Positions 1-51,916 of a stretch of 51,916 nt of DNA are shown here, piece after piece. The stretch spans positions 1-51,916 of the forward strand of contig CALXYM010000016.1 in the NCBI GenBank assembly GCA_944392965.1. Direction: 5' to 3'. A program made the translations under genes and the position numbers. This DNA is from an uncultured Spirochaetaceae bacterium. GTDB lineage: Bacteria; Spirochaetota; Spirochaetia; Sphaerochaetales; Sphaerochaetaceae. Under the pieces are notes generated by a model. The model made no database searches, was not told the origin of the DNA, and saw only the letters and a list, made by a program, of their open reading frames with translations. The stretch's first letter is position 1; every line of letters begins with the position of its first letter.

Positions 1-85
1 TAACGTAAGACTTGAGCAGGTTTTCCTGAGCAAGCAGCTGGCACTGAAGCTGGAAGCCCGCTCTTCTTAAGTGTAGGTAGTTCAC
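1..85 (+). mobile_element. Right end of an IS200/IS605-type (TnpB-only or TnpA/B) element
   Basis: The terminal nonamer GTAGTTCAC (77-85) is identical to the right terminus of the complete element at 32798-34241, and GGAAGC precedes it in both. The rest of the element lies left of the window. In TnpB elements the bases just outside this end (from 86) would be the guide portion of the omega-RNA. Confidence 0.45.
2..70 (+). CDS. TnpB-like transposon protein, C-terminal end only (partial)
   Basis: Open frame running in from the left edge and ending at TAA 68-70; the last residues are LKLEARSS. IS200/IS605 TnpB proteins commonly end in a short E-A-G-S-like tail immediately before the element's right end, and the sequence that follows ends in GTAGTTCAC, the same nonamer that ends the complete TnpB element at 32798-34241. 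A hairpin (CTTGAGCAGG/CCTGAGCAAG, 11-34, with one AG/AG internal mismatch) lies in this coding end, as expected for the omega-RNA part of such elements. Only 22 residues are visible, so the call rests on context. Confidence 0.45.
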   Translation, partial: NVRLEQVFLSKQLALKLEARSS

Positions 86-113
86 CCACCATGAGACATC
101 GTGGTGGTTTTTT
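86..113 (+). terminator. Rho-independent terminator
   Basis: CCACC pairs with GGTGG (an alternative pairing is CCAC.ATG/CAT.GTGG), followed by six T (108-113). It lies directly outside the mobile-element end and before the GH3 gene, so it ends transcription arriving from the left. Confidence 0.6.
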
Positions 114-175
114 CTTCATATAAATACCTCTTTCTTTCCAAAAGGCATGTTATCATTTTAGAAAAGGAGAATGAT

Positions 176-2476
176 ATGAATGCTGAGGAGATGGTAAAAA
201 ACATGACACTGGAGGAGAAGGCCTCTCTCACTGTTGGATCTGATTTCTGGAATTTTGTGGAAATCGAACGTCTCGATCTCTCCCGTATACTCGTCACCGA
301 TGGTCCTCACGGGATAAGGAAGCAGAAGGTCTTAGGAGAGGAGATGGGATCTGGTGAGAGCGTGGAGGCAACCTGCTATCCTCCTGCATGTCTTTCCTCT
401 TCAAGCTGGGATACCTCTCTGGTTGAAAAGGAAGGAGAGGCAATCGGCAAGGAGGCTTTAGCAGAGGGTGTATCCATAGTCCTTGGACCGGGGGCGAATA
501 TGAAGAGAAGCCCCTTATGCGGCAGGAATTTTGAATATTTCAGTGAAGATCCCTTTCTTTCCGGAAAGATAGCCGCAGCCTGGATAAACGGCGTGCAGAA
601 GAGAGGGGTTGGAACATCACTTAAGCATTTCGCAGCGAATAATCAGGAAAGGAAAAGGCTGATTGGAAACTCCGTCGTGGATGAGCGTGCCCTGAGGGAG
701 ATATATCTTGCCGGATTTGAGATGGCAGTAAGGCGAAGTCAGCCATGGAGCGTGATGTGTTCCTATAACATGATAAACGGGAAATATTCGTCCGATAATA
801 AATGGCTGTTAAGCGATGTTCTCAGGGATGAGTGGGGTTTTAAAGGTATCGTCATGACCGACTGGGGGGCGATGAATGACAGGGTTGAGGGTATCAAGGC
901 AGGTCTTGATGTCGAGATGCCAGGGCCGGACAAGGCTAATGTCGATGCCGTGATAAAGGCGGTAAGAGAAAAGAGGCTTAGCGAGGAGGATCTTGATAAG
1001 GTCGTTCTCAGGATTGTTGAGACTATGCTGAGGGCCAGGGAGTGTAAGAGGAACATCACCTATGATAAGAAGGAACACCATGAGATTGCCCGATACATAG
1101 CATCTCATTCGTTCATCCTTCTTAAGAACGAAGGACTTCTTCCTCTTGATAGGAAGAAGAGTTATGCCGTTGTCGGAGAGTTTGCCAAAAAGCCCAGATA
1201 TCAGGGAAGTGGTAGTAGCCGGATAAACAGCAATTACGTGGATTGTCCGTATGATGAACTTGTGAAGGCCGGATATGATGTTTCCTACGCCTCCGGTTAT
1301 TCCCTTGCTGTTGAATCTGCTGATAGCCTCTTGAATGAGGCTGTTTGCCTGGCTGGAGAGAAAGATGCCGTAATAGTATTCGCAGGCCTCAGTGAGGAAA
1401 GTGAGAGCGAAGGGTTTGACAGGTCCACGCTCTCTCTTCCTTCTTCCCACAATACTCTTATCGAGAGCATCGTGAAAGTCAATAAGAACGTCATTGTCGT
1501 TCTCTATGGTGGCTCTCCGTTTTCCATGCCATGGCTTGCTGATGTCGGCTCTGTTCTTCTTTGCTATCTTCCCGGGGATGCTGCAGGCGAGGCTACGGTG
1601 GATGTCCTCAGTGGAGAAGTGAATCCTTCTGGTAAGCTTGCAGAGACCTTTCCCCTTTCTCTTGAAGATACCCCCAGTTATGGTAATTTCTCCACATCGG
1701 ATAATGATGTTTTGTACAAGGAGTCCATACTTATCGGTTACAGATACTACGATTATATGAAGAAAGATGTCCTGTTTCCATTTGGCTTTGGCCTTAGTTA
1801 TACGGATTTCTCATATGAGGCTATCGAAATGGAATTCGATGATGACAAGAAGATGGGAACAGTCAGAGTGAAGGTCAGAAATACGGGAGAATGTGCAGGA
1901 GAGGAGGTCGTACAGCTTTACGTCGAGAAACTGAAGAGCCGGATATTCCGCCCCATAAGGGAGCTAAAAGGTTTCAGAAAGGTGTTTCTTGATAAGGATG
2001 AAGTCAAGACTGTTGAGTTTCATCTTGATGAGAGGAGCTTTTCTTATTACTCCGTACCCCTTGGAAGATTTGACATTGAAGACGGAGAGTACAGGATCTA
2101 TGCAGCATCCTCTTCACGCGATCTCCGGCTTAGTGTGGATATACATGTCAGTGGGAATATCTCACCTGAGGTGATGTCATGGCGGATTGGAGATGACTTT
2201 TCTCTCCTCTTCAAAGACAAAAAGGTTCCTCTCTCTCCTGATAGAAGCAGATTATCCGTCAACTCTTCCCTTTCAGAGGTCATGGAAAACAGGAATGCAT
2301 ACGAGGCTTTCAAACCTCTGATCGATTCATATGTTAAGCCTTTTGAAGGAAGAAATGATGGAATGAGCCGTATGATGCTTGCAATGGCAATGGATATGCC
2401 TCTCAGAGGAGCGTCTGTGATGACAGGGGCCATGGGCATTGATGAGATAAAGGAAAAACTTGAGACTTTAAATTGA
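176..2476 (+). CDS. Glycoside hydrolase family 3 beta-glucosidase
   Basis: 766-residue cytoplasmic exo-beta-glycosidase (no signal peptide) likely cleaving imported cello-oligosaccharides or other beta-glucosides. The start is the ATG after AAAAGGAGAATGAT; an upstream in-frame start at 101 lacks a ribosome site. The N-terminal barrel carries GRNFEYFSEDP and the nucleophile motif MTDWGA (Asp229); the alpha/beta domain carries ESEGFDR (Glu410/Glu412 region, where GH3 enzymes place the acid/base); a fibronectin III-like domain follows at about residues 560-630 (EEVVQLYV, RELKGF). About 80 further residues of uncertain role form the C terminus. No PA14 insertion is evident. It is a single-gene unit between a terminator and the promoter at 2486. 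The family is certain; the substrate could also be a xyloside or similar. Confidence 0.93.
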   Translation: MNAEEMVKNMTLEEKASLTVGSDFWNFVEIERLDLSRILVTDGPHGIRKQKVLGEEMGSGESVEATCYPPACLSSSSWDTSLVEKEGEAIGKEALAEGVSIVLGPGANMKRSPLCGRNFEYFSEDPFLSGKIAAAWINGVQKRGVGTSLKHFAANNQERKRLIGNSVVDERALREIYLAGFEMAVRRSQPWSVMCSYNMINGKYSSDNKWLLSDVLRDEWGFKGIVMTDWGAMNDRVEGIKAGLDVEMPGPDKANVDAVIKAVREKRLSEEDLDKVVLRIVETMLRARECKRNITYDKKEHHEIARYIASHSFILLKNEGLLPLDRKKSYAVVGEFAKKPRYQGSGSSRINSNYVDCPYDELVKAGYDVSYASGYSLAVESADSLLNEAVCLAGEKDAVIVFAGLSEESESEGFDRSTLSLPSSHNTLIESIVKVNKNVIVVLYGGSPFSMPWLADVGSVLLCYLPGDAAGEATVDVLSGEVNPSGKLAETFPLSLEDTPSYGNFSTSDNDVLYKESILIGYRYYDYMKKDVLFPFGFGLSYTDFSYEAIEMEFDDDKKMGTVRVKVRNTGECAGEEVVQLYVEKLKSRIFRPIRELKGFRKVFLDKDEVKTVEFHLDERSFSYYSVPLGRFDIEDGEYRIYAASSSRDLRLSVDIHVSGNISPEVMSWRIGDDFSLLFKDKKVPLSPDRSRLSVNSSLSEVMENRNAYEAFKPLIDSYVKPFEGRNDGMSRMMLAMAMDMPLRGASVMTGAMGIDEIKEKLETLN

Positions 2477-2485
2477 AAAGCATGT

Positions 2486-2513
2486 TTGAAAGCTAGGAAA
2501 AGCGTGCTATGAT
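2486..2513 (+). promoter_or_regulatory. Sigma-70-type promoter for the 2539 gene and hexokinase operon
   Basis: TTGAAA (2486-2491), 16-base spacer, TATGAT (2508-2513) with an extended TGC just before it. This places the start near 2520, with a short leader carrying GGAGG before the ATG at 2539. Confidence 0.6.
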
Positions 2514-2538
2514 TCTTTGTAGAATCTTTGGAGGACAA

Positions 2539-3177
2539 ATGAGGAGAAAAGTGCTTTTTACAGCTGTTCTTTTTGTCTTCTGTTGCTCTACATTAGTCGC
2601 TATAAGTGTCAGGGAGACTGATATAGCGCTTTCTTCTGCCTTCGATGGTACGATAGCTGCTGTTGCTTCGGTGACATCGAGCCCTCCCTTATCTCTACAG
2701 GGAGTATCTTTCGAGTATACCGATAGCGGACTGCCATGGAGGATAATATTCACACGTTCGGACCTTTCATCTTACATGGAGGCGCTTTCTTTTAACACCG
2801 ATAGTAGAAGACGGTGGTATGAGACTCTTCTTGATCAGGGGAGCAGTGTGATCTCCCCATTCAGGGAACGTGCGATAAGCTATCTTACTTCCTCTTCTTA
2901 TGAGAAAGGGGAGATCATCCTGGATGGAACCATTACACTTGATACCAGGGAGGCGAGCAATCTCGATCTTCTACTATCATCCCCTTCATGGTCTGGTCTT
3001 GTCATCCCTCTGGACCTAAGTCTCATGATAACCAGCAGGGAGACCTCATCTCCCCTGATTCTGGAGGGAGATATAGAAATTATCGGTGGCGATGATTCAA
3101 AGATTACAGTATACTCAGAGAATCTTATGATAAACGGGGAGGAGATATGTTTCTCCCCATTTGAGATTTCCTATTGA
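2539..3177 (+). CDS. Small exported protein of unknown function
   Basis: 212 residues. The start is the ATG preceded by TTTGGAGGACAA; an ATG ten codons earlier overlaps the promoter. The N terminus MRRKVLFTAVLFVFCCSTLVA is a signal peptide (basic n-region, hydrophobic core); a Cys pair sits near the cleavage region but the lipobox is not convincing, so periplasmic is more likely than lipoprotein. The mature part is Ser/Leu-rich with beta-strand-like periodicity and no motif I recognise. It lies 19 bases before the hexokinase start and probably shares its transcript. Confidence 0.7.
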   Translation: MRRKVLFTAVLFVFCCSTLVAISVRETDIALSSAFDGTIAAVASVTSSPPLSLQGVSFEYTDSGLPWRIIFTRSDLSSYMEALSFNTDSRRRWYETLLDQGSSVISPFRERAISYLTSSSYEKGEIILDGTITLDTREASNLDLLLSSPSWSGLVIPLDLSLMITSRETSSPLILEGDIEIIGGDDSKITVYSENLMINGEEICFSPFEISY

Positions 3178-3196
3178 AAAAAGGAGTTTGGGTTTT

Positions 3197-4492
3197 ATGG
3201 ATTGTAATGTTGATGATTTCCTGACCAGGCATAAGATCAGTGCAGATATGATCAACGCTGATGAGGTTCTCTCCCAGTTTCTCAGCGAGATGGAGAAGGG
3301 GCTTGCTGGAGAGGAGAGCAGCCTCCAGATGATTCCCACCTATTGCTCTCTTAACAGCAATATCAAACCGGGGGATCGAGTCATAGTCCTTGATGCGGGT
3401 GGAACGAATTTCAGGACATGTCTTGTAACGTTTAATGATGAGTTGCAGCCGGAGATAAGTGATTTCAGAAAGGTCGGCATGCCTGGGGTGAAAGAGGAGG
3501 TAAGTGCTGAGGAATTCTTCTCCGTCCTTGCCGATAATGTCGAGCGTCTGATAGACAAGTCTGACAAGATTGGATTCTGCTTCTCATATGCAGCCAGGAT
3601 TACCGAGGATCATGACGGTATCCCTATAATGTTTTCCAAGGAGATAAAGGCTCCCGAGGTCATTGGAAAGCCTATTGGGGCTTCCCTTTTAAAAGAGCTT
3701 GCATCAAGGGGACATGATGTTTCCTCCAAGAGGGTGTCCGTCGTTAATGATACTGTTGCAACCCTTCTTGCGACGAAAGCAAAGTGTCCTGATATATGTT
3801 CCGGTTACATAGGATTCATCCTCGGCACGGGAACTAATACGGCCTATGCCGAACTGAATCGCAACATAGGTAAGATAAGAATGGCTGAGGGGAATGAGAG
3901 GCAGATAATAAATGTTGAATCTGGTGATATGCACATCGTACTTGGGGATATCGATGATGCTTTTGTGGCAAGCACGAAGGATCCGAAGAGCTATCTGTTT
4001 GAGAAGGCGATAAGCGGTGCGTATCTGGGGCCTTTCAGCCATAGGGTCATAGAGGAAGCTGTTAAGGAAGGGGTGCTTACTAAAGCTTTTGGTGATCGGT
4101 TCAGCAAGATATCGACACTTTCCACAACATATATGTCGAACTATCTTGAGATGTGCCATAACGAGGATTATGTGCTTGTTTCCCTCATAGATAACGAGGA
4201 GGATGCCACTGCACTTTATAAAATACTCGATGCGATAATCGAGAGGGCTGCAAAACTGACTGCGATCAATCTGACTGCGGCTGTCCTCAAAAGTGGACTT
4301 GGTACACAGCCTCGTTATCCGGTGGTTATCAACGCGGACGGTACGACCTTCTACAAGACCGAGAACCTTGAGTTCTATACAAGGAAGTATCTGCATGAGA
4401 TCCTGCAGAAGAAGCATGGCAGGTACGTGAAGATCGTGAATGTTCCAGACAGCCCAGTATACGGTGCGGCAATCGCAGGATGTTCGGTGTAA
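3197..4492 (+). CDS. Hexokinase (eukaryotic-type family)
   Basis: 431 residues; ATP-dependent phosphorylation of glucose or other hexoses. The start follows AAAAAAGGAG; an in-frame start 12 codons upstream lacks a site. Hexokinase landmarks occur in order: phosphate-1 loop LDAGGTNFRT (Asp66), sugar-loop GFCFSYAARIT, NDTVATLLA with the catalytic-base Asp185, phosphate-2 loop ILGTGTNTAYAE, and a late adenosine-side segment around VINADGTTFYKT. This is the eukaryote-like hexokinase fold rather than a ROK or bacterial glucokinase, a type known in treponemes. It is followed with no gap by the pyridoxal-kinase-like gene. Confidence 0.9.
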   Translation: MDCNVDDFLTRHKISADMINADEVLSQFLSEMEKGLAGEESSLQMIPTYCSLNSNIKPGDRVIVLDAGGTNFRTCLVTFNDELQPEISDFRKVGMPGVKEEVSAEEFFSVLADNVERLIDKSDKIGFCFSYAARITEDHDGIPIMFSKEIKAPEVIGKPIGASLLKELASRGHDVSSKRVSVVNDTVATLLATKAKCPDICSGYIGFILGTGTNTAYAELNRNIGKIRMAEGNERQIINVESGDMHIVLGDIDDAFVASTKDPKSYLFEKAISGAYLGPFSHRVIEEAVKEGVLTKAFGDRFSKISTLSTTYMSNYLEMCHNEDYVLVSLIDNEEDATALYKILDAIIERAAKLTAINLTAAVLKSGLGTQPRYPVVINADGTTFYKTENLEFYTRKYLHEILQKKHGRYVKIVNVPDSPVYGAAIAGCSV

Positions 4493-5308
4493 ATGAGCCG
4501 GGTTGTCGCAATACATGATTTAAGCCTCTGGTCCAAGTCGAGCCTTTCAGTCGTTCTACCTGTCCTGGAGGCCATGAATCATGAAGTATTCCTTCTTCCC
4601 ACGATGATTCTCAGTACGCAGAGTGATGGTTATTCCGATCTTTTGGAGCATGATCTTTCCTCTGATATTCTTCCTTTTTATGAGAGGGTGAAGAGTTATG
4701 GCTATACCTTTGATGCCGTATATTCCGGTTATCTTGGTAATGCCCGTATCGTCGAATCGGTTAGAAAAATCATGGAGAGTGAGTCCTGCTTTACTCTTGT
4801 AGATCCCGTGCTGGGAGATAATGGGGAGCTCTATCAGAACATGGGAAAGGATAATGTCGAATCCGTCCTTTCCCTCGTCAAGCACGCCGATGTCATTACA
4901 CCGAATCTTACGGAGGCATCGATACTTCTTGGCAAGGATATCAAGAAGGGATATACGAACAGGGATATATCAATTCTTGTCGATGGCCTGAGGATGATAG
5001 GCCCTCATCGGGGAGTAATAACCTCCGTTCCCCTTGAGATAGGAAAACTTGCGAATGTCGCATATGATGGAGATGATATGAGGCTCTTTGCTTTTGATGA
5101 TCTTTCCGTCTCCTATCCAGGAAGTGGTGATCTTTTCGCATCCCTGTTCATCTCTTTTTTCCTTGGTGATTATTCATTCTTCCCCTCTGTTAAGATGAGC
5201 GGAGAGATAACTACAAGGGCGATAAGGTATGCGAAAGAGACGAAGAGGGAACGCAGGCTCGGTATCAGCCTCCTTCCCGTCATGTCTGATATAAGGGAGG
5301 TCCTATGA
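4493..5308 (+). CDS. Pyridoxal/pyridoxamine kinase-like protein (ribokinase superfamily)
   Basis: 271 residues; probably phosphorylates pyridoxal, pyridoxamine or pyridoxine in B6 salvage. The N-terminal pattern HDLSLWSKSSLSVVLPVLEAM with VFLLPTMILSTQSDGY matches PdxK/PdxY entry motifs, LVDPVLGDNG is the family's strand-turn, ITPNLTEASILLG is the PdxK-type segment, and PGSGDLFASL holds the GxGD anion hole with catalytic Asp. The ATG directly abuts the hexokinase stop (TAAATG), implying translational coupling. Substrate specificity (PdxK, PdxY or ThiD-like) cannot be fixed from sequence alone. Confidence 0.85.
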   Translation: MSRVVAIHDLSLWSKSSLSVVLPVLEAMNHEVFLLPTMILSTQSDGYSDLLEHDLSSDILPFYERVKSYGYTFDAVYSGYLGNARIVESVRKIMESESCFTLVDPVLGDNGELYQNMGKDNVESVLSLVKHADVITPNLTEASILLGKDIKKGYTNRDISILVDGLRMIGPHRGVITSVPLEIGKLANVAYDGDDMRLFAFDDLSVSYPGSGDLFASLFISFFLGDYSFFPSVKMSGEITTRAIRYAKETKRERRLGISLLPVMSDIREVL

Positions 5309-5865
5309 GAGCCTTGATTGTTGCAAGTAGCAGAGAGGAACTTTCCGCATTCCAAGATGATCGTTATATAAAGGTCGTGACGGGGACGGGACTGTGCCTT
5401 GCCGCAATAGAGACAGTTCGATCTATAATCGAATATTCTCCGGATATCGTAATAAACGTAGGAAGCGCTGGATGTCTGAATGGCAGGCATAAGATAGGAT
5501 CCGTCATCTCGTTCAAGGAGGTATATAACAGGGATCAGGATCTGACTTCTTACCATCTTCCACCTTATTCAACCTTGAACAAGGATGGCTCAACCTTAGG
5601 GCCTGTATCTCTCCTTGGAAAGGAGAACACGCTCATCTCCTCATCTGCTTTTACCGTTACTCCCGATGCATCTGCCGATGCTGCGGACATGGAGTGCTAT
5701 GCAGTGGCTCTTGCCGCTGAACGAATGGGAAGGAAAACGGCTTCATTCAAGCTCATTACAGATATAGTGGGAGAAAAACCTTTGATATCAGATTATAGGA
5801 GGATTCTCAGGGAAGGGAGACTCCTACTTGAAGGGGAAGTAAGGAAGTTTCTTGATTCACTTTGA
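5305..5865 (+). CDS. Nucleosidase/nucleoside phosphorylase superfamily protein (MTAN-like)
   Basis: 186 residues, shorter than classical MTA/SAH nucleosidase (about 230). VINVGSAGCLN matches the family glycine motif, ADMECYAVALAAERMG matches the ribose-binding DMEGYA motif (with Cys for Gly), and LITDIVGE holds the catalytic Asp position (usually SD). It likely cleaves a purine nucleoside such as MTA, SAH or futalosine. It overlaps the previous gene by four bases (ATGA) and is the third gene of the hexokinase operon. Confidence 0.75.
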   Translation: MRALIVASSREELSAFQDDRYIKVVTGTGLCLAAIETVRSIIEYSPDIVINVGSAGCLNGRHKIGSVISFKEVYNRDQDLTSYHLPPYSTLNKDGSTLGPVSLLGKENTLISSSAFTVTPDASADAADMECYAVALAAERMGRKTASFKLITDIVGEKPLISDYRRILREGRLLLEGEVRKFLDSL

Positions 5866-5932
5866 TTTTCCAGATAACTTGCCAATAAAAAGATGAATTA
5901 TATGATTCTATTGTTTATTTCAGAATATAATA

Positions 5933-5946
5933 ATCCGAATTCGGAT
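5933..5946. other. Perfect 14-base palindrome, possible terminator or operator
   Basis: ATCCGAATTCGGAT between two convergent operons. As RNA it could form a 5-bp stem with an AATT loop followed by a T-rich stretch (weak plus-strand terminator for the hexokinase operon); as DNA it could be a dimeric-protein site. Its location after the operon end favours the first reading. Confidence 0.35.
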
Positions 5947-5981
5947 ATGTTTATTTAATATTATGTTTGAGAAGAGTTATG

Positions 5982-6005
5982 AAAAAAGGCAGGTAGATCC
6001 CTGCC
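5982..6005 (-). terminator. Terminator of the pyruvate kinase gene
   Basis: Read on the minus strand: GGCAGG, six-base loop, CCTGCC, then a run of six T. It lies 10 bases beyond the pyk stop. Confidence 0.8.
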
Positions 6006-6015
6006 AAATTATCTA

Positions 6016-7431
6016 TCATAGATATGTTATTTGCATGCTGTCCGCATACTGATAGCCGGTCATGCTTCCAGATGTTATTATTGCAAGCTCTCCCTTTTCC
6101 ACTATGTTCGTGCTGAGAGCAAGTTTGATTGAGTTCTTCCTCATCTCAACAGTATCATCGGTATAGGGCGCGTGCAGCGGATATACGCCGAATTGCAGCC
6201 TCAGCTGTCTGCATGCCTTCTCATCCGTCACGCAGGCTATTATCGGAGCCTCAGGGCGATAGAAGGATGTGAGCAGTGCGGTTCTTCCCGTTGCGGACAT
6301 GCAGATTATGGCTTTTGCATCGAGGAAGTAGGATGCATCGACGCTTGCACTTGCAATCGTGTTTGGAATGTCCTCGCTGAGCTTGAGCTGGTTGGAGAAG
6401 AATCTCTCCTTATTGTCAATCTGATCCTCGGTGTATTCCGCGATTGATGCCATCGTCTTTACTGCTTCAATCGGATATTTTCCAGCCGCCGTCTCTCCGC
6501 TGAGCATAAGACAGGTTGTCCCGTCATAGATCGCATTTGCAACATCTGAGACTTCTGCTCTCGTCGGCCTTGGATGCTCGGTCATGCTATCAAGCATCTG
6601 TGTCGCCGTCACTACCAGCTTACCTTTTTTGTAACATTTCTCAATTATGCTTTTCTGGATGCTGGGCAGTTCCCTGAATGGAATCTCAACTCCCATGTCA
6701 CCCCTTGCGACCATCACTCCGTCCGCAATCTCAATTATCTTGTCAAGGTTCTCAACTCCGCTCTGATTTTCGATCTTTGCTATGATCTTTATCCTTTCCC
6801 CGCCGTTCACATTGAGCAGTTTCCTCAGCTTTTTAACATCCTCTACGCTTCTTACGAAACTAGCAGCAATGTAATCGACATCCATCTCTATTCCAAAAAG
6901 GATGTCCTTTCTGTCTTTTTCTGAAATGTAGCTCTGGTCTATCTCCACACCGGGGACGTTGATACTTTTCTTGTTGCTTATCCTGCCTCCGTTTTTCACC
7001 CGGCAGATAAGGTCGTTGTTCTTTATCTCCTCCACTGTCATAGAGACAAGGCCGTCATCGATCAGTATCTCATCACCTTTCTTGACATCTTCAGCCAGAT
7101 AGGGGAAAGTGACGCTTACGCCATCCTTATTTCCCTTCACATCATCGTCTGCATACAGTGTGAACATCTGACCATCCTCAAGGACTACTGATCCCTCCTC
7201 AAAATCCCTGATTCTGATCTCGGGCCCCTTCGTGTCGAGAATAAGAGGAATTTCTGTTCTGAGCTCTTTTGAAACCCTCTTGACCCTCTCCATTCTCGTC
7301 TTGTGCTCCTCGTAAGAGCCGTGGGAAAAATTGAATCTGGCCCCATCCATGCCGGCGAGAATCAGTTCTTTCACCTTCTCATCGGTATCGACACTGGGCC
7401 CCATGGTGCATATTATCTTCGTCTGTCTCAT
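6016..7431 (-). CDS. pyk: Pyruvate kinase
   Basis: 471 residues; final ATP-yielding step of glycolysis (PEP + ADP to pyruvate + ATP). Start context GGAAAGGAATACACATG. Motifs: TKIICTMGPS, FNFSHG, LDTKGPEIR, the active-site segment IIAKIENQSGVEN, VARGDMGVE, and the signature region VTATQMLDSM/PRPTRAEVSDVANAI. The C-terminal domain is standard length, with no extra PEP-utilizing domain. It is a single-gene unit with its own terminator (5982-6005). Confidence 0.96.
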   Translation of the reverse strand: MRQTKIICTMGPSVDTDEKVKELILAGMDGARFNFSHGSYEEHKTRMERVKRVSKELRTEIPLILDTKGPEIRIRDFEEGSVVLEDGQMFTLYADDDVKGNKDGVSVTFPYLAEDVKKGDEILIDDGLVSMTVEEIKNNDLICRVKNGGRISNKKSINVPGVEIDQSYISEKDRKDILFGIEMDVDYIAASFVRSVEDVKKLRKLLNVNGGERIKIIAKIENQSGVENLDKIIEIADGVMVARGDMGVEIPFRELPSIQKSIIEKCYKKGKLVVTATQMLDSMTEHPRPTRAEVSDVANAIYDGTTCLMLSGETAAGKYPIEAVKTMASIAEYTEDQIDNKERFFSNQLKLSEDIPNTIASASVDASYFLDAKAIICMSATGRTALLTSFYRPEAPIIACVTDEKACRQLRLQFGVYPLHAPYTDDTVEMRKNSIKLALSTNIVEKGELAIITSGSMTGYQYADSMQITYL

Positions 7432-7598
7432 GTGTATTCCTTTCCGTCATGCTATCATAAATAAGCAAACAAGTTAATTGATTTGTTGATAAATTGTATG
7501 GTTGGTAAACTATATCAGGTGCAATGATCTGCCAATGACAGAACAATGGCATGATTAAAAAACCGTTTAAATAAATTAATTTTATTTATACTAAATAA

Positions 7599-8759
7599 TT
7601 ATAATGAATATTGGTTTATGTCATCCTTATAAGTAAGCATACCTGACTTTCTCAGTTTCACAGCATTGCTTGTTTCCTTCTCTGAAAGTTCCATGGCATA
7701 TGCCCTTATCTCATCCTCCTGCATTTCATACACTTTTTCTGCCCCATCTAGCAGTGTCGTCATGCTCTCTTTTGACGTATCGTCAAGGGCTATTCTTCTA
7801 TCAAGGATTTCAGAATAGATTCTGGTATATTTTACATCTTTCAGATTCTTCATCATGCTCTCTGCAAGGTTCTCCTGTGCGTTCGAATATATACGGGTTA
7901 TACTGGTCATCCATACTGTTGCCCCTCCGCTTGTCTTGCTTGGATCAAAGGAGTAGGGACGTTTGCATGTGGAGAGTGAGAACATGCGGAACTCATTCGC
8001 TTCTGGATAGAGTTTCTTTGCCTCTATATATGCGATCATGGCAGGATTGTTAGCTACAAGTCCTCCATCTGAGAGTACGAGATCCTCACCAGTTTCCCGA
8101 TCTCTTAAAAGGGCGGGAGGAAAATAAAGAGGAGCTGCTGTCGAGGCCCTTGCCGCCTCTCGAGCGAGGAAGCCGTGAGCATCGTAGCTTTTGAAGATAA
8201 AAGGACGTCCGTTCGGGCAGTCATATGATATGACTATCGTGGGGACGAGAGCCTCCTCAAGAGCGATATCTGCGAGTTTCTCTTTCAGAAACGACTCATA
8301 TGGTCTGACATCATATTTTACTTGGAAAAGCTGTCCTATGACGTTCATTATTGAATGTGGGAAAATCCTCTCTCCGTGTTTGAGGTATATGTCAAGAAGA
8401 CAGGAGGGATTTGCATTTACCTCTATGAGACCTTTTTGTATTCTTTCCTCTTTTCGGAATATGCCCTTCTTATATTTCTGATATACCGGGTATGGTTCCA
8501 ATGTGTCTTTTTCCAGGTCGTTATCCTTTAATGGAGATGTGAGCCCAAGAGAGAGGAGTGCTCCTGTGCTTGTCCCTGCAACGAGATCGAAATGTGAGTA
8601 AAGAGGCCTTTTATCCCCCAGATTCTTCAAGATCTCATCGAGACGTGAGAGAATATAGGCGGGAATCACGCCACGCATTCCTCCTCCGTCTATGCTGAGA
8701 ATGTATCTGATCTCCTTTTCCTTCCTCTCTTTCTGGAAGATGCTTATAAGTTTACCCAT
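7599..8759 (-). CDS. Patatin-like phospholipase
   Basis: 386 residues; a Ser-Asp dyad lipid acyl hydrolase. The oxyanion loop DGGGMRG (residues 24-30), nucleophile elbow GTSTG (Ser64) and catalytic Asp231 in SDGGLVANNPA are all present and correctly ordered. There is no signal peptide, so it is probably cytoplasmic and acts on the inner leaflet or on released lipids. There is no Shine-Dalgarno before the ATG; the promoter at 8770-8798 ends only about 10 bases upstream, suggesting a near-leaderless mRNA. It is divergent from the radical SAM gene. Confidence 0.9.
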   Translation of the reverse strand: MGKLISIFQKERKEKEIRYILSIDGGGMRGVIPAYILSRLDEILKNLGDKRPLYSHFDLVAGTSTGALLSLGLTSPLKDNDLEKDTLEPYPVYQKYKKGIFRKEERIQKGLIEVNANPSCLLDIYLKHGERIFPHSIMNVIGQLFQVKYDVRPYESFLKEKLADIALEEALVPTIVISYDCPNGRPFIFKSYDAHGFLAREAARASTAAPLYFPPALLRDRETGEDLVLSDGGLVANNPAMIAYIEAKKLYPEANEFRMFSLSTCKRPYSFDPSKTSGGATVWMTSITRIYSNAQENLAESMMKNLKDVKYTRIYSEILDRRIALDDTSKESMTTLLDGAEKVYEMQEDEIRAYAMELSEKETSNAVKLRKSGMLTYKDDINQYSL

Positions 8760-8769
8760 TTCGCTTTAA

Positions 8770-8798
8770 TTGATAATATCAAAGGAGAAGAGGGTCAA
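8770..8798 (-). promoter_or_regulatory. Promoter of the patatin gene, near-leaderless
   Basis: On the minus strand: TTGACC, 17-base spacer, TATCAA, then 10 bases to the ATG. The predicted start is about four bases before the ATG, with no Shine-Dalgarno. The -35 box falls beside the probable GTG start of the divergent gene. Confidence 0.4.
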
Positions 8799-8802
8799 GA
8801 AG

Positions 8803-9732
8803 GTGGATTATTCTAATTGTAGGCTCTGTCCCAACATGTGTGGAGTTGACAGGAGCAGGGGAGAAAAGGGTGTCTGCATGATGTCAGACAGGGTGAAGGT
8901 CGCATGGTCTGGTCTTCATAAGGGGGAAGAACCTCCTCTTGTAGGAAAGTACGGGTCGGGGATGATTTTCTTCACAGGCTGTCCTCTCCATTGCGCCTAC
9001 TGCCAGAATCGCCAAATAAGCGGTTCGGATGGCATGAATATGGGCTATGATCTCTCAGAGGAGGAACTTGCAGAGTTAATGTTAGCTCTGCAGGAGATGA
9101 AAGCTGAGTGTATAAACCTCGTCACCGGAACCCATTTCATCCCTTCGATAAGAAATGCACTGCTGATTGCGAAGGAAAAAGGTCTCTCTCTTCCCATCGT
9201 ATGGAACTCATCAGGGTATGAGAGCGTTGAGGCTCTTGAAGAGATCGATTCCTTGATAGATGTTTATCTGCTAGATTGCAAGAGCCTTTCAAGGAAGGTG
9301 AGTTCTGTATTCTGCGGTAAATCGAAATACGCGGATGTCATAATCCCCGTGATGGATTATATAAAGGAGAAGCATCCCAGAACGGATTTATCCATACCAA
9401 AGGGTACTATCTTACGTCACCTCGTTTTTCCTGGAACGCTTGAGGCGACAAAGAGGTTCTTGCAGGTGTTCGCAGAGCACTATAAGGATAATTTCTTCCT
9501 CTCCCTGATGGTCCAGTTCGTCCCTCCTCTTGGAAACGTCGAGTTCCCGAAGATGACGGACGATGAATATGATTTTCTCGTAGAGCTTCTGGAGAAACTT
9601 GAGATTGATGATGGGTTCATGCAGGAAAGGGGAGATGAGATCCTCTGGATTCCCGATTTCAGAAAAGATGTACCCTTTCCTGAGAACTTTGCAACTGTAA
9701 ATCCCTATTTTCTCTCGATTAAGAAGCGATAA
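8803..9732 (+). CDS. Radical SAM protein, pyruvate-formate-lyase-activating-enzyme-like
   Basis: 309 residues. SAM-cluster motif CPLHCAYC (Cys60, 64, 67) and an extra N-terminal Cys set (CRLCPNMC plus GVC at about 6-25) typical of the PflA-related COG1313 group. GTG 8803 is preferred because AGAGG lies nine bases upstream; a TTG at 8770 also opens the frame but has no site. The target is unknown: it may activate a glycyl-radical enzyme or modify a protein. The last 14 bases overlap the convergent pyrH end. Confidence 0.85.
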   Translation: MDYSNCRLCPNMCGVDRSRGEKGVCMMSDRVKVAWSGLHKGEEPPLVGKYGSGMIFFTGCPLHCAYCQNRQISGSDGMNMGYDLSEEELAELMLALQEMKAECINLVTGTHFIPSIRNALLIAKEKGLSLPIVWNSSGYESVEALEEIDSLIDVYLLDCKSLSRKVSSVFCGKSKYADVIIPVMDYIKEKHPRTDLSIPKGTILRHLVFPGTLEATKRFLQVFAEHYKDNFFLSLMVQFVPPLGNVEFPKMTDDEYDFLVELLEKLEIDDGFMQERGDEILWIPDFRKDVPFPENFATVNPYFLSIKKR

Positions 9733-10408
9733 TTGTTCCTTCGAAAGGAAGGCCTTTCAGTATATTCAGGAGGTTTTCTATGTTCCGTCCATCCGCACAG
9801 ATCACGCTCATTCCAGCATCCATTGCCTCTTTTGATGCAATTGGATCGAACGGTGTGTTTTTTCCAGGCGTCCATGTGGAACCGACCATTTTTATGAAAT
9901 CCTTCCATGAGATGCTGTCGAGAGGCTTCGCTTCCGGATTTTTCCTAGGATCATCCGTGTAGACCTTTTTTATGTTGCTCAGATTGATGACCGTCTTAGC
10001 TCCGAATTTCTTTGCGAGGTATACGGCATCCGTATCTGTGGAGAATCCCGGTTTCCATCCTGCTGCGACGAGAACTCTTCCTTCGAATTCGAAGTCCCCC
10101 GTAGGGTTGATTACAAGCTCGTTTTTCACATATTCCGAGAATACGGCCCTTATAAGAGCCCCGTTCAAATGGGTGGCCCTTATCCCGAGCCAGTCAAGTT
10201 CGGATGCATCGAGATTCGGAGCTATCTCCCTTGCCGCTCCCTGATAGATGCGTGCAGGAGAACCTCCTCCAACTGTAAGGATGATCCTTGCATCCTTTCT
10301 TTCTTCCAGATATCCAGAGATGGCTTTCTTGAAACTTGTCAGGAACGCCACATCAACCTTTTCCGGGGCTACTATCGAGCCACCAAGTGATAAAACTGTC
10401 GTTTCCAT
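9719..10408 (-). CDS. pyrH: UMP kinase, archaeal/spirochaete subfamily
   Basis: 229 residues; phosphorylates UMP to UDP, the step after the pyr operon encoded here. It belongs to the amino-acid-kinase fold: LSLGGSIVAP at the N terminus, TVGGGSPAR, GWKPGFSTDTDAVYLA, and INLSNIKKVYTDDP. The latter two are characteristic of the archaeal-type PyrH family, which also includes spirochaete members, rather than the ordinary bacterial hexamer type. No Shine-Dalgarno is visible before the ATG (AAAAAATAATC). Confidence 0.88.
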   Translation of the reverse strand: METTVLSLGGSIVAPEKVDVAFLTSFKKAISGYLEERKDARIILTVGGGSPARIYQGAAREIAPNLDASELDWLGIRATHLNGALIRAVFSEYVKNELVINPTGDFEFEGRVLVAAGWKPGFSTDTDAVYLAKKFGAKTVINLSNIKKVYTDDPRKNPEAKPLDSISWKDFIKMVGSTWTPGKNTPFDPIASKEAMDAGMSVICADGRNIENLLNILKGLPFEGTIIAS

Positions 10409-10465
10409 GATTATTTTTTAACATAATTCGAGTTTTTTTGCACTAATAGATAGGAGGAATGATAA

Positions 10466-10903
10466 ATGAATCATTTAAACAGCATCCTATTAGAAGGGAA
10501 TCTGTTAGCAGATCCCAAGGTGATCGTAACTGCTCCCGAGGGCGAGAACTGGGGAAGCATGGTGAGATTCGACATTGCAAGCCACAAGATCTACAGAAGC
10601 GGGCAGGGGGAGACAAGGGATGATGTCCTTATAATCCCATGCATGGCTTTCGGAGAACTTGCCGAACGCATATTGCCTGCATTGAAATGTGGGATGCAGG
10701 TGAGGGTACTTGGGAGACTGAGATGCTCGAAATGGACAACGAAGGACGGGGAGGAGAGAAAGAGTTTTGAGATCGTGACGCAGCATGTCGAGTTCCGGCG
10801 TAGGAAGAAGGGTAAGAAGGAGGAAGAGGAGGTTGCGATAAGCGATGAGGAGAAAGCAGGAGAGAATGTTTCTGACAGCTTTTTCCGTTACGAGTTCTAC
10901 TGA
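10466..10903 (+). CDS. ssb: Single-stranded DNA-binding protein
   Basis: 145 residues; an OB-fold protein of replication and repair. Start after TAGGAGGAATGATAA. LNSILLEGNLLADP matches the SSB N terminus, followed by VRFDIAS, the PCMAFGELAERI strand, and QVRVLGRLRCSKW. The linker is short and Lys/Glu-rich; the C terminus (DSFFRYEFY) is not the classical DDDIPF tip, so partner-protein docking may differ. Confidence 0.88.
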   Translation: MNHLNSILLEGNLLADPKVIVTAPEGENWGSMVRFDIASHKIYRSGQGETRDDVLIIPCMAFGELAERILPALKCGMQVRVLGRLRCSKWTTKDGEERKSFEIVTQHVEFRRRKKGKKEEEEVAISDEEKAGENVSDSFFRYEFY

Positions 10904-10909
10904 TCCTGG

Positions 10910-10938
10910 TTCCGGCTGCCTTTTCTCTGGTAGCCGGA
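10910..10938 (+). other. Stable hairpin after ssb
   Basis: CCGGCTGCC pairs with GGTAGCCGG around an eight-base loop (one G-U pair). No T-tract follows, so it is a possible transcript end-stabiliser or a weak terminator rather than a canonical one. Confidence 0.4.
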
Positions 10939-11020
10939 GAATATGATCTGGAATCCAAGCCTTCTGCATAAAAACATACGAGTCAAACGAAAAAAACTTT
11001 TTGATCAGACATATTTTTAT

Positions 11021-11026
11021 TATAAT
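11021..11026 (+). promoter_or_regulatory. Likely -10 box for the thioredoxin-like gene
   Basis: Perfect TATAAT 19 bases before the ATG at 11045, with AGGAGGG between. The -35 region is poor (TTTTTG at 17-base spacing). Confidence 0.4.
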
Positions 11027-11044
11027 TTCTAATAGGAGGGCATT

Positions 11045-11359
11045 ATGGAAAAGATCAGAGATGAGGAATTCAAGGAGAAGGTGCTGGAAAATAAGAGGCC
11101 TGTCCTGCTCTATTTCTATTCACCTCTTCAGGTGCCATGCCTGCTTGTGGAGGCTCCGCTTGAGAATCTGGAAAAGATGTACCAGGAGAAAATCTGTTTC
11201 TATAAGATGGATATAAATGAGGGGGTGGATACCTGCTTGAAATACGAGGTCCTCTCCGTGCCGAAGATGCTCCTCTTCAAGGATGGAATTGTGGTCGCCC
11301 AGAGAATGGGAAGTGCATCAAGTGCAGTCATTGAGGCCTTCATCAAGGCTCATATATGA
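11045..11359 (+). CDS. Thioredoxin-fold protein with degenerate active site
   Basis: 104 residues, the length of thioredoxin. The fold is recognisable: VLLYFYSP strand, then the active-site position, FYKMDINEG, and the cis-proline segment EVLSVPKMLLFKDG. The WCGPC motif is replaced by LQVPC (28-32): the nucleophilic first Cys is Gln, and only the second Cys (Cys32) remains. It therefore cannot act as a normal disulfide reductase; a binding/chaperone role or a monothiol role is possible. Start after AGGAGGGCATT. The tail overlaps the convergent lipoprotein gene by 17 bases. Confidence 0.8.
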   Translation: MEKIRDEEFKEKVLENKRPVLLYFYSPLQVPCLLVEAPLENLEKMYQEKICFYKMDINEGVDTCLKYEVLSVPKMLLFKDGIVVAQRMGSASSAVIEAFIKAHI

Positions 11360-12299
11360 CATTCGTATTAGGATATCCAAACGTGCTGTTTCTTGCCGCC
11401 GTCACATGGAAATCTGAGGCGGTATTCGTATCTTCATAGGGGTAGTATCTTGCGACGACCCTGCTCGATGTTACCTGATCGCTTCTGAATGTGTTGCCAA
11501 ACCATTGTTCGATGTTTTTCAGATACTTTGCGCTCTCTTCGCTTGTCGTATTTCCATATCCATTGTTGTTGGAGGCATCACTTGTATTATAAAGCAGTGC
11601 GTCTTCAATTTCTCCCTTTCCATTGGTGTGATTGTACAAGATTACAGCACCGTTTGTTCCGATAAGGGTTTCTTTACTTTCCGCATAAAGATAATATGTC
11701 CTCTCGGTATCCCGTATGAGTGTTGCTGGCAGACTCTCACATCTGTCCCAGTAGATTACGATGATATCGTTACGGTTCAGGTGTATCTCAGGAAGGTAAT
11801 AGCGATGGTTCTCGTGCCCGATTATTCCATCAAGAACGGCGTAACCAAGGACTGAACCGCCTTCTATCGCCGTGAGCTCGATCCTGTCCGGACTTGTAGC
11901 TGTACCCTTCATTGAAACCTCTGTTATTAAGAGATCTGCCTGTCTCAGATTCACTCCTGTCAATCTTATTGCATAGCGGCTTGTGTTTCCCGCCTTATCC
12001 TCTGCGGTGAGGAAAAGCGTCTTTTCTTCTCCCGGTTTTATTTCAGAAGAAAAGTCCAGCTGAACCATTCTTGTCTCTTTTGAAGGACGGAATACATTCT
12101 CTCCATTCAGATGTGCGTCGGTGATTGTGACGTTCTCGTCGAATGTTATGAAACAGATTCTGTTTTCTCTCAACTCATAATCCAGCATCGTCGGTGCATC
12201 CCTGTCCTTGTTAAGGAAGAGATTCACGAAATCCGTATTCTCCGCGGGACAAGAACACAGGATTATGATGATCAGCAGCAGTAATATCGTTTTTCTCAT
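11343..12299 (-). CDS. Lipoprotein with lamin-tail-like domain
   Basis: 318 residues. The N terminus MRKTILLLLIIIILCSC is a lipoprotein signal with LCSC as lipobox, so the product is probably anchored in a membrane. After an Ig-like strand-rich region (about 40-115), the segment from ADLLITEVSMKG through RIELTAIEGG resembles the opening of bacterial lamin-tail domains, which occur on surface proteins and nucleases. No nuclease motif is visible. It is monocistronic and convergent with the thioredoxin-like gene. Function unknown. Confidence 0.7.
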   Translation of the reverse strand: MRKTILLLLIIIILCSCPAENTDFVNLFLNKDRDAPTMLDYELRENRICFITFDENVTITDAHLNGENVFRPSKETRMVQLDFSSEIKPGEEKTLFLTAEDKAGNTSRYAIRLTGVNLRQADLLITEVSMKGTATSPDRIELTAIEGGSVLGYAVLDGIIGHENHRYYLPEIHLNRNDIIVIYWDRCESLPATLIRDTERTYYLYAESKETLIGTNGAVILYNHTNGKGEIEDALLYNTSDASNNNGYGNTTSEESAKYLKNIEQWFGNTFRSDQVTSSRVVARYYPYEDTNTASDFHVTAARNSTFGYPNTNVIYEP

Positions 12300-12341
12300 A
12301 TCTATTAATCACAGAAAGTACGTGTCCTGTAAAAAAATTCC

Positions 12342-12370
12342 TTTAAAAAAAAGATAAACTTTGCTATTTT
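12342..12370 (+). promoter_or_regulatory. argH promoter predicting a leaderless mRNA
   Basis: TTTAAA (12342-12347), 17-base spacer, extended TGC and TATTTT (12365-12370), then exactly six bases to the argH ATG. The expected start base is the A of the ATG. No Shine-Dalgarno precedes the gene. Confidence 0.5.
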
Positions 12371-12376
12371 CTGCAT

Positions 12377-13744
12377 ATGGCGAAGAAACTTTGGCAGAAG
12401 AATTATCAGGTGGATTCCATGTTGGAATCCTTCACCGTCAGAAATGATTACATCCTCGATCAGAATCTCGTCCTCTCTGATGTATGTGCATCCTTAGCTC
12501 ATGCAAAGGGGCTGAAGAAGATAGGAATACTTACATCTGAGGAGCTCTCCTCTCTGGAAGAGGGGCTGAAGGAGATTATAGCCTTGAAAGAAGAGGGATG
12601 CTTTGAGATAAAACAGCAGGATGAGGACTGCCATACGGCTATTGAAGGCTATCTTACTGAGAGGCTGGGAGATGTCGGAAAGAAGATACATACGGGAAGG
12701 AGCAGAAATGACCAGGTACAGACGGCACTGCGCCTTTATATGAGGGAGGCCATTGTTAAGGCCGTCGATGCTCTTCTGGATCTCTCCGATAGCCTGATTG
12801 AACTGGCCAAGAATAATGAGAATGTTCCGATGCCTGGACGCACGCATATGCAGATCGCAATGCCATCAAGCGTTGCTCTCTGGGCACTCAGTTTCGCAGA
12901 AGAGGCTTTGGATACGGCATCCCTTTCCAAGGGGCTGTATGATCTTCTCAACCAGAGTCCGTTAGGATCTGCCGCCTCCTATGGAGTGACTCTTCCTTTG
13001 GACAGGGAGTACACAGCGTCCCTCATGGGGTTTGACAGGGTACAGAATAACGTGCTTTATGCCAATAACAGCAGGGGACGCTTTGAGGCGATGGTTCTCG
13101 ATTTCTTCTCCTACATTGCTCTGACAATCAGTAAGATAAGTCAGGATCTCATGATCTTCACACTTCCCGAGCTCGGTTATTTCTCCCTTCCCAAAGAGCT
13201 TACTACGGGCTCATCGATCATGCCGCAGAAGAAGAATCCTGATGGCCTGGAACTCGCAAGGAGCCGGACAGCACTCATTCTCTCCCTTTCTGAGAGGGTA
13301 AAGAGCATAATAAAATGTCTTCCATCCGGTTATAACAGGGATTTTCAAGATACGAAGGAACCTCTCATCGAGGGATTTAAGGCGACTTTTGAGCTTATAA
13401 AAATCACTGAACATATGATAGATGGGCTTGAGGTCCACCCTGATGCGCTTATAAAAGGATGTGTGAGTGAACTTTATGCGACAGACAGGGTAATGGAGAA
13501 GGTTCTGCATGGAGGTACCTTCCGTGATAGCTATCTCTCGGTCGGTCTCAATCTTGAGCAGGTTGAGAAGGACGATCCTGTATCATCTCTGAAGAAAAGA
13601 ACGAGTACAGGAACCACGGGAAATCTGAAAATAGAGTATTCTGCAGAACAGGAGAGGATGCTGAGGGAGGAAAATGATTCAAGAATGGATCATCTATCTC
13701 GGACTTATCATCAGTTGATAGGTATTGATCAGCTTATAATTTGA
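12377..13744 (+). CDS. argH: Argininosuccinate lyase
   Basis: 455 residues; cleaves argininosuccinate to arginine and fumarate. HTGRSRNDQV (substrate-binding), PGRTHMQIAMP, and the family signature GSSIMPQKKNPD with catalytic Ser are present; the length is standard. No argG or other arginine gene is adjacent. The start is the ATG following the promoter box with no ribosome site, consistent with a leaderless transcript. Confidence 0.95.
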   Translation: MAKKLWQKNYQVDSMLESFTVRNDYILDQNLVLSDVCASLAHAKGLKKIGILTSEELSSLEEGLKEIIALKEEGCFEIKQQDEDCHTAIEGYLTERLGDVGKKIHTGRSRNDQVQTALRLYMREAIVKAVDALLDLSDSLIELAKNNENVPMPGRTHMQIAMPSSVALWALSFAEEALDTASLSKGLYDLLNQSPLGSAASYGVTLPLDREYTASLMGFDRVQNNVLYANNSRGRFEAMVLDFFSYIALTISKISQDLMIFTLPELGYFSLPKELTTGSSIMPQKKNPDGLELARSRTALILSLSERVKSIIKCLPSGYNRDFQDTKEPLIEGFKATFELIKITEHMIDGLEVHPDALIKGCVSELYATDRVMEKVLHGGTFRDSYLSVGLNLEQVEKDDPVSSLKKRTSTGTTGNLKIEYSAEQERMLREENDSRMDHLSRTYHQLIGIDQLII

Positions 13745-13804
13745 GTTTCACTATCTAAGAGGTGGGGTATCTTCACCTCATCTTTTTTCCTTTACTCTTT
13801 CTTA

Positions 13805-13832
13805 TTGCATAATCTCTTCTTTTTGGTATAAC
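13805..13832 (+). promoter_or_regulatory. PRPP synthetase promoter, near-leaderless
   Basis: TTGCAT (13805-13810), 16-base spacer, TATAAC (13827-13832), then 11 bases to the ATG. The predicted leader is about three to five bases; no Shine-Dalgarno. Confidence 0.5.
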
Positions 13833-13843
13833 CTGAAACCACT

Positions 13844-15130
13844 ATGAGCATCATCAAACCACATAAGCTAGGCGTGATCGCAGGACCTGGATCGGAGTAT
13901 TTCACAGGTAGGGTAGTCAAACACTTAAGACGTCTTTACATTGACCGTTATAACAAGCTGAGTGAGGCACTGACAAAGAGGCACTCGATGAGTGAGGAGG
14001 AGCTTTTAAAAACTGTAACTCTCTTGGATGACCTTGATTCAAGGAAAATTCCCACAGGAAAGCTTCCAACTCAGTTTCATTGTCCCGATGTGACGATTAA
14101 CGTGAAGTATACGCGTTTTGCCAATGGAGAGGTAAAAGCCGAGATCATTGATCCTGTCAGAGGACTCAACGTCTATATCGTTTATGACGTGTCGAACATG
14201 TTTCCGATAAAGGTCGCAGGTCTTGACGAGCCCAAGCCTTTTTCTGTGAATGACCATCTCATGTTCCTATTTACGACGATTGATGCGGTGAAACTTGCGG
14301 GTGCAGAATCTATTACGCTGGTTCTTCCCACGTACCCGTATGCCCGTCAGCATAAGAAAGCTGGAAGGGAGGCTCTTACTGCAAGCCTTTTCGCACGTTT
14401 TTGCGAGGAGCTGAACGTATCAAGGATAATAACCCTCGACATTCACTCAAGGGAGATTGAGAACGCGTTCTCCACATGTCATCTGGAGAATCTTCACGGA
14501 TCCTATCAGACGCTTATCGCGCTGCGCAAGCTCATAGATTTCTCTGATCCTGATCTTGTCGTGGTCTCTCCTGATACGGGCGCTGTTAACAGAAACAAGT
14601 TCTATGCTCAGGCTCTTCATAGACCGCTTGCGATGCTTTACAAAGAAAGGGATTATTCAGTTGTGAGCAAGGATGCCAAGAATTCTAATATAAAGAGCAT
14701 AAATCTCCTTGGAGATGTCAGCGGAAAGACTGTCATAATGGCTGATGACATGATCGCTACGGGAGGCACTCTCATAATTGCGATGAAGGAGCTCATGAAG
14801 AGAGGAGCAAAGAGGATAATCTGCATCGTCTCCCTGCCGTTCTTTAATGGAAACGCGATAGAGAACTTTGATGCCGCATATAGGGATGGCACGTTCTGGA
14901 GGGTGATCGGAACGAACGCGGTATTCCAGGGAAAGGAGCTTCTTGAGAAGGAATGGTTCGTCCAGGCCGATGTCACTGAGCTTTTTGCCCGTACAATAAG
15001 CCGCCTTCATCATGGGCGCTCAATCAGTCCTCTTCTGGACAACAGGAAATTCATACAGCGTCTCATCGATTCTTCTCAGGCAAATCCGAACGCGGCACTT
15101 CCTGCCGATCACGATTCCTTCATGGACTGA
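13844..15130 (+). CDS. prs: Ribose-phosphate pyrophosphokinase (long form)
   Basis: 428 residues; makes PRPP, used by pyrE in this window and by purine, His and Trp synthesis. The PRPP-binding loop MADDMIATGGTL, LPTYPYARQHKKAGREALTA and ITLDIHSREIENAF (the usual Q-x-x-F-F site changed) support the call. It is about 110 residues longer than the common 315-residue enzyme: roughly 50 residues are inserted near positions 35-80, between FTGRVVKHLRRLY and NVKYTRFANGEV, plus a longer C terminus. It is followed by a terminator 20 bases after the stop. Confidence 0.9.
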   Translation: MSIIKPHKLGVIAGPGSEYFTGRVVKHLRRLYIDRYNKLSEALTKRHSMSEEELLKTVTLLDDLDSRKIPTGKLPTQFHCPDVTINVKYTRFANGEVKAEIIDPVRGLNVYIVYDVSNMFPIKVAGLDEPKPFSVNDHLMFLFTTIDAVKLAGAESITLVLPTYPYARQHKKAGREALTASLFARFCEELNVSRIITLDIHSREIENAFSTCHLENLHGSYQTLIALRKLIDFSDPDLVVVSPDTGAVNRNKFYAQALHRPLAMLYKERDYSVVSKDAKNSNIKSINLLGDVSGKTVIMADDMIATGGTLIIAMKELMKRGAKRIICIVSLPFFNGNAIENFDAAYRDGTFWRVIGTNAVFQGKELLEKEWFVQADVTELFARTISRLHHGRSISPLLDNRKFIQRLIDSSQANPNAALPADHDSFMD

Positions 15131-15149
15131 GAGGAAAGATTCATCATGT

Positions 15150-15176
15150 ACCCCTCAGGCGAGGGGTTCTTTTTTT
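15150..15176 (+). terminator. Terminator after prs, abutting the next gene's ribosome site
   Basis: ACCCCTC, loop AGGC, GAGGGGT, then TCTTTTTTT. The T-tract runs straight into AGGAGG (15177-15182) of the aminotransferase gene, leaving no room for a promoter between them, so the downstream gene depends on readthrough or on an upstream promoter within prs. Confidence 0.8.
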
Positions 15177-15189
15177 AGGAGGTAGAATC

Positions 15190-16395
15190 ATGAAAATGTC
15201 TAACAGAATTTCATCCTTCCAGTGCTCACCGATACGCCGTCTGGTTCCGTTTGCCCGGGAAGCGAGGAGTAAGGGAATTCATGTGATACATCTCAATATC
15301 GGACAACCTGACATTCTCACTCCTCAGGAGGCCCTTGATGCAATACGCAATTATGATGACAAGATCATAGAATACGGACTTTCAGAGGGCGAAGTGGATC
15401 TCAGAAAGGGGCTCTTATCCTATTACAAGAAGTTTGGGATAGAAGGTCTTGATGCCGATAACATCCTTATAACCACCGGAGGAAGCGAGGCTCTGCAGTT
15501 CTCTCTCATGACGCTCTGTGATCCGTATGATGAGTTTATAATTCCTGAACCGTATTATACGAATGTTGCGACGTTTGCAAACATTGCGATGGTGACTCTC
15601 GTTCCTGTTACAAGCAGGATGGATGACGGATTCAAACTTCCTGCGATCTCTGAATTCGAGAGCAAGATAAACAAGAAAACGATGGGTATTCTTCTCTGTT
15701 CCCCTAACAATCCAACAGGGCATGTTTATTCGGAAGTTGAATTGAGGGAGATCCTCGAGCTTTGTAGAAAGCATGACATATTCCTCGTCGTGGACGAGGT
15801 CTACAGGGAATTCTGTTATGATGGGAAGAGCTTTACCAGCGTACTTTCCTTCCCCGAGTATGCCGACAGGGTGATCTGCATAGATTCATTTTCAAAGCGT
15901 TTTAGTATGTGCGGAGCCCGCGTGGGTGCCATTGTCACTAGAAACAAGGAAGTCCTTGAGAATGCTCTGAAGCTTGCACAGGCCCGTCTCTGTCCCCCTA
16001 TGGTCGAGCAGAGAGCAGCAGCTGCTGCTCTTACCGCACCTGAATCCTATGTGGAGAAGGTAAGGGAAAGCTATGAACATAGGAGGAACACCCTTATAAA
16101 GGCCATGCAGAGGATTCCTGGGGTAAGATGTTCGATGCCAAAGGGAGCATTCTATTTCGTTGCGGATCTTCCTGTTGATGATGCTGAGAATTTCGCACTC
16201 TTCATGCTCCGTGATTTCAACTGGCAGGGGAATACTGTGATGTTCGCTCCTGCTGAGGATTTTTATGTGACAAAAGGACTAGGACATGCTCAGGCCCGTT
16301 TTGCTTATGTAATTAACGAGGAAGAGCTTGAGCTTGCAGCGAAATGCCTTGAAGAGGGGCTCAAGGCTTATAGGAAGAACGTGATGCACGTATGA
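15190..16395 (+). CDS. Class I aminotransferase (aspartate-aminotransferase-like)
   Basis: 401 residues; PLP-dependent transaminase. Motifs: LNIGQPDILTP at the N terminus, TTGGSEALQF, CSPNNPTGHVYS, VVDEVYREFCY, and SFSKRFSMCGARVG with the PLP-binding Lys. It resembles the aspartate/aromatic 1-alpha subgroup. Start after AGGAGGTAGAATC, itself directly behind a terminator. A good terminator follows at 16401. Confidence 0.9.
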   Translation: MKMSNRISSFQCSPIRRLVPFAREARSKGIHVIHLNIGQPDILTPQEALDAIRNYDDKIIEYGLSEGEVDLRKGLLSYYKKFGIEGLDADNILITTGGSEALQFSLMTLCDPYDEFIIPEPYYTNVATFANIAMVTLVPVTSRMDDGFKLPAISEFESKINKKTMGILLCSPNNPTGHVYSEVELREILELCRKHDIFLVVDEVYREFCYDGKSFTSVLSFPEYADRVICIDSFSKRFSMCGARVGAIVTRNKEVLENALKLAQARLCPPMVEQRAAAAALTAPESYVEKVRESYEHRRNTLIKAMQRIPGVRCSMPKGAFYFVADLPVDDAENFALFMLRDFNWQGNTVMFAPAEDFYVTKGLGHAQARFAYVINEEELELAAKCLEEGLKAYRKNVMHV

Positions 16396-16400
16396 GGAAT

Positions 16401-16437
16401 AAGGTATCGGCAATTTTCGCTGATACCTTTTATTTTT
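16401..16437 (+). terminator. Terminator after the aminotransferase gene
   Basis: AAGGTATCGGC pairs with GCTGATACCTT (11 bp with one G-U) around a seven-base loop, followed by TTTTATTTTTT. Confidence 0.85.
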
Positions 16438-16446
16438 TCTCCTTTC

Positions 16447-16475
16447 TTCACTTATAAGGAGTTTTCGAATATAAT
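16447..16475 (+). promoter_or_regulatory. Promoter of the acidic-protein operon
   Basis: TTCACT (16447-16452), 17-base spacer, TATAAT (16470-16475); the start is expected near 16482, just before the AGGAG of the GTG-initiated gene. Confidence 0.6.
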
Positions 16476-16494
16476 CAGGCTTAAGGAGCTTTCT

Positions 16495-19341
16495 GTGGAT
16501 ACCAATAATTCCGATTTTCTACCCATGCTCTCTATTTCAAGGGAGAAGGCCGTAAAGAACTTAGAAGAAGCTAAGAACTACATCACCCTTGATTTAAAGA
16601 ACATTGCGTCGATACTCTCTTCCTATCATCCTCTTGAGATAGCCAGGATGAGCGTCTGGGAGGCAAGGAGAGTCGAAAGGCAGAGCAAGGATCTGGAGAC
16701 GAAGAGCATTTACCGTCTTCTGCCCATCCTGATTCAGTCGGTACTGGTTTCCGACCTTTTTTTTGCGTCCAGCAATAACCGTGACGTCCGTAGCAGGGAT
16801 TGGCAGAGGGTTTTAAGTCTTGCTGAGGATGTTGCCAGAAAACTTAGTCGTTACATAGATAATCTCGTGATAATCAATCTCTCAGACGGTCGTGTTTCAA
16901 GAGAGGATATAATGGACTACCGGACCGCACTGTATGAGCAGTTCTTCCCCTCCGAGAAGACTCATGACATAATCAGGCGGGAAAAGGCTGTTGCAACATC
17001 TAGTTTTGAATGGGACGGAGATGCTGTGGAAAAGACGTTTTCCGTGAGTCCTGAGCGCCTTGTGAAGGATCTTTTTGACATCTCGGACAGTTCCCTTGAT
17101 GTGATAGATAAACTGGTTGATGATATCGCCTCTTTCAAGGAGGAGGTGGAAAAGAGGGTAGAGAAGGTACGCTCCTCAGATCCATCCCTTTCCGAAGACG
17201 GTGCGATGCACATGGTCTACCGAGATTCTGATATAAGAGCGGAGAATGCACGCCTTTCTGGAATGAGGGATGATTTTGATCTCTTCCGTCCTGAATTCCT
17301 CTCATCTATAACTAATGAGACGATGGACAGGCTTTCAAGCGAGCTGGGAAAGGTTGACATGCTCTCCCTTCTTTTTGATGAGGGGCTCTGGAGCGCTACA
17401 TGCTATCCATTTATAAAGTTGAGTGGCATGTACTTCACGTTCGTTGCCCGTTATCTTCTTGCAATCTATCAGAGGTTCTCGTTTACTACAATGCATCTTG
17501 GCTCTCGTGTCAGCGCCAGTGCTGATAATGCGCTCTCATCCCTTTTCACGGCAACCGATGTCGTTGGCGTCTACTCTTTCAATGGCAGGAAGGTCGATGT
17601 GGAGGTCCTTTCAAGTCTTGGGGAGATAAACCTCGTGAGTGAGCCGGAGCTTTGGCAGCAGAGGATGAAAAGAAGAAGTTCTGAGATGGAGGCAAAGCCG
17701 CAGCTGGGGCATACGATGCTCATAGTCAATCCCGATGGGGAGGAGGAGATAGAGAGGCTCGGGGATGACATCTTCCTCACATCTGTTCTTTATCTGCTCA
17801 AAATTCGTGATGATAACAATCTTCGGCAGCCGTTTTATGACATGCTTTTCGGACCATTGAACGCAGAACTTCCTGATGATGCTCCTTTCGAAGATGATGT
17901 ATTTGAAGATGAGGATGCGTTTACAGTTGAGGAGATGGATGCTGTAAACGATGATCTCGTCCTTGATGAGCTTGAAGAGGAGGATGATTACCTTAACGAA
18001 GGGGATGATGAAGAGGATGATCTGGAAAGCTATTCCGATCCCTACGAGGCGGTAAGAAAGGAACCAAGTGAGGAGGAGAGGCTCTTGAATGAGAGGATGT
18101 ATGAATCCAACCATGAAAGAATTCTTTCTGAACTTGAGAAGGATGTGGAGAACAGCGAGTATCAGGTTGTGGATGAAGATGAGATTGAGAGCGATGAAGA
18201 TCAGGATAATCCGGTAGATGATTATGAGGATCCCGATCAGCTTAATTTCCTCGATCTCTTGGATGACTATGATACTGATGAAGAGGATCAGCTTGAAGAG
18301 AAGGAAGAGACGGAGCTTGTAGAAGCTGACGGTCTGGAGGAGGATGACGAGGTTGATGAGGAAGCTCTCCCTTCCTCGGATGACGTGAATGATAAGAAGA
18401 GTGTGAGTGGAATTCTTGATCTCTCCGATTTTGATGATGAAGATCCTGCTGAGGAACTCTATTCCCAGGCAATCGATGAGATGGAGCAAGCGGCAGAGGC
18501 TGATGAGGAGGAGAGGGAAGAGGCAGATCCTCCCAGCGAGAGTGTGCTTTTAGAAGAGGAGAAGAAGGAAAACGTTCTCAAGGCGATTGAAGAATCTCCT
18601 ACTGCTCTGAAAGAGGATAGAGGCTTGGAAAAAAAGAATGAGGAGCCTGATTCTTCTGTCTCCTCACTTGATGATGAAGATATCCTCCTCGATGAGGATG
18701 AAAAGGATGCAGAGGATGAATACCTGGATCTCATAGCAGAAGATGAGGAGAGTGAGGTCAATGAGGAGGATCTTCCTGAACTGGAAGAGCTTTCTTCTCC
18801 AGAAGCGAATGACCATGGATTTGAGAATTTTTCCAAGGACGGGGACATCGTGCTCGAGTATGATGATGGAACGGATGATGATAATGAAGAAGCGGTTCTC
18901 GATCCATCCAGATATTCAAAGACGATAATTGATATCGCAAGGAAGGTGGAGGGGGATGCCTCAAGTCTCTTCTCTTTCCTTGAGAAGGAGGATGTGAGCG
19001 TCATCGATTACTTTGATGCCGTAATCCGTCAAAGCTGGGAGAAGCAGGCAGAGGATGGTAGGGATAAGATGTTCTCCGTATTTGAATACGACATGTCCCT
19101 TCTCCTTTCAAAAGGGAGGATATATGATGACCTGCGTCTTCAGGAACTCATGAACAATGCAGGAGCTGTGATGTATTCCCAGGGAAAGAGTCGGTGGAAC
19201 GCTCTCCTTATCTATATAAACAAGGATTACGAGGTCGAGTCCGCTAAGATGATTGTTCTTACAAAGGAGTCCTTCAGCCCATCGAACTGGAAGATCGTTA
19301 CGAATATCGGGGATGCCCTCATCGCGAGGAAAAATAGATGA
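16495..19341 (+). CDS. Large protein with acidic low-complexity middle, function unknown
   Basis: 948 residues, GTG start seven bases after AAGGAG. Three parts are visible: an N-terminal region (about 1-460) rich in helices and charged residues; an Asp/Glu-dominated low-complexity stretch (about 460-800) with almost no hydrophobic core; and a C-terminal region (about 800-948) that looks folded (VSVIDYFDAVIRQSWEKQ, RWNALLIYINKDYE). There is no signal peptide and no membrane segment. I recognise no domain; resemblance to spirochaete-specific hypothetical proteins is a guess. It heads an overlapping operon with the IMPase and HAD-RidA genes; its stop overlaps the next start (ATGA). The long antisense frames over it are by-products of its GA-rich codons. 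Confidence 0.75.
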   Translation: MDTNNSDFLPMLSISREKAVKNLEEAKNYITLDLKNIASILSSYHPLEIARMSVWEARRVERQSKDLETKSIYRLLPILIQSVLVSDLFFASSNNRDVRSRDWQRVLSLAEDVARKLSRYIDNLVIINLSDGRVSREDIMDYRTALYEQFFPSEKTHDIIRREKAVATSSFEWDGDAVEKTFSVSPERLVKDLFDISDSSLDVIDKLVDDIASFKEEVEKRVEKVRSSDPSLSEDGAMHMVYRDSDIRAENARLSGMRDDFDLFRPEFLSSITNETMDRLSSELGKVDMLSLLFDEGLWSATCYPFIKLSGMYFTFVARYLLAIYQRFSFTTMHLGSRVSASADNALSSLFTATDVVGVYSFNGRKVDVEVLSSLGEINLVSEPELWQQRMKRRSSEMEAKPQLGHTMLIVNPDGEEEIERLGDDIFLTSVLYLLKIRDDNNLRQPFYDMLFGPLNAELPDDAPFEDDVFEDEDAFTVEEMDAVNDDLVLDELEEEDDYLNEGDDEEDDLESYSDPYEAVRKEPSEEERLLNERMYESNHERILSELEKDVENSEYQVVDEDEIESDEDQDNPVDDYEDPDQLNFLDLLDDYDTDEEDQLEEKEETELVEADGLEEDDEVDEEALPSSDDVNDKKSVSGILDLSDFDDEDPAEELYSQAIDEMEQAAEADEEEREEADPPSESVLLEEEKKENVLKAIEESPTALKEDRGLEKKNEEPDSSVSSLDDEDILLDEDEKDAEDEYLDLIAEDEESEVNEEDLPELEELSSPEANDHGFENFSKDGDIVLEYDDGTDDDNEEAVLDPSRYSKTIIDIARKVEGDASSLFSFLEKEDVSVIDYFDAVIRQSWEKQAEDGRDKMFSVFEYDMSLLLSKGRIYDDLRLQELMNNAGAVMYSQGKSRWNALLIYINKDYEVESAKMIVLTKESFSPSNWKIVTNIGDALIARKNR

Positions 19342-20090
19342 GAAGGCGGTATGATCTTGCCCTTTCCATCGTAAAAAAAGTATCAGCATTCCTTGTTGAG
19401 AGGAGGAAATGCGGTTTTGTAATCAGTGAAAAAGGCGAGAATGATTATGTGACCGAGGCTGATAAGGCCTCAGAGAATCTTATCAGGGATGCGATAAGAA
19501 CATCTTTCCCTTCCGATGAGATACTCGGGGAGGAGTACGGCATAAGCGGTTCTTCATCATCCCTCTGGATAGTCGATCCCATTGATGGAACTGTGAATTA
19601 CATGAACGGATTTCCATTCTATACGATATCCATAGCCTATCAGGAGAAGGGAGAGACTCTTTTTGGCTTCGTCAGTGTTCCTGAACAGGGAGAGATATTC
19701 TCCGCGATAAAAGGTGAGGGGGCATATCTGAACGGGGAGAAGCTCCATGGAAACACACTGCCTACGAGAAAGAGCCTTGCCATCCTGGTTCCTCCACATA
19801 GGATGCATGAGGCTCTGGATTCATATCTTTCTTCCATGCGGAGACTGTATGAGATCTATTCCGATGTCCGATCCATCGGTTCAGCAGCTTTGAGTCTCTG
19901 TTATCTTGCCTCCGGACGTGTTTCCTGTTATTACGAGAGGTTCCTGCATATATATGACGTTGCTGCCGGTCTTTTGATAGCATCCGAGGCTGGAGCTGAT
20001 GTTGAATATAAGGAATACGATGATTATGTTGATATCCTTGCTACGGTCAAGGGATTACTTGCCTCTACGAAGGAGGCCATAGATGGTTAG
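19338..20090 (+). CDS. Inositol monophosphatase family protein
   Basis: 250 residues; Mg-dependent Li-sensitive-type phosphatase acting on inositol-phosphate, fructose-1,6-bisphosphate or PAP-like substrates. Metal-site motifs are intact: [33 protein letters not shown], and [15 protein letters not shown]. It overlaps the acidic-protein gene by four bases and the HAD-RidA gene by eight, so translation is coupled. Substrate unassigned. Confidence 0.88.
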
Positions 20091-21105
20091 GGCTCTTCTT
20101 TTTGATCTTGATGGAACACTCCTTGACACATCGAAAGGGATATTCAGGACAGCCGATAAGACTGCTCTTGCACTTGGGCTCACACCCTGTCGTGATTATG
20201 AGAAATACGCGCAGTTCGTAGGTCCTCCACTTCATGTGGGATTCAATAAAGTATATGGGCTCTCAGGAGAGGATGCTTATAATGCATCAAGAATATATAA
20301 AAGTTTTTATCCTGAGACGGGGATCGGGGTATACGAATATTACGATGGCCTTCTGGATGTTGTGAAAGAACTTAAAAGAAGGGGATATCTCATTGCTGTA
20401 GCTACTTTAAAAAATGAGAATGCAGCAAAAAAGATGATTGCATCTTCCCGATTTTCCTCCCTTATAGATGTCGTGCATGGCTCGGACGAGGCAGAGGTGA
20501 TGACGAAGAAGGATGTGGTTCTCCTTTCCCTCAGATCTCTTGGTGTCGATAAAAATGATGCGATTCTTATCGGAGACAGTGAAAGTGATGAGACGGGAGC
20601 AAGGGAAGCGGGGATAGCATTCCTTGCTGTCTCATGGGGATTCGGTTTTCCAAAAGGATGTGGAAATTCAGATCATATAGATTCTCCAGAGGAGCTTCTG
20701 GAAATTTTTGGAGGAATAAACATGATTGAAAAAATTGAGACAAAGAGCGCTCCTGCAGCGATTGGTCCCTACAGTCAGGCCGTAAAGGCAAATGGTATGC
20801 TTTTCTGTTCAGGTCAGATTCCAATCGATCCTGCGACAGGAGATATCGTGAAAGGTGATGTGAAGGCACAGGCGGAGCAGGTTTTTAAGAACATCAAAGC
20901 CCTTCTTGATGAGGCTGGATGTGATGAGGGCAGGATCGTAAAGGCAACCGTGTTCTTGAAGAACATGGATGATTTTGCTGCCGTGAACGAGGTATATGCA
21001 TCATTTTTTGAAAAATGCGCCATACTTCCTGCAAGAAGTGCCGTTGCCGTACAGAAGCTGCCGAAGGATGTCATGGTGGAGATTGAAGTGATTGCACTTC
21101 TATAA
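20083..21105 (+). CDS. HAD phosphatase-RidA fusion protein
   Basis: 340 residues in one open frame. Residues 1-213 are a complete HAD hydrolase of the phosphoglycolate-phosphatase type ([13 protein letters not shown] nucleophile motif; [23 protein letters not shown]). Residues 214-340 are a complete RidA enamine/imine deaminase ([50 protein letters not shown]). There is no linker: the HAD part ends in [10 protein letters not shown] and RidA begins at Met214. The join still encodes GGAGG seven bases before that Met codon (20710-20714), so RidA could also be made alone. The fusion looks like loss of the HAD stop codon; a sequencing error removing a stop is the alternative. Confidence 0.85.
20710..20724 (+). 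promoter_or_regulatory. Internal ribosome-binding site and ATG for RidA
   Basis: GGAGG, seven-base spacer AATAAAC, ATG, all inside the HAD-RidA frame. The spacing is optimal and better than that of many real starts in this window. It predicts a second, about 127-residue RidA product (20722-21105). Confidence 0.6.
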
Positions 21106-21138
21106 AAAGGAATATTTTCTTCTCTAGTCTTATTATGA

Positions 21139-21167
21139 TTGAAATATTCCGTCAATGCCTCTAATAT
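21139..21167 (+). promoter_or_regulatory. Promoter of the exopolysaccharide export genes
   Basis: TTGAAA (21139-21144), 17-base spacer, TAATAT (21162-21167). The right arm of an inverted repeat (GGAATATTT 21109-21117 / AAATATTCC 21142-21150) overlaps the -35 box, so a regulator could bind here. Confidence 0.55.
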
Positions 21168-21204
21168 TAAGAAGCCTAAGTCGATACAGGGGTTGAATTG
21201 GAAC

Positions 21205-22788
21205 ATGAGACATAGATTGAAAACATATACGGTTTTTGTAATGCTTTTTGCCGCACTTTTTTCCTTAAGTGCGGCTGAGGTAATAGTCAGTCCGAAGATG
21301 CAGAGCCTGTCTTATCAGATGCAGAGCACGCCGGATTCCCTTTATCAGCAACTGGGACTTGATCAGCAGTCCCTGATTCTTTCTACTGATACCGATACCG
21401 TTGCAGCCCAGATGGAACTGGACAGGCTTGTTGCGATCTCCGATCCGGAGTATATCCTCGTTCCTGGAGACACTATTTCTGTAAGATATATGGAGAGGAC
21501 GGGGACGAATCCCGTGAGTCTCAGCATAACGATTCCGTATGGAGGTACGATAAGGATATCCAGCATAGCTACCATTGAGACGAAGAACAGGACGTTTCAG
21601 GATGTCCGTAATGAGATTGAGGCTATTCTCACCCAGTACAACAGATATGCCAATCCAATCGTGACGATCCAGAGCCTCGGTCTTTTCCATGTGACAATCA
21701 ATGGAGAAGTGACCTCTTCAAGAAGCATTAGAGTGAATGGTAATACATTTCTCTCCGACATCCTTTATTATGGATCATCCACGGCATCAAGCCGTCTTGT
21801 CACGATAACATCAGAAGATGGTATATCAAGAACATATGATCCCTATCTTGGCATGAGGAAAGGTGACAGTGCAAACGATCCTCGTCTGCATCCTGGCGAT
21901 GTGATCACCCTTCATAGAAAGGAGAGGGCTGTGACCATCTCCGGAGCTGTAAATGATAGAGGCACCTACCAGCTTCTAGATGGAGAGAACCTTCTCTCCC
22001 TTGTCAACGATTATGCTTCCGGACTTGATCCGTATGCCTCCGATAGCGTCACCGTACAGCGTTCAAGAGGAAACGGATACTATGAGACGATGAAAATTTC
22101 CATATCTGATGAGGATTTTACACTGCAGGATGGAGATATCGTATATGTTGAGCCTGTCACAGACAGTCTGGGATCAGTCTCGATAGAAGGCGCGCTTCTC
22201 TCGAACTCTTCGAATAACATGATTCAGGGTGACAGAAGTGAGACATACTACTATCGTTTCGTCGAGGGGGAGACTGTTTATGACATGCTCTCCGCACTCT
22301 CTTCATATTTTACAGATTCTTCAAATCTCTCCGGTGCGTATCTTGTAAGGGACGGGAATACTGTAATGCTTGATTTCAATGAAATCCTTTACAACGGTGC
22401 GGAAAGTGGATCCATGACGCTTAAGAGTTCGGATAAATTCTATATTCCTTTTAATCAGATGCTTGTCTCTGTGGTCGGCGGTGTCGTCAACCCTGGTGTC
22501 TACGGTTATGTTCCAGGCAGAAGTGCGAGCTATTACATAAACCTTGCGGGTGGGTATAGTGAGAACAGCAAGGGAGAAAAATCTGTTTCTATATCCGGCA
22601 AGGATGGTTCAGAGTATGGTTTTGAAGAACCACTTGTCCCCGAGACAACGATAAGCGTTGAGAGGGATAACCTGTCTAGTCAGCTTGCAAGTACCGTCAC
22701 CGTCATAGGAATTGTGACAAGTGTCGTCGGTCTTATCGCATCCATAGTCACTATAAGTGCTAATATGGCGACATGGCCTAATGTTTGA
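21205..22788 (+). CDS. Polysaccharide export protein (Wza-like, poly_export/SLBB)
   Basis: 527 residues. Signal peptide MRHRLKTYTVFVMLFAALF ending near LSAAE, without a lipobox Cys, unlike classical Wza. YILVPGDTISVRYMERTGTNP is the polysaccharide-export domain opening; SLBB beta-grasp repeats follow (VTINGEVTSS, VTISGAVNDRGTY, VSVVGGVVNPGVYGY). The C terminus has a hydrophobic helix (VIGIVTSVVGLIASIVTI) that could be the outer-membrane-spanning helix. An upstream in-frame ATG at 21139 lies inside the promoter; 21205 gives a clean signal peptide. It is paired with the Wzc-like gene eight bases downstream. Confidence 0.87.
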   Translation: MRHRLKTYTVFVMLFAALFSLSAAEVIVSPKMQSLSYQMQSTPDSLYQQLGLDQQSLILSTDTDTVAAQMELDRLVAISDPEYILVPGDTISVRYMERTGTNPVSLSITIPYGGTIRISSIATIETKNRTFQDVRNEIEAILTQYNRYANPIVTIQSLGLFHVTINGEVTSSRSIRVNGNTFLSDILYYGSSTASSRLVTITSEDGISRTYDPYLGMRKGDSANDPRLHPGDVITLHRKERAVTISGAVNDRGTYQLLDGENLLSLVNDYASGLDPYASDSVTVQRSRGNGYYETMKISISDEDFTLQDGDIVYVEPVTDSLGSVSIEGALLSNSSNNMIQGDRSETYYYRFVEGETVYDMLSALSSYFTDSSNLSGAYLVRDGNTVMLDFNEILYNGAESGSMTLKSSDKFYIPFNQMLVSVVGGVVNPGVYGYVPGRSASYYINLAGGYSENSKGEKSVSISGKDGSEYGFEEPLVPETTISVERDNLSSQLASTVTVIGIVTSVVGLIASIVTISANMATWPNV

Positions 22789-22796
22789 GGGGTAGC

Positions 22797-25226
22797 ATGA
22801 GCGAAAACAGTAAAAACGAAGAGATGGAGATTGATCTTACCGATCTTGTAAAGAGCATCTTCTCCCGAATATGGATCACGATACTTTCATTCGTGCTTGC
22901 AGTGGGAATTGCAGTGCTTTATCTGTTCATTGCGGTTCCTGTATATGAGACGACCTCTTCCATGATGGTTGAACCCCTCAGTGATACGAGTATCTCATCT
23001 CTTTTTGATGCAGGATTCTCCTCTGGAAGGGATATCTCAACCGAATTGGAGATCCTTAATAGCCGTACGACTTATGATAATGCGCTTTCCAAGCTCGATC
23101 TCACGAAGTATACGACGGTTGATGGAATAAGATATTCAGATTTTGAGAGGCCTCTGGATTATGAGAGTCTGCAGGAGATCGTTACTGTCGAGGCTGTGGC
23201 AGATACTTCTTTTTTGAGGATCACCGTACAGAATCAGAATCCCGAGTTTGCCCGTGATTTCTGCAATGCTCTCGCGGAGAGTTATTCTGAGATCCTGACA
23301 GGCATCACCCGTGACAGTGCATCCAGCCAGCTTGAGTTCATTACGAATGAGATTCCTTCTGTCGAGAATGAGCTTAGGAATGCCACCTTGGCGTTAAGCG
23401 AGTTCCAGAGAGAGAACAGCCTTTTACAGCTGAGTGAAGAGAATCAGATACTTCTTCATCAGATGAGCTATCTGACGATGGTAAGAGAGCCTTTACGACA
23501 TGAGATTGAGGAGGCAGAGAGGTATCTTTCCTCTTTCGAAGAGGCATATCCTGTTTTACAGGAAAGGCGTTCTGCCTTCGGTTCTGATGAGAGGGTTATC
23601 ACGGGTACTGAGGATATCATAACATGGTATAGCGAATCTGTGCTTTATGACATCCTTTCAAGTACTTCCACGACTCAGATCTCAGTGCTGAGTGCGACCC
23701 AGCAGTCCAGATATTATGCACTCACACAGATGATGGAAGCTACTCAGACCGATCTGGAGAACTATCTGGCAGCCCTGCTTGCCGATGTACTTTCTCCTGT
23801 GGATGCACTGACATATGTCCAGTATTATCTGCAGCTTGCCTTGGGAGAGCGTCAGATAATAGTCATAGATGGAATGCTTGACAATATCGATGTTGAACTT
23901 GAAAAGGTTCCTGAGCTGGAGAGACAGCAGATGGAATTGCAGAGCAATGTCGAGGTCTATCAGCAGCTGGTGCTCTATTTAAGACAGGCTCAGAGTGAGA
24001 CATCCCTTTTAGAGGCGAGCATAACGAATAACGTTACCCGGATAGATGAAGCTATCCTCCCAGTAGAGCCGGTAAGTCCATCAACGGCGAGGACTCTTTT
24101 AATTGGAGGTTTCCTCGGCATATTCATCGGTGTCGCGATCTCCGTCGTACTCGGTCTTGTCGATAAGAGGATCATGACAAGAGAGGATCTTGAAAAGGCT
24201 ATTGACGACGATATTCCTGTCCTTGGATGGGTTCCTCTTCTAAAACCTGGCAAGAGTGATGATAAGAGGAGGGGAATATCACTTAATCTCAATCCAATGT
24301 CATTCATCTCTGAACGCTATAAGCAGATTGCTTCTGCGATGATATATGGACGCAAATTGGGAAGCCATTTTATAACGGTCTGTTCCCCGGGAAAGAACGA
24401 TGGTAAATCCACAACAATAGCGAACATCGCATATGCCCTTGCCTTAAATGGAAAGAGGATCCTTATCGTCGATATGGATCTGAGAATGCCTGCTGTTGAG
24501 AAGGTTTTCAAGGTGAAACACGCGGAGAAGGGTATAGCCGATGTCTTGAGTGGAGATGCTCGTCCTGAGGATGCGATAAGAACACCTTTCGAGGAACTTC
24601 CGAATCTCAACATCATCGGAGTGGGTACTCCCGTCGTAGTTCCTTCGATTGTCATTCAGACGTTCAGCATAGAGGAGTTCATAACATCGGTTAAATCCTA
24701 TTATGATTACATCTTCTTTGATGCTCCTCCTCTCTCATATGCATCAGAGCTTCTTACGATAGCCAGGGTTGCACCTGAGGTCCTCGTCATAACGAGGGCA
24801 GGTATCTCCAATTCTGATGAGGTGAAGATGCTCACCCGTGATCTCAAGGATGCTGGTGCGAACATCATCGGTTTCTGTCTCAATGGACTCTCTCTTGCTT
24901 CGACAAGCCTTGCCGGTAAGAATTCCTATGGTTACGGTTATGGCCTTTCAAAGAACACGAAGAAGGAGAGGGATGAGATAAGAAACACGTATGTGAAAAA
25001 GAAGAATCAGTATTCCAGGATCTATCGCAGACAGCTTAAGGAGAGGGAGCAGAGGCGAAGCAGTGATGACTGGCCTCTTGCACCTCTGACATTCCCTGAC
25101 GGATTCAAGACCTCCTCCACAGCTTCTTCAAAGAAGAATTTCAATACTAAGAGCGTTCTTAAGACTTTTGAGGATTATCTAAGTGCTGTGGAAAAGGATG
25201 AGAATGCAAAAGGAAAAAAGGAGTAG
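22797..25226 (+). CDS. Wzc-like chain-length determinant / bacterial tyrosine kinase
   Basis: 809 residues. N-terminal Wzz domain with a membrane helix (ITILSFVLAVGIAVLYLFI), a long coiled-coil periplasmic part, a second helix near residue 440, then a cytoplasmic BY-kinase domain: Walker A SPGKNDGKSTT (about 530-540), Walker A' IVDMDLRMP (about 557-565), Walker B IFFDAPP. The tail holds clustered Tyr (YGYGYG, then spaced Tyr to YRR) as autophosphorylation sites. It controls polymer length and export together with the Wza-like protein. Start at ATG after GAGGGGTAGC; a TTG four codons earlier is unlikely. No glycosyltransferase or polymerase genes follow, so the rest of the locus is elsewhere. 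Confidence 0.9.
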   Translation: MSENSKNEEMEIDLTDLVKSIFSRIWITILSFVLAVGIAVLYLFIAVPVYETTSSMMVEPLSDTSISSLFDAGFSSGRDISTELEILNSRTTYDNALSKLDLTKYTTVDGIRYSDFERPLDYESLQEIVTVEAVADTSFLRITVQNQNPEFARDFCNALAESYSEILTGITRDSASSQLEFITNEIPSVENELRNATLALSEFQRENSLLQLSEENQILLHQMSYLTMVREPLRHEIEEAERYLSSFEEAYPVLQERRSAFGSDERVITGTEDIITWYSESVLYDILSSTSTTQISVLSATQQSRYYALTQMMEATQTDLENYLAALLADVLSPVDALTYVQYYLQLALGERQIIVIDGMLDNIDVELEKVPELERQQMELQSNVEVYQQLVLYLRQAQSETSLLEASITNNVTRIDEAILPVEPVSPSTARTLLIGGFLGIFIGVAISVVLGLVDKRIMTREDLEKAIDDDIPVLGWVPLLKPGKSDDKRRGISLNLNPMSFISERYKQIASAMIYGRKLGSHFITVCSPGKNDGKSTTIANIAYALALNGKRILIVDMDLRMPAVEKVFKVKHAEKGIADVLSGDARPEDAIRTPFEELPNLNIIGVGTPVVVPSIVIQTFSIEEFITSVKSYYDYIFFDAPPLSYASELLTIARVAPEVLVITRAGISNSDEVKMLTRDLKDAGANIIGFCLNGLSLASTSLAGKNSYGYGYGLSKNTKKERDEIRNTYVKKKNQYSRIYRRQLKEREQRRSSDDWPLAPLTFPDGFKTSSTASSKKNFNTKSVLKTFEDYLSAVEKDENAKGKKE

Positions 25227-25262
25227 ACGAGAGTTTTCTTTTGTATTATCCTCTCATAAGAT

Positions 25263-25343
25263 ATGGGAAACACGGTGTGCTTAGAGACTTTCGTAATAAG
25301 GATTATGTCTTACCTAGGCACTTCTATTTCCTCTTTTGATTGA
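25263..25343 (+). CDS. Putative pyr leader peptide (26 codons)
   Basis: ATG-initiated short frame (MGNTVCLETFVIRIMSYLGT, then SISSFD) whose TGA lies seven bases before the terminator hairpin in front of pyrBI, with the pyrimidine-rich CTTCTATTTCCTCTTTTG just ahead of the stop. A ribosome at the stop would cover the 5' arm of the hairpin. The ribosome site is weak. The arrangement parallels the E. coli pyrBI leader; that this frame is translated is inference. Confidence 0.35.
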   Translation: MGNTVCLETFVIRIMSYLGTSISSFD

Positions 25344-25349
25344 AGTTAG

Positions 25350-25381
25350 GCGGCTCTGTTTTCTGAGCCGCATTTTTTTTT
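25350..25381 (+). terminator. Terminator/attenuator before pyrBI
   Basis: GCGGCTC, eight-base loop, GAGCCGC, A, then nine T, running directly into GGAGG of pyrBI. No promoter can fit after it, so pyrBI expression requires readthrough; this makes it an attenuator candidate. Confidence 0.8.
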
Positions 25382-25390
25382 GGAGGCATG

Positions 25391-26977
25391 ATGGCAAACG
25401 TTTTTAAAGGTAGAAGTTTATGCGTGATCGAGGATTTCTCCATAGATGAGAGAAGGTATTTCTTTAGAAAGACGCAGGAGCTTAAGAAGGCGATTCTTGA
25501 AAATGATGAGATTGTCATGGATTCTTTCCGGATCAATGACCCTGATTTCGGCATCTATGAGGTGTTCCTTGAAGACAGTACTAGGACGAAGGAAAGTTTC
25601 AGAAACGCGGCAAAGTTCCACCATGCGAAGGTTTCCGAGCTTTTGTGCGACTCGTCCAGCATAAACAAGGGAGAGAGTTATGCGGATACCTTCAACATGC
25701 TCTCAGGATACTCAAACAGGATATTCATAGTCAGAAGTAAGGTCGAAGGCCTTACAAAGTGGCTCAGCGAGGAATGCAGTGAATATGCTGAGCGCAATCA
25801 TCTGCCGTATGTTCCTGCCTTCATAAACGCAGGAGATGGCAAACATGAGCATCCGACGCAGGAACTCCTCGACGAGTTCTCATTCTTAGAGCGTCTCAAC
25901 ATGGATTTCTCAGAGATTCATCTTGCCTTGGTTGGCGATCTTTATCATGGGCGGACCGTGCACTCGAAGGCGGACGGATTGAAGATATTTGACAAGGTGA
26001 CCGTAGACCTGATCGCCCCTTCTGAGCTCATGATGCCCGACAGTTATATCGAGATAATGAAGGAAAACGGCTTTACAGTGAACATATTCTCATCGATCGA
26101 GGAATACCTTGAAAAGGGAGAGATTGCGAAACTCTGGTATTTTACCCGCCCCCAGCTTGAGAGGATGGGAGAGCGTATTCTGAAAAAGGAGGCGGAGCTG
26201 AGAGAGGCAATCACATTCAGAAAAGAGTTCATGCCACGCTTGAAAGAGGGTACGAAGTTCTATCACCCGCTTCCTCGGCATAAGGAACATCCGACTATTC
26301 CTACATTCCTTGATAAGACAGAACTGAACGGATGGGAGGAGCAGGCGATAAACGGAATGTACTGTCGTATGATACTCCTATCTCTGATCGCAGGAAAAAT
26401 AGGTGAGGATTTTACAGGAAAGAGCGCTATTGAGAAGGATTATAAGAGTGAGGAGTACATCGTTGAAGTACAGCCTGAGAATAAAGTGAAGGAGAAGAAC
26501 ATCTCCGAGGGAGTACGCCCTATAAGGAATGGAATCGTGATCGATCATATCTGCAAGGGGGACAGCCCTGAGGAGATAAGAAAACACATTCGTCTCATCT
26601 CCTCTGTGATCGGACTTGATGATGCTCGTGGAGGGGAGTGGATCAGCCAGGGCAGTGACGGTAAGTACAAGGGCATCATATTCCGCCCTGATATCGTGGA
26701 TCTCTCAAGAAAGGATCTTAAGAGGCTTGCGGCGGTTGCTCCACATTGCACATTGAACATCATAAAGGATGGCAAGGTCGATAAGAAGTTCAGGACGCAC
26801 ATGCCGCCACGCATCTATAATTTTGAGGATATGTCCTGTAAGAACGAGGCATGTATTTCAAATCCTGTGAACAAGGAGGGGGTGGCATCAAAGTTCTACC
26901 GTACGAAGGACGATGGATACCGTTGTGCATACTGTGGAAAGGTACACTCCTTCAAGGAGATTTGGAACAAAAGATGA
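25391..26977 (+). CDS. pyrBI: Aspartate carbamoyltransferase, fused catalytic and regulatory chains
   Basis: About 528 residues; first committed pyrimidine step. PyrB part (1 to about 340): EDSTRTKESF carbamoyl-phosphate loop, HPTQELLDEF, GDLYHGRTVHS, HPLPRHKEHP. PyrI part (about 375-528): allosteric domain VRPIRNGIVIDHICKG and a C-terminal zinc site with Cys pairs CKNEAC and CAYC. Such B-I fusions are known, for example in Thermotoga. Two adjacent ATGs (25388, 25391) follow GGAGG; the second has the better spacing (four bases). First gene of the pyr operon. Confidence 0.95.
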   Translation: MANVFKGRSLCVIEDFSIDERRYFFRKTQELKKAILENDEIVMDSFRINDPDFGIYEVFLEDSTRTKESFRNAAKFHHAKVSELLCDSSSINKGESYADTFNMLSGYSNRIFIVRSKVEGLTKWLSEECSEYAERNHLPYVPAFINAGDGKHEHPTQELLDEFSFLERLNMDFSEIHLALVGDLYHGRTVHSKADGLKIFDKVTVDLIAPSELMMPDSYIEIMKENGFTVNIFSSIEEYLEKGEIAKLWYFTRPQLERMGERILKKEAELREAITFRKEFMPRLKEGTKFYHPLPRHKEHPTIPTFLDKTELNGWEEQAINGMYCRMILLSLIAGKIGEDFTGKSAIEKDYKSEEYIVEVQPENKVKEKNISEGVRPIRNGIVIDHICKGDSPEEIRKHIRLISSVIGLDDARGGEWISQGSDGKYKGIIFRPDIVDLSRKDLKRLAAVAPHCTLNIIKDGKVDKKFRTHMPPRIYNFEDMSCKNEACISNPVNKEGVASKFYRTKDDGYRCAYCGKVHSFKEIWNKR

Positions 26978-26990
26978 TCTATGGTATAAT
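26962..26990 (+). promoter_or_regulatory. Internal promoter for pyrE and downstream genes
   Basis: TTGGAA (26962-26967), 17-base spacer, perfect TATAAT (26985-26990), overlapping the pyrBI stop. It would give the last four pyr genes attenuation-independent expression. Confidence 0.65.
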
Positions 26991-27012
26991 AGCAAGACAT
27001 GGTAGGTAAGAA

Positions 27013-27705
27013 ATGAAAACACTCAACGAAATACAGAATTATTACGGAAGTCAGCTTGCAAAAGCGGCTCTTGATCTCGGTGCCATAAGACTTAGCGTCA
27101 ACGATCCCTTCAGATGGGCAAGCGGATACAGGATGCCTATTTACAATGATAACAGGCAGTTCCTTTCTTCCAGTAAGTACAGGGCTCTCATCTGCGATGC
27201 ATTTTCAGATATGGTGGAATCCCTTTCCTTGAAGGTTGACAATATCGCGGGAACGGCTACTGCCGGTATTCCTCATGCGACAAGCCTAGCAGACCGCCTT
27301 AACAAGAGTCTTAGCTATGTCAGAAGTTCAAACAAGGATCATGGCCTTGGACATCAGATCGAAGGCCTTGGAAGAGATGGAAGCTACTCAGGTGTGAACG
27401 TCCTCCTCATCGAGGATCTTATTAGTACCGGTTCCTCTTCCATAAAGGCGGTAGAGGCTATAAGAGGAGCAGATGGAATCTGTGACACATGTCTTGGAAT
27501 CTTCACCTATGGACTGCAGGCGAGCTACGATGCCTTTGCAGCACTAAAGCCATCATGCTGCTATCATACGATTCTCTCTTATGATCTGATGGTCAAGATT
27601 GCGGAGGAGACGGGGTATATCAATCAGAAGGAAGCTGAGGAGCTCAGGGAATGGAGAAAGGATCCATTCGGTTGGGGTGAGAAGAGAGGATTTAGTAAGG
27701 AGTGA
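27013..27705 (+). CDS. pyrE: Orotate phosphoribosyltransferase
   Basis: 230 residues; joins orotate to PRPP giving OMP. PRPP loop VLLIEDLISTGSSS, the GTATAGIPHATSLADRL segment, and SYVRSSNKDHGLGHQIEG with catalytic Lys and His. Ribosome site GGTAGGTAAGA. The stop is directly followed by pyrF. Confidence 0.93.
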   Translation: MKTLNEIQNYYGSQLAKAALDLGAIRLSVNDPFRWASGYRMPIYNDNRQFLSSSKYRALICDAFSDMVESLSLKVDNIAGTATAGIPHATSLADRLNKSLSYVRSSNKDHGLGHQIEGLGRDGSYSGVNVLLIEDLISTGSSSIKAVEAIRGADGICDTCLGIFTYGLQASYDAFAALKPSCCYHTILSYDLMVKIAEETGYINQKEAEELREWRKDPFGWGEKRGFSKE

Positions 27706-27707
27706 TC

Positions 27708-28589
27708 ATGAGTTATAACGATAAACTTATTAAAAGTGCGGAAAAGACGGGTAATATAGTATGTATGGGACTGGATCCTGTAGTTGAGGTCCTTCCTTTT
27801 CCTGATCTTCCAGTGAGGGAACGCATTACTAAATATTTCGATGTTCTTTTCTCAAAGATGGTTGAGGAGAAACTGTCTCCTGCAGCTTTCAAACCCAATC
27901 TCGGATTCTATGCCGCTCTTGATATGCCTAGAAAAGGAGAGTACGAGGGATCCAAGGCCCTTGCCAGTGTTCTTGACCTTCTTGATAAGTACTTTCCTTC
28001 TGTTCCTGTGATCCTTGATAGCAAGAGGGGAGATATTGCAAAAAGTAGTGGAAACTATGCGAAAGAGGCTTTTGACTGTTGGAACAGCGATGCCGTGACA
28101 GTCTCTCCTTACATGGGAAGCGACAGCATCCTTCCATTCGCATTTGAGGATAAGGGAATGTACATCCTTAATCGTACGAGCAATCCGGGAGGTGCGGAGC
28201 TGCAGAACAGGCTCGTTATCGATCCTGTTGAAGAGAGGGAGGTGTACCCTCTTTATATCGCGGTAAGCCATATGATAGTCGCATGGGCCGATAAGCACGA
28301 GGGAATCGGGGCTGTGGTAGGTGCGACAAATATGAAGGAGTTCGCCGATATTGCGAAATACTTTGCTGATAAGAATATTCCAATGCTCATCCCGGGTGTT
28401 GGCAGTCAGGGTGGAAGTGCAAGCGATGTCATTCACGTGATGGATGAAGTCGGCTATGATAAGAGACTGAGCAGGATCAACTCATCAAGTGGGTTGACTC
28501 ATCCTTGGAAGAAGGGAGAAGCTCCTGAGACCTGGCTTGAGATGTGCATAAGCAGCATAAAGACTCTCATCAAGGAGGCAACCCTCTGA
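27708..28589 (+). CDS. pyrF: Orotidine 5'-phosphate decarboxylase (long type)
   Basis: 293 residues; decarboxylates OMP to UMP. Motifs GLDPVVEVLP, FKPNLGFYAAL, and LDSKRGDIAKS with the catalytic Lys/Asp network; length and KPN.GFY pattern fit the type-2 (mycobacterial-like) subgroup. Start ATG after AAGGAGTGATC, two bases beyond the pyrE stop. The stop overlaps the pyrDK start (TGATG). Confidence 0.93.
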   Translation: MSYNDKLIKSAEKTGNIVCMGLDPVVEVLPFPDLPVRERITKYFDVLFSKMVEEKLSPAAFKPNLGFYAALDMPRKGEYEGSKALASVLDLLDKYFPSVPVILDSKRGDIAKSSGNYAKEAFDCWNSDAVTVSPYMGSDSILPFAFEDKGMYILNRTSNPGGAELQNRLVIDPVEEREVYPLYIAVSHMIVAWADKHEGIGAVVGATNMKEFADIAKYFADKNIPMLIPGVGSQGGSASDVIHVMDEVGYDKRLSRINSSSGLTHPWKKGEAPETWLEMCISSIKTLIKEATL

Positions 28590-30262
28590 TGAACAAGGCA
28601 TACGAGCTCCTGCATCTCAATCATAAGAAAGGAAATGTTCTTCTTTCAACCGTATCCGGTGTCGCGACGACCAAGAGTGAGCTTATAAGGCTTTTCGACA
28701 GTAAGATTCCCTCTATGGATATCATAACCACCAAGAGCTTTCAGGTCACTCCGAACGAGGGAAATAAGATGCCCGTGATAACAAGTCCCCGTCTTGGGGA
28801 TTTCGGAAATTCCGTGGGACTTAGAAATCCGGGAATGGAGAAGGCATATGCGGAGCTCGAGATGCTCAGGAAAGAGGGATTAAGAGCAATTCTCAACGTC
28901 TCCGTCTCCGCTAACAGCGTTGAGGATTTCGTCACCCTTGTGAAGAAGTTCGATTCCGTTGCCGATATGATAGAACTCAATCTCTCCTGTCCCCATGCCG
29001 CGAAAGGCTATGGAGCATCAATCGGAAGTGATCCTGAGCTTGTAAAGGAGTATATTAGGGGAATAAATAATGCTTATCCGGAGAGAAAGAGTCTTCTTAT
29101 CGCAAAACTTACTCCAAATGTCGATGATATCGCATCGATAGCAAGGATTGCTATCGAAGAGGGAGCCGACGGAATAGCCGCTATAAACACCGTAGGGCCG
29201 AAGGAATACTATCTTGATGGACAACCTATACTTTTTAATAAGCTTGGTGGCAAGGGCGGAGCAAGTGGGGAATGGGTGAAAGAACGAGCCATAGAAGCCA
29301 TCAGTGAGATAAGGAATGCGATAGGCGATGATCCGATAATCCTTGGCATGGGTGGTGTCAGTACCGCAGAGGATGCTCGGAGAATGATTGATGCCGGCGC
29401 AGACAGTGTTGGAATAGGTTCAGCAATAGCACGTCTCGAGATGGCTGATTATGAAGCATATTTCTCCTCGATAAAGAAAGGAGAGGATGTTTCAAAGTAT
29501 CTTTCTTCCGATCATCGTCCGCTTGAGTACGTACGTCATACTGTAATAGACAAGACGATGTACTCTGAAGATACCGTTATTCTCACACTGGATGGACAGA
29601 TGGACTGTAAGGCGGGTGAATTCTGTTTCCTGTTCATCCATGGTGCAGGTGAGCGTCCATTCTCCGTTGCGAAGAACGATCCACTTATCTTCATAATAAA
29701 GATACGTGGACCTTTCACGGAGGCTGCCGCACATCTCGAGAAGGGAGATGTTATCTATACAAGGGGACTTTCTGGTAAGCCAATAAAGAACAGGCATACG
29801 AAAAAGGCTCTCCTTATAGGAGGCGGAACGGGAACTGTTGTTCTGAATCTTCTTGCCAAGAAGCTCTCAGAAGAGGGGACTGTCATGGATATAAGGGTAG
29901 GAGTTCCTTCCCTTAAAGAAGGGCAGAAGGGACTAATGCAGGACGATCTTGAGAAATACGGGAAGTATACGGTCATTGCAGATGATGGAAAGCCAGGACG
30001 TGTTCTTGATAGCCTCAAGAGTGAGGATATTGAGGGCGATGTCGCCGCATATATCGTGGGACCGGCCATCATGATGAAGAAGGCGGCGGAGATTCTCTCT
30101 TCTTTCTCTCTTGATCCTGATCTCATCATGATAAGCCTTGAGAAGAATACGATGTGTGGTGTAGGGCTTTGCGGAGAGTGCGTCTGTGGTGAAAAGCTCA
30201 CCTGCAAGGAGGGAACTTTCCTTCCATACAGCTATATCATAGAGAACAATCTGGAGATTTAA
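28589..30262 (+). CDS. pyrDK: Dihydroorotate dehydrogenase catalytic subunit fused to PyrK electron-transfer subunit
   Basis: 557 residues. Part 1 (about 1-305) is a class 1B DHODH: PVITSPRLGDFGNS, ELNLSCPHAAKGYG, IAKLTPNVDD, GMGGVSTAEDA. Part 2 (about 310-557) is PyrK: flavin region CFLFIHGAGERPFSV, LIGGGTGTVVLN nucleotide fold, and the [2Fe-2S] Cys cluster CGVGLCGECVCG plus a later Cys. PyrD and PyrK are usually separate genes; here they form one chain, giving an NAD-linked enzyme. Start ATG ten bases after AAGGAGG and overlapping the pyrF stop. Confidence 0.93.
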   Translation: MNKAYELLHLNHKKGNVLLSTVSGVATTKSELIRLFDSKIPSMDIITTKSFQVTPNEGNKMPVITSPRLGDFGNSVGLRNPGMEKAYAELEMLRKEGLRAILNVSVSANSVEDFVTLVKKFDSVADMIELNLSCPHAAKGYGASIGSDPELVKEYIRGINNAYPERKSLLIAKLTPNVDDIASIARIAIEEGADGIAAINTVGPKEYYLDGQPILFNKLGGKGGASGEWVKERAIEAISEIRNAIGDDPIILGMGGVSTAEDARRMIDAGADSVGIGSAIARLEMADYEAYFSSIKKGEDVSKYLSSDHRPLEYVRHTVIDKTMYSEDTVILTLDGQMDCKAGEFCFLFIHGAGERPFSVAKNDPLIFIIKIRGPFTEAAAHLEKGDVIYTRGLSGKPIKNRHTKKALLIGGGTGTVVLNLLAKKLSEEGTVMDIRVGVPSLKEGQKGLMQDDLEKYGKYTVIADDGKPGRVLDSLKSEDIEGDVAAYIVGPAIMMKKAAEILSSFSLDPDLIMISLEKNTMCGVGLCGECVCGEKLTCKEGTFLPYSYIIENNLEI

Positions 30263-30263
30263 C

Positions 30264-31301
30264 ATGATCGATCCCCATGTACATTTAAGAGACTGGAATC
30301 AGGTGGAGAAGGAGAGCGTAAAGCATGGTCTCCGTATAGCAAGGATGGCTGGAATAGATAGGGTATTCGATATGCCGAATACTAACCCTCCATTAACGGA
30401 GAGGTCTGTCATTTTAGAACGCCTTGCCCTTGGTTCTGCCGCGGCAAAACCGCTTAAGATGGGTTATAATGTATATGCGGGGCTTACAAGCGATCCTGAA
30501 CAGGTAAGAGAGATGGTACGTGTCCACTCTGAACTCTTTCCTCTTGTCGTGGGACTGAAAATGTTCCTCTCCCATAGTACGGGAAACATGGGAATAACCG
30601 ATCCTGATCTTCAGCGGCTCGTCATAAGAGTCCTTACTGAAGAGGGTTATAAGGGAGTTCTTGCCGTACATGCGGAGAAGGAGGAGCTGAATAACAGCGC
30701 TTTGGAAAATCCTGATGATTTCTCATCCCATTCCTTAGCCCGTCCCTCTGAAAGTGAGATCGAGTCCGTAAAGGACATAATAAATCTTGTTAAAGAAGAG
30801 AATTTCAAAGGGCACCTGCATATCTGTCATATATCAACAGAGGAGGCAGTGAGGGAGGTCCTCAGAGCAAAAGAGGAGGGGCTCAGCATAAGTATGGGAG
30901 CCTCTCCACATCATGCACTTCTCAATTCTTCTGACGCAAAGGATAGAAACAGAGGATTGAAGATGAATCCTCCTTTAAGAAGTGAGGAAGACAGGGCTTT
31001 CATCTATGAGGCTTTGAAAAACGGCATTATAGATAACGTTGAAAGTGATCATGCTCCCCATACTGCAGAGGATAAGAACAAGGGCGCTTCCGGCATACCG
31101 TGCTTTTCAGGAATGCTTCTTTTATATCATCGTCTGAAGGAAGATGGCGTAGGAGAGGAAAGACTTAGAGATCTTTTCGGGAAAAATGTCATAAAAATAT
31201 ACGGCCTCAGGGATGAGGCTGTCCGACTTCCAGAGGAGAGCGAGGCTCTCTTCGAGAAGATCAGCAAAAGCTATCCTATAAGGCCGTTTGAGTGGTCTTA
31301 G
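30264..31301 (+). CDS. pyrC: Dihydroorotase
   Basis: 345 residues; cyclises carbamoyl-aspartate. Metal motif DPHVHLRD at the very N terminus, the carboxylated-Lys region VGLKMFLSHSTGN, HICHIST, and ESDHAPHT with the catalytic Asp. It is shorter than the roughly 425-residue class I enzymes because the usual N-terminal composite-domain strands are missing. Last gene of the pyr operon; overlaps the convergent OMP gene by four bases. Carbamoyl-phosphate synthase genes are not in the window. Confidence 0.92.
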   Translation: MIDPHVHLRDWNQVEKESVKHGLRIARMAGIDRVFDMPNTNPPLTERSVILERLALGSAAAKPLKMGYNVYAGLTSDPEQVREMVRVHSELFPLVVGLKMFLSHSTGNMGITDPDLQRLVIRVLTEEGYKGVLAVHAEKEELNNSALENPDDFSSHSLARPSESEIESVKDIINLVKEENFKGHLHICHISTEEAVREVLRAKEEGLSISMGASPHHALLNSSDAKDRNRGLKMNPPLRSEEDRAFIYEALKNGIIDNVESDHAPHTAEDKNKGASGIPCFSGMLLLYHRLKEDGVGEERLRDLFGKNVIKIYGLRDEAVRLPEESEALFEKISKSYPIRPFEWS

Positions 31302-31810
31302 AACCTGTATCCGATTGCAAACTGTGGTACTACGAGTGCCATATTGAAGAAACCTTCGGTCCTATCTCCAAATGTCACGAAATCCATGTTGACAGATGCT
31401 CCAAAACTTGCGAACATGCCGTCCACTCCTGAGAAGTAGGCCATGAACATCGTCTTGAAGTCTACACCCATCGTTGCACTGCTTCCCTGAATAAGGAAGT
31501 GAGGTCCGACAGTGAGCATCATGTCAAAATTTCCTACCGGCGTCTTATATGCATAACCGCCGCCGACCCAGATGTTGCTCGTCTCATGAAGTCCGAGATC
31601 GACATAGAAACCGTTACCGCGGTTTAGTATGACATCCGCCTCAACATCCAGTGAAATCTGTGGACTGACAGTGGTCTTGTTGTCTTTTGCATCGACTTCC
31701 AGGGAGAAACAGTTCACTGCTGTTCCAAAGGCAAGGGAGACATCGGTTGCCGCAGAGACTGTGAATGTTACAGATAAGAGGATTAATAACGCTGAAATAA
31801 TTTTTTTCAT
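31298..31810 (-). CDS. Small outer-membrane beta-barrel protein
   Basis: 170 residues. Signal peptide MKKIISALLILLSVTFTVSA; the mature part alternates polar and hydrophobic residues and ends in Phe (QFAIGYRF), the outer-membrane C-terminal signature. An eight-strand barrel is plausible. The start is the ATG after AAAGGAGCAGAAAAA; an ATG eight codons earlier is less likely. Function unknown. Monocistronic. Confidence 0.75.
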   Translation of the reverse strand: MKKIISALLILLSVTFTVSAATDVSLAFGTAVNCFSLEVDAKDNKTTVSPQISLDVEADVILNRGNGFYVDLGLHETSNIWVGGGYAYKTPVGNFDMMLTVGPHFLIQGSSATMGVDFKTMFMAYFSGVDGMFASFGASVNMDFVTFGDRTEGFFNMALVVPQFAIGYRF

Positions 31811-31997
31811 TTTTTCTGCTCCTTTCATTGCCATTAAGTATAATTCTGATAATAAGAAGATTTGAGAAAATGAGCAATTGGCAAAAGGCTTTCATCCCTG
31901 ATTTATGATGATTATCTTTTTTTGTTAATCCTGAGGATGATACTGTAAAATTTAACAAACCATCAACTTTTTCCACTAATAATGTAGGAGAAAGAAA

Positions 31998-32801
31998 ATG
32001 AAGACATCATCGATAAAGGAAAAGGTAAGATTCATGATGGAGGAGCAGCACCTGCTGGATGATGAGCCGTTCAAGCTGGTTTCTAGGCGCTTTCCTCAGT
32101 TCCCTATCGCAATAGCCAGTCTCATTACGGATGAGTGCCTGGATAATCCCCTAGTGGAGGTGCAGAGGCGGTTCATTAATTCAGACAAGGATTCCCGATC
32201 CATTGTCACTGACGTCGTCATACGGACCAGAGATGGAAGGATATTCAATCTCGAGCCGAATACGTACAGGCATGGAGGAATAATAGAGAGGGGGCTCTTC
32301 CATTCCTATATTATAGGGGCGACACTACTGAAACATGGTGAGGACTGGCAGGCTCTGAGGAAGGGAGGGGTAATACTTTTGAATAAGTATGACGTGCTGG
32401 GGAAGGGGAAAGCTCTTTCTGTATTCAGAATGAGGGAGGATGGTACGGGTACCTCTGCCTCAGAAAAAGGCATGAGCATATATGTCGCCAACTGTTCGCA
32501 TAAGGGGGATGGTCCGTATGGCAAACTGTACCATGATCTCATGGTGAACTATCTTAGAGAGGAAACATGTATGACGATGAGCAGAAATGCTGTAGAATAT
32601 CTATTAGAAAAGGAGGTTCAGAAGAACATGACTGAGAGACAAGAAATGATAATTAGGGAGATAAGAGAAGAAACTGAAAAAGAAGTCACTCTAGATAACG
32701 CAAGAGCGCTTTTAAATAAAGGGGTGGATGCTAAGATGGTATCTGAGGCACTCAACATCTCTGCGCGTGATATGAAGTCCCTTGGCGTGAGGGTAGAGTG
32801 A
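31998..32801 (+). CDS. Rpn / PD-(D/E)XK nuclease family protein
   Basis: 267 residues. The core TDVVIRTRDGRIFNLEPN fits the D-(x)n-E-x-K/Q/N nuclease pattern of Rpn-type recombination-promoting nucleases, with Asn after E-P where Gln is usual. GLFHSYIIGATLLKHGEDW and the C-terminal helices (ALLNKGVDAKMVSEALN) also match that family, which is abundant in gut spirochaetes. Start after GTAGGAGAAAGAAA. The TGA stop lies within the right-end sequence of the adjacent TnpB element (GTGAAC at 32798-32803), so the native C terminus may have been replaced. Confidence 0.75.
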   Translation: MKTSSIKEKVRFMMEEQHLLDDEPFKLVSRRFPQFPIAIASLITDECLDNPLVEVQRRFINSDKDSRSIVTDVVIRTRDGRIFNLEPNTYRHGGIIERGLFHSYIIGATLLKHGEDWQALRKGGVILLNKYDVLGKGKALSVFRMREDGTGTSASEKGMSIYVANCSHKGDGPYGKLYHDLMVNYLREETCMTMSRNAVEYLLEKEVQKNMTERQEMIIREIREETEKEVTLDNARALLNKGVDAKMVSEALNISARDMKSLGVRVE

Positions 32802-34241
32802 ACTACTCCATCCTTCGCTAACGCTTAGAGGATGGAGCTTCCGGGCTCTTTCCCTTCTCAGGGCGTCTCGCAGAATGCTCCCATATCTCATACGAGGTAT
32901 AGAAGGCTGATTTCCGCTCCTCCGGAGGACACTTGCGTCCCGCAAGCGTGCAGGACATTTCATGCTCTCCTGCAAGAAGCAGTGTTTTTGCACTTTTCAC
33001 ATCACGATCTTCACTGTATCCGCACCCGCAGGTGAATATCCTGTCAGATAGCGTGATGCCTTCATTGATGTCCCCGCATCTGGGGCACATCTTCGTCGAA
33101 GGGAAGAACCTGTCGACAACAAGCACATTGGGATTTGCAATGAGCTTCGCTTTCAGAGTACCGAGCGCGCTGTTCTGCACCTGTCTTCCAAACAGTCCCT
33201 TATGCCATCCCTTGATATTCTCATCCTGGATGACGATAAGCTTTCTCCCTTTCGTGATGTCATGGTATGCCTGATTGGCCTTTGCCCTCCTCTTATTGGC
33301 AAGCTTCTCATATTCTCTCCTGATGAGATGTCTCGTATCATACCAGCCCCTGGAACCCTTCTTCTGGCGGGCGAACTTCTTCTGCAGGCCCTTGAGGCGT
33401 TCCGGTTCTCGGACTGTTATGTCGATCTTCTCTCCTTCGGAGGTCGTTATTGTCGTCTTGATGCCGAAGTCGAGACCAATTGACGGTTTATCCTCTGACT
33501 CTGATTTCCCTTTGCTTTCCGGTATATAGCATGTCAGCATCAGGTATATCCCTGACGGCCTCTTCACAAGCTTTGCATTTGCGAATTCCGCATCTGGAGG
33601 AATCTGTTCCATTCCGAACACCCTTATGGGCCGTTTGATACCTGAGATGTGAACTGTATTCCGGTACTTCCCATTCCTGTTTCCATCATTGCCATAGCAG
33701 ATCCAGTGGGTGTTCCCATACTGATTAAGTTCTATTGCATTGTATTCGCTTCTGAACTTCAGCTTACCGTTCTTCTTTCCTGTCTTCTCACGCTTTGCGG
33801 CAAGGGATGTCATATCCTGCTTGATGGATGAATATACCGCCTGGATGAACTTGGCAGGCATTGTAAGCTGACGTTCAACAGGATTGCCTTCCTTATCCAG
33901 GGATGTGATGTCTCTTGTTTTCGTATTGAATATTTTGAAATCGTCACCTGAAAGTGAAATGAGGTAATTGCACAGCCATCGGCACTGGGTGAAGTAGTGC
34001 CAGAGCTTTTCATGTTCTGCCTTGTTAAGGCATTTCAGGTCAAGCTTCATTTCAATGACAACAGGACGCATCGAAGCGTGACGGATGCGGGTTTCTTTGC
34101 CATGCTCCTTGATGACACTATTCTTCTCGATGCATGCTGATCCATCCATAATTTATTGTATCATATCGGGTTAAGATCAGCAATATGTCATGTCCATTTG
34201 GCAATTCATCTCCACCCTGTAGAGGATGGAGTCTTCTTGCC
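32798..34241 (-). mobile_element. IS200/IS605-type element with TnpB only (IS1341-like)
   Basis: Contains tnpB and no tnpA. On the minus strand the left end is marked by a 42-base imperfect palindrome (34200-34241, arms GGCAA/TTGCC, inner CTCCA/TGGAG), and the right end by a hairpin (GGATGGAG/CTCCATCC, 32806-32837) and the terminal nonamer GTAGTTCAC. The tnpB stop lies in the right-end hairpin loop, as expected when the omega-RNA overlaps the gene end. The element sits between the Rpn gene and the efp terminator. Exact termini are uncertain by a few bases. Confidence 0.7.
32818..34149 (-). CDS. tnpB: RNA-guided nuclease-type transposon protein TnpB
   Basis: 443 residues. RuvC-like triad intact: Asp227 in GLDFGIKT, Glu310 in IQDENIKGW, Asp383 in DRDVKSAK; zinc ribbon Cys355/358/374/376 (CPRC and CGC). 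Related TnpBs are omega-RNA-guided DNA nucleases that keep the element at its donor site. Met27 (MRPVVIEMKLDL) could be the real start. It appears full-length and active; the tail after Asp383 is Lys/Pro-rich and probably overlaps omega-RNA sequence. Confidence 0.88.
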   Translation of the reverse strand: MDGSACIEKNSVIKEHGKETRIRHASMRPVVIEMKLDLKCLNKAEHEKLWHYFTQCRWLCNYLISLSGDDFKIFNTKTRDITSLDKEGNPVERQLTMPAKFIQAVYSSIKQDMTSLAAKREKTGKKNGKLKFRSEYNAIELNQYGNTHWICYGNDGNRNGKYRNTVHISGIKRPIRVFGMEQIPPDAEFANAKLVKRPSGIYLMLTCYIPESKGKSESEDKPSIGLDFGIKTTITTSEGEKIDITVREPERLKGLQKKFARQKKGSRGWYDTRHLIRREYEKLANKRRAKANQAYHDITKGRKLIVIQDENIKGWHKGLFGRQVQNSALGTLKAKLIANPNVLVVDRFFPSTKMCPRCGDINEGITLSDRIFTCGCGYSEDRDVKSAKTLLLAGEHEMSCTLAGRKCPPEERKSAFYTSYEIWEHSARRPEKGKSPEAPSSKR

Positions 34242-34256
34242 GATTCTATGATAAAG

Positions 34257-34278
34257 AAAGGCGGATTTCTCCGCCTTT
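34257..34278 (-). terminator. Terminator of efp
   Basis: Minus strand: AAAGGCGGA, loop, TCCGCCTTT, followed by CTTTATC. Six bases past the efp stop; the TnpB element begins just beyond it. Confidence 0.75.
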
Positions 34279-34283
34279 ATCAG

Positions 34284-34847
34284 TTAGCTGTTAACTCTTT
34301 CGATGTATTCCTTGGTTTCTGTGTTGACACGGACCTTCTCGCCCTGCTTGATGAAACCAGGAACCCTGATCTTAAGTCCTGTCTCAAGAACCGCATCCTT
34401 TGTAACACCCTGAACCGTATCACCTCTTGCGGCATCCTCGGTCTCTGTTACGACGTATACGACCTTTGAAGGAATCTGAATGTCGAGAACCTGCTCCTCC
34501 CACATTGTGAGTCTGTAGCTCTCACCTTCCTTCATAAGGAACTCATAACCTTCAAAACTCTTCATCGGCACTTCAATCTGCTCGTAGTTCTCCGTGTTCA
34601 TGAAGCTGAAGTTCTCTCCATCGTTATAGAGGTACTGGAAGTCCCTATCCTCGATTGTGATGTCTTCCGCGTTGTCCTGGCTCTTCATCGTCTCGGAAAG
34701 AGTCTGTCCTGTTGCTGGACTCTTCAATTTCAGACGGACGAAAGCTGATCCTTTACCCGGGTTTACGAATTCGCGCTCAATGCAGAGAAACGGCTGACCC
34801 TTGATAAGCAATGCGGTGCCTTTCTCAATCTGTCCTGCTTTAATCAT
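34284..34847 (-). CDS. efp: Translation elongation factor P
   Basis: 187 residues; relieves ribosome stalling at polyproline. The modified loop reads NPGKGSAF with Lys32 as the acceptor, the form served by EpmA, whose gene is two genes upstream. OB domains II/III include TEDAARGDTVQGVTKDA and IRVPGFIKQGEKVRV. Ribosome site AAGAGGTAAAATA. Confidence 0.95.
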   Translation of the reverse strand: MIKAGQIEKGTALLIKGQPFLCIEREFVNPGKGSAFVRLKLKSPATGQTLSETMKSQDNAEDITIEDRDFQYLYNDGENFSFMNTENYEQIEVPMKSFEGYEFLMKEGESYRLTMWEEQVLDIQIPSKVVYVVTETEDAARGDTVQGVTKDAVLETGLKIRVPGFIKQGEKVRVNTETKEYIERVNS

Positions 34848-34936
34848 TATTTTACCTCTTATATATGAATCAATTTAAATTCTGACCATGAGATAACATA
34901 TCAGAAAGAGGGGATGAAAGTAAAGAAGGGGAGACC

Positions 34937-35194
34937 TTATTTCAGGGAGGCCATGTACTCCTCTACTATCTGATAACAGTCTCTTTCATCGATTCCCATC
35001 GCTTTCGCATAAGAGGCTGCATCATCTAACAGGTGTTCATACTCCTCCTCTGAAAGTCCCTGTTTCTTCTCAATTATGATTTTTCCTCCATCTGTATAGA
35101 GATTTACCTTATCCCCTGCTTTTAAAGAAAGGGAGGAAAGGACGCGGGATGGAATCATCACGGTATTTTCTTCATCAATTGTAAGTTCAAACAT
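34937..35194 (-). CDS. AbrB/MazE-like DNA-binding protein
   Basis: 85 residues. N-terminal swapped-hairpin domain FELTIDEENTVMIPSRVLSS and LKAGDKVNLYTDGGKIIIEK; the acidic helical tail (EEEYEHLLDDAASYAKAMG) resembles MazE-type antitoxin tails, but no toxin gene follows. The ATG overlaps the epmA stop by eight bases, so it is co-translated with epmA and sits between epmA and efp. It may regulate this cluster. Confidence 0.75.
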   Translation of the reverse strand: MFELTIDEENTVMIPSRVLSSLSLKAGDKVNLYTDGGKIIIEKKQGLSEEEYEHLLDDAASYAKAMGIDERDCYQIVEEYMASLK

Positions 35195-36161
35195 CAAGCA
35201 TCTTCCTGAAAGAGAACGGAAGGACGTCCTCTATGTCGTTTTTACCCGTCTCAGCCATCAAAAGACGGTCAAGACCTATCGCAACACCGCTGGATTCTTT
35301 CATGTCTATGTCACAGAATGAGAGATCGATATTAGGAATTACTTCCCCGCTGTTCTCCCTCTCTTTTCTGAGTTTGTCAAATTCTTTCAGGTAGTATTCC
35401 CTGGTTCTTTCCTTATCAGTCTCTTCTTTATAACAGTTGGCAACTTCTATTCCGTTTATGTACATCTCCCATCTGGCACGGTAGAAATCATTCTTTTTTT
35501 TCGCAAGGCAGTCGATCTGTTCAGGATAGTCGGTGAGGATCACGGGACGTTCTTTTGGTAAATTGGGTTCCACGTCGCTTATGAAGATTCGGTTGAACGT
35601 GTCATCCCAGCTCTCTTCATCTAGAATATGATGTCCTCTTTTCTCCGCTTCTTCTCTGAGCGCTTTCACATCCTGTGTCTTATCAAGATCAAAATGGGAA
35701 TAAGTGGCTACCGCCTCTTTCACGCTCATTATGATAGGTTTTCCTGTAACGCTTTCTCCCGCTTCGGGGAGCGCCGTCTCTTTTAAGAATTCATGCGTAA
35801 GGCCTATTGAGTCCTCTTCCGTGTAATCCATGGTATAGTATTCCAGCATTGTAAATTCTGGATTATGTACTCTCCCAAGCTGTTCTGCGTTCCTGAAACA
35901 CTGGCTTATCTGGAACAGGGATCCAGATCCGGAGGCTATCATCCTCTTCATGAAGATCTCCGGGGATGGAATGAGGTAGAGCTTTCTATTCTCCATGAAC
36001 TCGTTTATGAATTCCGTCTCAAAATTTTTTATTGTAGGTTCAGGAATCAATGAGTCCGAGAGGGTGGGAGTAAATACCTCTAGATATCCCCTTTCTAAGA
36101 AGAATTTCCTTATATTCATGTAAAAAAGCGATCTTTTTTTTTCTATAGTGAAGTCAAACAT
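35187..36161 (-). CDS. epmA: EF-P lysine ligase (lysyl-tRNA-synthetase-like)
   Basis: 324 residues, class II synthetase catalytic core without the anticodon-binding domain. Motif 2 region FQISQCFRNAEQLGRVHNPEFTMLEYY, and motif 3 GVAIGLDRLLM. It attaches (beta-)lysine to EF-P Lys32; the nearby efp supports this. EpmB, which makes beta-lysine, is not in the window. No clear ribosome site. Confidence 0.9.
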   Translation of the reverse strand: MFDFTIEKKRSLFYMNIRKFFLERGYLEVFTPTLSDSLIPEPTIKNFETEFINEFMENRKLYLIPSPEIFMKRMIASGSGSLFQISQCFRNAEQLGRVHNPEFTMLEYYTMDYTEEDSIGLTHEFLKETALPEAGESVTGKPIIMSVKEAVATYSHFDLDKTQDVKALREEAEKRGHHILDEESWDDTFNRIFISDVEPNLPKERPVILTDYPEQIDCLAKKKNDFYRARWEMYINGIEVANCYKEETDKERTREYYLKEFDKLRKERENSGEVIPNIDLSFCDIDMKESSGVAIGLDRLLMAETGKNDIEDVLPFSFRKMLDV

Positions 36162-36201
36162 GCTAACAGCATATTTGAATTGGAAAATTACGCCTAGTCC
36201 G

Positions 36202-36230
36202 TTGCGTAAAGAGTTCTAATTTCTTAATAT
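36202..36230 (+). promoter_or_regulatory. mnmE promoter predicting a (near-)leaderless mRNA
   Basis: TTGCGT (36202-36207), 17-base spacer, TAATAT (36225-36230), then eight bases to the mnmE ATG with no Shine-Dalgarno. The start is expected zero to two bases before the ATG. Confidence 0.5.
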
Positions 36231-36238
36231 TCCTTGAT

Positions 36239-37552
36239 ATGGCTACATATGAGACAGAGGAAAAGATTTATGCGCTTGCAACCCCTTATTACCCGTCGGC
36301 ACTTGCCATCATCCGAGTAAGTGGGGAGGGTAGTATCGAGACTCTTTCTAAAGTGTTTTCAAATGGAGAAAGACTTTTAAAGAGTAAAAGCAACACGCTC
36401 TGTCACGGCTATGTTCTTGATGGGGATGGGAATAAGATCGATGAGGTCGTTCTTGCCGTGTACAAAAAAGGTCACGGCTATACCTCTGAGGAGGCTGTGG
36501 AGATAACGATGCACGGTTCTCTTCCCCTTATAAACAAGATCTCGCTGAATTTAGAGAGGATTGGGTTCAGAAAAGCCCTGCCGGGGGAGTTCACATACAG
36601 GGCGTTCATGCATGGCCGTCTAGATCTTACGGAGGCTGAGGCCGTAGAGGAGATCGTGAGTGCCAAAAGCGAGGAGGCGGCATCAGGCGCACTCGAACGT
36701 CTTTCGGGAAATCTGAGTACTGCGATTACTGTCATAAAGGAAAAGCTCATAGATATACTCTCCTCATTGGAAGTTCAGCTTGACTATGCGGAGGATGAGA
36801 TCCTTGAGGATTGGGTCTATCCGGAAGAAGAGGTGCGTGAGATTATCTCCACCCTTGATAGAATCATCGGCTCTTATGATGCTTCCCGTCTTTATGCAAA
36901 AGGAGCAAAGGTCGTTCTTGCTGGAAAGACGAATGCTGGAAAGAGCAGTTTCTTCAATGCTCTTTTGAAGGAGAACAGGGCAATAGTCTCTGAAAAAGAG
37001 GGAACAACGAGGGATTACATAGAAGCCGAGTGTGTTATAAAGGGATTGCCTGTCCGCCTTTTTGATACTGCGGGGCTCAGAGATGCCTCAGAGGAGATAG
37101 AAAAAGAGGGTATTGAACGCTCTAGGAATCTCATGAGAGAGGCCGATCTCGTCGTCTATGTGACCGATGGTTCTGATGATAACATTCCTCTTCAGGATGA
37201 GAGGATGATGGTGATATACTCAAAGCTCGATGAGAAGAGGAAGGGAGAAGCTCTGGAATTCTCTTCCGTAACGGGCGAAGGGATCTCCGATATCCTGGAT
37301 GCGATAGCCAATCATCTGGTGGGGAAAAAGGGTTTTGATGGGGATATCTCCATTGAGAGTGAAAGACAGAAGGATGGTCTCTCTGAATGTAGGTCCATCC
37401 TCTCTGAGAGCATGGCGCATCAGGACGTAAGCGTCGATCTGATGGCCATCTCATTCCAGAGCGCGATAAGGAGCCTTAACAGCCTCATAGGGGATGTTAG
37501 TTCTGATGAGATTCTCGATAACCTCTTTTCAAAGTTCTGTCTCGGTAAATAA
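36239..37552 (+). CDS. mnmE: tRNA modification GTPase MnmE
   Basis: 437 residues; with MnmG installs the 5-(carboxymethyl)aminomethyl group on U34. N-terminal formyl-THF domain (LATPYYPSALAIIRVSG), G domain with LAGKTNAGKSSFFNALL and FDTAGLRD, and the C-terminal FCLGK motif with essential Cys. First gene of mnmE-mnmG-rsmG-ftsK; its stop shares a base with the mnmG start. Confidence 0.96.
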   Translation: MATYETEEKIYALATPYYPSALAIIRVSGEGSIETLSKVFSNGERLLKSKSNTLCHGYVLDGDGNKIDEVVLAVYKKGHGYTSEEAVEITMHGSLPLINKISLNLERIGFRKALPGEFTYRAFMHGRLDLTEAEAVEEIVSAKSEEAASGALERLSGNLSTAITVIKEKLIDILSSLEVQLDYAEDEILEDWVYPEEEVREIISTLDRIIGSYDASRLYAKGAKVVLAGKTNAGKSSFFNALLKENRAIVSEKEGTTRDYIEAECVIKGLPVRLFDTAGLRDASEEIEKEGIERSRNLMREADLVVYVTDGSDDNIPLQDERMMVIYSKLDEKRKGEALEFSSVTGEGISDILDAIANHLVGKKGFDGDISIESERQKDGLSECRSILSESMAHQDVSVDLMAISFQSAIRSLNSLIGDVSSDEILDNLFSKFCLGK

Positions 37553-39357
37553 TGGAAATGGATATGTACGATTATGATGCGATAGTTATAGGGGGAGGCC
37601 ATGCTGGAATCGAGGCGTGCCTCGCTACTTCCAGAATGGGTTTTAAAACCCTTCTGATTACACAGAGTCTTGACGCAATAGGACGCCTTTCATGTAATCC
37701 TGCGATAGGAGGACTTGCAAAGGGAAACCTTGTCAGGGAGATTGATGCTCTCGGTGGAGAGATGGCCCGTCTCATAGATAATACCATGATTCAGTTCAGA
37801 ATCCTGAACCGTCGCCGCGGGCCCGCTGTCCAGGCTTACAGGGCTCAGGCAGATAAATTCTCCTATTCGCGGCTTGCGAAAGAGACGTTGGAGAGGGAAG
37901 GTAATCTCGAGCTCTTCATGGATACCGTCGTCGATATAATAGCGGAAGAGGATAGGGCCGTAGGTGTCCTTACAGAGAGGGGTTGGAAGATATATTCAAA
38001 GGTTGTTGTTCTCACGACGGGAACCTTCATGTCAGGTAAGATCTTCATAGGAGAGTATGAGCATCAGTCAGGACGGCTCGGAGAGGAGGCGGCCCTTGGA
38101 CTAGGAGATGCTTTAAGGGAAAAAGGTTTCCATGTAGGCAGGATGAAGACGGGAACTCCTGCGCGTGTGAAGAAAAGTAGCCTTGATTTCTCAAAACTTG
38201 AGATACAGCATGGGGATGAGGATATGCGTCCTTTCTCTTTCCTTAGTGGAAAGGTGACGCGTCCATCTCTTGAATGTTATATAACATATACAAATGAAAA
38301 GACGCATGAGATCATCAGAAATAACATACACCGTTCTCCTTTATATGGTGGCAAGATAGTCGGAAAGGGCCCCCGTTATTGCCCGTCAATCGAAGACAAG
38401 GTGGTACGTTTCCCAGACAGGGAACGTCATCAGATATTTGTCGAACCGGAGGGGGTAGGTACAGAAGAAATGTATCTCAATGGACTCTCATCTTCCCTTC
38501 CTGAGAGCGTCCAGCATGAATTCATAAGAACTCTTCCGGGATTGGAGAGCGCCGTTATAATGCGTCCCGCGTATGCTGTTGAGTATGATTATCTCGATCC
38601 TTTGGATCTCTATCCGAGTTTAGAGAGTAAGATCTTGAAGAACCTTTTCATTGCAGGACAGACGAACGGTACAAGTGGCTACGAGGAGGCAGCGGCCCAG
38701 GGAATCATGGCGGGTATCAATGCAGCCCTCCGTCTTGAGGGAAAAGAGCCATTCGTACTAAAACGCAGTGATGCATATATCGGAGTTCTTATTGATGATC
38801 TGACGACAAAGGGTACGAAAGAACCGTACCGGATGTTCACCAGCCGTGCTGAATACCGTCTGATTCTCAGAAATGACAATGCCGATTCCCGACTTACTCC
38901 TCTCTCTCCCCTTGTAAAGGAAGAGAGAAGGATGGCATTGGAGAGAAAACTGTCTGACATGGAGGAGATAAGGGAACTTCTAAAAGAGAGGAAAGAGAGA
39001 GGAAAGAACGGCCTGGACCTTTTAAGGGAACCCGATGTCACCATTGAGAGTCTTTCCATCCCCGCTTTGGAACGTTTCTCCTCAGAAGAAAAGGAAGAGG
39101 TTGAGCTCGATTTGAAGTACGAGGGATACCTCAAAAGACAGGAGAGAGAAATTGCCCGATTTGAAAAGAGTGAAAGTGTAGCAATTCCTGAGGATTTCGA
39201 TTATGATAGTGTTGATGGATTAAGTCAGGAATCGCGTGAGAAGTTTAAGGCCATCCGACCGAGAAATGTCGGCCAGGCCGGGCGGATATCTGGGGTGCGC
39301 GTTTCGGACATAGCAGTGTTGCAGGTTGCTTTACGAGGTTTGAAAGGTGGAAAGTAA
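37552..39357 (+). CDS. mnmG: tRNA modification enzyme MnmG
   Basis: 601 residues; FAD enzyme partnering MnmE. VIGGGHAGIEACLA dinucleotide fold, SCNPAIGGLAKGNLVREIDALGG, FIAGQTNGTSGYEEAAAQG, TSRAEYRLILRNDNAD. Start overlaps mnmE (TAATG). Confidence 0.96.
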   Translation: MEMDMYDYDAIVIGGGHAGIEACLATSRMGFKTLLITQSLDAIGRLSCNPAIGGLAKGNLVREIDALGGEMARLIDNTMIQFRILNRRRGPAVQAYRAQADKFSYSRLAKETLEREGNLELFMDTVVDIIAEEDRAVGVLTERGWKIYSKVVVLTTGTFMSGKIFIGEYEHQSGRLGEEAALGLGDALREKGFHVGRMKTGTPARVKKSSLDFSKLEIQHGDEDMRPFSFLSGKVTRPSLECYITYTNEKTHEIIRNNIHRSPLYGGKIVGKGPRYCPSIEDKVVRFPDRERHQIFVEPEGVGTEEMYLNGLSSSLPESVQHEFIRTLPGLESAVIMRPAYAVEYDYLDPLDLYPSLESKILKNLFIAGQTNGTSGYEEAAAQGIMAGINAALRLEGKEPFVLKRSDAYIGVLIDDLTTKGTKEPYRMFTSRAEYRLILRNDNADSRLTPLSPLVKEERRMALERKLSDMEEIRELLKERKERGKNGLDLLREPDVTIESLSIPALERFSSEEKEEVELDLKYEGYLKRQEREIARFEKSESVAIPEDFDYDSVDGLSQESREKFKAIRPRNVGQAGRISGVRVSDIAVLQVALRGLKGGK

Positions 39358-39973
39358 TCTACTTTCAAGTGGTTTAGAGATGCTATCTATCTCATTTAGT
39401 CAAAAGCAATTGGGACAGCTTGAGACTATGGTTGACGAGATAATGCTCTTTAACCCGACATATCGTTTGGTTTCCAACACTGATAAGGACGAGATAATCA
39501 TCCGGCATATCCTTGATTCTGCTTCCGCTATCCCTTATTTCATCAGAGAAGGAAAAACCGAAATCGTAGATTTAGGAACAGGAGCCGGTTTCCCGGGACT
39601 TGTTCTCGCCGTATTCTTAGACTCTGAGTTCACGCTCTGTGAGCGCATGACGAGACGGGTGAACTTCCTTAAAGGTCTCATCGTCAGGATGGGGCTGGAT
39701 AACGTCACTATAGATCCAAGAAGTGCAGAGGATCTCGACAAGAAATTCGATATAGTGACGTCAAGGGCGTTTCATCCTCTCTGCGACTGTTATGCTTATA
39801 TGGAACCCTTGAAAAAGGATGGGGGAAAGATCCTTTTGTATAAGGGAGGTAGGGAGAGCATAGAAGATGAGCTCAGCACTCTAAAGGAGAAAGGCTATAC
39901 ACCCACTTCTTCAATTATGGAATTGAAGGTTCCATTCCTTGCCGAAAGGAGGAATCTTCTGATCTTGAACTGA
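39347..39973 (+). CDS. rsmG: 16S rRNA (guanine-527-N7)-methyltransferase
   Basis: 208 residues. A GTG start overlapping mnmG by 11 bases gives the family-like N terminus (SSGLEMLSISFSQKQLGQL); GAGG lies 11 bases upstream. SAM-binding VDLGTGAGFPGLVLAV and VTSRAFHPL are present. Confidence 0.92.
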   Translation: MESNLLSSGLEMLSISFSQKQLGQLETMVDEIMLFNPTYRLVSNTDKDEIIIRHILDSASAIPYFIREGKTEIVDLGTGAGFPGLVLAVFLDSEFTLCERMTRRVNFLKGLIVRMGLDNVTIDPRSAEDLDKKFDIVTSRAFHPLCDCYAYMEPLKKDGGKILLYKGGRESIEDELSTLKEKGYTPTSSIMELKVPFLAERRNLLILN

Positions 39974-39981
39974 GGTGGATT

Positions 39982-42900
39982 ATGAAGAAAGGCGGCATCC
40001 TTACTACTCTGTTTTCTCTGCTCCTTTTTGTCGCTGGAGCTTTTCTTGTTGTTGTCAATTACGTGGAGGTTCCAGCTTTTCTGATGGATATCTCCAGTCA
40101 GGCGAGAGCTAACCTTGCCATTACGGATGTCAACGGGGAGATGGCGACCCTTGTCCCTGGCGTATTCCTCATTCTGGAAGCATTCATGATCCTTGCCTTC
40201 AGGAAGAGGAGGCCGTATTCCCTTATATTCGCATTCTATCTTTTCTTTGTTTATTTCACTTTGATCATATTTACTCATCTTAACATGGGGCTTAGTACTC
40301 CTGCTGCAGTAATGGAACGCGTAGATGCCTCCCGTCTTCCCCTGATAGGCGTTCTTCTTTTCCTTGAGGCCATCCTTGCGGTCGTACTGCTTTATGTGAC
40401 CAGTGCCATGAATAAGAGATCATTGAAGAAAATGGCGTCATTTTCTACCACAGACGATGATGTGGAGGTCATGAATAAGAATGATGGCCCATATGTTAGC
40501 CGTAAGAAGATGAAGAGGATTGAGGCAAGGGAGAAGAAAAAAGAAGAGAAGGAAGCTGAAAAAGAGAAGAGGAAGGAAGAGAAAAGACAGAAGAAGATAG
40601 ACGAGAAGATGCAGGCGGAGACGGAAAAAGCGGAACGCCTTGCGAAAGCTGAGATGGAAAAGGCAGAGAGGAAGGAGGCAAAAAAGGAGGAAAAGAGAAA
40701 GAAGAAGGAGGAGAAGAAGCGGAGAAGAGAAGGAAATGAGGAGCCTTCTGATGATGAGGAGGAGTCATTCTCAACTGAAGAACTCAATATCGAGATGAAT
40801 CTTCCTAAGAGGGCTGTAAGCATGGATGAACCCCTCTCTTTCCCTGAGTTTGCAGAGATTCCCCGACTTAATACCATTGAACATTCCGAGGACCTGGATA
40901 TGGTCTCTCCTGATCCTCGTATCCGTTTTAAAGACTCCCTCGGTCTTACAGAGAAAGAGGAAGAGAAGCCTGAGTATGTTGAGAGTCGTTTCACTCCAGA
41001 TATGAATGAGGAGGAAAAGGAAGATGAGGATAATTTCAGTGTTCCTTCTACTCCTAAGTATGATCCATCCCAGGCGGGAAACCACTTTAAGAAAGGTGGT
41101 ATTCTCGAGGCTACGATAGAGAGCATGAACAACTATGATACGAAGAGCGTTAAACGCCCCACGACGCCTATCCTCGGTCTCGATGAGAAAGAGGAGAAGG
41201 CCCAGGATTTCAAGAAGAAGGAGGAGAGCTTTGCCCCCAGCAATCTATCAAAAGATCATCCTCGCTATAAGCTGTTTGAATCCTTGAGAAAGAGTCCGAA
41301 TTCGCAGAGCGTGAACGTCTCTCATATGCCAAGTATGCCTTTTGCAGGAGATGAAGGTGGCAAGATTGGAACGAATGCTCAATACGATTCGACATTCATA
41401 AAAGAGGATGCTCCAAGAAAGAAGCTCTCTGAGCGTCTTGATGAGATGAAGAGGGAGAGCATCAGCTCCTCCAATCCCTATGCATCCATTCCTCAGGCTC
41501 CGACGCCTGTATCAGAAAAGAAGAGGCAGCCTGTTATTGAACAGGAGGATGAAGAGATTGAGGATGTATCTGATACGATTCCCTTTACACCTCCTAAGGC
41601 GGCAGAACCTGTCAGAAAACCATCTGTTCCCCGTGCTGAGGACATAGAGTCAGTTGATCAGAAGAACAAAGGAAAGTATGACGATGGATCTGATTACGTC
41701 GATCCAAAGCAGGAGAATGAAATCTATTATTCTGTTGGAATCGGAGGTTTGCAATCAAATGACGCAGGAATGACTGGGATAAGAAAAAGAGCGAGGATGG
41801 GATATGTGAAACCCACAGCCGACATCCTGATCGACTATCCTGCGGCTGACAGTGAGATTGACAAGTTTACGATTTCCCGTGGACAGCAGATTCTCAATAC
41901 CCTGCATGAGTTCCGTGTGGATGTCACCTTGGATAACATCGTCAAGGGACCTACCGTAACGATGTATGAGTTGAAGCTTGCGGACGGTGTGCCCGTTTCC
42001 AAGATAAAGGCCCGTTATGATGACCTGCAGTATGCTCTCGGGGTAAGGAGCATAAGAATTCTTGCTCCTGTTCCTGGAAAACAGGCCGTGGGAGTCGAGG
42101 TTCCAAACTCAAAGAGGGCGACGATCGGCTTCAAGGATATGCTTTATACATTCAACGCAAATCCTGAGAATGCGAAGATGGCTGTTCCAATGATTCTCGG
42201 TCGTACCATAACGGGAGAACCTATAAGCATAAACGTTGCAAAAGCTCCACACCTTCTTATCGCAGGTAGTACCGGTAGTGGTAAGAGTGTCGGTATAAAC
42301 AGTCTTATCGCGACGATACTCTATAACAAGAGTCCTCGCGATGTACGTCTGATAATGGTCGATCCGAAAGTTGTTGAGCTTAAGATCTATAATGGTATTC
42401 CTCATCTTCTGACCCCGGTCATCACGGATGCCAAGAAGGTACAGAAGGTTCTTGCATGGCTTACCGAGGAGATGGACAGGCGTTATGAGATGATAAGTCG
42501 CTACAACGTCAGAAACATCGAGGCGTTTAATGATAAGCTCAAGAAGGAGAAGCTTGCTGCGGAGAAACTTCCTTATATCGTCCTCATAATGGATGAGTAT
42601 GCTGACCTTATGAGTACTATAGGAAAGGATATCGAGTATTATGTCGGACGCCTTACCGCGATGGCAAGGGCTGTTGGTATTCACCTTGTACTCGCAACAC
42701 AGAGACCTAGTGCTGAGGTTGTCACTGGAACGATCAAGAATAACATACCTTCCCGTATAGCATTCGCCGTCGCTTCCGGTGTCAACAGTAAGATCATCCT
42801 CGATGAGATGGGGGCCGAGTCCCTTCTCGGAAAAGGTGATATGCTTTATAAGACGCCATCAAGTATTGAAACTCTGAGAATACAGGGTGCGTTCCTCTCG

Positions 42901-43224
42901 GACGGTGAGGTTGAGAAGATCGTTGAGCAGGTGAAGCAGAATGGAGAACCCGACTATCTCGATGACTCGATATTCGAGGATCATGATGAGAAGGAGGATG
43001 ATTTCGCAGATGATGATTTTGCTTACATCGACAGTGAAGAGGAGGAGTATGAGAGGGCTAAGCAGATCGTCTACGAGAAGAAGAGCGCATCAGCCTCCTA
43101 TCTCCAGCGTCGCATGAAGATCGGCTATAACAAGGCAGCACGCTATGTTGAGAGAATGGAGGAGGATGGTATAGTCGGACCTCCTAACGGCAGTAAGCCA
43201 AGAGAGCTTATAAAAATGGTGTGA
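39982..43224 (+). CDS. ftsK: DNA translocase FtsK/SpoIIIE
   Basis: 1080 residues. Four N-terminal membrane helices (about residues 5-150), a long Lys/Glu and Asp/Glu linker (about 170-600), then the motor: alpha/beta with Walker A AGSTGSGKSVGINS, Walker B VLIMDEYADLM, and the C-terminal gamma winged helix (ASASYLQRRMKIGYNKAARYVERMEEDGIVG) that reads KOPS-like sites. It clears chromosome ends at the division septum. Start after GAGGTGGATT. Confidence 0.95.
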   Translation: MKKGGILTTLFSLLLFVAGAFLVVVNYVEVPAFLMDISSQARANLAITDVNGEMATLVPGVFLILEAFMILAFRKRRPYSLIFAFYLFFVYFTLIIFTHLNMGLSTPAAVMERVDASRLPLIGVLLFLEAILAVVLLYVTSAMNKRSLKKMASFSTTDDDVEVMNKNDGPYVSRKKMKRIEAREKKKEEKEAEKEKRKEEKRQKKIDEKMQAETEKAERLAKAEMEKAERKEAKKEEKRKKKEEKKRRREGNEEPSDDEEESFSTEELNIEMNLPKRAVSMDEPLSFPEFAEIPRLNTIEHSEDLDMVSPDPRIRFKDSLGLTEKEEEKPEYVESRFTPDMNEEEKEDEDNFSVPSTPKYDPSQAGNHFKKGGILEATIESMNNYDTKSVKRPTTPILGLDEKEEKAQDFKKKEESFAPSNLSKDHPRYKLFESLRKSPNSQSVNVSHMPSMPFAGDEGGKIGTNAQYDSTFIKEDAPRKKLSERLDEMKRESISSSNPYASIPQAPTPVSEKKRQPVIEQEDEEIEDVSDTIPFTPPKAAEPVRKPSVPRAEDIESVDQKNKGKYDDGSDYVDPKQENEIYYSVGIGGLQSNDAGMTGIRKRARMGYVKPTADILIDYPAADSEIDKFTISRGQQILNTLHEFRVDVTLDNIVKGPTVTMYELKLADGVPVSKIKARYDDLQYALGVRSIRILAPVPGKQAVGVEVPNSKRATIGFKDMLYTFNANPENAKMAVPMILGRTITGEPISINVAKAPHLLIAGSTGSGKSVGINSLIATILYNKSPRDVRLIMVDPKVVELKIYNGIPHLLTPVITDAKKVQKVLAWLTEEMDRRYEMISRYNVRNIEAFNDKLKKEKLAAEKLPYIVLIMDEYADLMSTIGKDIEYYVGRLTAMARAVGIHLVLATQRPSAEVVTGTIKNNIPSRIAFAVASGVNSKIILDEMGAESLLGKGDMLYKTPSSIETLRIQGAFLSDGEVEKIVEQVKQNGEPDYLDDSIFEDHDEKEDDFADDDFAYIDSEEEEYERAKQIVYEKKSASASYLQRRMKIGYNKAARYVERMEEDGIVGPPNGSKPRELIKMV

Positions 43225-43268
43225 TTTCTTGAATGCAGTGGAATTCATAGTCCTTTACATTTTTCATA

Positions 43269-43296
43269 GGAGATACCTTTACCATCAGGTATCTCC
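43269..43296 (+). other. Strong hairpin after ftsK
   Basis: GGAGATACCT and AGGTATCTCC form a perfect 10-bp stem with an eight-base loop, 45 bases past the ftsK stop; no T-tract follows. Likely the transcript 3' end of the mnmE-ftsK operon. The rest of 43225-43416 shows no gene. Confidence 0.5.
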
Positions 43297-43416
43297 GACT
43301 TCTGATAGAAAGATTTCTTAGAAAGACAAAATGGTAAAATGGAAGGATTATAGGATGGCACTAGCAGTGATTTTAGTTCTGTATGAGAATTTTCGTAATT
43401 TTCGCATTCCATGGTA

Positions 43417-43446
43417 TTGACTAAATTCCGAGATATCGGTTATATT
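43417..43446 (+). promoter_or_regulatory. Promoter of the initiator tRNA gene
   Basis: TTGACT (43417-43422), 18-base spacer, TATATT (43441-43446), 15 bases before the tRNA. Confidence 0.6.
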
Positions 43447-43461
43447 ACTTTAGTTAGTCGA

Positions 43462-43534
43462 CGCAGGGTAGAGCAGTTGGCAGCTCGTCGGGCTCATAAC
43501 CCGGAGGCCGTAGGTTCGAGTCCTACCCCTGCTA
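43462..43534 (+). tRNA. Initiator tRNA-Met (CAT)
   Basis: Cloverleaf complete: acceptor CGCAGGG/CCCTGCT, D stem GAGC/GCTC, anticodon stem TCGGG/CCCGG around CTCATAA (CAT 43495-43497), T arm GTAGG/CCTAC with TTCGAGT. The unpaired first position (C1 opposite T72) and three consecutive G-C pairs in the anticodon stem are initiator hallmarks. CCA is not encoded. Confidence 0.95.
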
Positions 43535-43540
43535 AAAAGA

Positions 43541-43652
43541 TGTTTGGACTTCAGGATCGAGTAATCCGACTGAAGATAGGGTCTCCAGACCATCTAAGAT
43601 GGGCACTCTCAGCCTCAGAGCATTGGCTCTTTGGCGGGGTGCCTTTAATTTT
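43541..43652 (+). ncRNA. Hairpin chain downstream of the initiator tRNA (candidate structured RNA)
   Basis: Three successive stems: CTTCAG/CTGAAG (43549-43575); AGAT..GGTC/GACC.ATCT (43574-43595); and a long stem (43602-43643) with GGCACTCT/GGGGTGCC, GCC/GGC and AGAGC/GCTCT segments, followed by TTTAATTTT, which is a terminator. It encodes no convincing protein. It is either an elaborate tRNA trailer or a small RNA co-transcribed with the tRNA. Confidence 0.4.
43602..43652 (+). terminator. Terminator of the initiator tRNA transcript
   Basis: A 42-base interrupted stem-loop followed by TTTAATTTT, see the hairpin-chain entry; lies just before the convergent GNAT gene end. Confidence 0.6.
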
Positions 43653-43655
43653 GAA

Positions 43656-44147
43656 TCACTTCCTCAAATCTTGCTGAAATGATAGCCTCTGACTTCCATC
43701 TTCTATGATTATCTTGCCATAGTATGTGAAACCATATTTTGCTATCAGGGCCTGCATTTTCTTATTCATCTCATGAGTATCGATTCTTATTACCGGACAA
43801 ATCTTTGAAGCTGTGTCCAGAGCCTGTTTCAGGACGTGGTGTGCCTTCTTCTTCCCAGCTACCCTGTGTATCGTGACATACTCATAATCCCCTTCGGGCC
43901 AGGAACCTTCAAATATGGTATCGTAATTGGGTTCCTTACCTGTGAGGATGGAGAACGCTGCAACTATCTCTCCATCCTCTTCCATCACATGAAGAAATCC
44001 TCTCTCGATATCTTTTAAGATGATGTATTCTTGAGGATACTCCGGTTCCCACTGCACGGTATTTCCACTTTCATACATCCTTTCTCTGGCTTCATCGTAG
44101 ACCTTTTGAAGCTCCTTCATGTCGTCTTTCGATGCTTTTCTAATCAT
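43656..44147 (-). CDS. GNAT family N-acetyltransferase
   Basis: 163 residues. GFLHVMEEDGEIVAAFSIL, the acetyl-CoA region HRVAGKKKAHHVLKQAL (R/Q-x-x-G-x-A-like) and IDTHEMNKKMQALIAKYGF fit the family. Substrate unknown. It begins one base after the UPF0210 stop and is probably in the same operon. Confidence 0.85.
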   Translation of the reverse strand: MIRKASKDDMKELQKVYDEARERMYESGNTVQWEPEYPQEYIILKDIERGFLHVMEEDGEIVAAFSILTGKEPNYDTIFEGSWPEGDYEYVTIHRVAGKKKAHHVLKQALDTASKICPVIRIDTHEMNKKMQALIAKYGFTYYGKIIIEDGSQRLSFQQDLRK

Positions 44148-44148
44148 C

Positions 44149-45513
44149 TCAGTTTTTAAAACTATGAATCGGAGCAGGAATTCGGCCGCCTCTTCTTATA
44201 AACTGCTCACAGGAGAAATTATTCACCTTCATTATGGGGGCTTCTCCGAGAAGTCCTCCGAATTGGGCTTTTTCTCCCTCCTTTTTCCCGTATGCAGGGA
44301 TTATCCTGACGGCTGTGGTTTTCTGGTTTATCATACCGATTGCCATCTCGTCCGCTATTATGCCGCTTATGGTCTCTGCACTCGTATCTCCGGGAATTGC
44401 TATCATATCAAGTCCTACGGAGCATACGCTTGTCATCGCCTCAAGTTTCTCTATTGAAAGAGAACCGGCGTTGACTGCATCTATCATCCCATGATCCTCA
44501 CTTACCGGTATGAACGCTCCGCTCAGGCCACCGACGGAAGAGGATGCCATGATTCCGCCTTTCTTTACGCTGTCATTTAAAAGAGCTAAGGCCGCGGTGG
44601 TCCCGGGAGCGCCAACCTTCTCAATACCCATCGCCTCGATTATCTCTGCAATACTGTCTCCGATCGCAGGCGTAGGAGCAAGGGATAGGTCCACGATGCC
44701 GAATGGGATATCTAACCGTTTTGATGCTTCCTCTGCGACGAGGACTCCAAGGCGTGTAATCTTGAAAGCCGTTTTCTTTATAAGCTCGCAGAGAGAGCAG
44801 AAGTCGAGGCCCTCCGCCCCCTTTAATGCCGTTTTTATGACCCCCGGTCCACTTACACCGACATTTATTACGGCATCCGTCTCCGTCACCCCGTGGAAGG
44901 CTCCCGCCATGAACGGGTTGTCATCGGGTGCGTTCGTGAACACCACGAGCTTGGCACAACCTATGCTGTCCCTTTCCCTCGTCAGGTATGCCGTCTCCTT
45001 TATGATTCTCCCCATGAGGGCTACAGCATCCATATTTATTCCTGTCTTTGTGGATCCAAGATTTACAGAGGCACATACGTTATCCGTTTCGGCAAGGGCC
45101 TGAGGAATGCTCTCTATCAATAGTCTTTCACTTTTTGTCATTCCTTTCGCAGGCAGGGCTGAAAAGCCCCCGAGAAAATTCACTCCTACATCTTTTGCCG
45201 CCCTGTCAAGGGTCTTTGCGATCTTTACGTAATCATCCGTTTCTTTAGCACACGAGGATGCTATTATGGAGATGGGTGTGACCGAGATCCTCTTGTTGAT
45301 GATCGGAATCGCATATTCCTTCTCGATTTCCGCCCCTGTCCTGATGAGGTCCTTCGCCCTCTCCGTTATTCTTGAATATATGTTCGCACAGGTCTTTTCA
45401 ACGTCGTCTGTCTCACAACCTATCAGTGAAAGCCCGAGCGTTATCGTCCTTACATCGAGATTTTCTTTCTCGATCATGCGGTTAGTCTCGATTACCTCAT
45501 TGATGTTTATCAT
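44149..45513 (-). CDS. UPF0210 (PFL family, DUF711) protein
   Basis: 454 residues, the full family length. [52 protein letters not shown] and [18 protein letters not shown] are family-typical. The family resembles a glycyl-radical fold but no activity is established. It pairs with an ACT-domain UPF0237 protein, as in many Firmicutes. Confidence 0.9.
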
Positions 45514-45514
45514 C

Positions 45515-45787
45515 TCATATCCTCTGCATCTTTTCGAAAATCTCTTCCCTCTGGAGCTTTATCTGGACCTCGATCTCCTTTCCGAGGGCTTCTAGTTCAT
45601 CTGAGAGTATTGAAAAACTCTTAGATGCGTTATTCGTATCGGCAATCATCATCATGTTGAAGAATCCGTCTACGATTGTCTGACTGATATCCAGTATGTT
45701 TATGTTGTTCTTTGCAAGATACGTACATACTCTTGCAATTATTCCGACCTGGTCCTTTCCAACGACGGTTATTATGCTTTTCTTCAT
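45515..45787 (-). CDS. ACT domain protein (UPF0237)
   Basis: 90 residues, a single ACT domain ([30 protein letters not shown]). Presumed amino-acid sensor or regulator of the downstream UPF0210 protein; one base separates the two genes. Confidence 0.9.
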
Positions 45788-45846
45788 GCTTCGTCCTTAA
45801 CTATATATTTGTATTAGTATATATTTTTAAAGAGGCTTTTGATAGT

Positions 45847-46659
45847 ATGAACATCTTGTTGACGCTTAATAGAAACTATTTGGATGTAGCCCTTGTCATG
45901 CTTTTTTCTCTGAAGGAGAATAATGGAGAAGAGAAGTTCAACATCTATATTCTGTCGAAGGATATTGATGCATCAGATTTTGAGCCCCTCTCCTCAGATG
46001 AGCTGGCATTCACTATAATAAAACCAGATCTCGATCTTAACAAGGCGCTTACGACCAGACGCTATCCGGAGGAGATGTATTACCGCCTCTTTGCATTCTC
46101 ATTTCTACCTCGGTATATCGATAAGATTCTCTACCTGGATCCCGATATCATAATAAACGGCAGACTTCGTGCTCTTTACGATGTGAATATCGATAACAAT
46201 TATGTTGCAGGATGTACTCATATCAATAAGGTTCTGACCCGTATCAATTCAAAAAGACTGAGGACTGAGAAGTGTAAGGCCTATCTGAACACTGGGGTTC
46301 TTCTGATGAACCTTAGCCAGATCAGAAAGGATTTCACAAAGGAGAGGATAGAGAAGTCCATATTGGAGAACAGATCTCGTCTGCTTTTACCTGATCAGGA
46401 TGTGATGGCAATACTCTTTAAAGACAGGATAGTAACAATCGATAGCCTTAAGTATAATCTTTCTGACAGGATTTTCACCCTTACCCGTCTCAGAGGTATG
46501 CATAATCTTACTCTCGATCATGTCAGAAAGAATACTGTGATCATCCATTACTGTGGAAAGAATAAACCGTGGAAGGATGGTTATCATGGTGTTCTGGGGC
46601 AGTTCTATGAGTATTATAAGAACCGTTTTGAGCAGACAAGAAAGAATGATAAAAGATAG
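45847..46659 (+). CDS. Family 8 glycosyltransferase
   Basis: 270 residues. MNILLTLNRNYLDVALVMLFSL is the GT8 opening; the metal/UDP-sugar motif is YLDPDIIING; NTGVLLMNLSQIR and the late HYCGKNKPW are also family hallmarks. It probably transfers glucose or galactose to a glycolipid or surface glycan. Start chosen at 45847 because it opens the family N terminus; an in-frame ATG at 45712 lies inside the divergent ACT gene. The 59-base divergent region is AT-rich (repeated TATATAT). Confidence 0.88.
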   Translation: MNILLTLNRNYLDVALVMLFSLKENNGEEKFNIYILSKDIDASDFEPLSSDELAFTIIKPDLDLNKALTTRRYPEEMYYRLFAFSFLPRYIDKILYLDPDIIINGRLRALYDVNIDNNYVAGCTHINKVLTRINSKRLRTEKCKAYLNTGVLLMNLSQIRKDFTKERIEKSILENRSRLLLPDQDVMAILFKDRIVTIDSLKYNLSDRIFTLTRLRGMHNLTLDHVRKNTVIIHYCGKNKPWKDGYHGVLGQFYEYYKNRFEQTRKNDKR

Positions 46660-46673
46660 CCAAGTCATGATAT

Positions 46674-46703
46674 TTGACAAATAAGGGGAGCTGACCTTAC
46701 CAT
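46674..46703 (+). promoter_or_regulatory. Promoter with consensus -35 predicting a leaderless mRNA
   Basis: TTGACA (46674-46679), 18-base spacer, TACCAT (46698-46703), then exactly six bases to the ATG at 46710. The expected start base is the A of the ATG. Confidence 0.5.
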
Positions 46704-46709
46704 TTTCTT

Positions 46710-46979
46710 ATGAAAATATTGAAATTGATTGCGAAGATCTTTGCCAGTTTGCTTACACTGGTGATCTGTCTTTCCGTCATATATGCCGTATATCTTTTCG
46801 TCTCATCTGGATTCGATCCTGATTCGGTGGAAGATGGTTTTGAAAATATCGTGGATCGTATAGAATATGTCATTGAGCCTCATGCCCAGCGTCTTGAGAT
46901 GGTGGAAGAGAGTATCGAAGGAACCGTTGATGGCGTGGAGGATTCTTTGGAAGGTTTTTTTGACAGAATAGGAGATTGA
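46710..46979 (+). CDS. Small single-pass membrane protein, unknown function
   Basis: 89 residues. One hydrophobic helix (about 5-30: IAKIFASLLTLVICLSVIYAVYLFV) then an acidic, amphipathic helix-rich tail with heptad-like Val/Ile/Glu spacing (VEDGFENIVDRIEYVIE; VEESIEGTVDGVEDSLEGF). The GGGGAGC upstream is too far to be its ribosome site. Four bases before the CoA-binding-type gene. Confidence 0.65.
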   Translation: MKILKLIAKIFASLLTLVICLSVIYAVYLFVSSGFDPDSVEDGFENIVDRIEYVIEPHAQRLEMVEESIEGTVDGVEDSLEGFFDRIGD

Positions 46980-46983
46980 AAAA

Positions 46984-47367
46984 ATGGAGAGCGCTGTTTT
47001 AAAAGAAAGACATAACTTTGTCGTTCTTGGCAATACTGTTAACGAAGAGAAGTATGCATATAAGATAAAGATGGCCCTGCTTGATAACGGGTATGACGTC
47101 ATATCAGTCCCGGGCGATGTGGAGAGCATAAACGATGTCTCTTTTCCCATCGATCTTCTGGATTTCTGCATAAATCCGGTAAGGGGACTGGATCTTCTGA
47201 TGGAATGCAGAAAGGATATCTCCTTTGCCGTCCTGCAGCCTGGAGCATCTTCTGCCGATATCCGGCAGGAACTGACGAGAAGGGGAATCCCTTTTACAGA
47301 GGGCTGCCTGTTGAGGGAACTTGAGAAAGAGGGGAGGTACAGTTTTGAAGATAGTCATAATAGGTAA
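46984..47367 (+). CDS. CoA-binding-domain (YccU-like) protein
   Basis: 127 residues. A Rossmann-like opening FVVLGNTVNEEKYAYKIKMALLDNGYDVISVPG and the pattern to FAVLQPGAS..IRQELTRRGIPFTEGCLLREL fit the small CoA_binding_2 proteins. Function unknown. Overlaps the following oxidoreductase by 23 bases. Confidence 0.7.
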   Translation: MESAVLKERHNFVVLGNTVNEEKYAYKIKMALLDNGYDVISVPGDVESINDVSFPIDLLDFCINPVRGLDLLMECRKDISFAVLQPGASSADIRQELTRRGIPFTEGCLLRELEKEGRYSFEDSHNR

Positions 47368-48484
47368 CGGTATTGCGGCAGAGAAGGCGCTCTCTGAGCT
47401 GTTCAAGATGGAAGGGCAGGATAAGATAACATTGATAAAAGGGGAGAAGTACGGGCCTTATCCTCGTCCCCGACTGCCTGAATACATCAAAGGTGGCCTC
47501 TCAGAGGATGTATTCAAATCCGATAAGCTGTCAAAATATGTTGAGAAAGGATTGTCGGTTCTTTCCTCCCTGGCGATAGAAATCGATGTAAAAGGAAAGT
47601 CTGTTCTTCTTGAGAATGGCGATGCCGTCCCTTACGACAGCCTCATCCTCACCATGGGGAGCAGGGCACGACGTCTTGATATCCCAAATGCGGGAGTGGA
47701 TGTTTTCACACTCAGAAGCATCCTTGATGCCGAAAAGATAATCGGAAAACTGGAGGGAAGGAAATTTCCCGTCGTCGTCGGAGGAGGCCTTCTGGGACTG
47801 GAACTTGCGACTGCTTTGGCCACGAGAACCGGATTGAGGGTAAGTGTGATAGAAGGGGCTGCTCATCTCCTTCCCCGGCAGCTTGATGAGAATGCATCGC
47901 TTTTCTTCGAGCACCTTCTTCTTGAAAAGGGAATAGATGTGGTAAAGGGGAGTTCTCCTGTAAGCTATGAGAAGAATGGTGTTCTTCTCGCTGATGGCAG
48001 GAAAGTCACAGCTGACATCATTTTTGAATCTGTCGGTGTCGTTGCAGAGAAGGAAATTGCAGAGAAAGCTGGAATAAAAGTTGAGCGGGCCGTTTTGATA
48101 GACTCCCACGCAAGGACAAGTGAAAAGGATATCTATGCAGCAGGTGACGTCTCCTCTTTCAATGGTTTTTCTCCGGGGCTCGTCTCTTATGCCATGGAAA
48201 GTGCACGTGTTGCGGCAATAAACGCAAGAGGCGGGGATGCAGAGATGAATCTCTCATCTCCTTCGGCCTCTCTGGATGCAGGGGGAATTGTCGCTTACAG
48301 TATTGGAGAGGTCCATGCATCAAATCCGATAAGAACCAATGAGAGAGAGAACAGGTACGAGGCTCTTTATACGGATGAAGAAGGGCTTCTTGTGGGTGCC
48401 ATAGCAATCGGGTCGAGAGCGAATATGATGAAAGTTATCCAGGGGCTTGGAAAACCTGTAGACTTAAGTCTTCTGGATTTCTAA
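47345..48484 (+). CDS. FAD/NAD-dependent oxidoreductase (NADH:rubredoxin/nitrite-reductase-like)
   Basis: 379 residues. FAD-binding IVIIGNGIAAEKAL, YDSLILTMGSRARRL, NAD-binding VVVGGGLLGLELATALA, and AAGDVSSF. It resembles NADH-rubredoxin reductases and the N-terminal part of NirB; no fused redox domain. The TTG start is chosen from GGGGAGGTACAGTT just ahead. Electron acceptor unknown. Confidence 0.85.
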   Translation: MKIVIIGNGIAAEKALSELFKMEGQDKITLIKGEKYGPYPRPRLPEYIKGGLSEDVFKSDKLSKYVEKGLSVLSSLAIEIDVKGKSVLLENGDAVPYDSLILTMGSRARRLDIPNAGVDVFTLRSILDAEKIIGKLEGRKFPVVVGGGLLGLELATALATRTGLRVSVIEGAAHLLPRQLDENASLFFEHLLLEKGIDVVKGSSPVSYEKNGVLLADGRKVTADIIFESVGVVAEKEIAEKAGIKVERAVLIDSHARTSEKDIYAAGDVSSFNGFSPGLVSYAMESARVAAINARGGDAEMNLSSPSASLDAGGIVAYSIGEVHASNPIRTNERENRYEALYTDEEGLLVGAIAIGSRANMMKVIQGLGKPVDLSLLDF

Positions 48485-48527
48485 AATGGAAATAGATTAA
48501 AAATTATCGATAAGGTGATTAGCAAGT

Positions 48528-49875
<1,348 letters not shown>

Positions 49876-49895
49876 CTTCATATTTCAACAATTAT

Positions 49896-49928
49896 TGGCC
49901 ATCCTTTTTCTACAGGATGGCCATTTTT
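49896..49928 (+). terminator. Enolase terminator
   Basis: TGGCCATCC, ten-base loop, GGATGGCCA, then TTTTT. Confidence 0.85.
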
Positions 49929-49990
49929 CGTCAAAAATATTTAAAATTTTTTCACATGATTTTTAGTACAGAATTTAGCATAAAACACTA

Positions 49991-50095
49991 TCAAAATGAC
50001 CCCAAAATAGTATAAATATAACCAAAAGTATAAAATATTAACCAAAAGTTACTATATATGCATTTTAAACCTATTTTTAAACATGTAAAAAAACA
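49991..50095. promoter_or_regulatory. Phased A/T-tracts upstream of the porin promoter
   Basis: The gene-free stretch 49876-50227 holds, besides the enolase terminator and the porin promoter, CAAAA tracts at about 49992, 50003, 50023 and 50043 (10/20-base steps), including a near-repeat ACCAAAAGT at 50021 and 50041, then further T/A tracts to 50095. This suggests intrinsic DNA curvature or repeated protein sites. Confidence 0.45.
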
Positions 50096-50127
50096 TAAAT
50101 GAATTGTGAAGGATAAGTGAATTTAGC

Positions 50128-50157
50128 TTGACGGCAGTTTGAAGCGATGTTTATAAT
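50128..50157 (+). promoter_or_regulatory. Porin promoter
   Basis: TTGACG (50128-50133), 18-base spacer, TATAAT (50152-50157). The leader (about 50164-50227) contains ATACG/CGTAT and GGTGCGCACC pairing potential before GGAGG. Confidence 0.7.
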
Positions 50158-50227
50158 ATCGATTGTATAACGGAAAAAGGGGATATACGTGCCCTGAGGT
50201 GCGCACCCCGTATTATTTGGAGGAAGT

Positions 50228-51274
50228 ATGAAAAAAATACTTACAATTCTTTTAGTAGTTCTTCTTGCATCAACAACTCTTTTTGCAGTTGAATTCAGTG
50301 GAAGATTCAGAGCTGGCTACACATTTAATTTTGGCGATAAGTTCTCTGTATCACCTTGGAAGACAAATGAAGCAAAATTAAAACTTACTGTTTCCGATGA
50401 TGCTGGAATCTGGACAATTAATATTAAAGATGTACAGGGAGATTTGGATTCTGACGACAAACTTGGTGCGAACCTTTCTCTTGATATCGCAGCTCTTCTT
50501 GCTGCTAATGATGTAAATCTTGGTGATGTTAGCCTTGCTATAAGCATTGGAGCAAATGAAAAAATGACAGCTCTTTCCGCTTACAATGATGTAACTGGAG
50601 ATGGCGGCTATAAAGTAAAGAATAATGGAGAGTATTCCTCAGAATTAGCTGTTGGCTATGGTGATTTGATAAAAGCAAAGATCGCTCTTGATCCAACTGT
50701 AAAAGAAGCTCCAATTGTAGCAAGTTTAATGTCCTCTCCTGTTAGCGGACTCAATGTATCAGTAGCATATGCTCATCATGGAGTAATCTATACCGGTGGA
50801 AGTGATGATAATGCATGGAATGCGGAGCATGCATTTGGTGCGGCCATGGATTTAAACATTGCAGATCTTGCCGGATTGGATTTCGATCTTGGCTTAGCCG
50901 CTTATGATAATGTTGGTTTCAACAAGGTTGGTACAAACAACGAGTATTTGAAAGATGATATGAATACGTTTGCAGCTTCTGTCTATGGAGGAATTGATCT
51001 TGTTGATGCTTTCTTTGAATTTAGAATGGATAACGATCTTGCAAATGACGCAACAACACTTGGTATGAAGACACAGGTTAACTTTAATGTTCTTGAAAAC
51101 CTCGGATTTGATGTTTATTTCGCAATTGGTAATTTCGATGCAATTGATACAACATTCAAAGTCGGTGGTGATGTATCCTATACAATTTCTGGCGTAGAGT
51201 TTGCAGCACAGCTTGAGTATGCAGGAGCAACACAGGCTTTCTCAGTAACTCCAAAGGTAATTGTTGTATTCTAA
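50228..51274 (+). CDS. Porin-like outer-membrane protein
   Basis: 348 residues. Signal peptide MKKILTILLVVLLASTTLFA; the mature chain opens VEFSGRFRAGYTF and alternates strand-like segments, ending in Phe (PKVIVVF), as for outer-membrane barrels. Markedly AT-richer in codon choice than surrounding genes. Strong promoter, strong ribosome site (TTGGAGGAAGT) and own terminator suggest a major outer-membrane protein. The C-terminal segment is clearly related to the convergent partial gene at 51659. Confidence 0.85.
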   Translation: MKKILTILLVVLLASTTLFAVEFSGRFRAGYTFNFGDKFSVSPWKTNEAKLKLTVSDDAGIWTINIKDVQGDLDSDDKLGANLSLDIAALLAANDVNLGDVSLAISIGANEKMTALSAYNDVTGDGGYKVKNNGEYSSELAVGYGDLIKAKIALDPTVKEAPIVASLMSSPVSGLNVSVAYAHHGVIYTGGSDDNAWNAEHAFGAAMDLNIADLAGLDFDLGLAAYDNVGFNKVGTNNEYLKDDMNTFAASVYGGIDLVDAFFEFRMDNDLANDATTLGMKTQVNFNVLENLGFDVYFAIGNFDAIDTTFKVGGDVSYTISGVEFAAQLEYAGATQAFSVTPKVIVVF

Positions 51275-51298
51275 TAAATAACAATAAATCTTCTTTTT

Positions 51299-51331
51299 AT
51301 TGGGGTCTCTTGAGGCCCCAATATTTATTTT
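51299..51331 (+). terminator. Porin terminator
   Basis: ATTGGGG, loop, CCCCAAT (51299-51322), followed by ATTTATTTT. Confidence 0.8.
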
Positions 51332-51612
51332 AGAAGAGTTTTCTTCCTCTATGACAATATATTATAAATAGTTCTAATATAGGAATGTTTCTTCGATTAC
51401 TTAAACAATAAAGGCTTAAAAAATTTTCTTAAAAAAGCTTTGTAAGTACAGTTGATAAGATTCCCTAGTGTAAAGGGTTTAATGCCTTGTACTCTTCTTA
51501 TCTGGATAATATATAGATCGCGAGAAAGTCTAAATTTTCAATGAAGTTTCATGAGTATGTAAAATAAGAATATGAGATATAGCTTTTTATACTTTAATAA
51601 TTTGATAGAAAG

Positions 51613-51632
51613 CCCCTCGCCGAGACGAGGGG
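51613..51632 (-). terminator. Terminator of the convergent porin gene
   Basis: CCCCTCG/CGAGGGG stem with a six-base loop, followed on the minus strand by CTTTC; 26 bases past the stop. The rest of 51275-51658 holds only AT-rich sequence and a pair of crossing inverted repeats. Confidence 0.6.
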
Positions 51633-51658
51633 ATAGGTACTTGTCTTGTATCTTTCGA

Positions 51659-51916
51659 TTACCAAGAGAAGGATACGCTTGGAACAATGTTGAAACCATT
51701 GAGATCGTATTCTTTTGAAGTGCCTTCTGAGTATTCAATACCAAGTTTAAATGTCATGCCAGAGATTGTGTAACCGATGTCTCCGCCAACGAAGAACTGA
51801 TTAGCGAAATCTGTAACATCGTTAGCTCCGAAGTATACATCGAGAAGCATGTTCTCTACTACGTTGAGGTTTGCTCCAACATAGAGGTAGTGTGCTGCCT
51901 TGAACGTGTATGCATA
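51659..51916 (-). CDS. Porin-like outer-membrane protein, C-terminal part (cut by window edge)
   Basis: The 85 visible residues end in VPSVSFSW (terminal aromatic). FVGGDIGYTISGMTFKLGIEYS aligns with KVGGDVSYTISGVEFAAQLEYA of the 50228 protein, so these are paralogues in convergent orientation. The frame is open to the right edge. Confidence 0.85.
   Translation of the reverse strand, partial: YAYTFKAAHYLYVGANLNVVENMLLDVYFGANDVTDFANQFFVGGDIGYTISGMTFKLGIEYSEGTSKEYDLNGFNIVPSVSFSW

Follow-up and report, generated by a model that had tools for sequence, protein, structure and literature searches.

Introduction

In the enterobacteria, the UTP-sensitive and translation-coupled mechanism that attenuates pyrBI has been elucidated. 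The E. coli and Salmonella pyrBI attenuator, with its leader frame pyrL, was described by Roland, Liu and Turnbough (1988) and by Donahue and Turnbough (1994), as cited in PMC5021804 and PMC9291695. In E. coli, a terminator lying 5 bp behind a stop codon falls from approximately 90% to less than 10% efficiency in a translation-dependent manner (PMC4824070), and pyrBI is furthermore subject to reiterative transcription (PMC6245113).

The spirochaete leaders described here resemble E. coli pyrL in their succession of a promoter, a Shine-Dalgarno-led short frame, a pyrimidine-rich tract, an intrinsic terminator that a ribosome could cover, and pyrB-pyrI. In contrast to E. coli, the spirochaete pyrBI is one fused gene heading a full pyr operon, in many of the leaders the stop codon lies within or immediately ahead of the terminator hairpin and not after it, and the leaders have a conserved leader-spanning hairpin, with a predicted near-leaderless start in the subclade of the DNA analysed here. 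Likenesses also exist to PyrR-dependent attenuation (Bacillus type, RF00515), which has a terminator in the pyr operon leader, and to the amino-acid leaders trpL, hisL and pheL, which combine a leader peptide, a possible pause hairpin and an intrinsic terminator. No report of pyrBI attenuation of this kind in spirochaetes was found in the open-access literature.

Results and discussion

Organisation of the pyrBI leader

The window, i.e. the whole stretch of 51,916 nucleotides that was analysed, belongs to a gut spirochaete of the Sphaerochaetaceae with a 2.43-Mb genome (38 contigs, 95% complete), the closest named relatives of which are Candidatus Ornithospirochaeta MAGs. Positions 25224-25391 are flanked by a Wzz/GNVR-type polysaccharide gene on the 5' side, ending at 25226, and by the fused pyrBI on the 3' side, and hold a promoter followed successively by the 26-codon leader frame, the pyrimidine-rich tract, a strong terminator and the ribosome site of pyrBI. 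The features of the locus are the following:

25224-25252, + strand: predicted promoter, -35 TAGACG (25224-25229), 17-nt spacer, -10 TATCCT (25247-25252); called from recurrence in relatives
25263-25343, + strand: leader peptide frame with a predicted near-leaderless start, 26 codons plus TGA; called from the shared ATG and family-wide statistics
25265-25332, + strand: predicted leader-spanning RNA hairpin, GGGAAA (25265-25270) with UUUCCU (25327-25332) and, further inside, GUGCUUAG with CUAGGCAC; called from folding and covariation
25322-25341, + strand: pyrimidine-rich, U-dominated tract TTCTATTTCCTCTTTTGATT, predicted UTP-sensitive pause region; called from family T content
25350-25381, + strand: intrinsic terminator (attenuator), hairpin 25350-25371 and T9 25373-25381; called from folding
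25382-25386, + strand: pyrBI Shine-Dalgarno GGAGG; seen in the sequence and kept in relatives
25391-26977, + strand: pyrBI fusion, aspartate carbamoyltransferase catalytic plus regulatory; NF009916 at 821 bits (cut-off 800) and Pfam
27013-31301, + strand: remaining pyr operon, pyrE, pyrF, a pyrD-pyrK-like fusion and pyrC; profile matches

A sequence-only reading of this stretch had reported the 26-codon frame upstream of pyrBI, a GC hairpin followed by nine T, a pyrimidine-rich run just upstream and a T-tract touching the pyrBI ribosome site. All of these parts lie where it placed them, with the T9 ending at 25381 and the GGAGG beginning at 25382, and the only coordinate that had to be moved is the pyrBI start, from 25388 to ATG 25391 (MANVFKG), which is the most likely start since close relatives possess that ATG alone. 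It had overlooked the promoter, the hairpin that spans the leader and the near-leaderless position of the start codon. The pyrBI fusion that it had pointed out is confirmed by the NCBIfam class of the product (bifunctional PyrBI), and the non-enterobacterial setting by the assignment of the host to the Sphaerochaetaceae.

Together, pyrBI-pyrE-pyrF-pyrDK-pyrC represent a near-complete UMP pathway. The pyrD and pyrK-like electron-transfer domains are apparently fused in a single 572-aa frame (window 28544-30262). Further upstream (window 20083-21105), a HAD-type phosphatase and a RidA-like domain, judged by eye, seemingly share one frame; ridA adjoins pyrBI in E. coli also. The pyrG (CTP synthase) leader of the same genome (L244, C29:1500-2300) displays a hairpin, AAGGCGTTCACCTTCTTCAAGGTGGGGCCTT, then a T-rich stretch and then a ribosome site, and this short leader might be a further nucleotide-linked attenuator, of a different type.

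Promoter and near-leaderless start

The pattern TAGACA-17-TATNCT is found at the equivalent place in many relatives. The pattern has its sole match in the window here, and since at least one match was also present in 27 of 100 shuffles, the weight of the promoter call rests on its conservation. The -35 TAGACG opens with the TAG stop codon of the polysaccharide gene, an overlap that occurs in many relatives as well. From the position of the promoter, the pyr transcript would start near 25259; no T-run is present at this putative start, and E. coli-style reiterative transcription is therefore not expected.

The leader ATG of the window (25263; TGA at 25341-25343) lies approximately 3-5 nt from the predicted 5' end, given the usual spacing from a -10 ending at 25252, and has no Shine-Dalgarno, so that this copy would have to be translated by near-leaderless initiation. 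The same ATG is common to L004, L005 and L008, in which the frame is open to the hairpin despite many substitutions, and these three leaders together with L006 share the -10-to-ATG spacing of the window, all with open frames. GTG 25275 and ATG 25305 were rejected as alternative starts, being not conserved or badly spaced. In a second clade (L057, L067, L071, L073, L081 and L135), the 5' end is likewise very short and the frames are short, and both this clade and the subclade of the window have lost the Shine-Dalgarno and retained frame and terminator. In our reading, leaders of the window's subclade would initiate near-leaderless, which appears to be new.

Conservation of the leader frame

A total of 169 pyrBI upstream regions (137 distinct) were gathered from Sphaerochaetaceae and a few Bacillota-labelled contigs, and dropping those with at least 30% common 8-mers left a non-redundant set of 83 leaders. 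Of the 83, 80 have an ATG downstream of the predicted -10 from which a frame runs uninterrupted to the hairpin, compared to 32.5 ± 4.2 in dinucleotide shuffles, and in 58 this frame is preceded by a Shine-Dalgarno of at least 5/6, compared to 1.9 ± 1.4 expected (maximum 6 in 300 shuffles). The leaders are related and thus not independent, and the shuffle comparison serves as a guide and does not give an exact probability; the excess is nevertheless very large. When the first Shine-Dalgarno-led ATG was taken, i.e. without conditioning on the outcome, 59 of 60 leaders had no stop in its frame before the hairpin, and stops interrupted the other two frames over the same span in 71 and 61 of 79 leaders.

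In alignable leader pairs, substitutions were distributed evenly over the codon positions (67/61/46). The peptide is therefore not conserved, only the openness and position of the frame being kept, and it would be translation of the leader that matters and not its product. A conserved or arrest peptide was dismissed on the same grounds.

The footprint of a ribosome reaches approximately 12 nt beyond the A-site codon. Relative to the start of the hairpin, the leader stops end anywhere from -9 to +65 nt, and a ribosome at any of them would therefore cover the hairpin; at the stop of the window leader, it would cover about 25350-25354, as the sequence-only reading had proposed for the 5' arm. As in a pyrL-type attenuator, the frame is thus predicted to be able to carry a ribosome onto the terminator hairpin. 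When the E. coli K-12 locus was read in the same way as a control, the annotated pyrL was recovered, with its start at -89 and its stop at +46 from the hairpin, both inside the spirochaete range.

Terminator, U-rich tract and leader-spanning hairpin

The terminator hairpin of the window, GCGGCTC/GAGCCGC, begins six bases past the leader stop and has a folding energy of -13.6 kcal/mol (shuffle z -5.3). The arrangement of an intrinsic terminator between promoter and pyrB, typical of the pyrL type, is conserved in relatives. So is the U-rich tract between leader start and terminator: in the region from -25 to -5 of the hairpin, the T content was 0.47 in the 83 leaders compared to 0.33 ahead of 29 further terminators found in these loci (p 2.4e-5), and the pyrimidine content 0.64 compared to 0.51 ahead of these controls (p 6.8e-5). 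The T content of the window itself is equalled by 10% of the 29 control terminators, and its U-richness is accordingly only moderately unusual. Near the terminator, T is enriched at each of the three codon positions (0.38/0.42/0.50), as would be expected if selection acted on the transcript and not on one amino acid.

Folding of 71 leaders gave a mean z of -1.62 relative to dinucleotide shuffles (t = -10.8) and of -1.63 with the halves shuffled apart, with corresponding values of -2.35 and -2.9 for the leader hairpin of the window. The predicted pairing is concentrated in a 5' arm from -84 to -56 and a 3' arm from -48 to -22, and declines at the U-tract. When the 5' half of a leader was combined with the 3' half of a different one, 3.4 kcal/mol were lost on average (z -10.7), and the arms hence covary across the leaders, though the effect was modest in the window alone (rank 31%). 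Compensated arms can also be recognised by eye, as AAGGA/TCCTT in L023 and L030, AAGGG/CCCTT in L024 and L022, and AAGGT/ACCTT in L033. The hairpin is almost without conserved primary sequence, and when 13 related leaders were aligned with MAFFT, RNAalifold returned the terminator and not the leader hairpin, the arms of which probably vary in register.

In the predicted folds, the leader Shine-Dalgarno region falls within the 5' arm, with a mean pairing probability of 0.73. For the E. coli leader, too, pairing of the ribosome site with the U-rich tract is predicted. A conserved, covarying hairpin that extends over the leader frame as far as the U-rich tract, and is predicted to hide the ribosome site of that frame, appears to be a new feature. 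It would close as the polymerase enters the U-tract, and may, less certainly, act as a pause hairpin, gate leader initiation, or do both. The E. coli pyrL pause studied in vitro was not NusA- or hairpin-dependent (PMC9291695), which makes the role as a pause hairpin uncertain.

Alternative explanations

The presence of a leader peptide and a terminator would also be in line with a translated attenuator that senses the supply of charged tRNA, as in the trp, his and phe leaders, where stalling codons choose the RNA structure, and Phe codons do occur within the last 12 codons in 64 of 79 leaders. However, the run of codons for one amino acid that marks such attenuators was not found, no residue is common to all of the leaders, and Phe, Ser, Leu and Ile occur at similar frequencies, as is to be expected from U-rich codons; amino-acid sensing was dropped since there is no shared control codon. 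Nor was a mutually exclusive antiterminator found: the leader does not pair in excess with the terminator 5' arm (mean duplex z +0.5), which led to the dismissal of an antiterminator switch and leaves a leader that is, as in the pyrL type, antiterminator-free and indifferent to its peptide. While amino-acid leaders stop more than 20 nt ahead of their terminators (PMC4824070), the spirochaete leaders, devoid of control codons and competing structures, stop at or inside theirs, at most 9 nt before the hairpin or beyond. Since the operon, moreover, makes pyrimidines, amino-acid sensing is extremely unlikely. The conserved, covarying leader hairpin could instead suggest that an RNA-binding regulator, PyrR-like or unknown, or a nucleotide-binding riboswitch acts on the terminator, with the frame being incidental. 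This is difficult to reconcile with a hairpin almost devoid of conserved primary sequence and a leader unpaired with the terminator 5' arm, and would leave the conservation of the frame unexplained. The PyrR RNA element RF00515 was absent from the genome (positive controls matched), and the leader was without any Rfam match. Six places with a phosphoribosyltransferase domain were found in the 95% complete genome, none of them PyrR: three stand-alone, PyrR-sized phosphoribosyltransferases and PyrE did not reach the PyrR cut-off, and the frames at the other two exceed 400 aa and are too long. With neither RNA element nor protein found, and with a translated frame in place of an antiterminator, PyrR control was dropped, and a regulator or riboswitch in general is very unlikely.

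A further possibility is that the hairpin is a mere terminator of the upstream polysaccharide gene, which lies on the same strand and ends 124 bases before it, and that pyrBI has its own promoter or depends on readthrough. The terminator abuts the pyrBI ribosome site, and there is therefore no space for a later promoter; the conserved promoter lies 5' of the hairpin, and among relatives the sequence upstream of this promoter varies while the leader stays. This explanation, excluded by geometry, is scarcely credible. Finally, the predicted burial of the Shine-Dalgarno and a hairpin ending at the U-tract are what would be expected if leader initiation were the main sensor, so that general translation or polymerase speed, and not UTP, set the readthrough. 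By itself, this explains neither the U-rich tract nor the link to pyr genes, and the two clades devoid of a Shine-Dalgarno still keep frame and terminator, making it a highly improbable account.

Proposed mechanism

By its anatomy, and by every trait of the type that can be judged from sequence, the locus is a pyrL-type attenuator: promoter, open frame, stop position, U-tract, terminator, leader hairpin and the missing antiterminator can all be read from the leaders. We thus consider it very probable that a translation-coupled, UTP-sensitive transcription attenuator of the pyrL kind controls pyrBI-pyrE-pyrF-pyrDK-pyrC. The likeness to pyrBI attenuation put forward in the sequence-only reading, for which an alignment of leaders from related species had been proposed, is supported by the frame, U-rich tract and terminator kept across the family; pausing, UTP as the signal and readthrough through ribosome coverage would follow from the E. 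coli precedent.

According to this attenuator model, the polymerase would initiate near 25259 and a ribosome would load onto the leader frame, with the leader hairpin able to form behind the polymerase just when the U-rich tract is reached. When UTP is scarce, the polymerase would dwell in the U-rich tract, allowing the ribosome to catch up and melt the leader hairpin; at the stop (25341-25343), the ribosome would then cover the terminator 5' arm, leading to readthrough into pyrBI. When UTP is plentiful, the polymerase would outrun the ribosome and the terminator would form.

Distribution and implications

Four genomes from a second spirochaete family (L201-L204) likewise carry a leader of this kind ahead of pyrBI, and L207 and L210 probably do so too, but no such leader was seen before the approximately 50% identical PyrBI fusions of other families. 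Five Bacillota-labelled MAG contigs (L053-L056 and L059; Clostridia, Ruminococcaceae or similar) carry the leader together with a spirochaete-type pyrBI fusion (69-70% identical), and in L055, L056 and L059 the leader frame passes through the terminator, as in E. coli. These occurrences reflect either operon transfer or mis-binning.

More tentatively, and with less confidence than would make it probable, we suggest that the leader frame forms a covarying hairpin, masking its own ribosome site and closing when the polymerase enters the U-tract, so that polymerase speed gates the loading of the first ribosome, that one subclade uses a leaderless start instead of a Shine-Dalgarno, and that the whole cassette has been transferred between phyla along with the pyr operon.

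The approximately 80 leaders support the same attenuation logic in a phylum distant from the enterobacteria, which would make it either very old or evolved twice. The attenuator reading predicts tight coupling of ribosome and polymerase in spirochaetes, where such coupling has, to our knowledge, hardly been tested so far. The natural variants, with stops before, inside or after the terminator and with leaderless or Shine-Dalgarno starts, may serve to dissect how coupling reads nucleotide supply.
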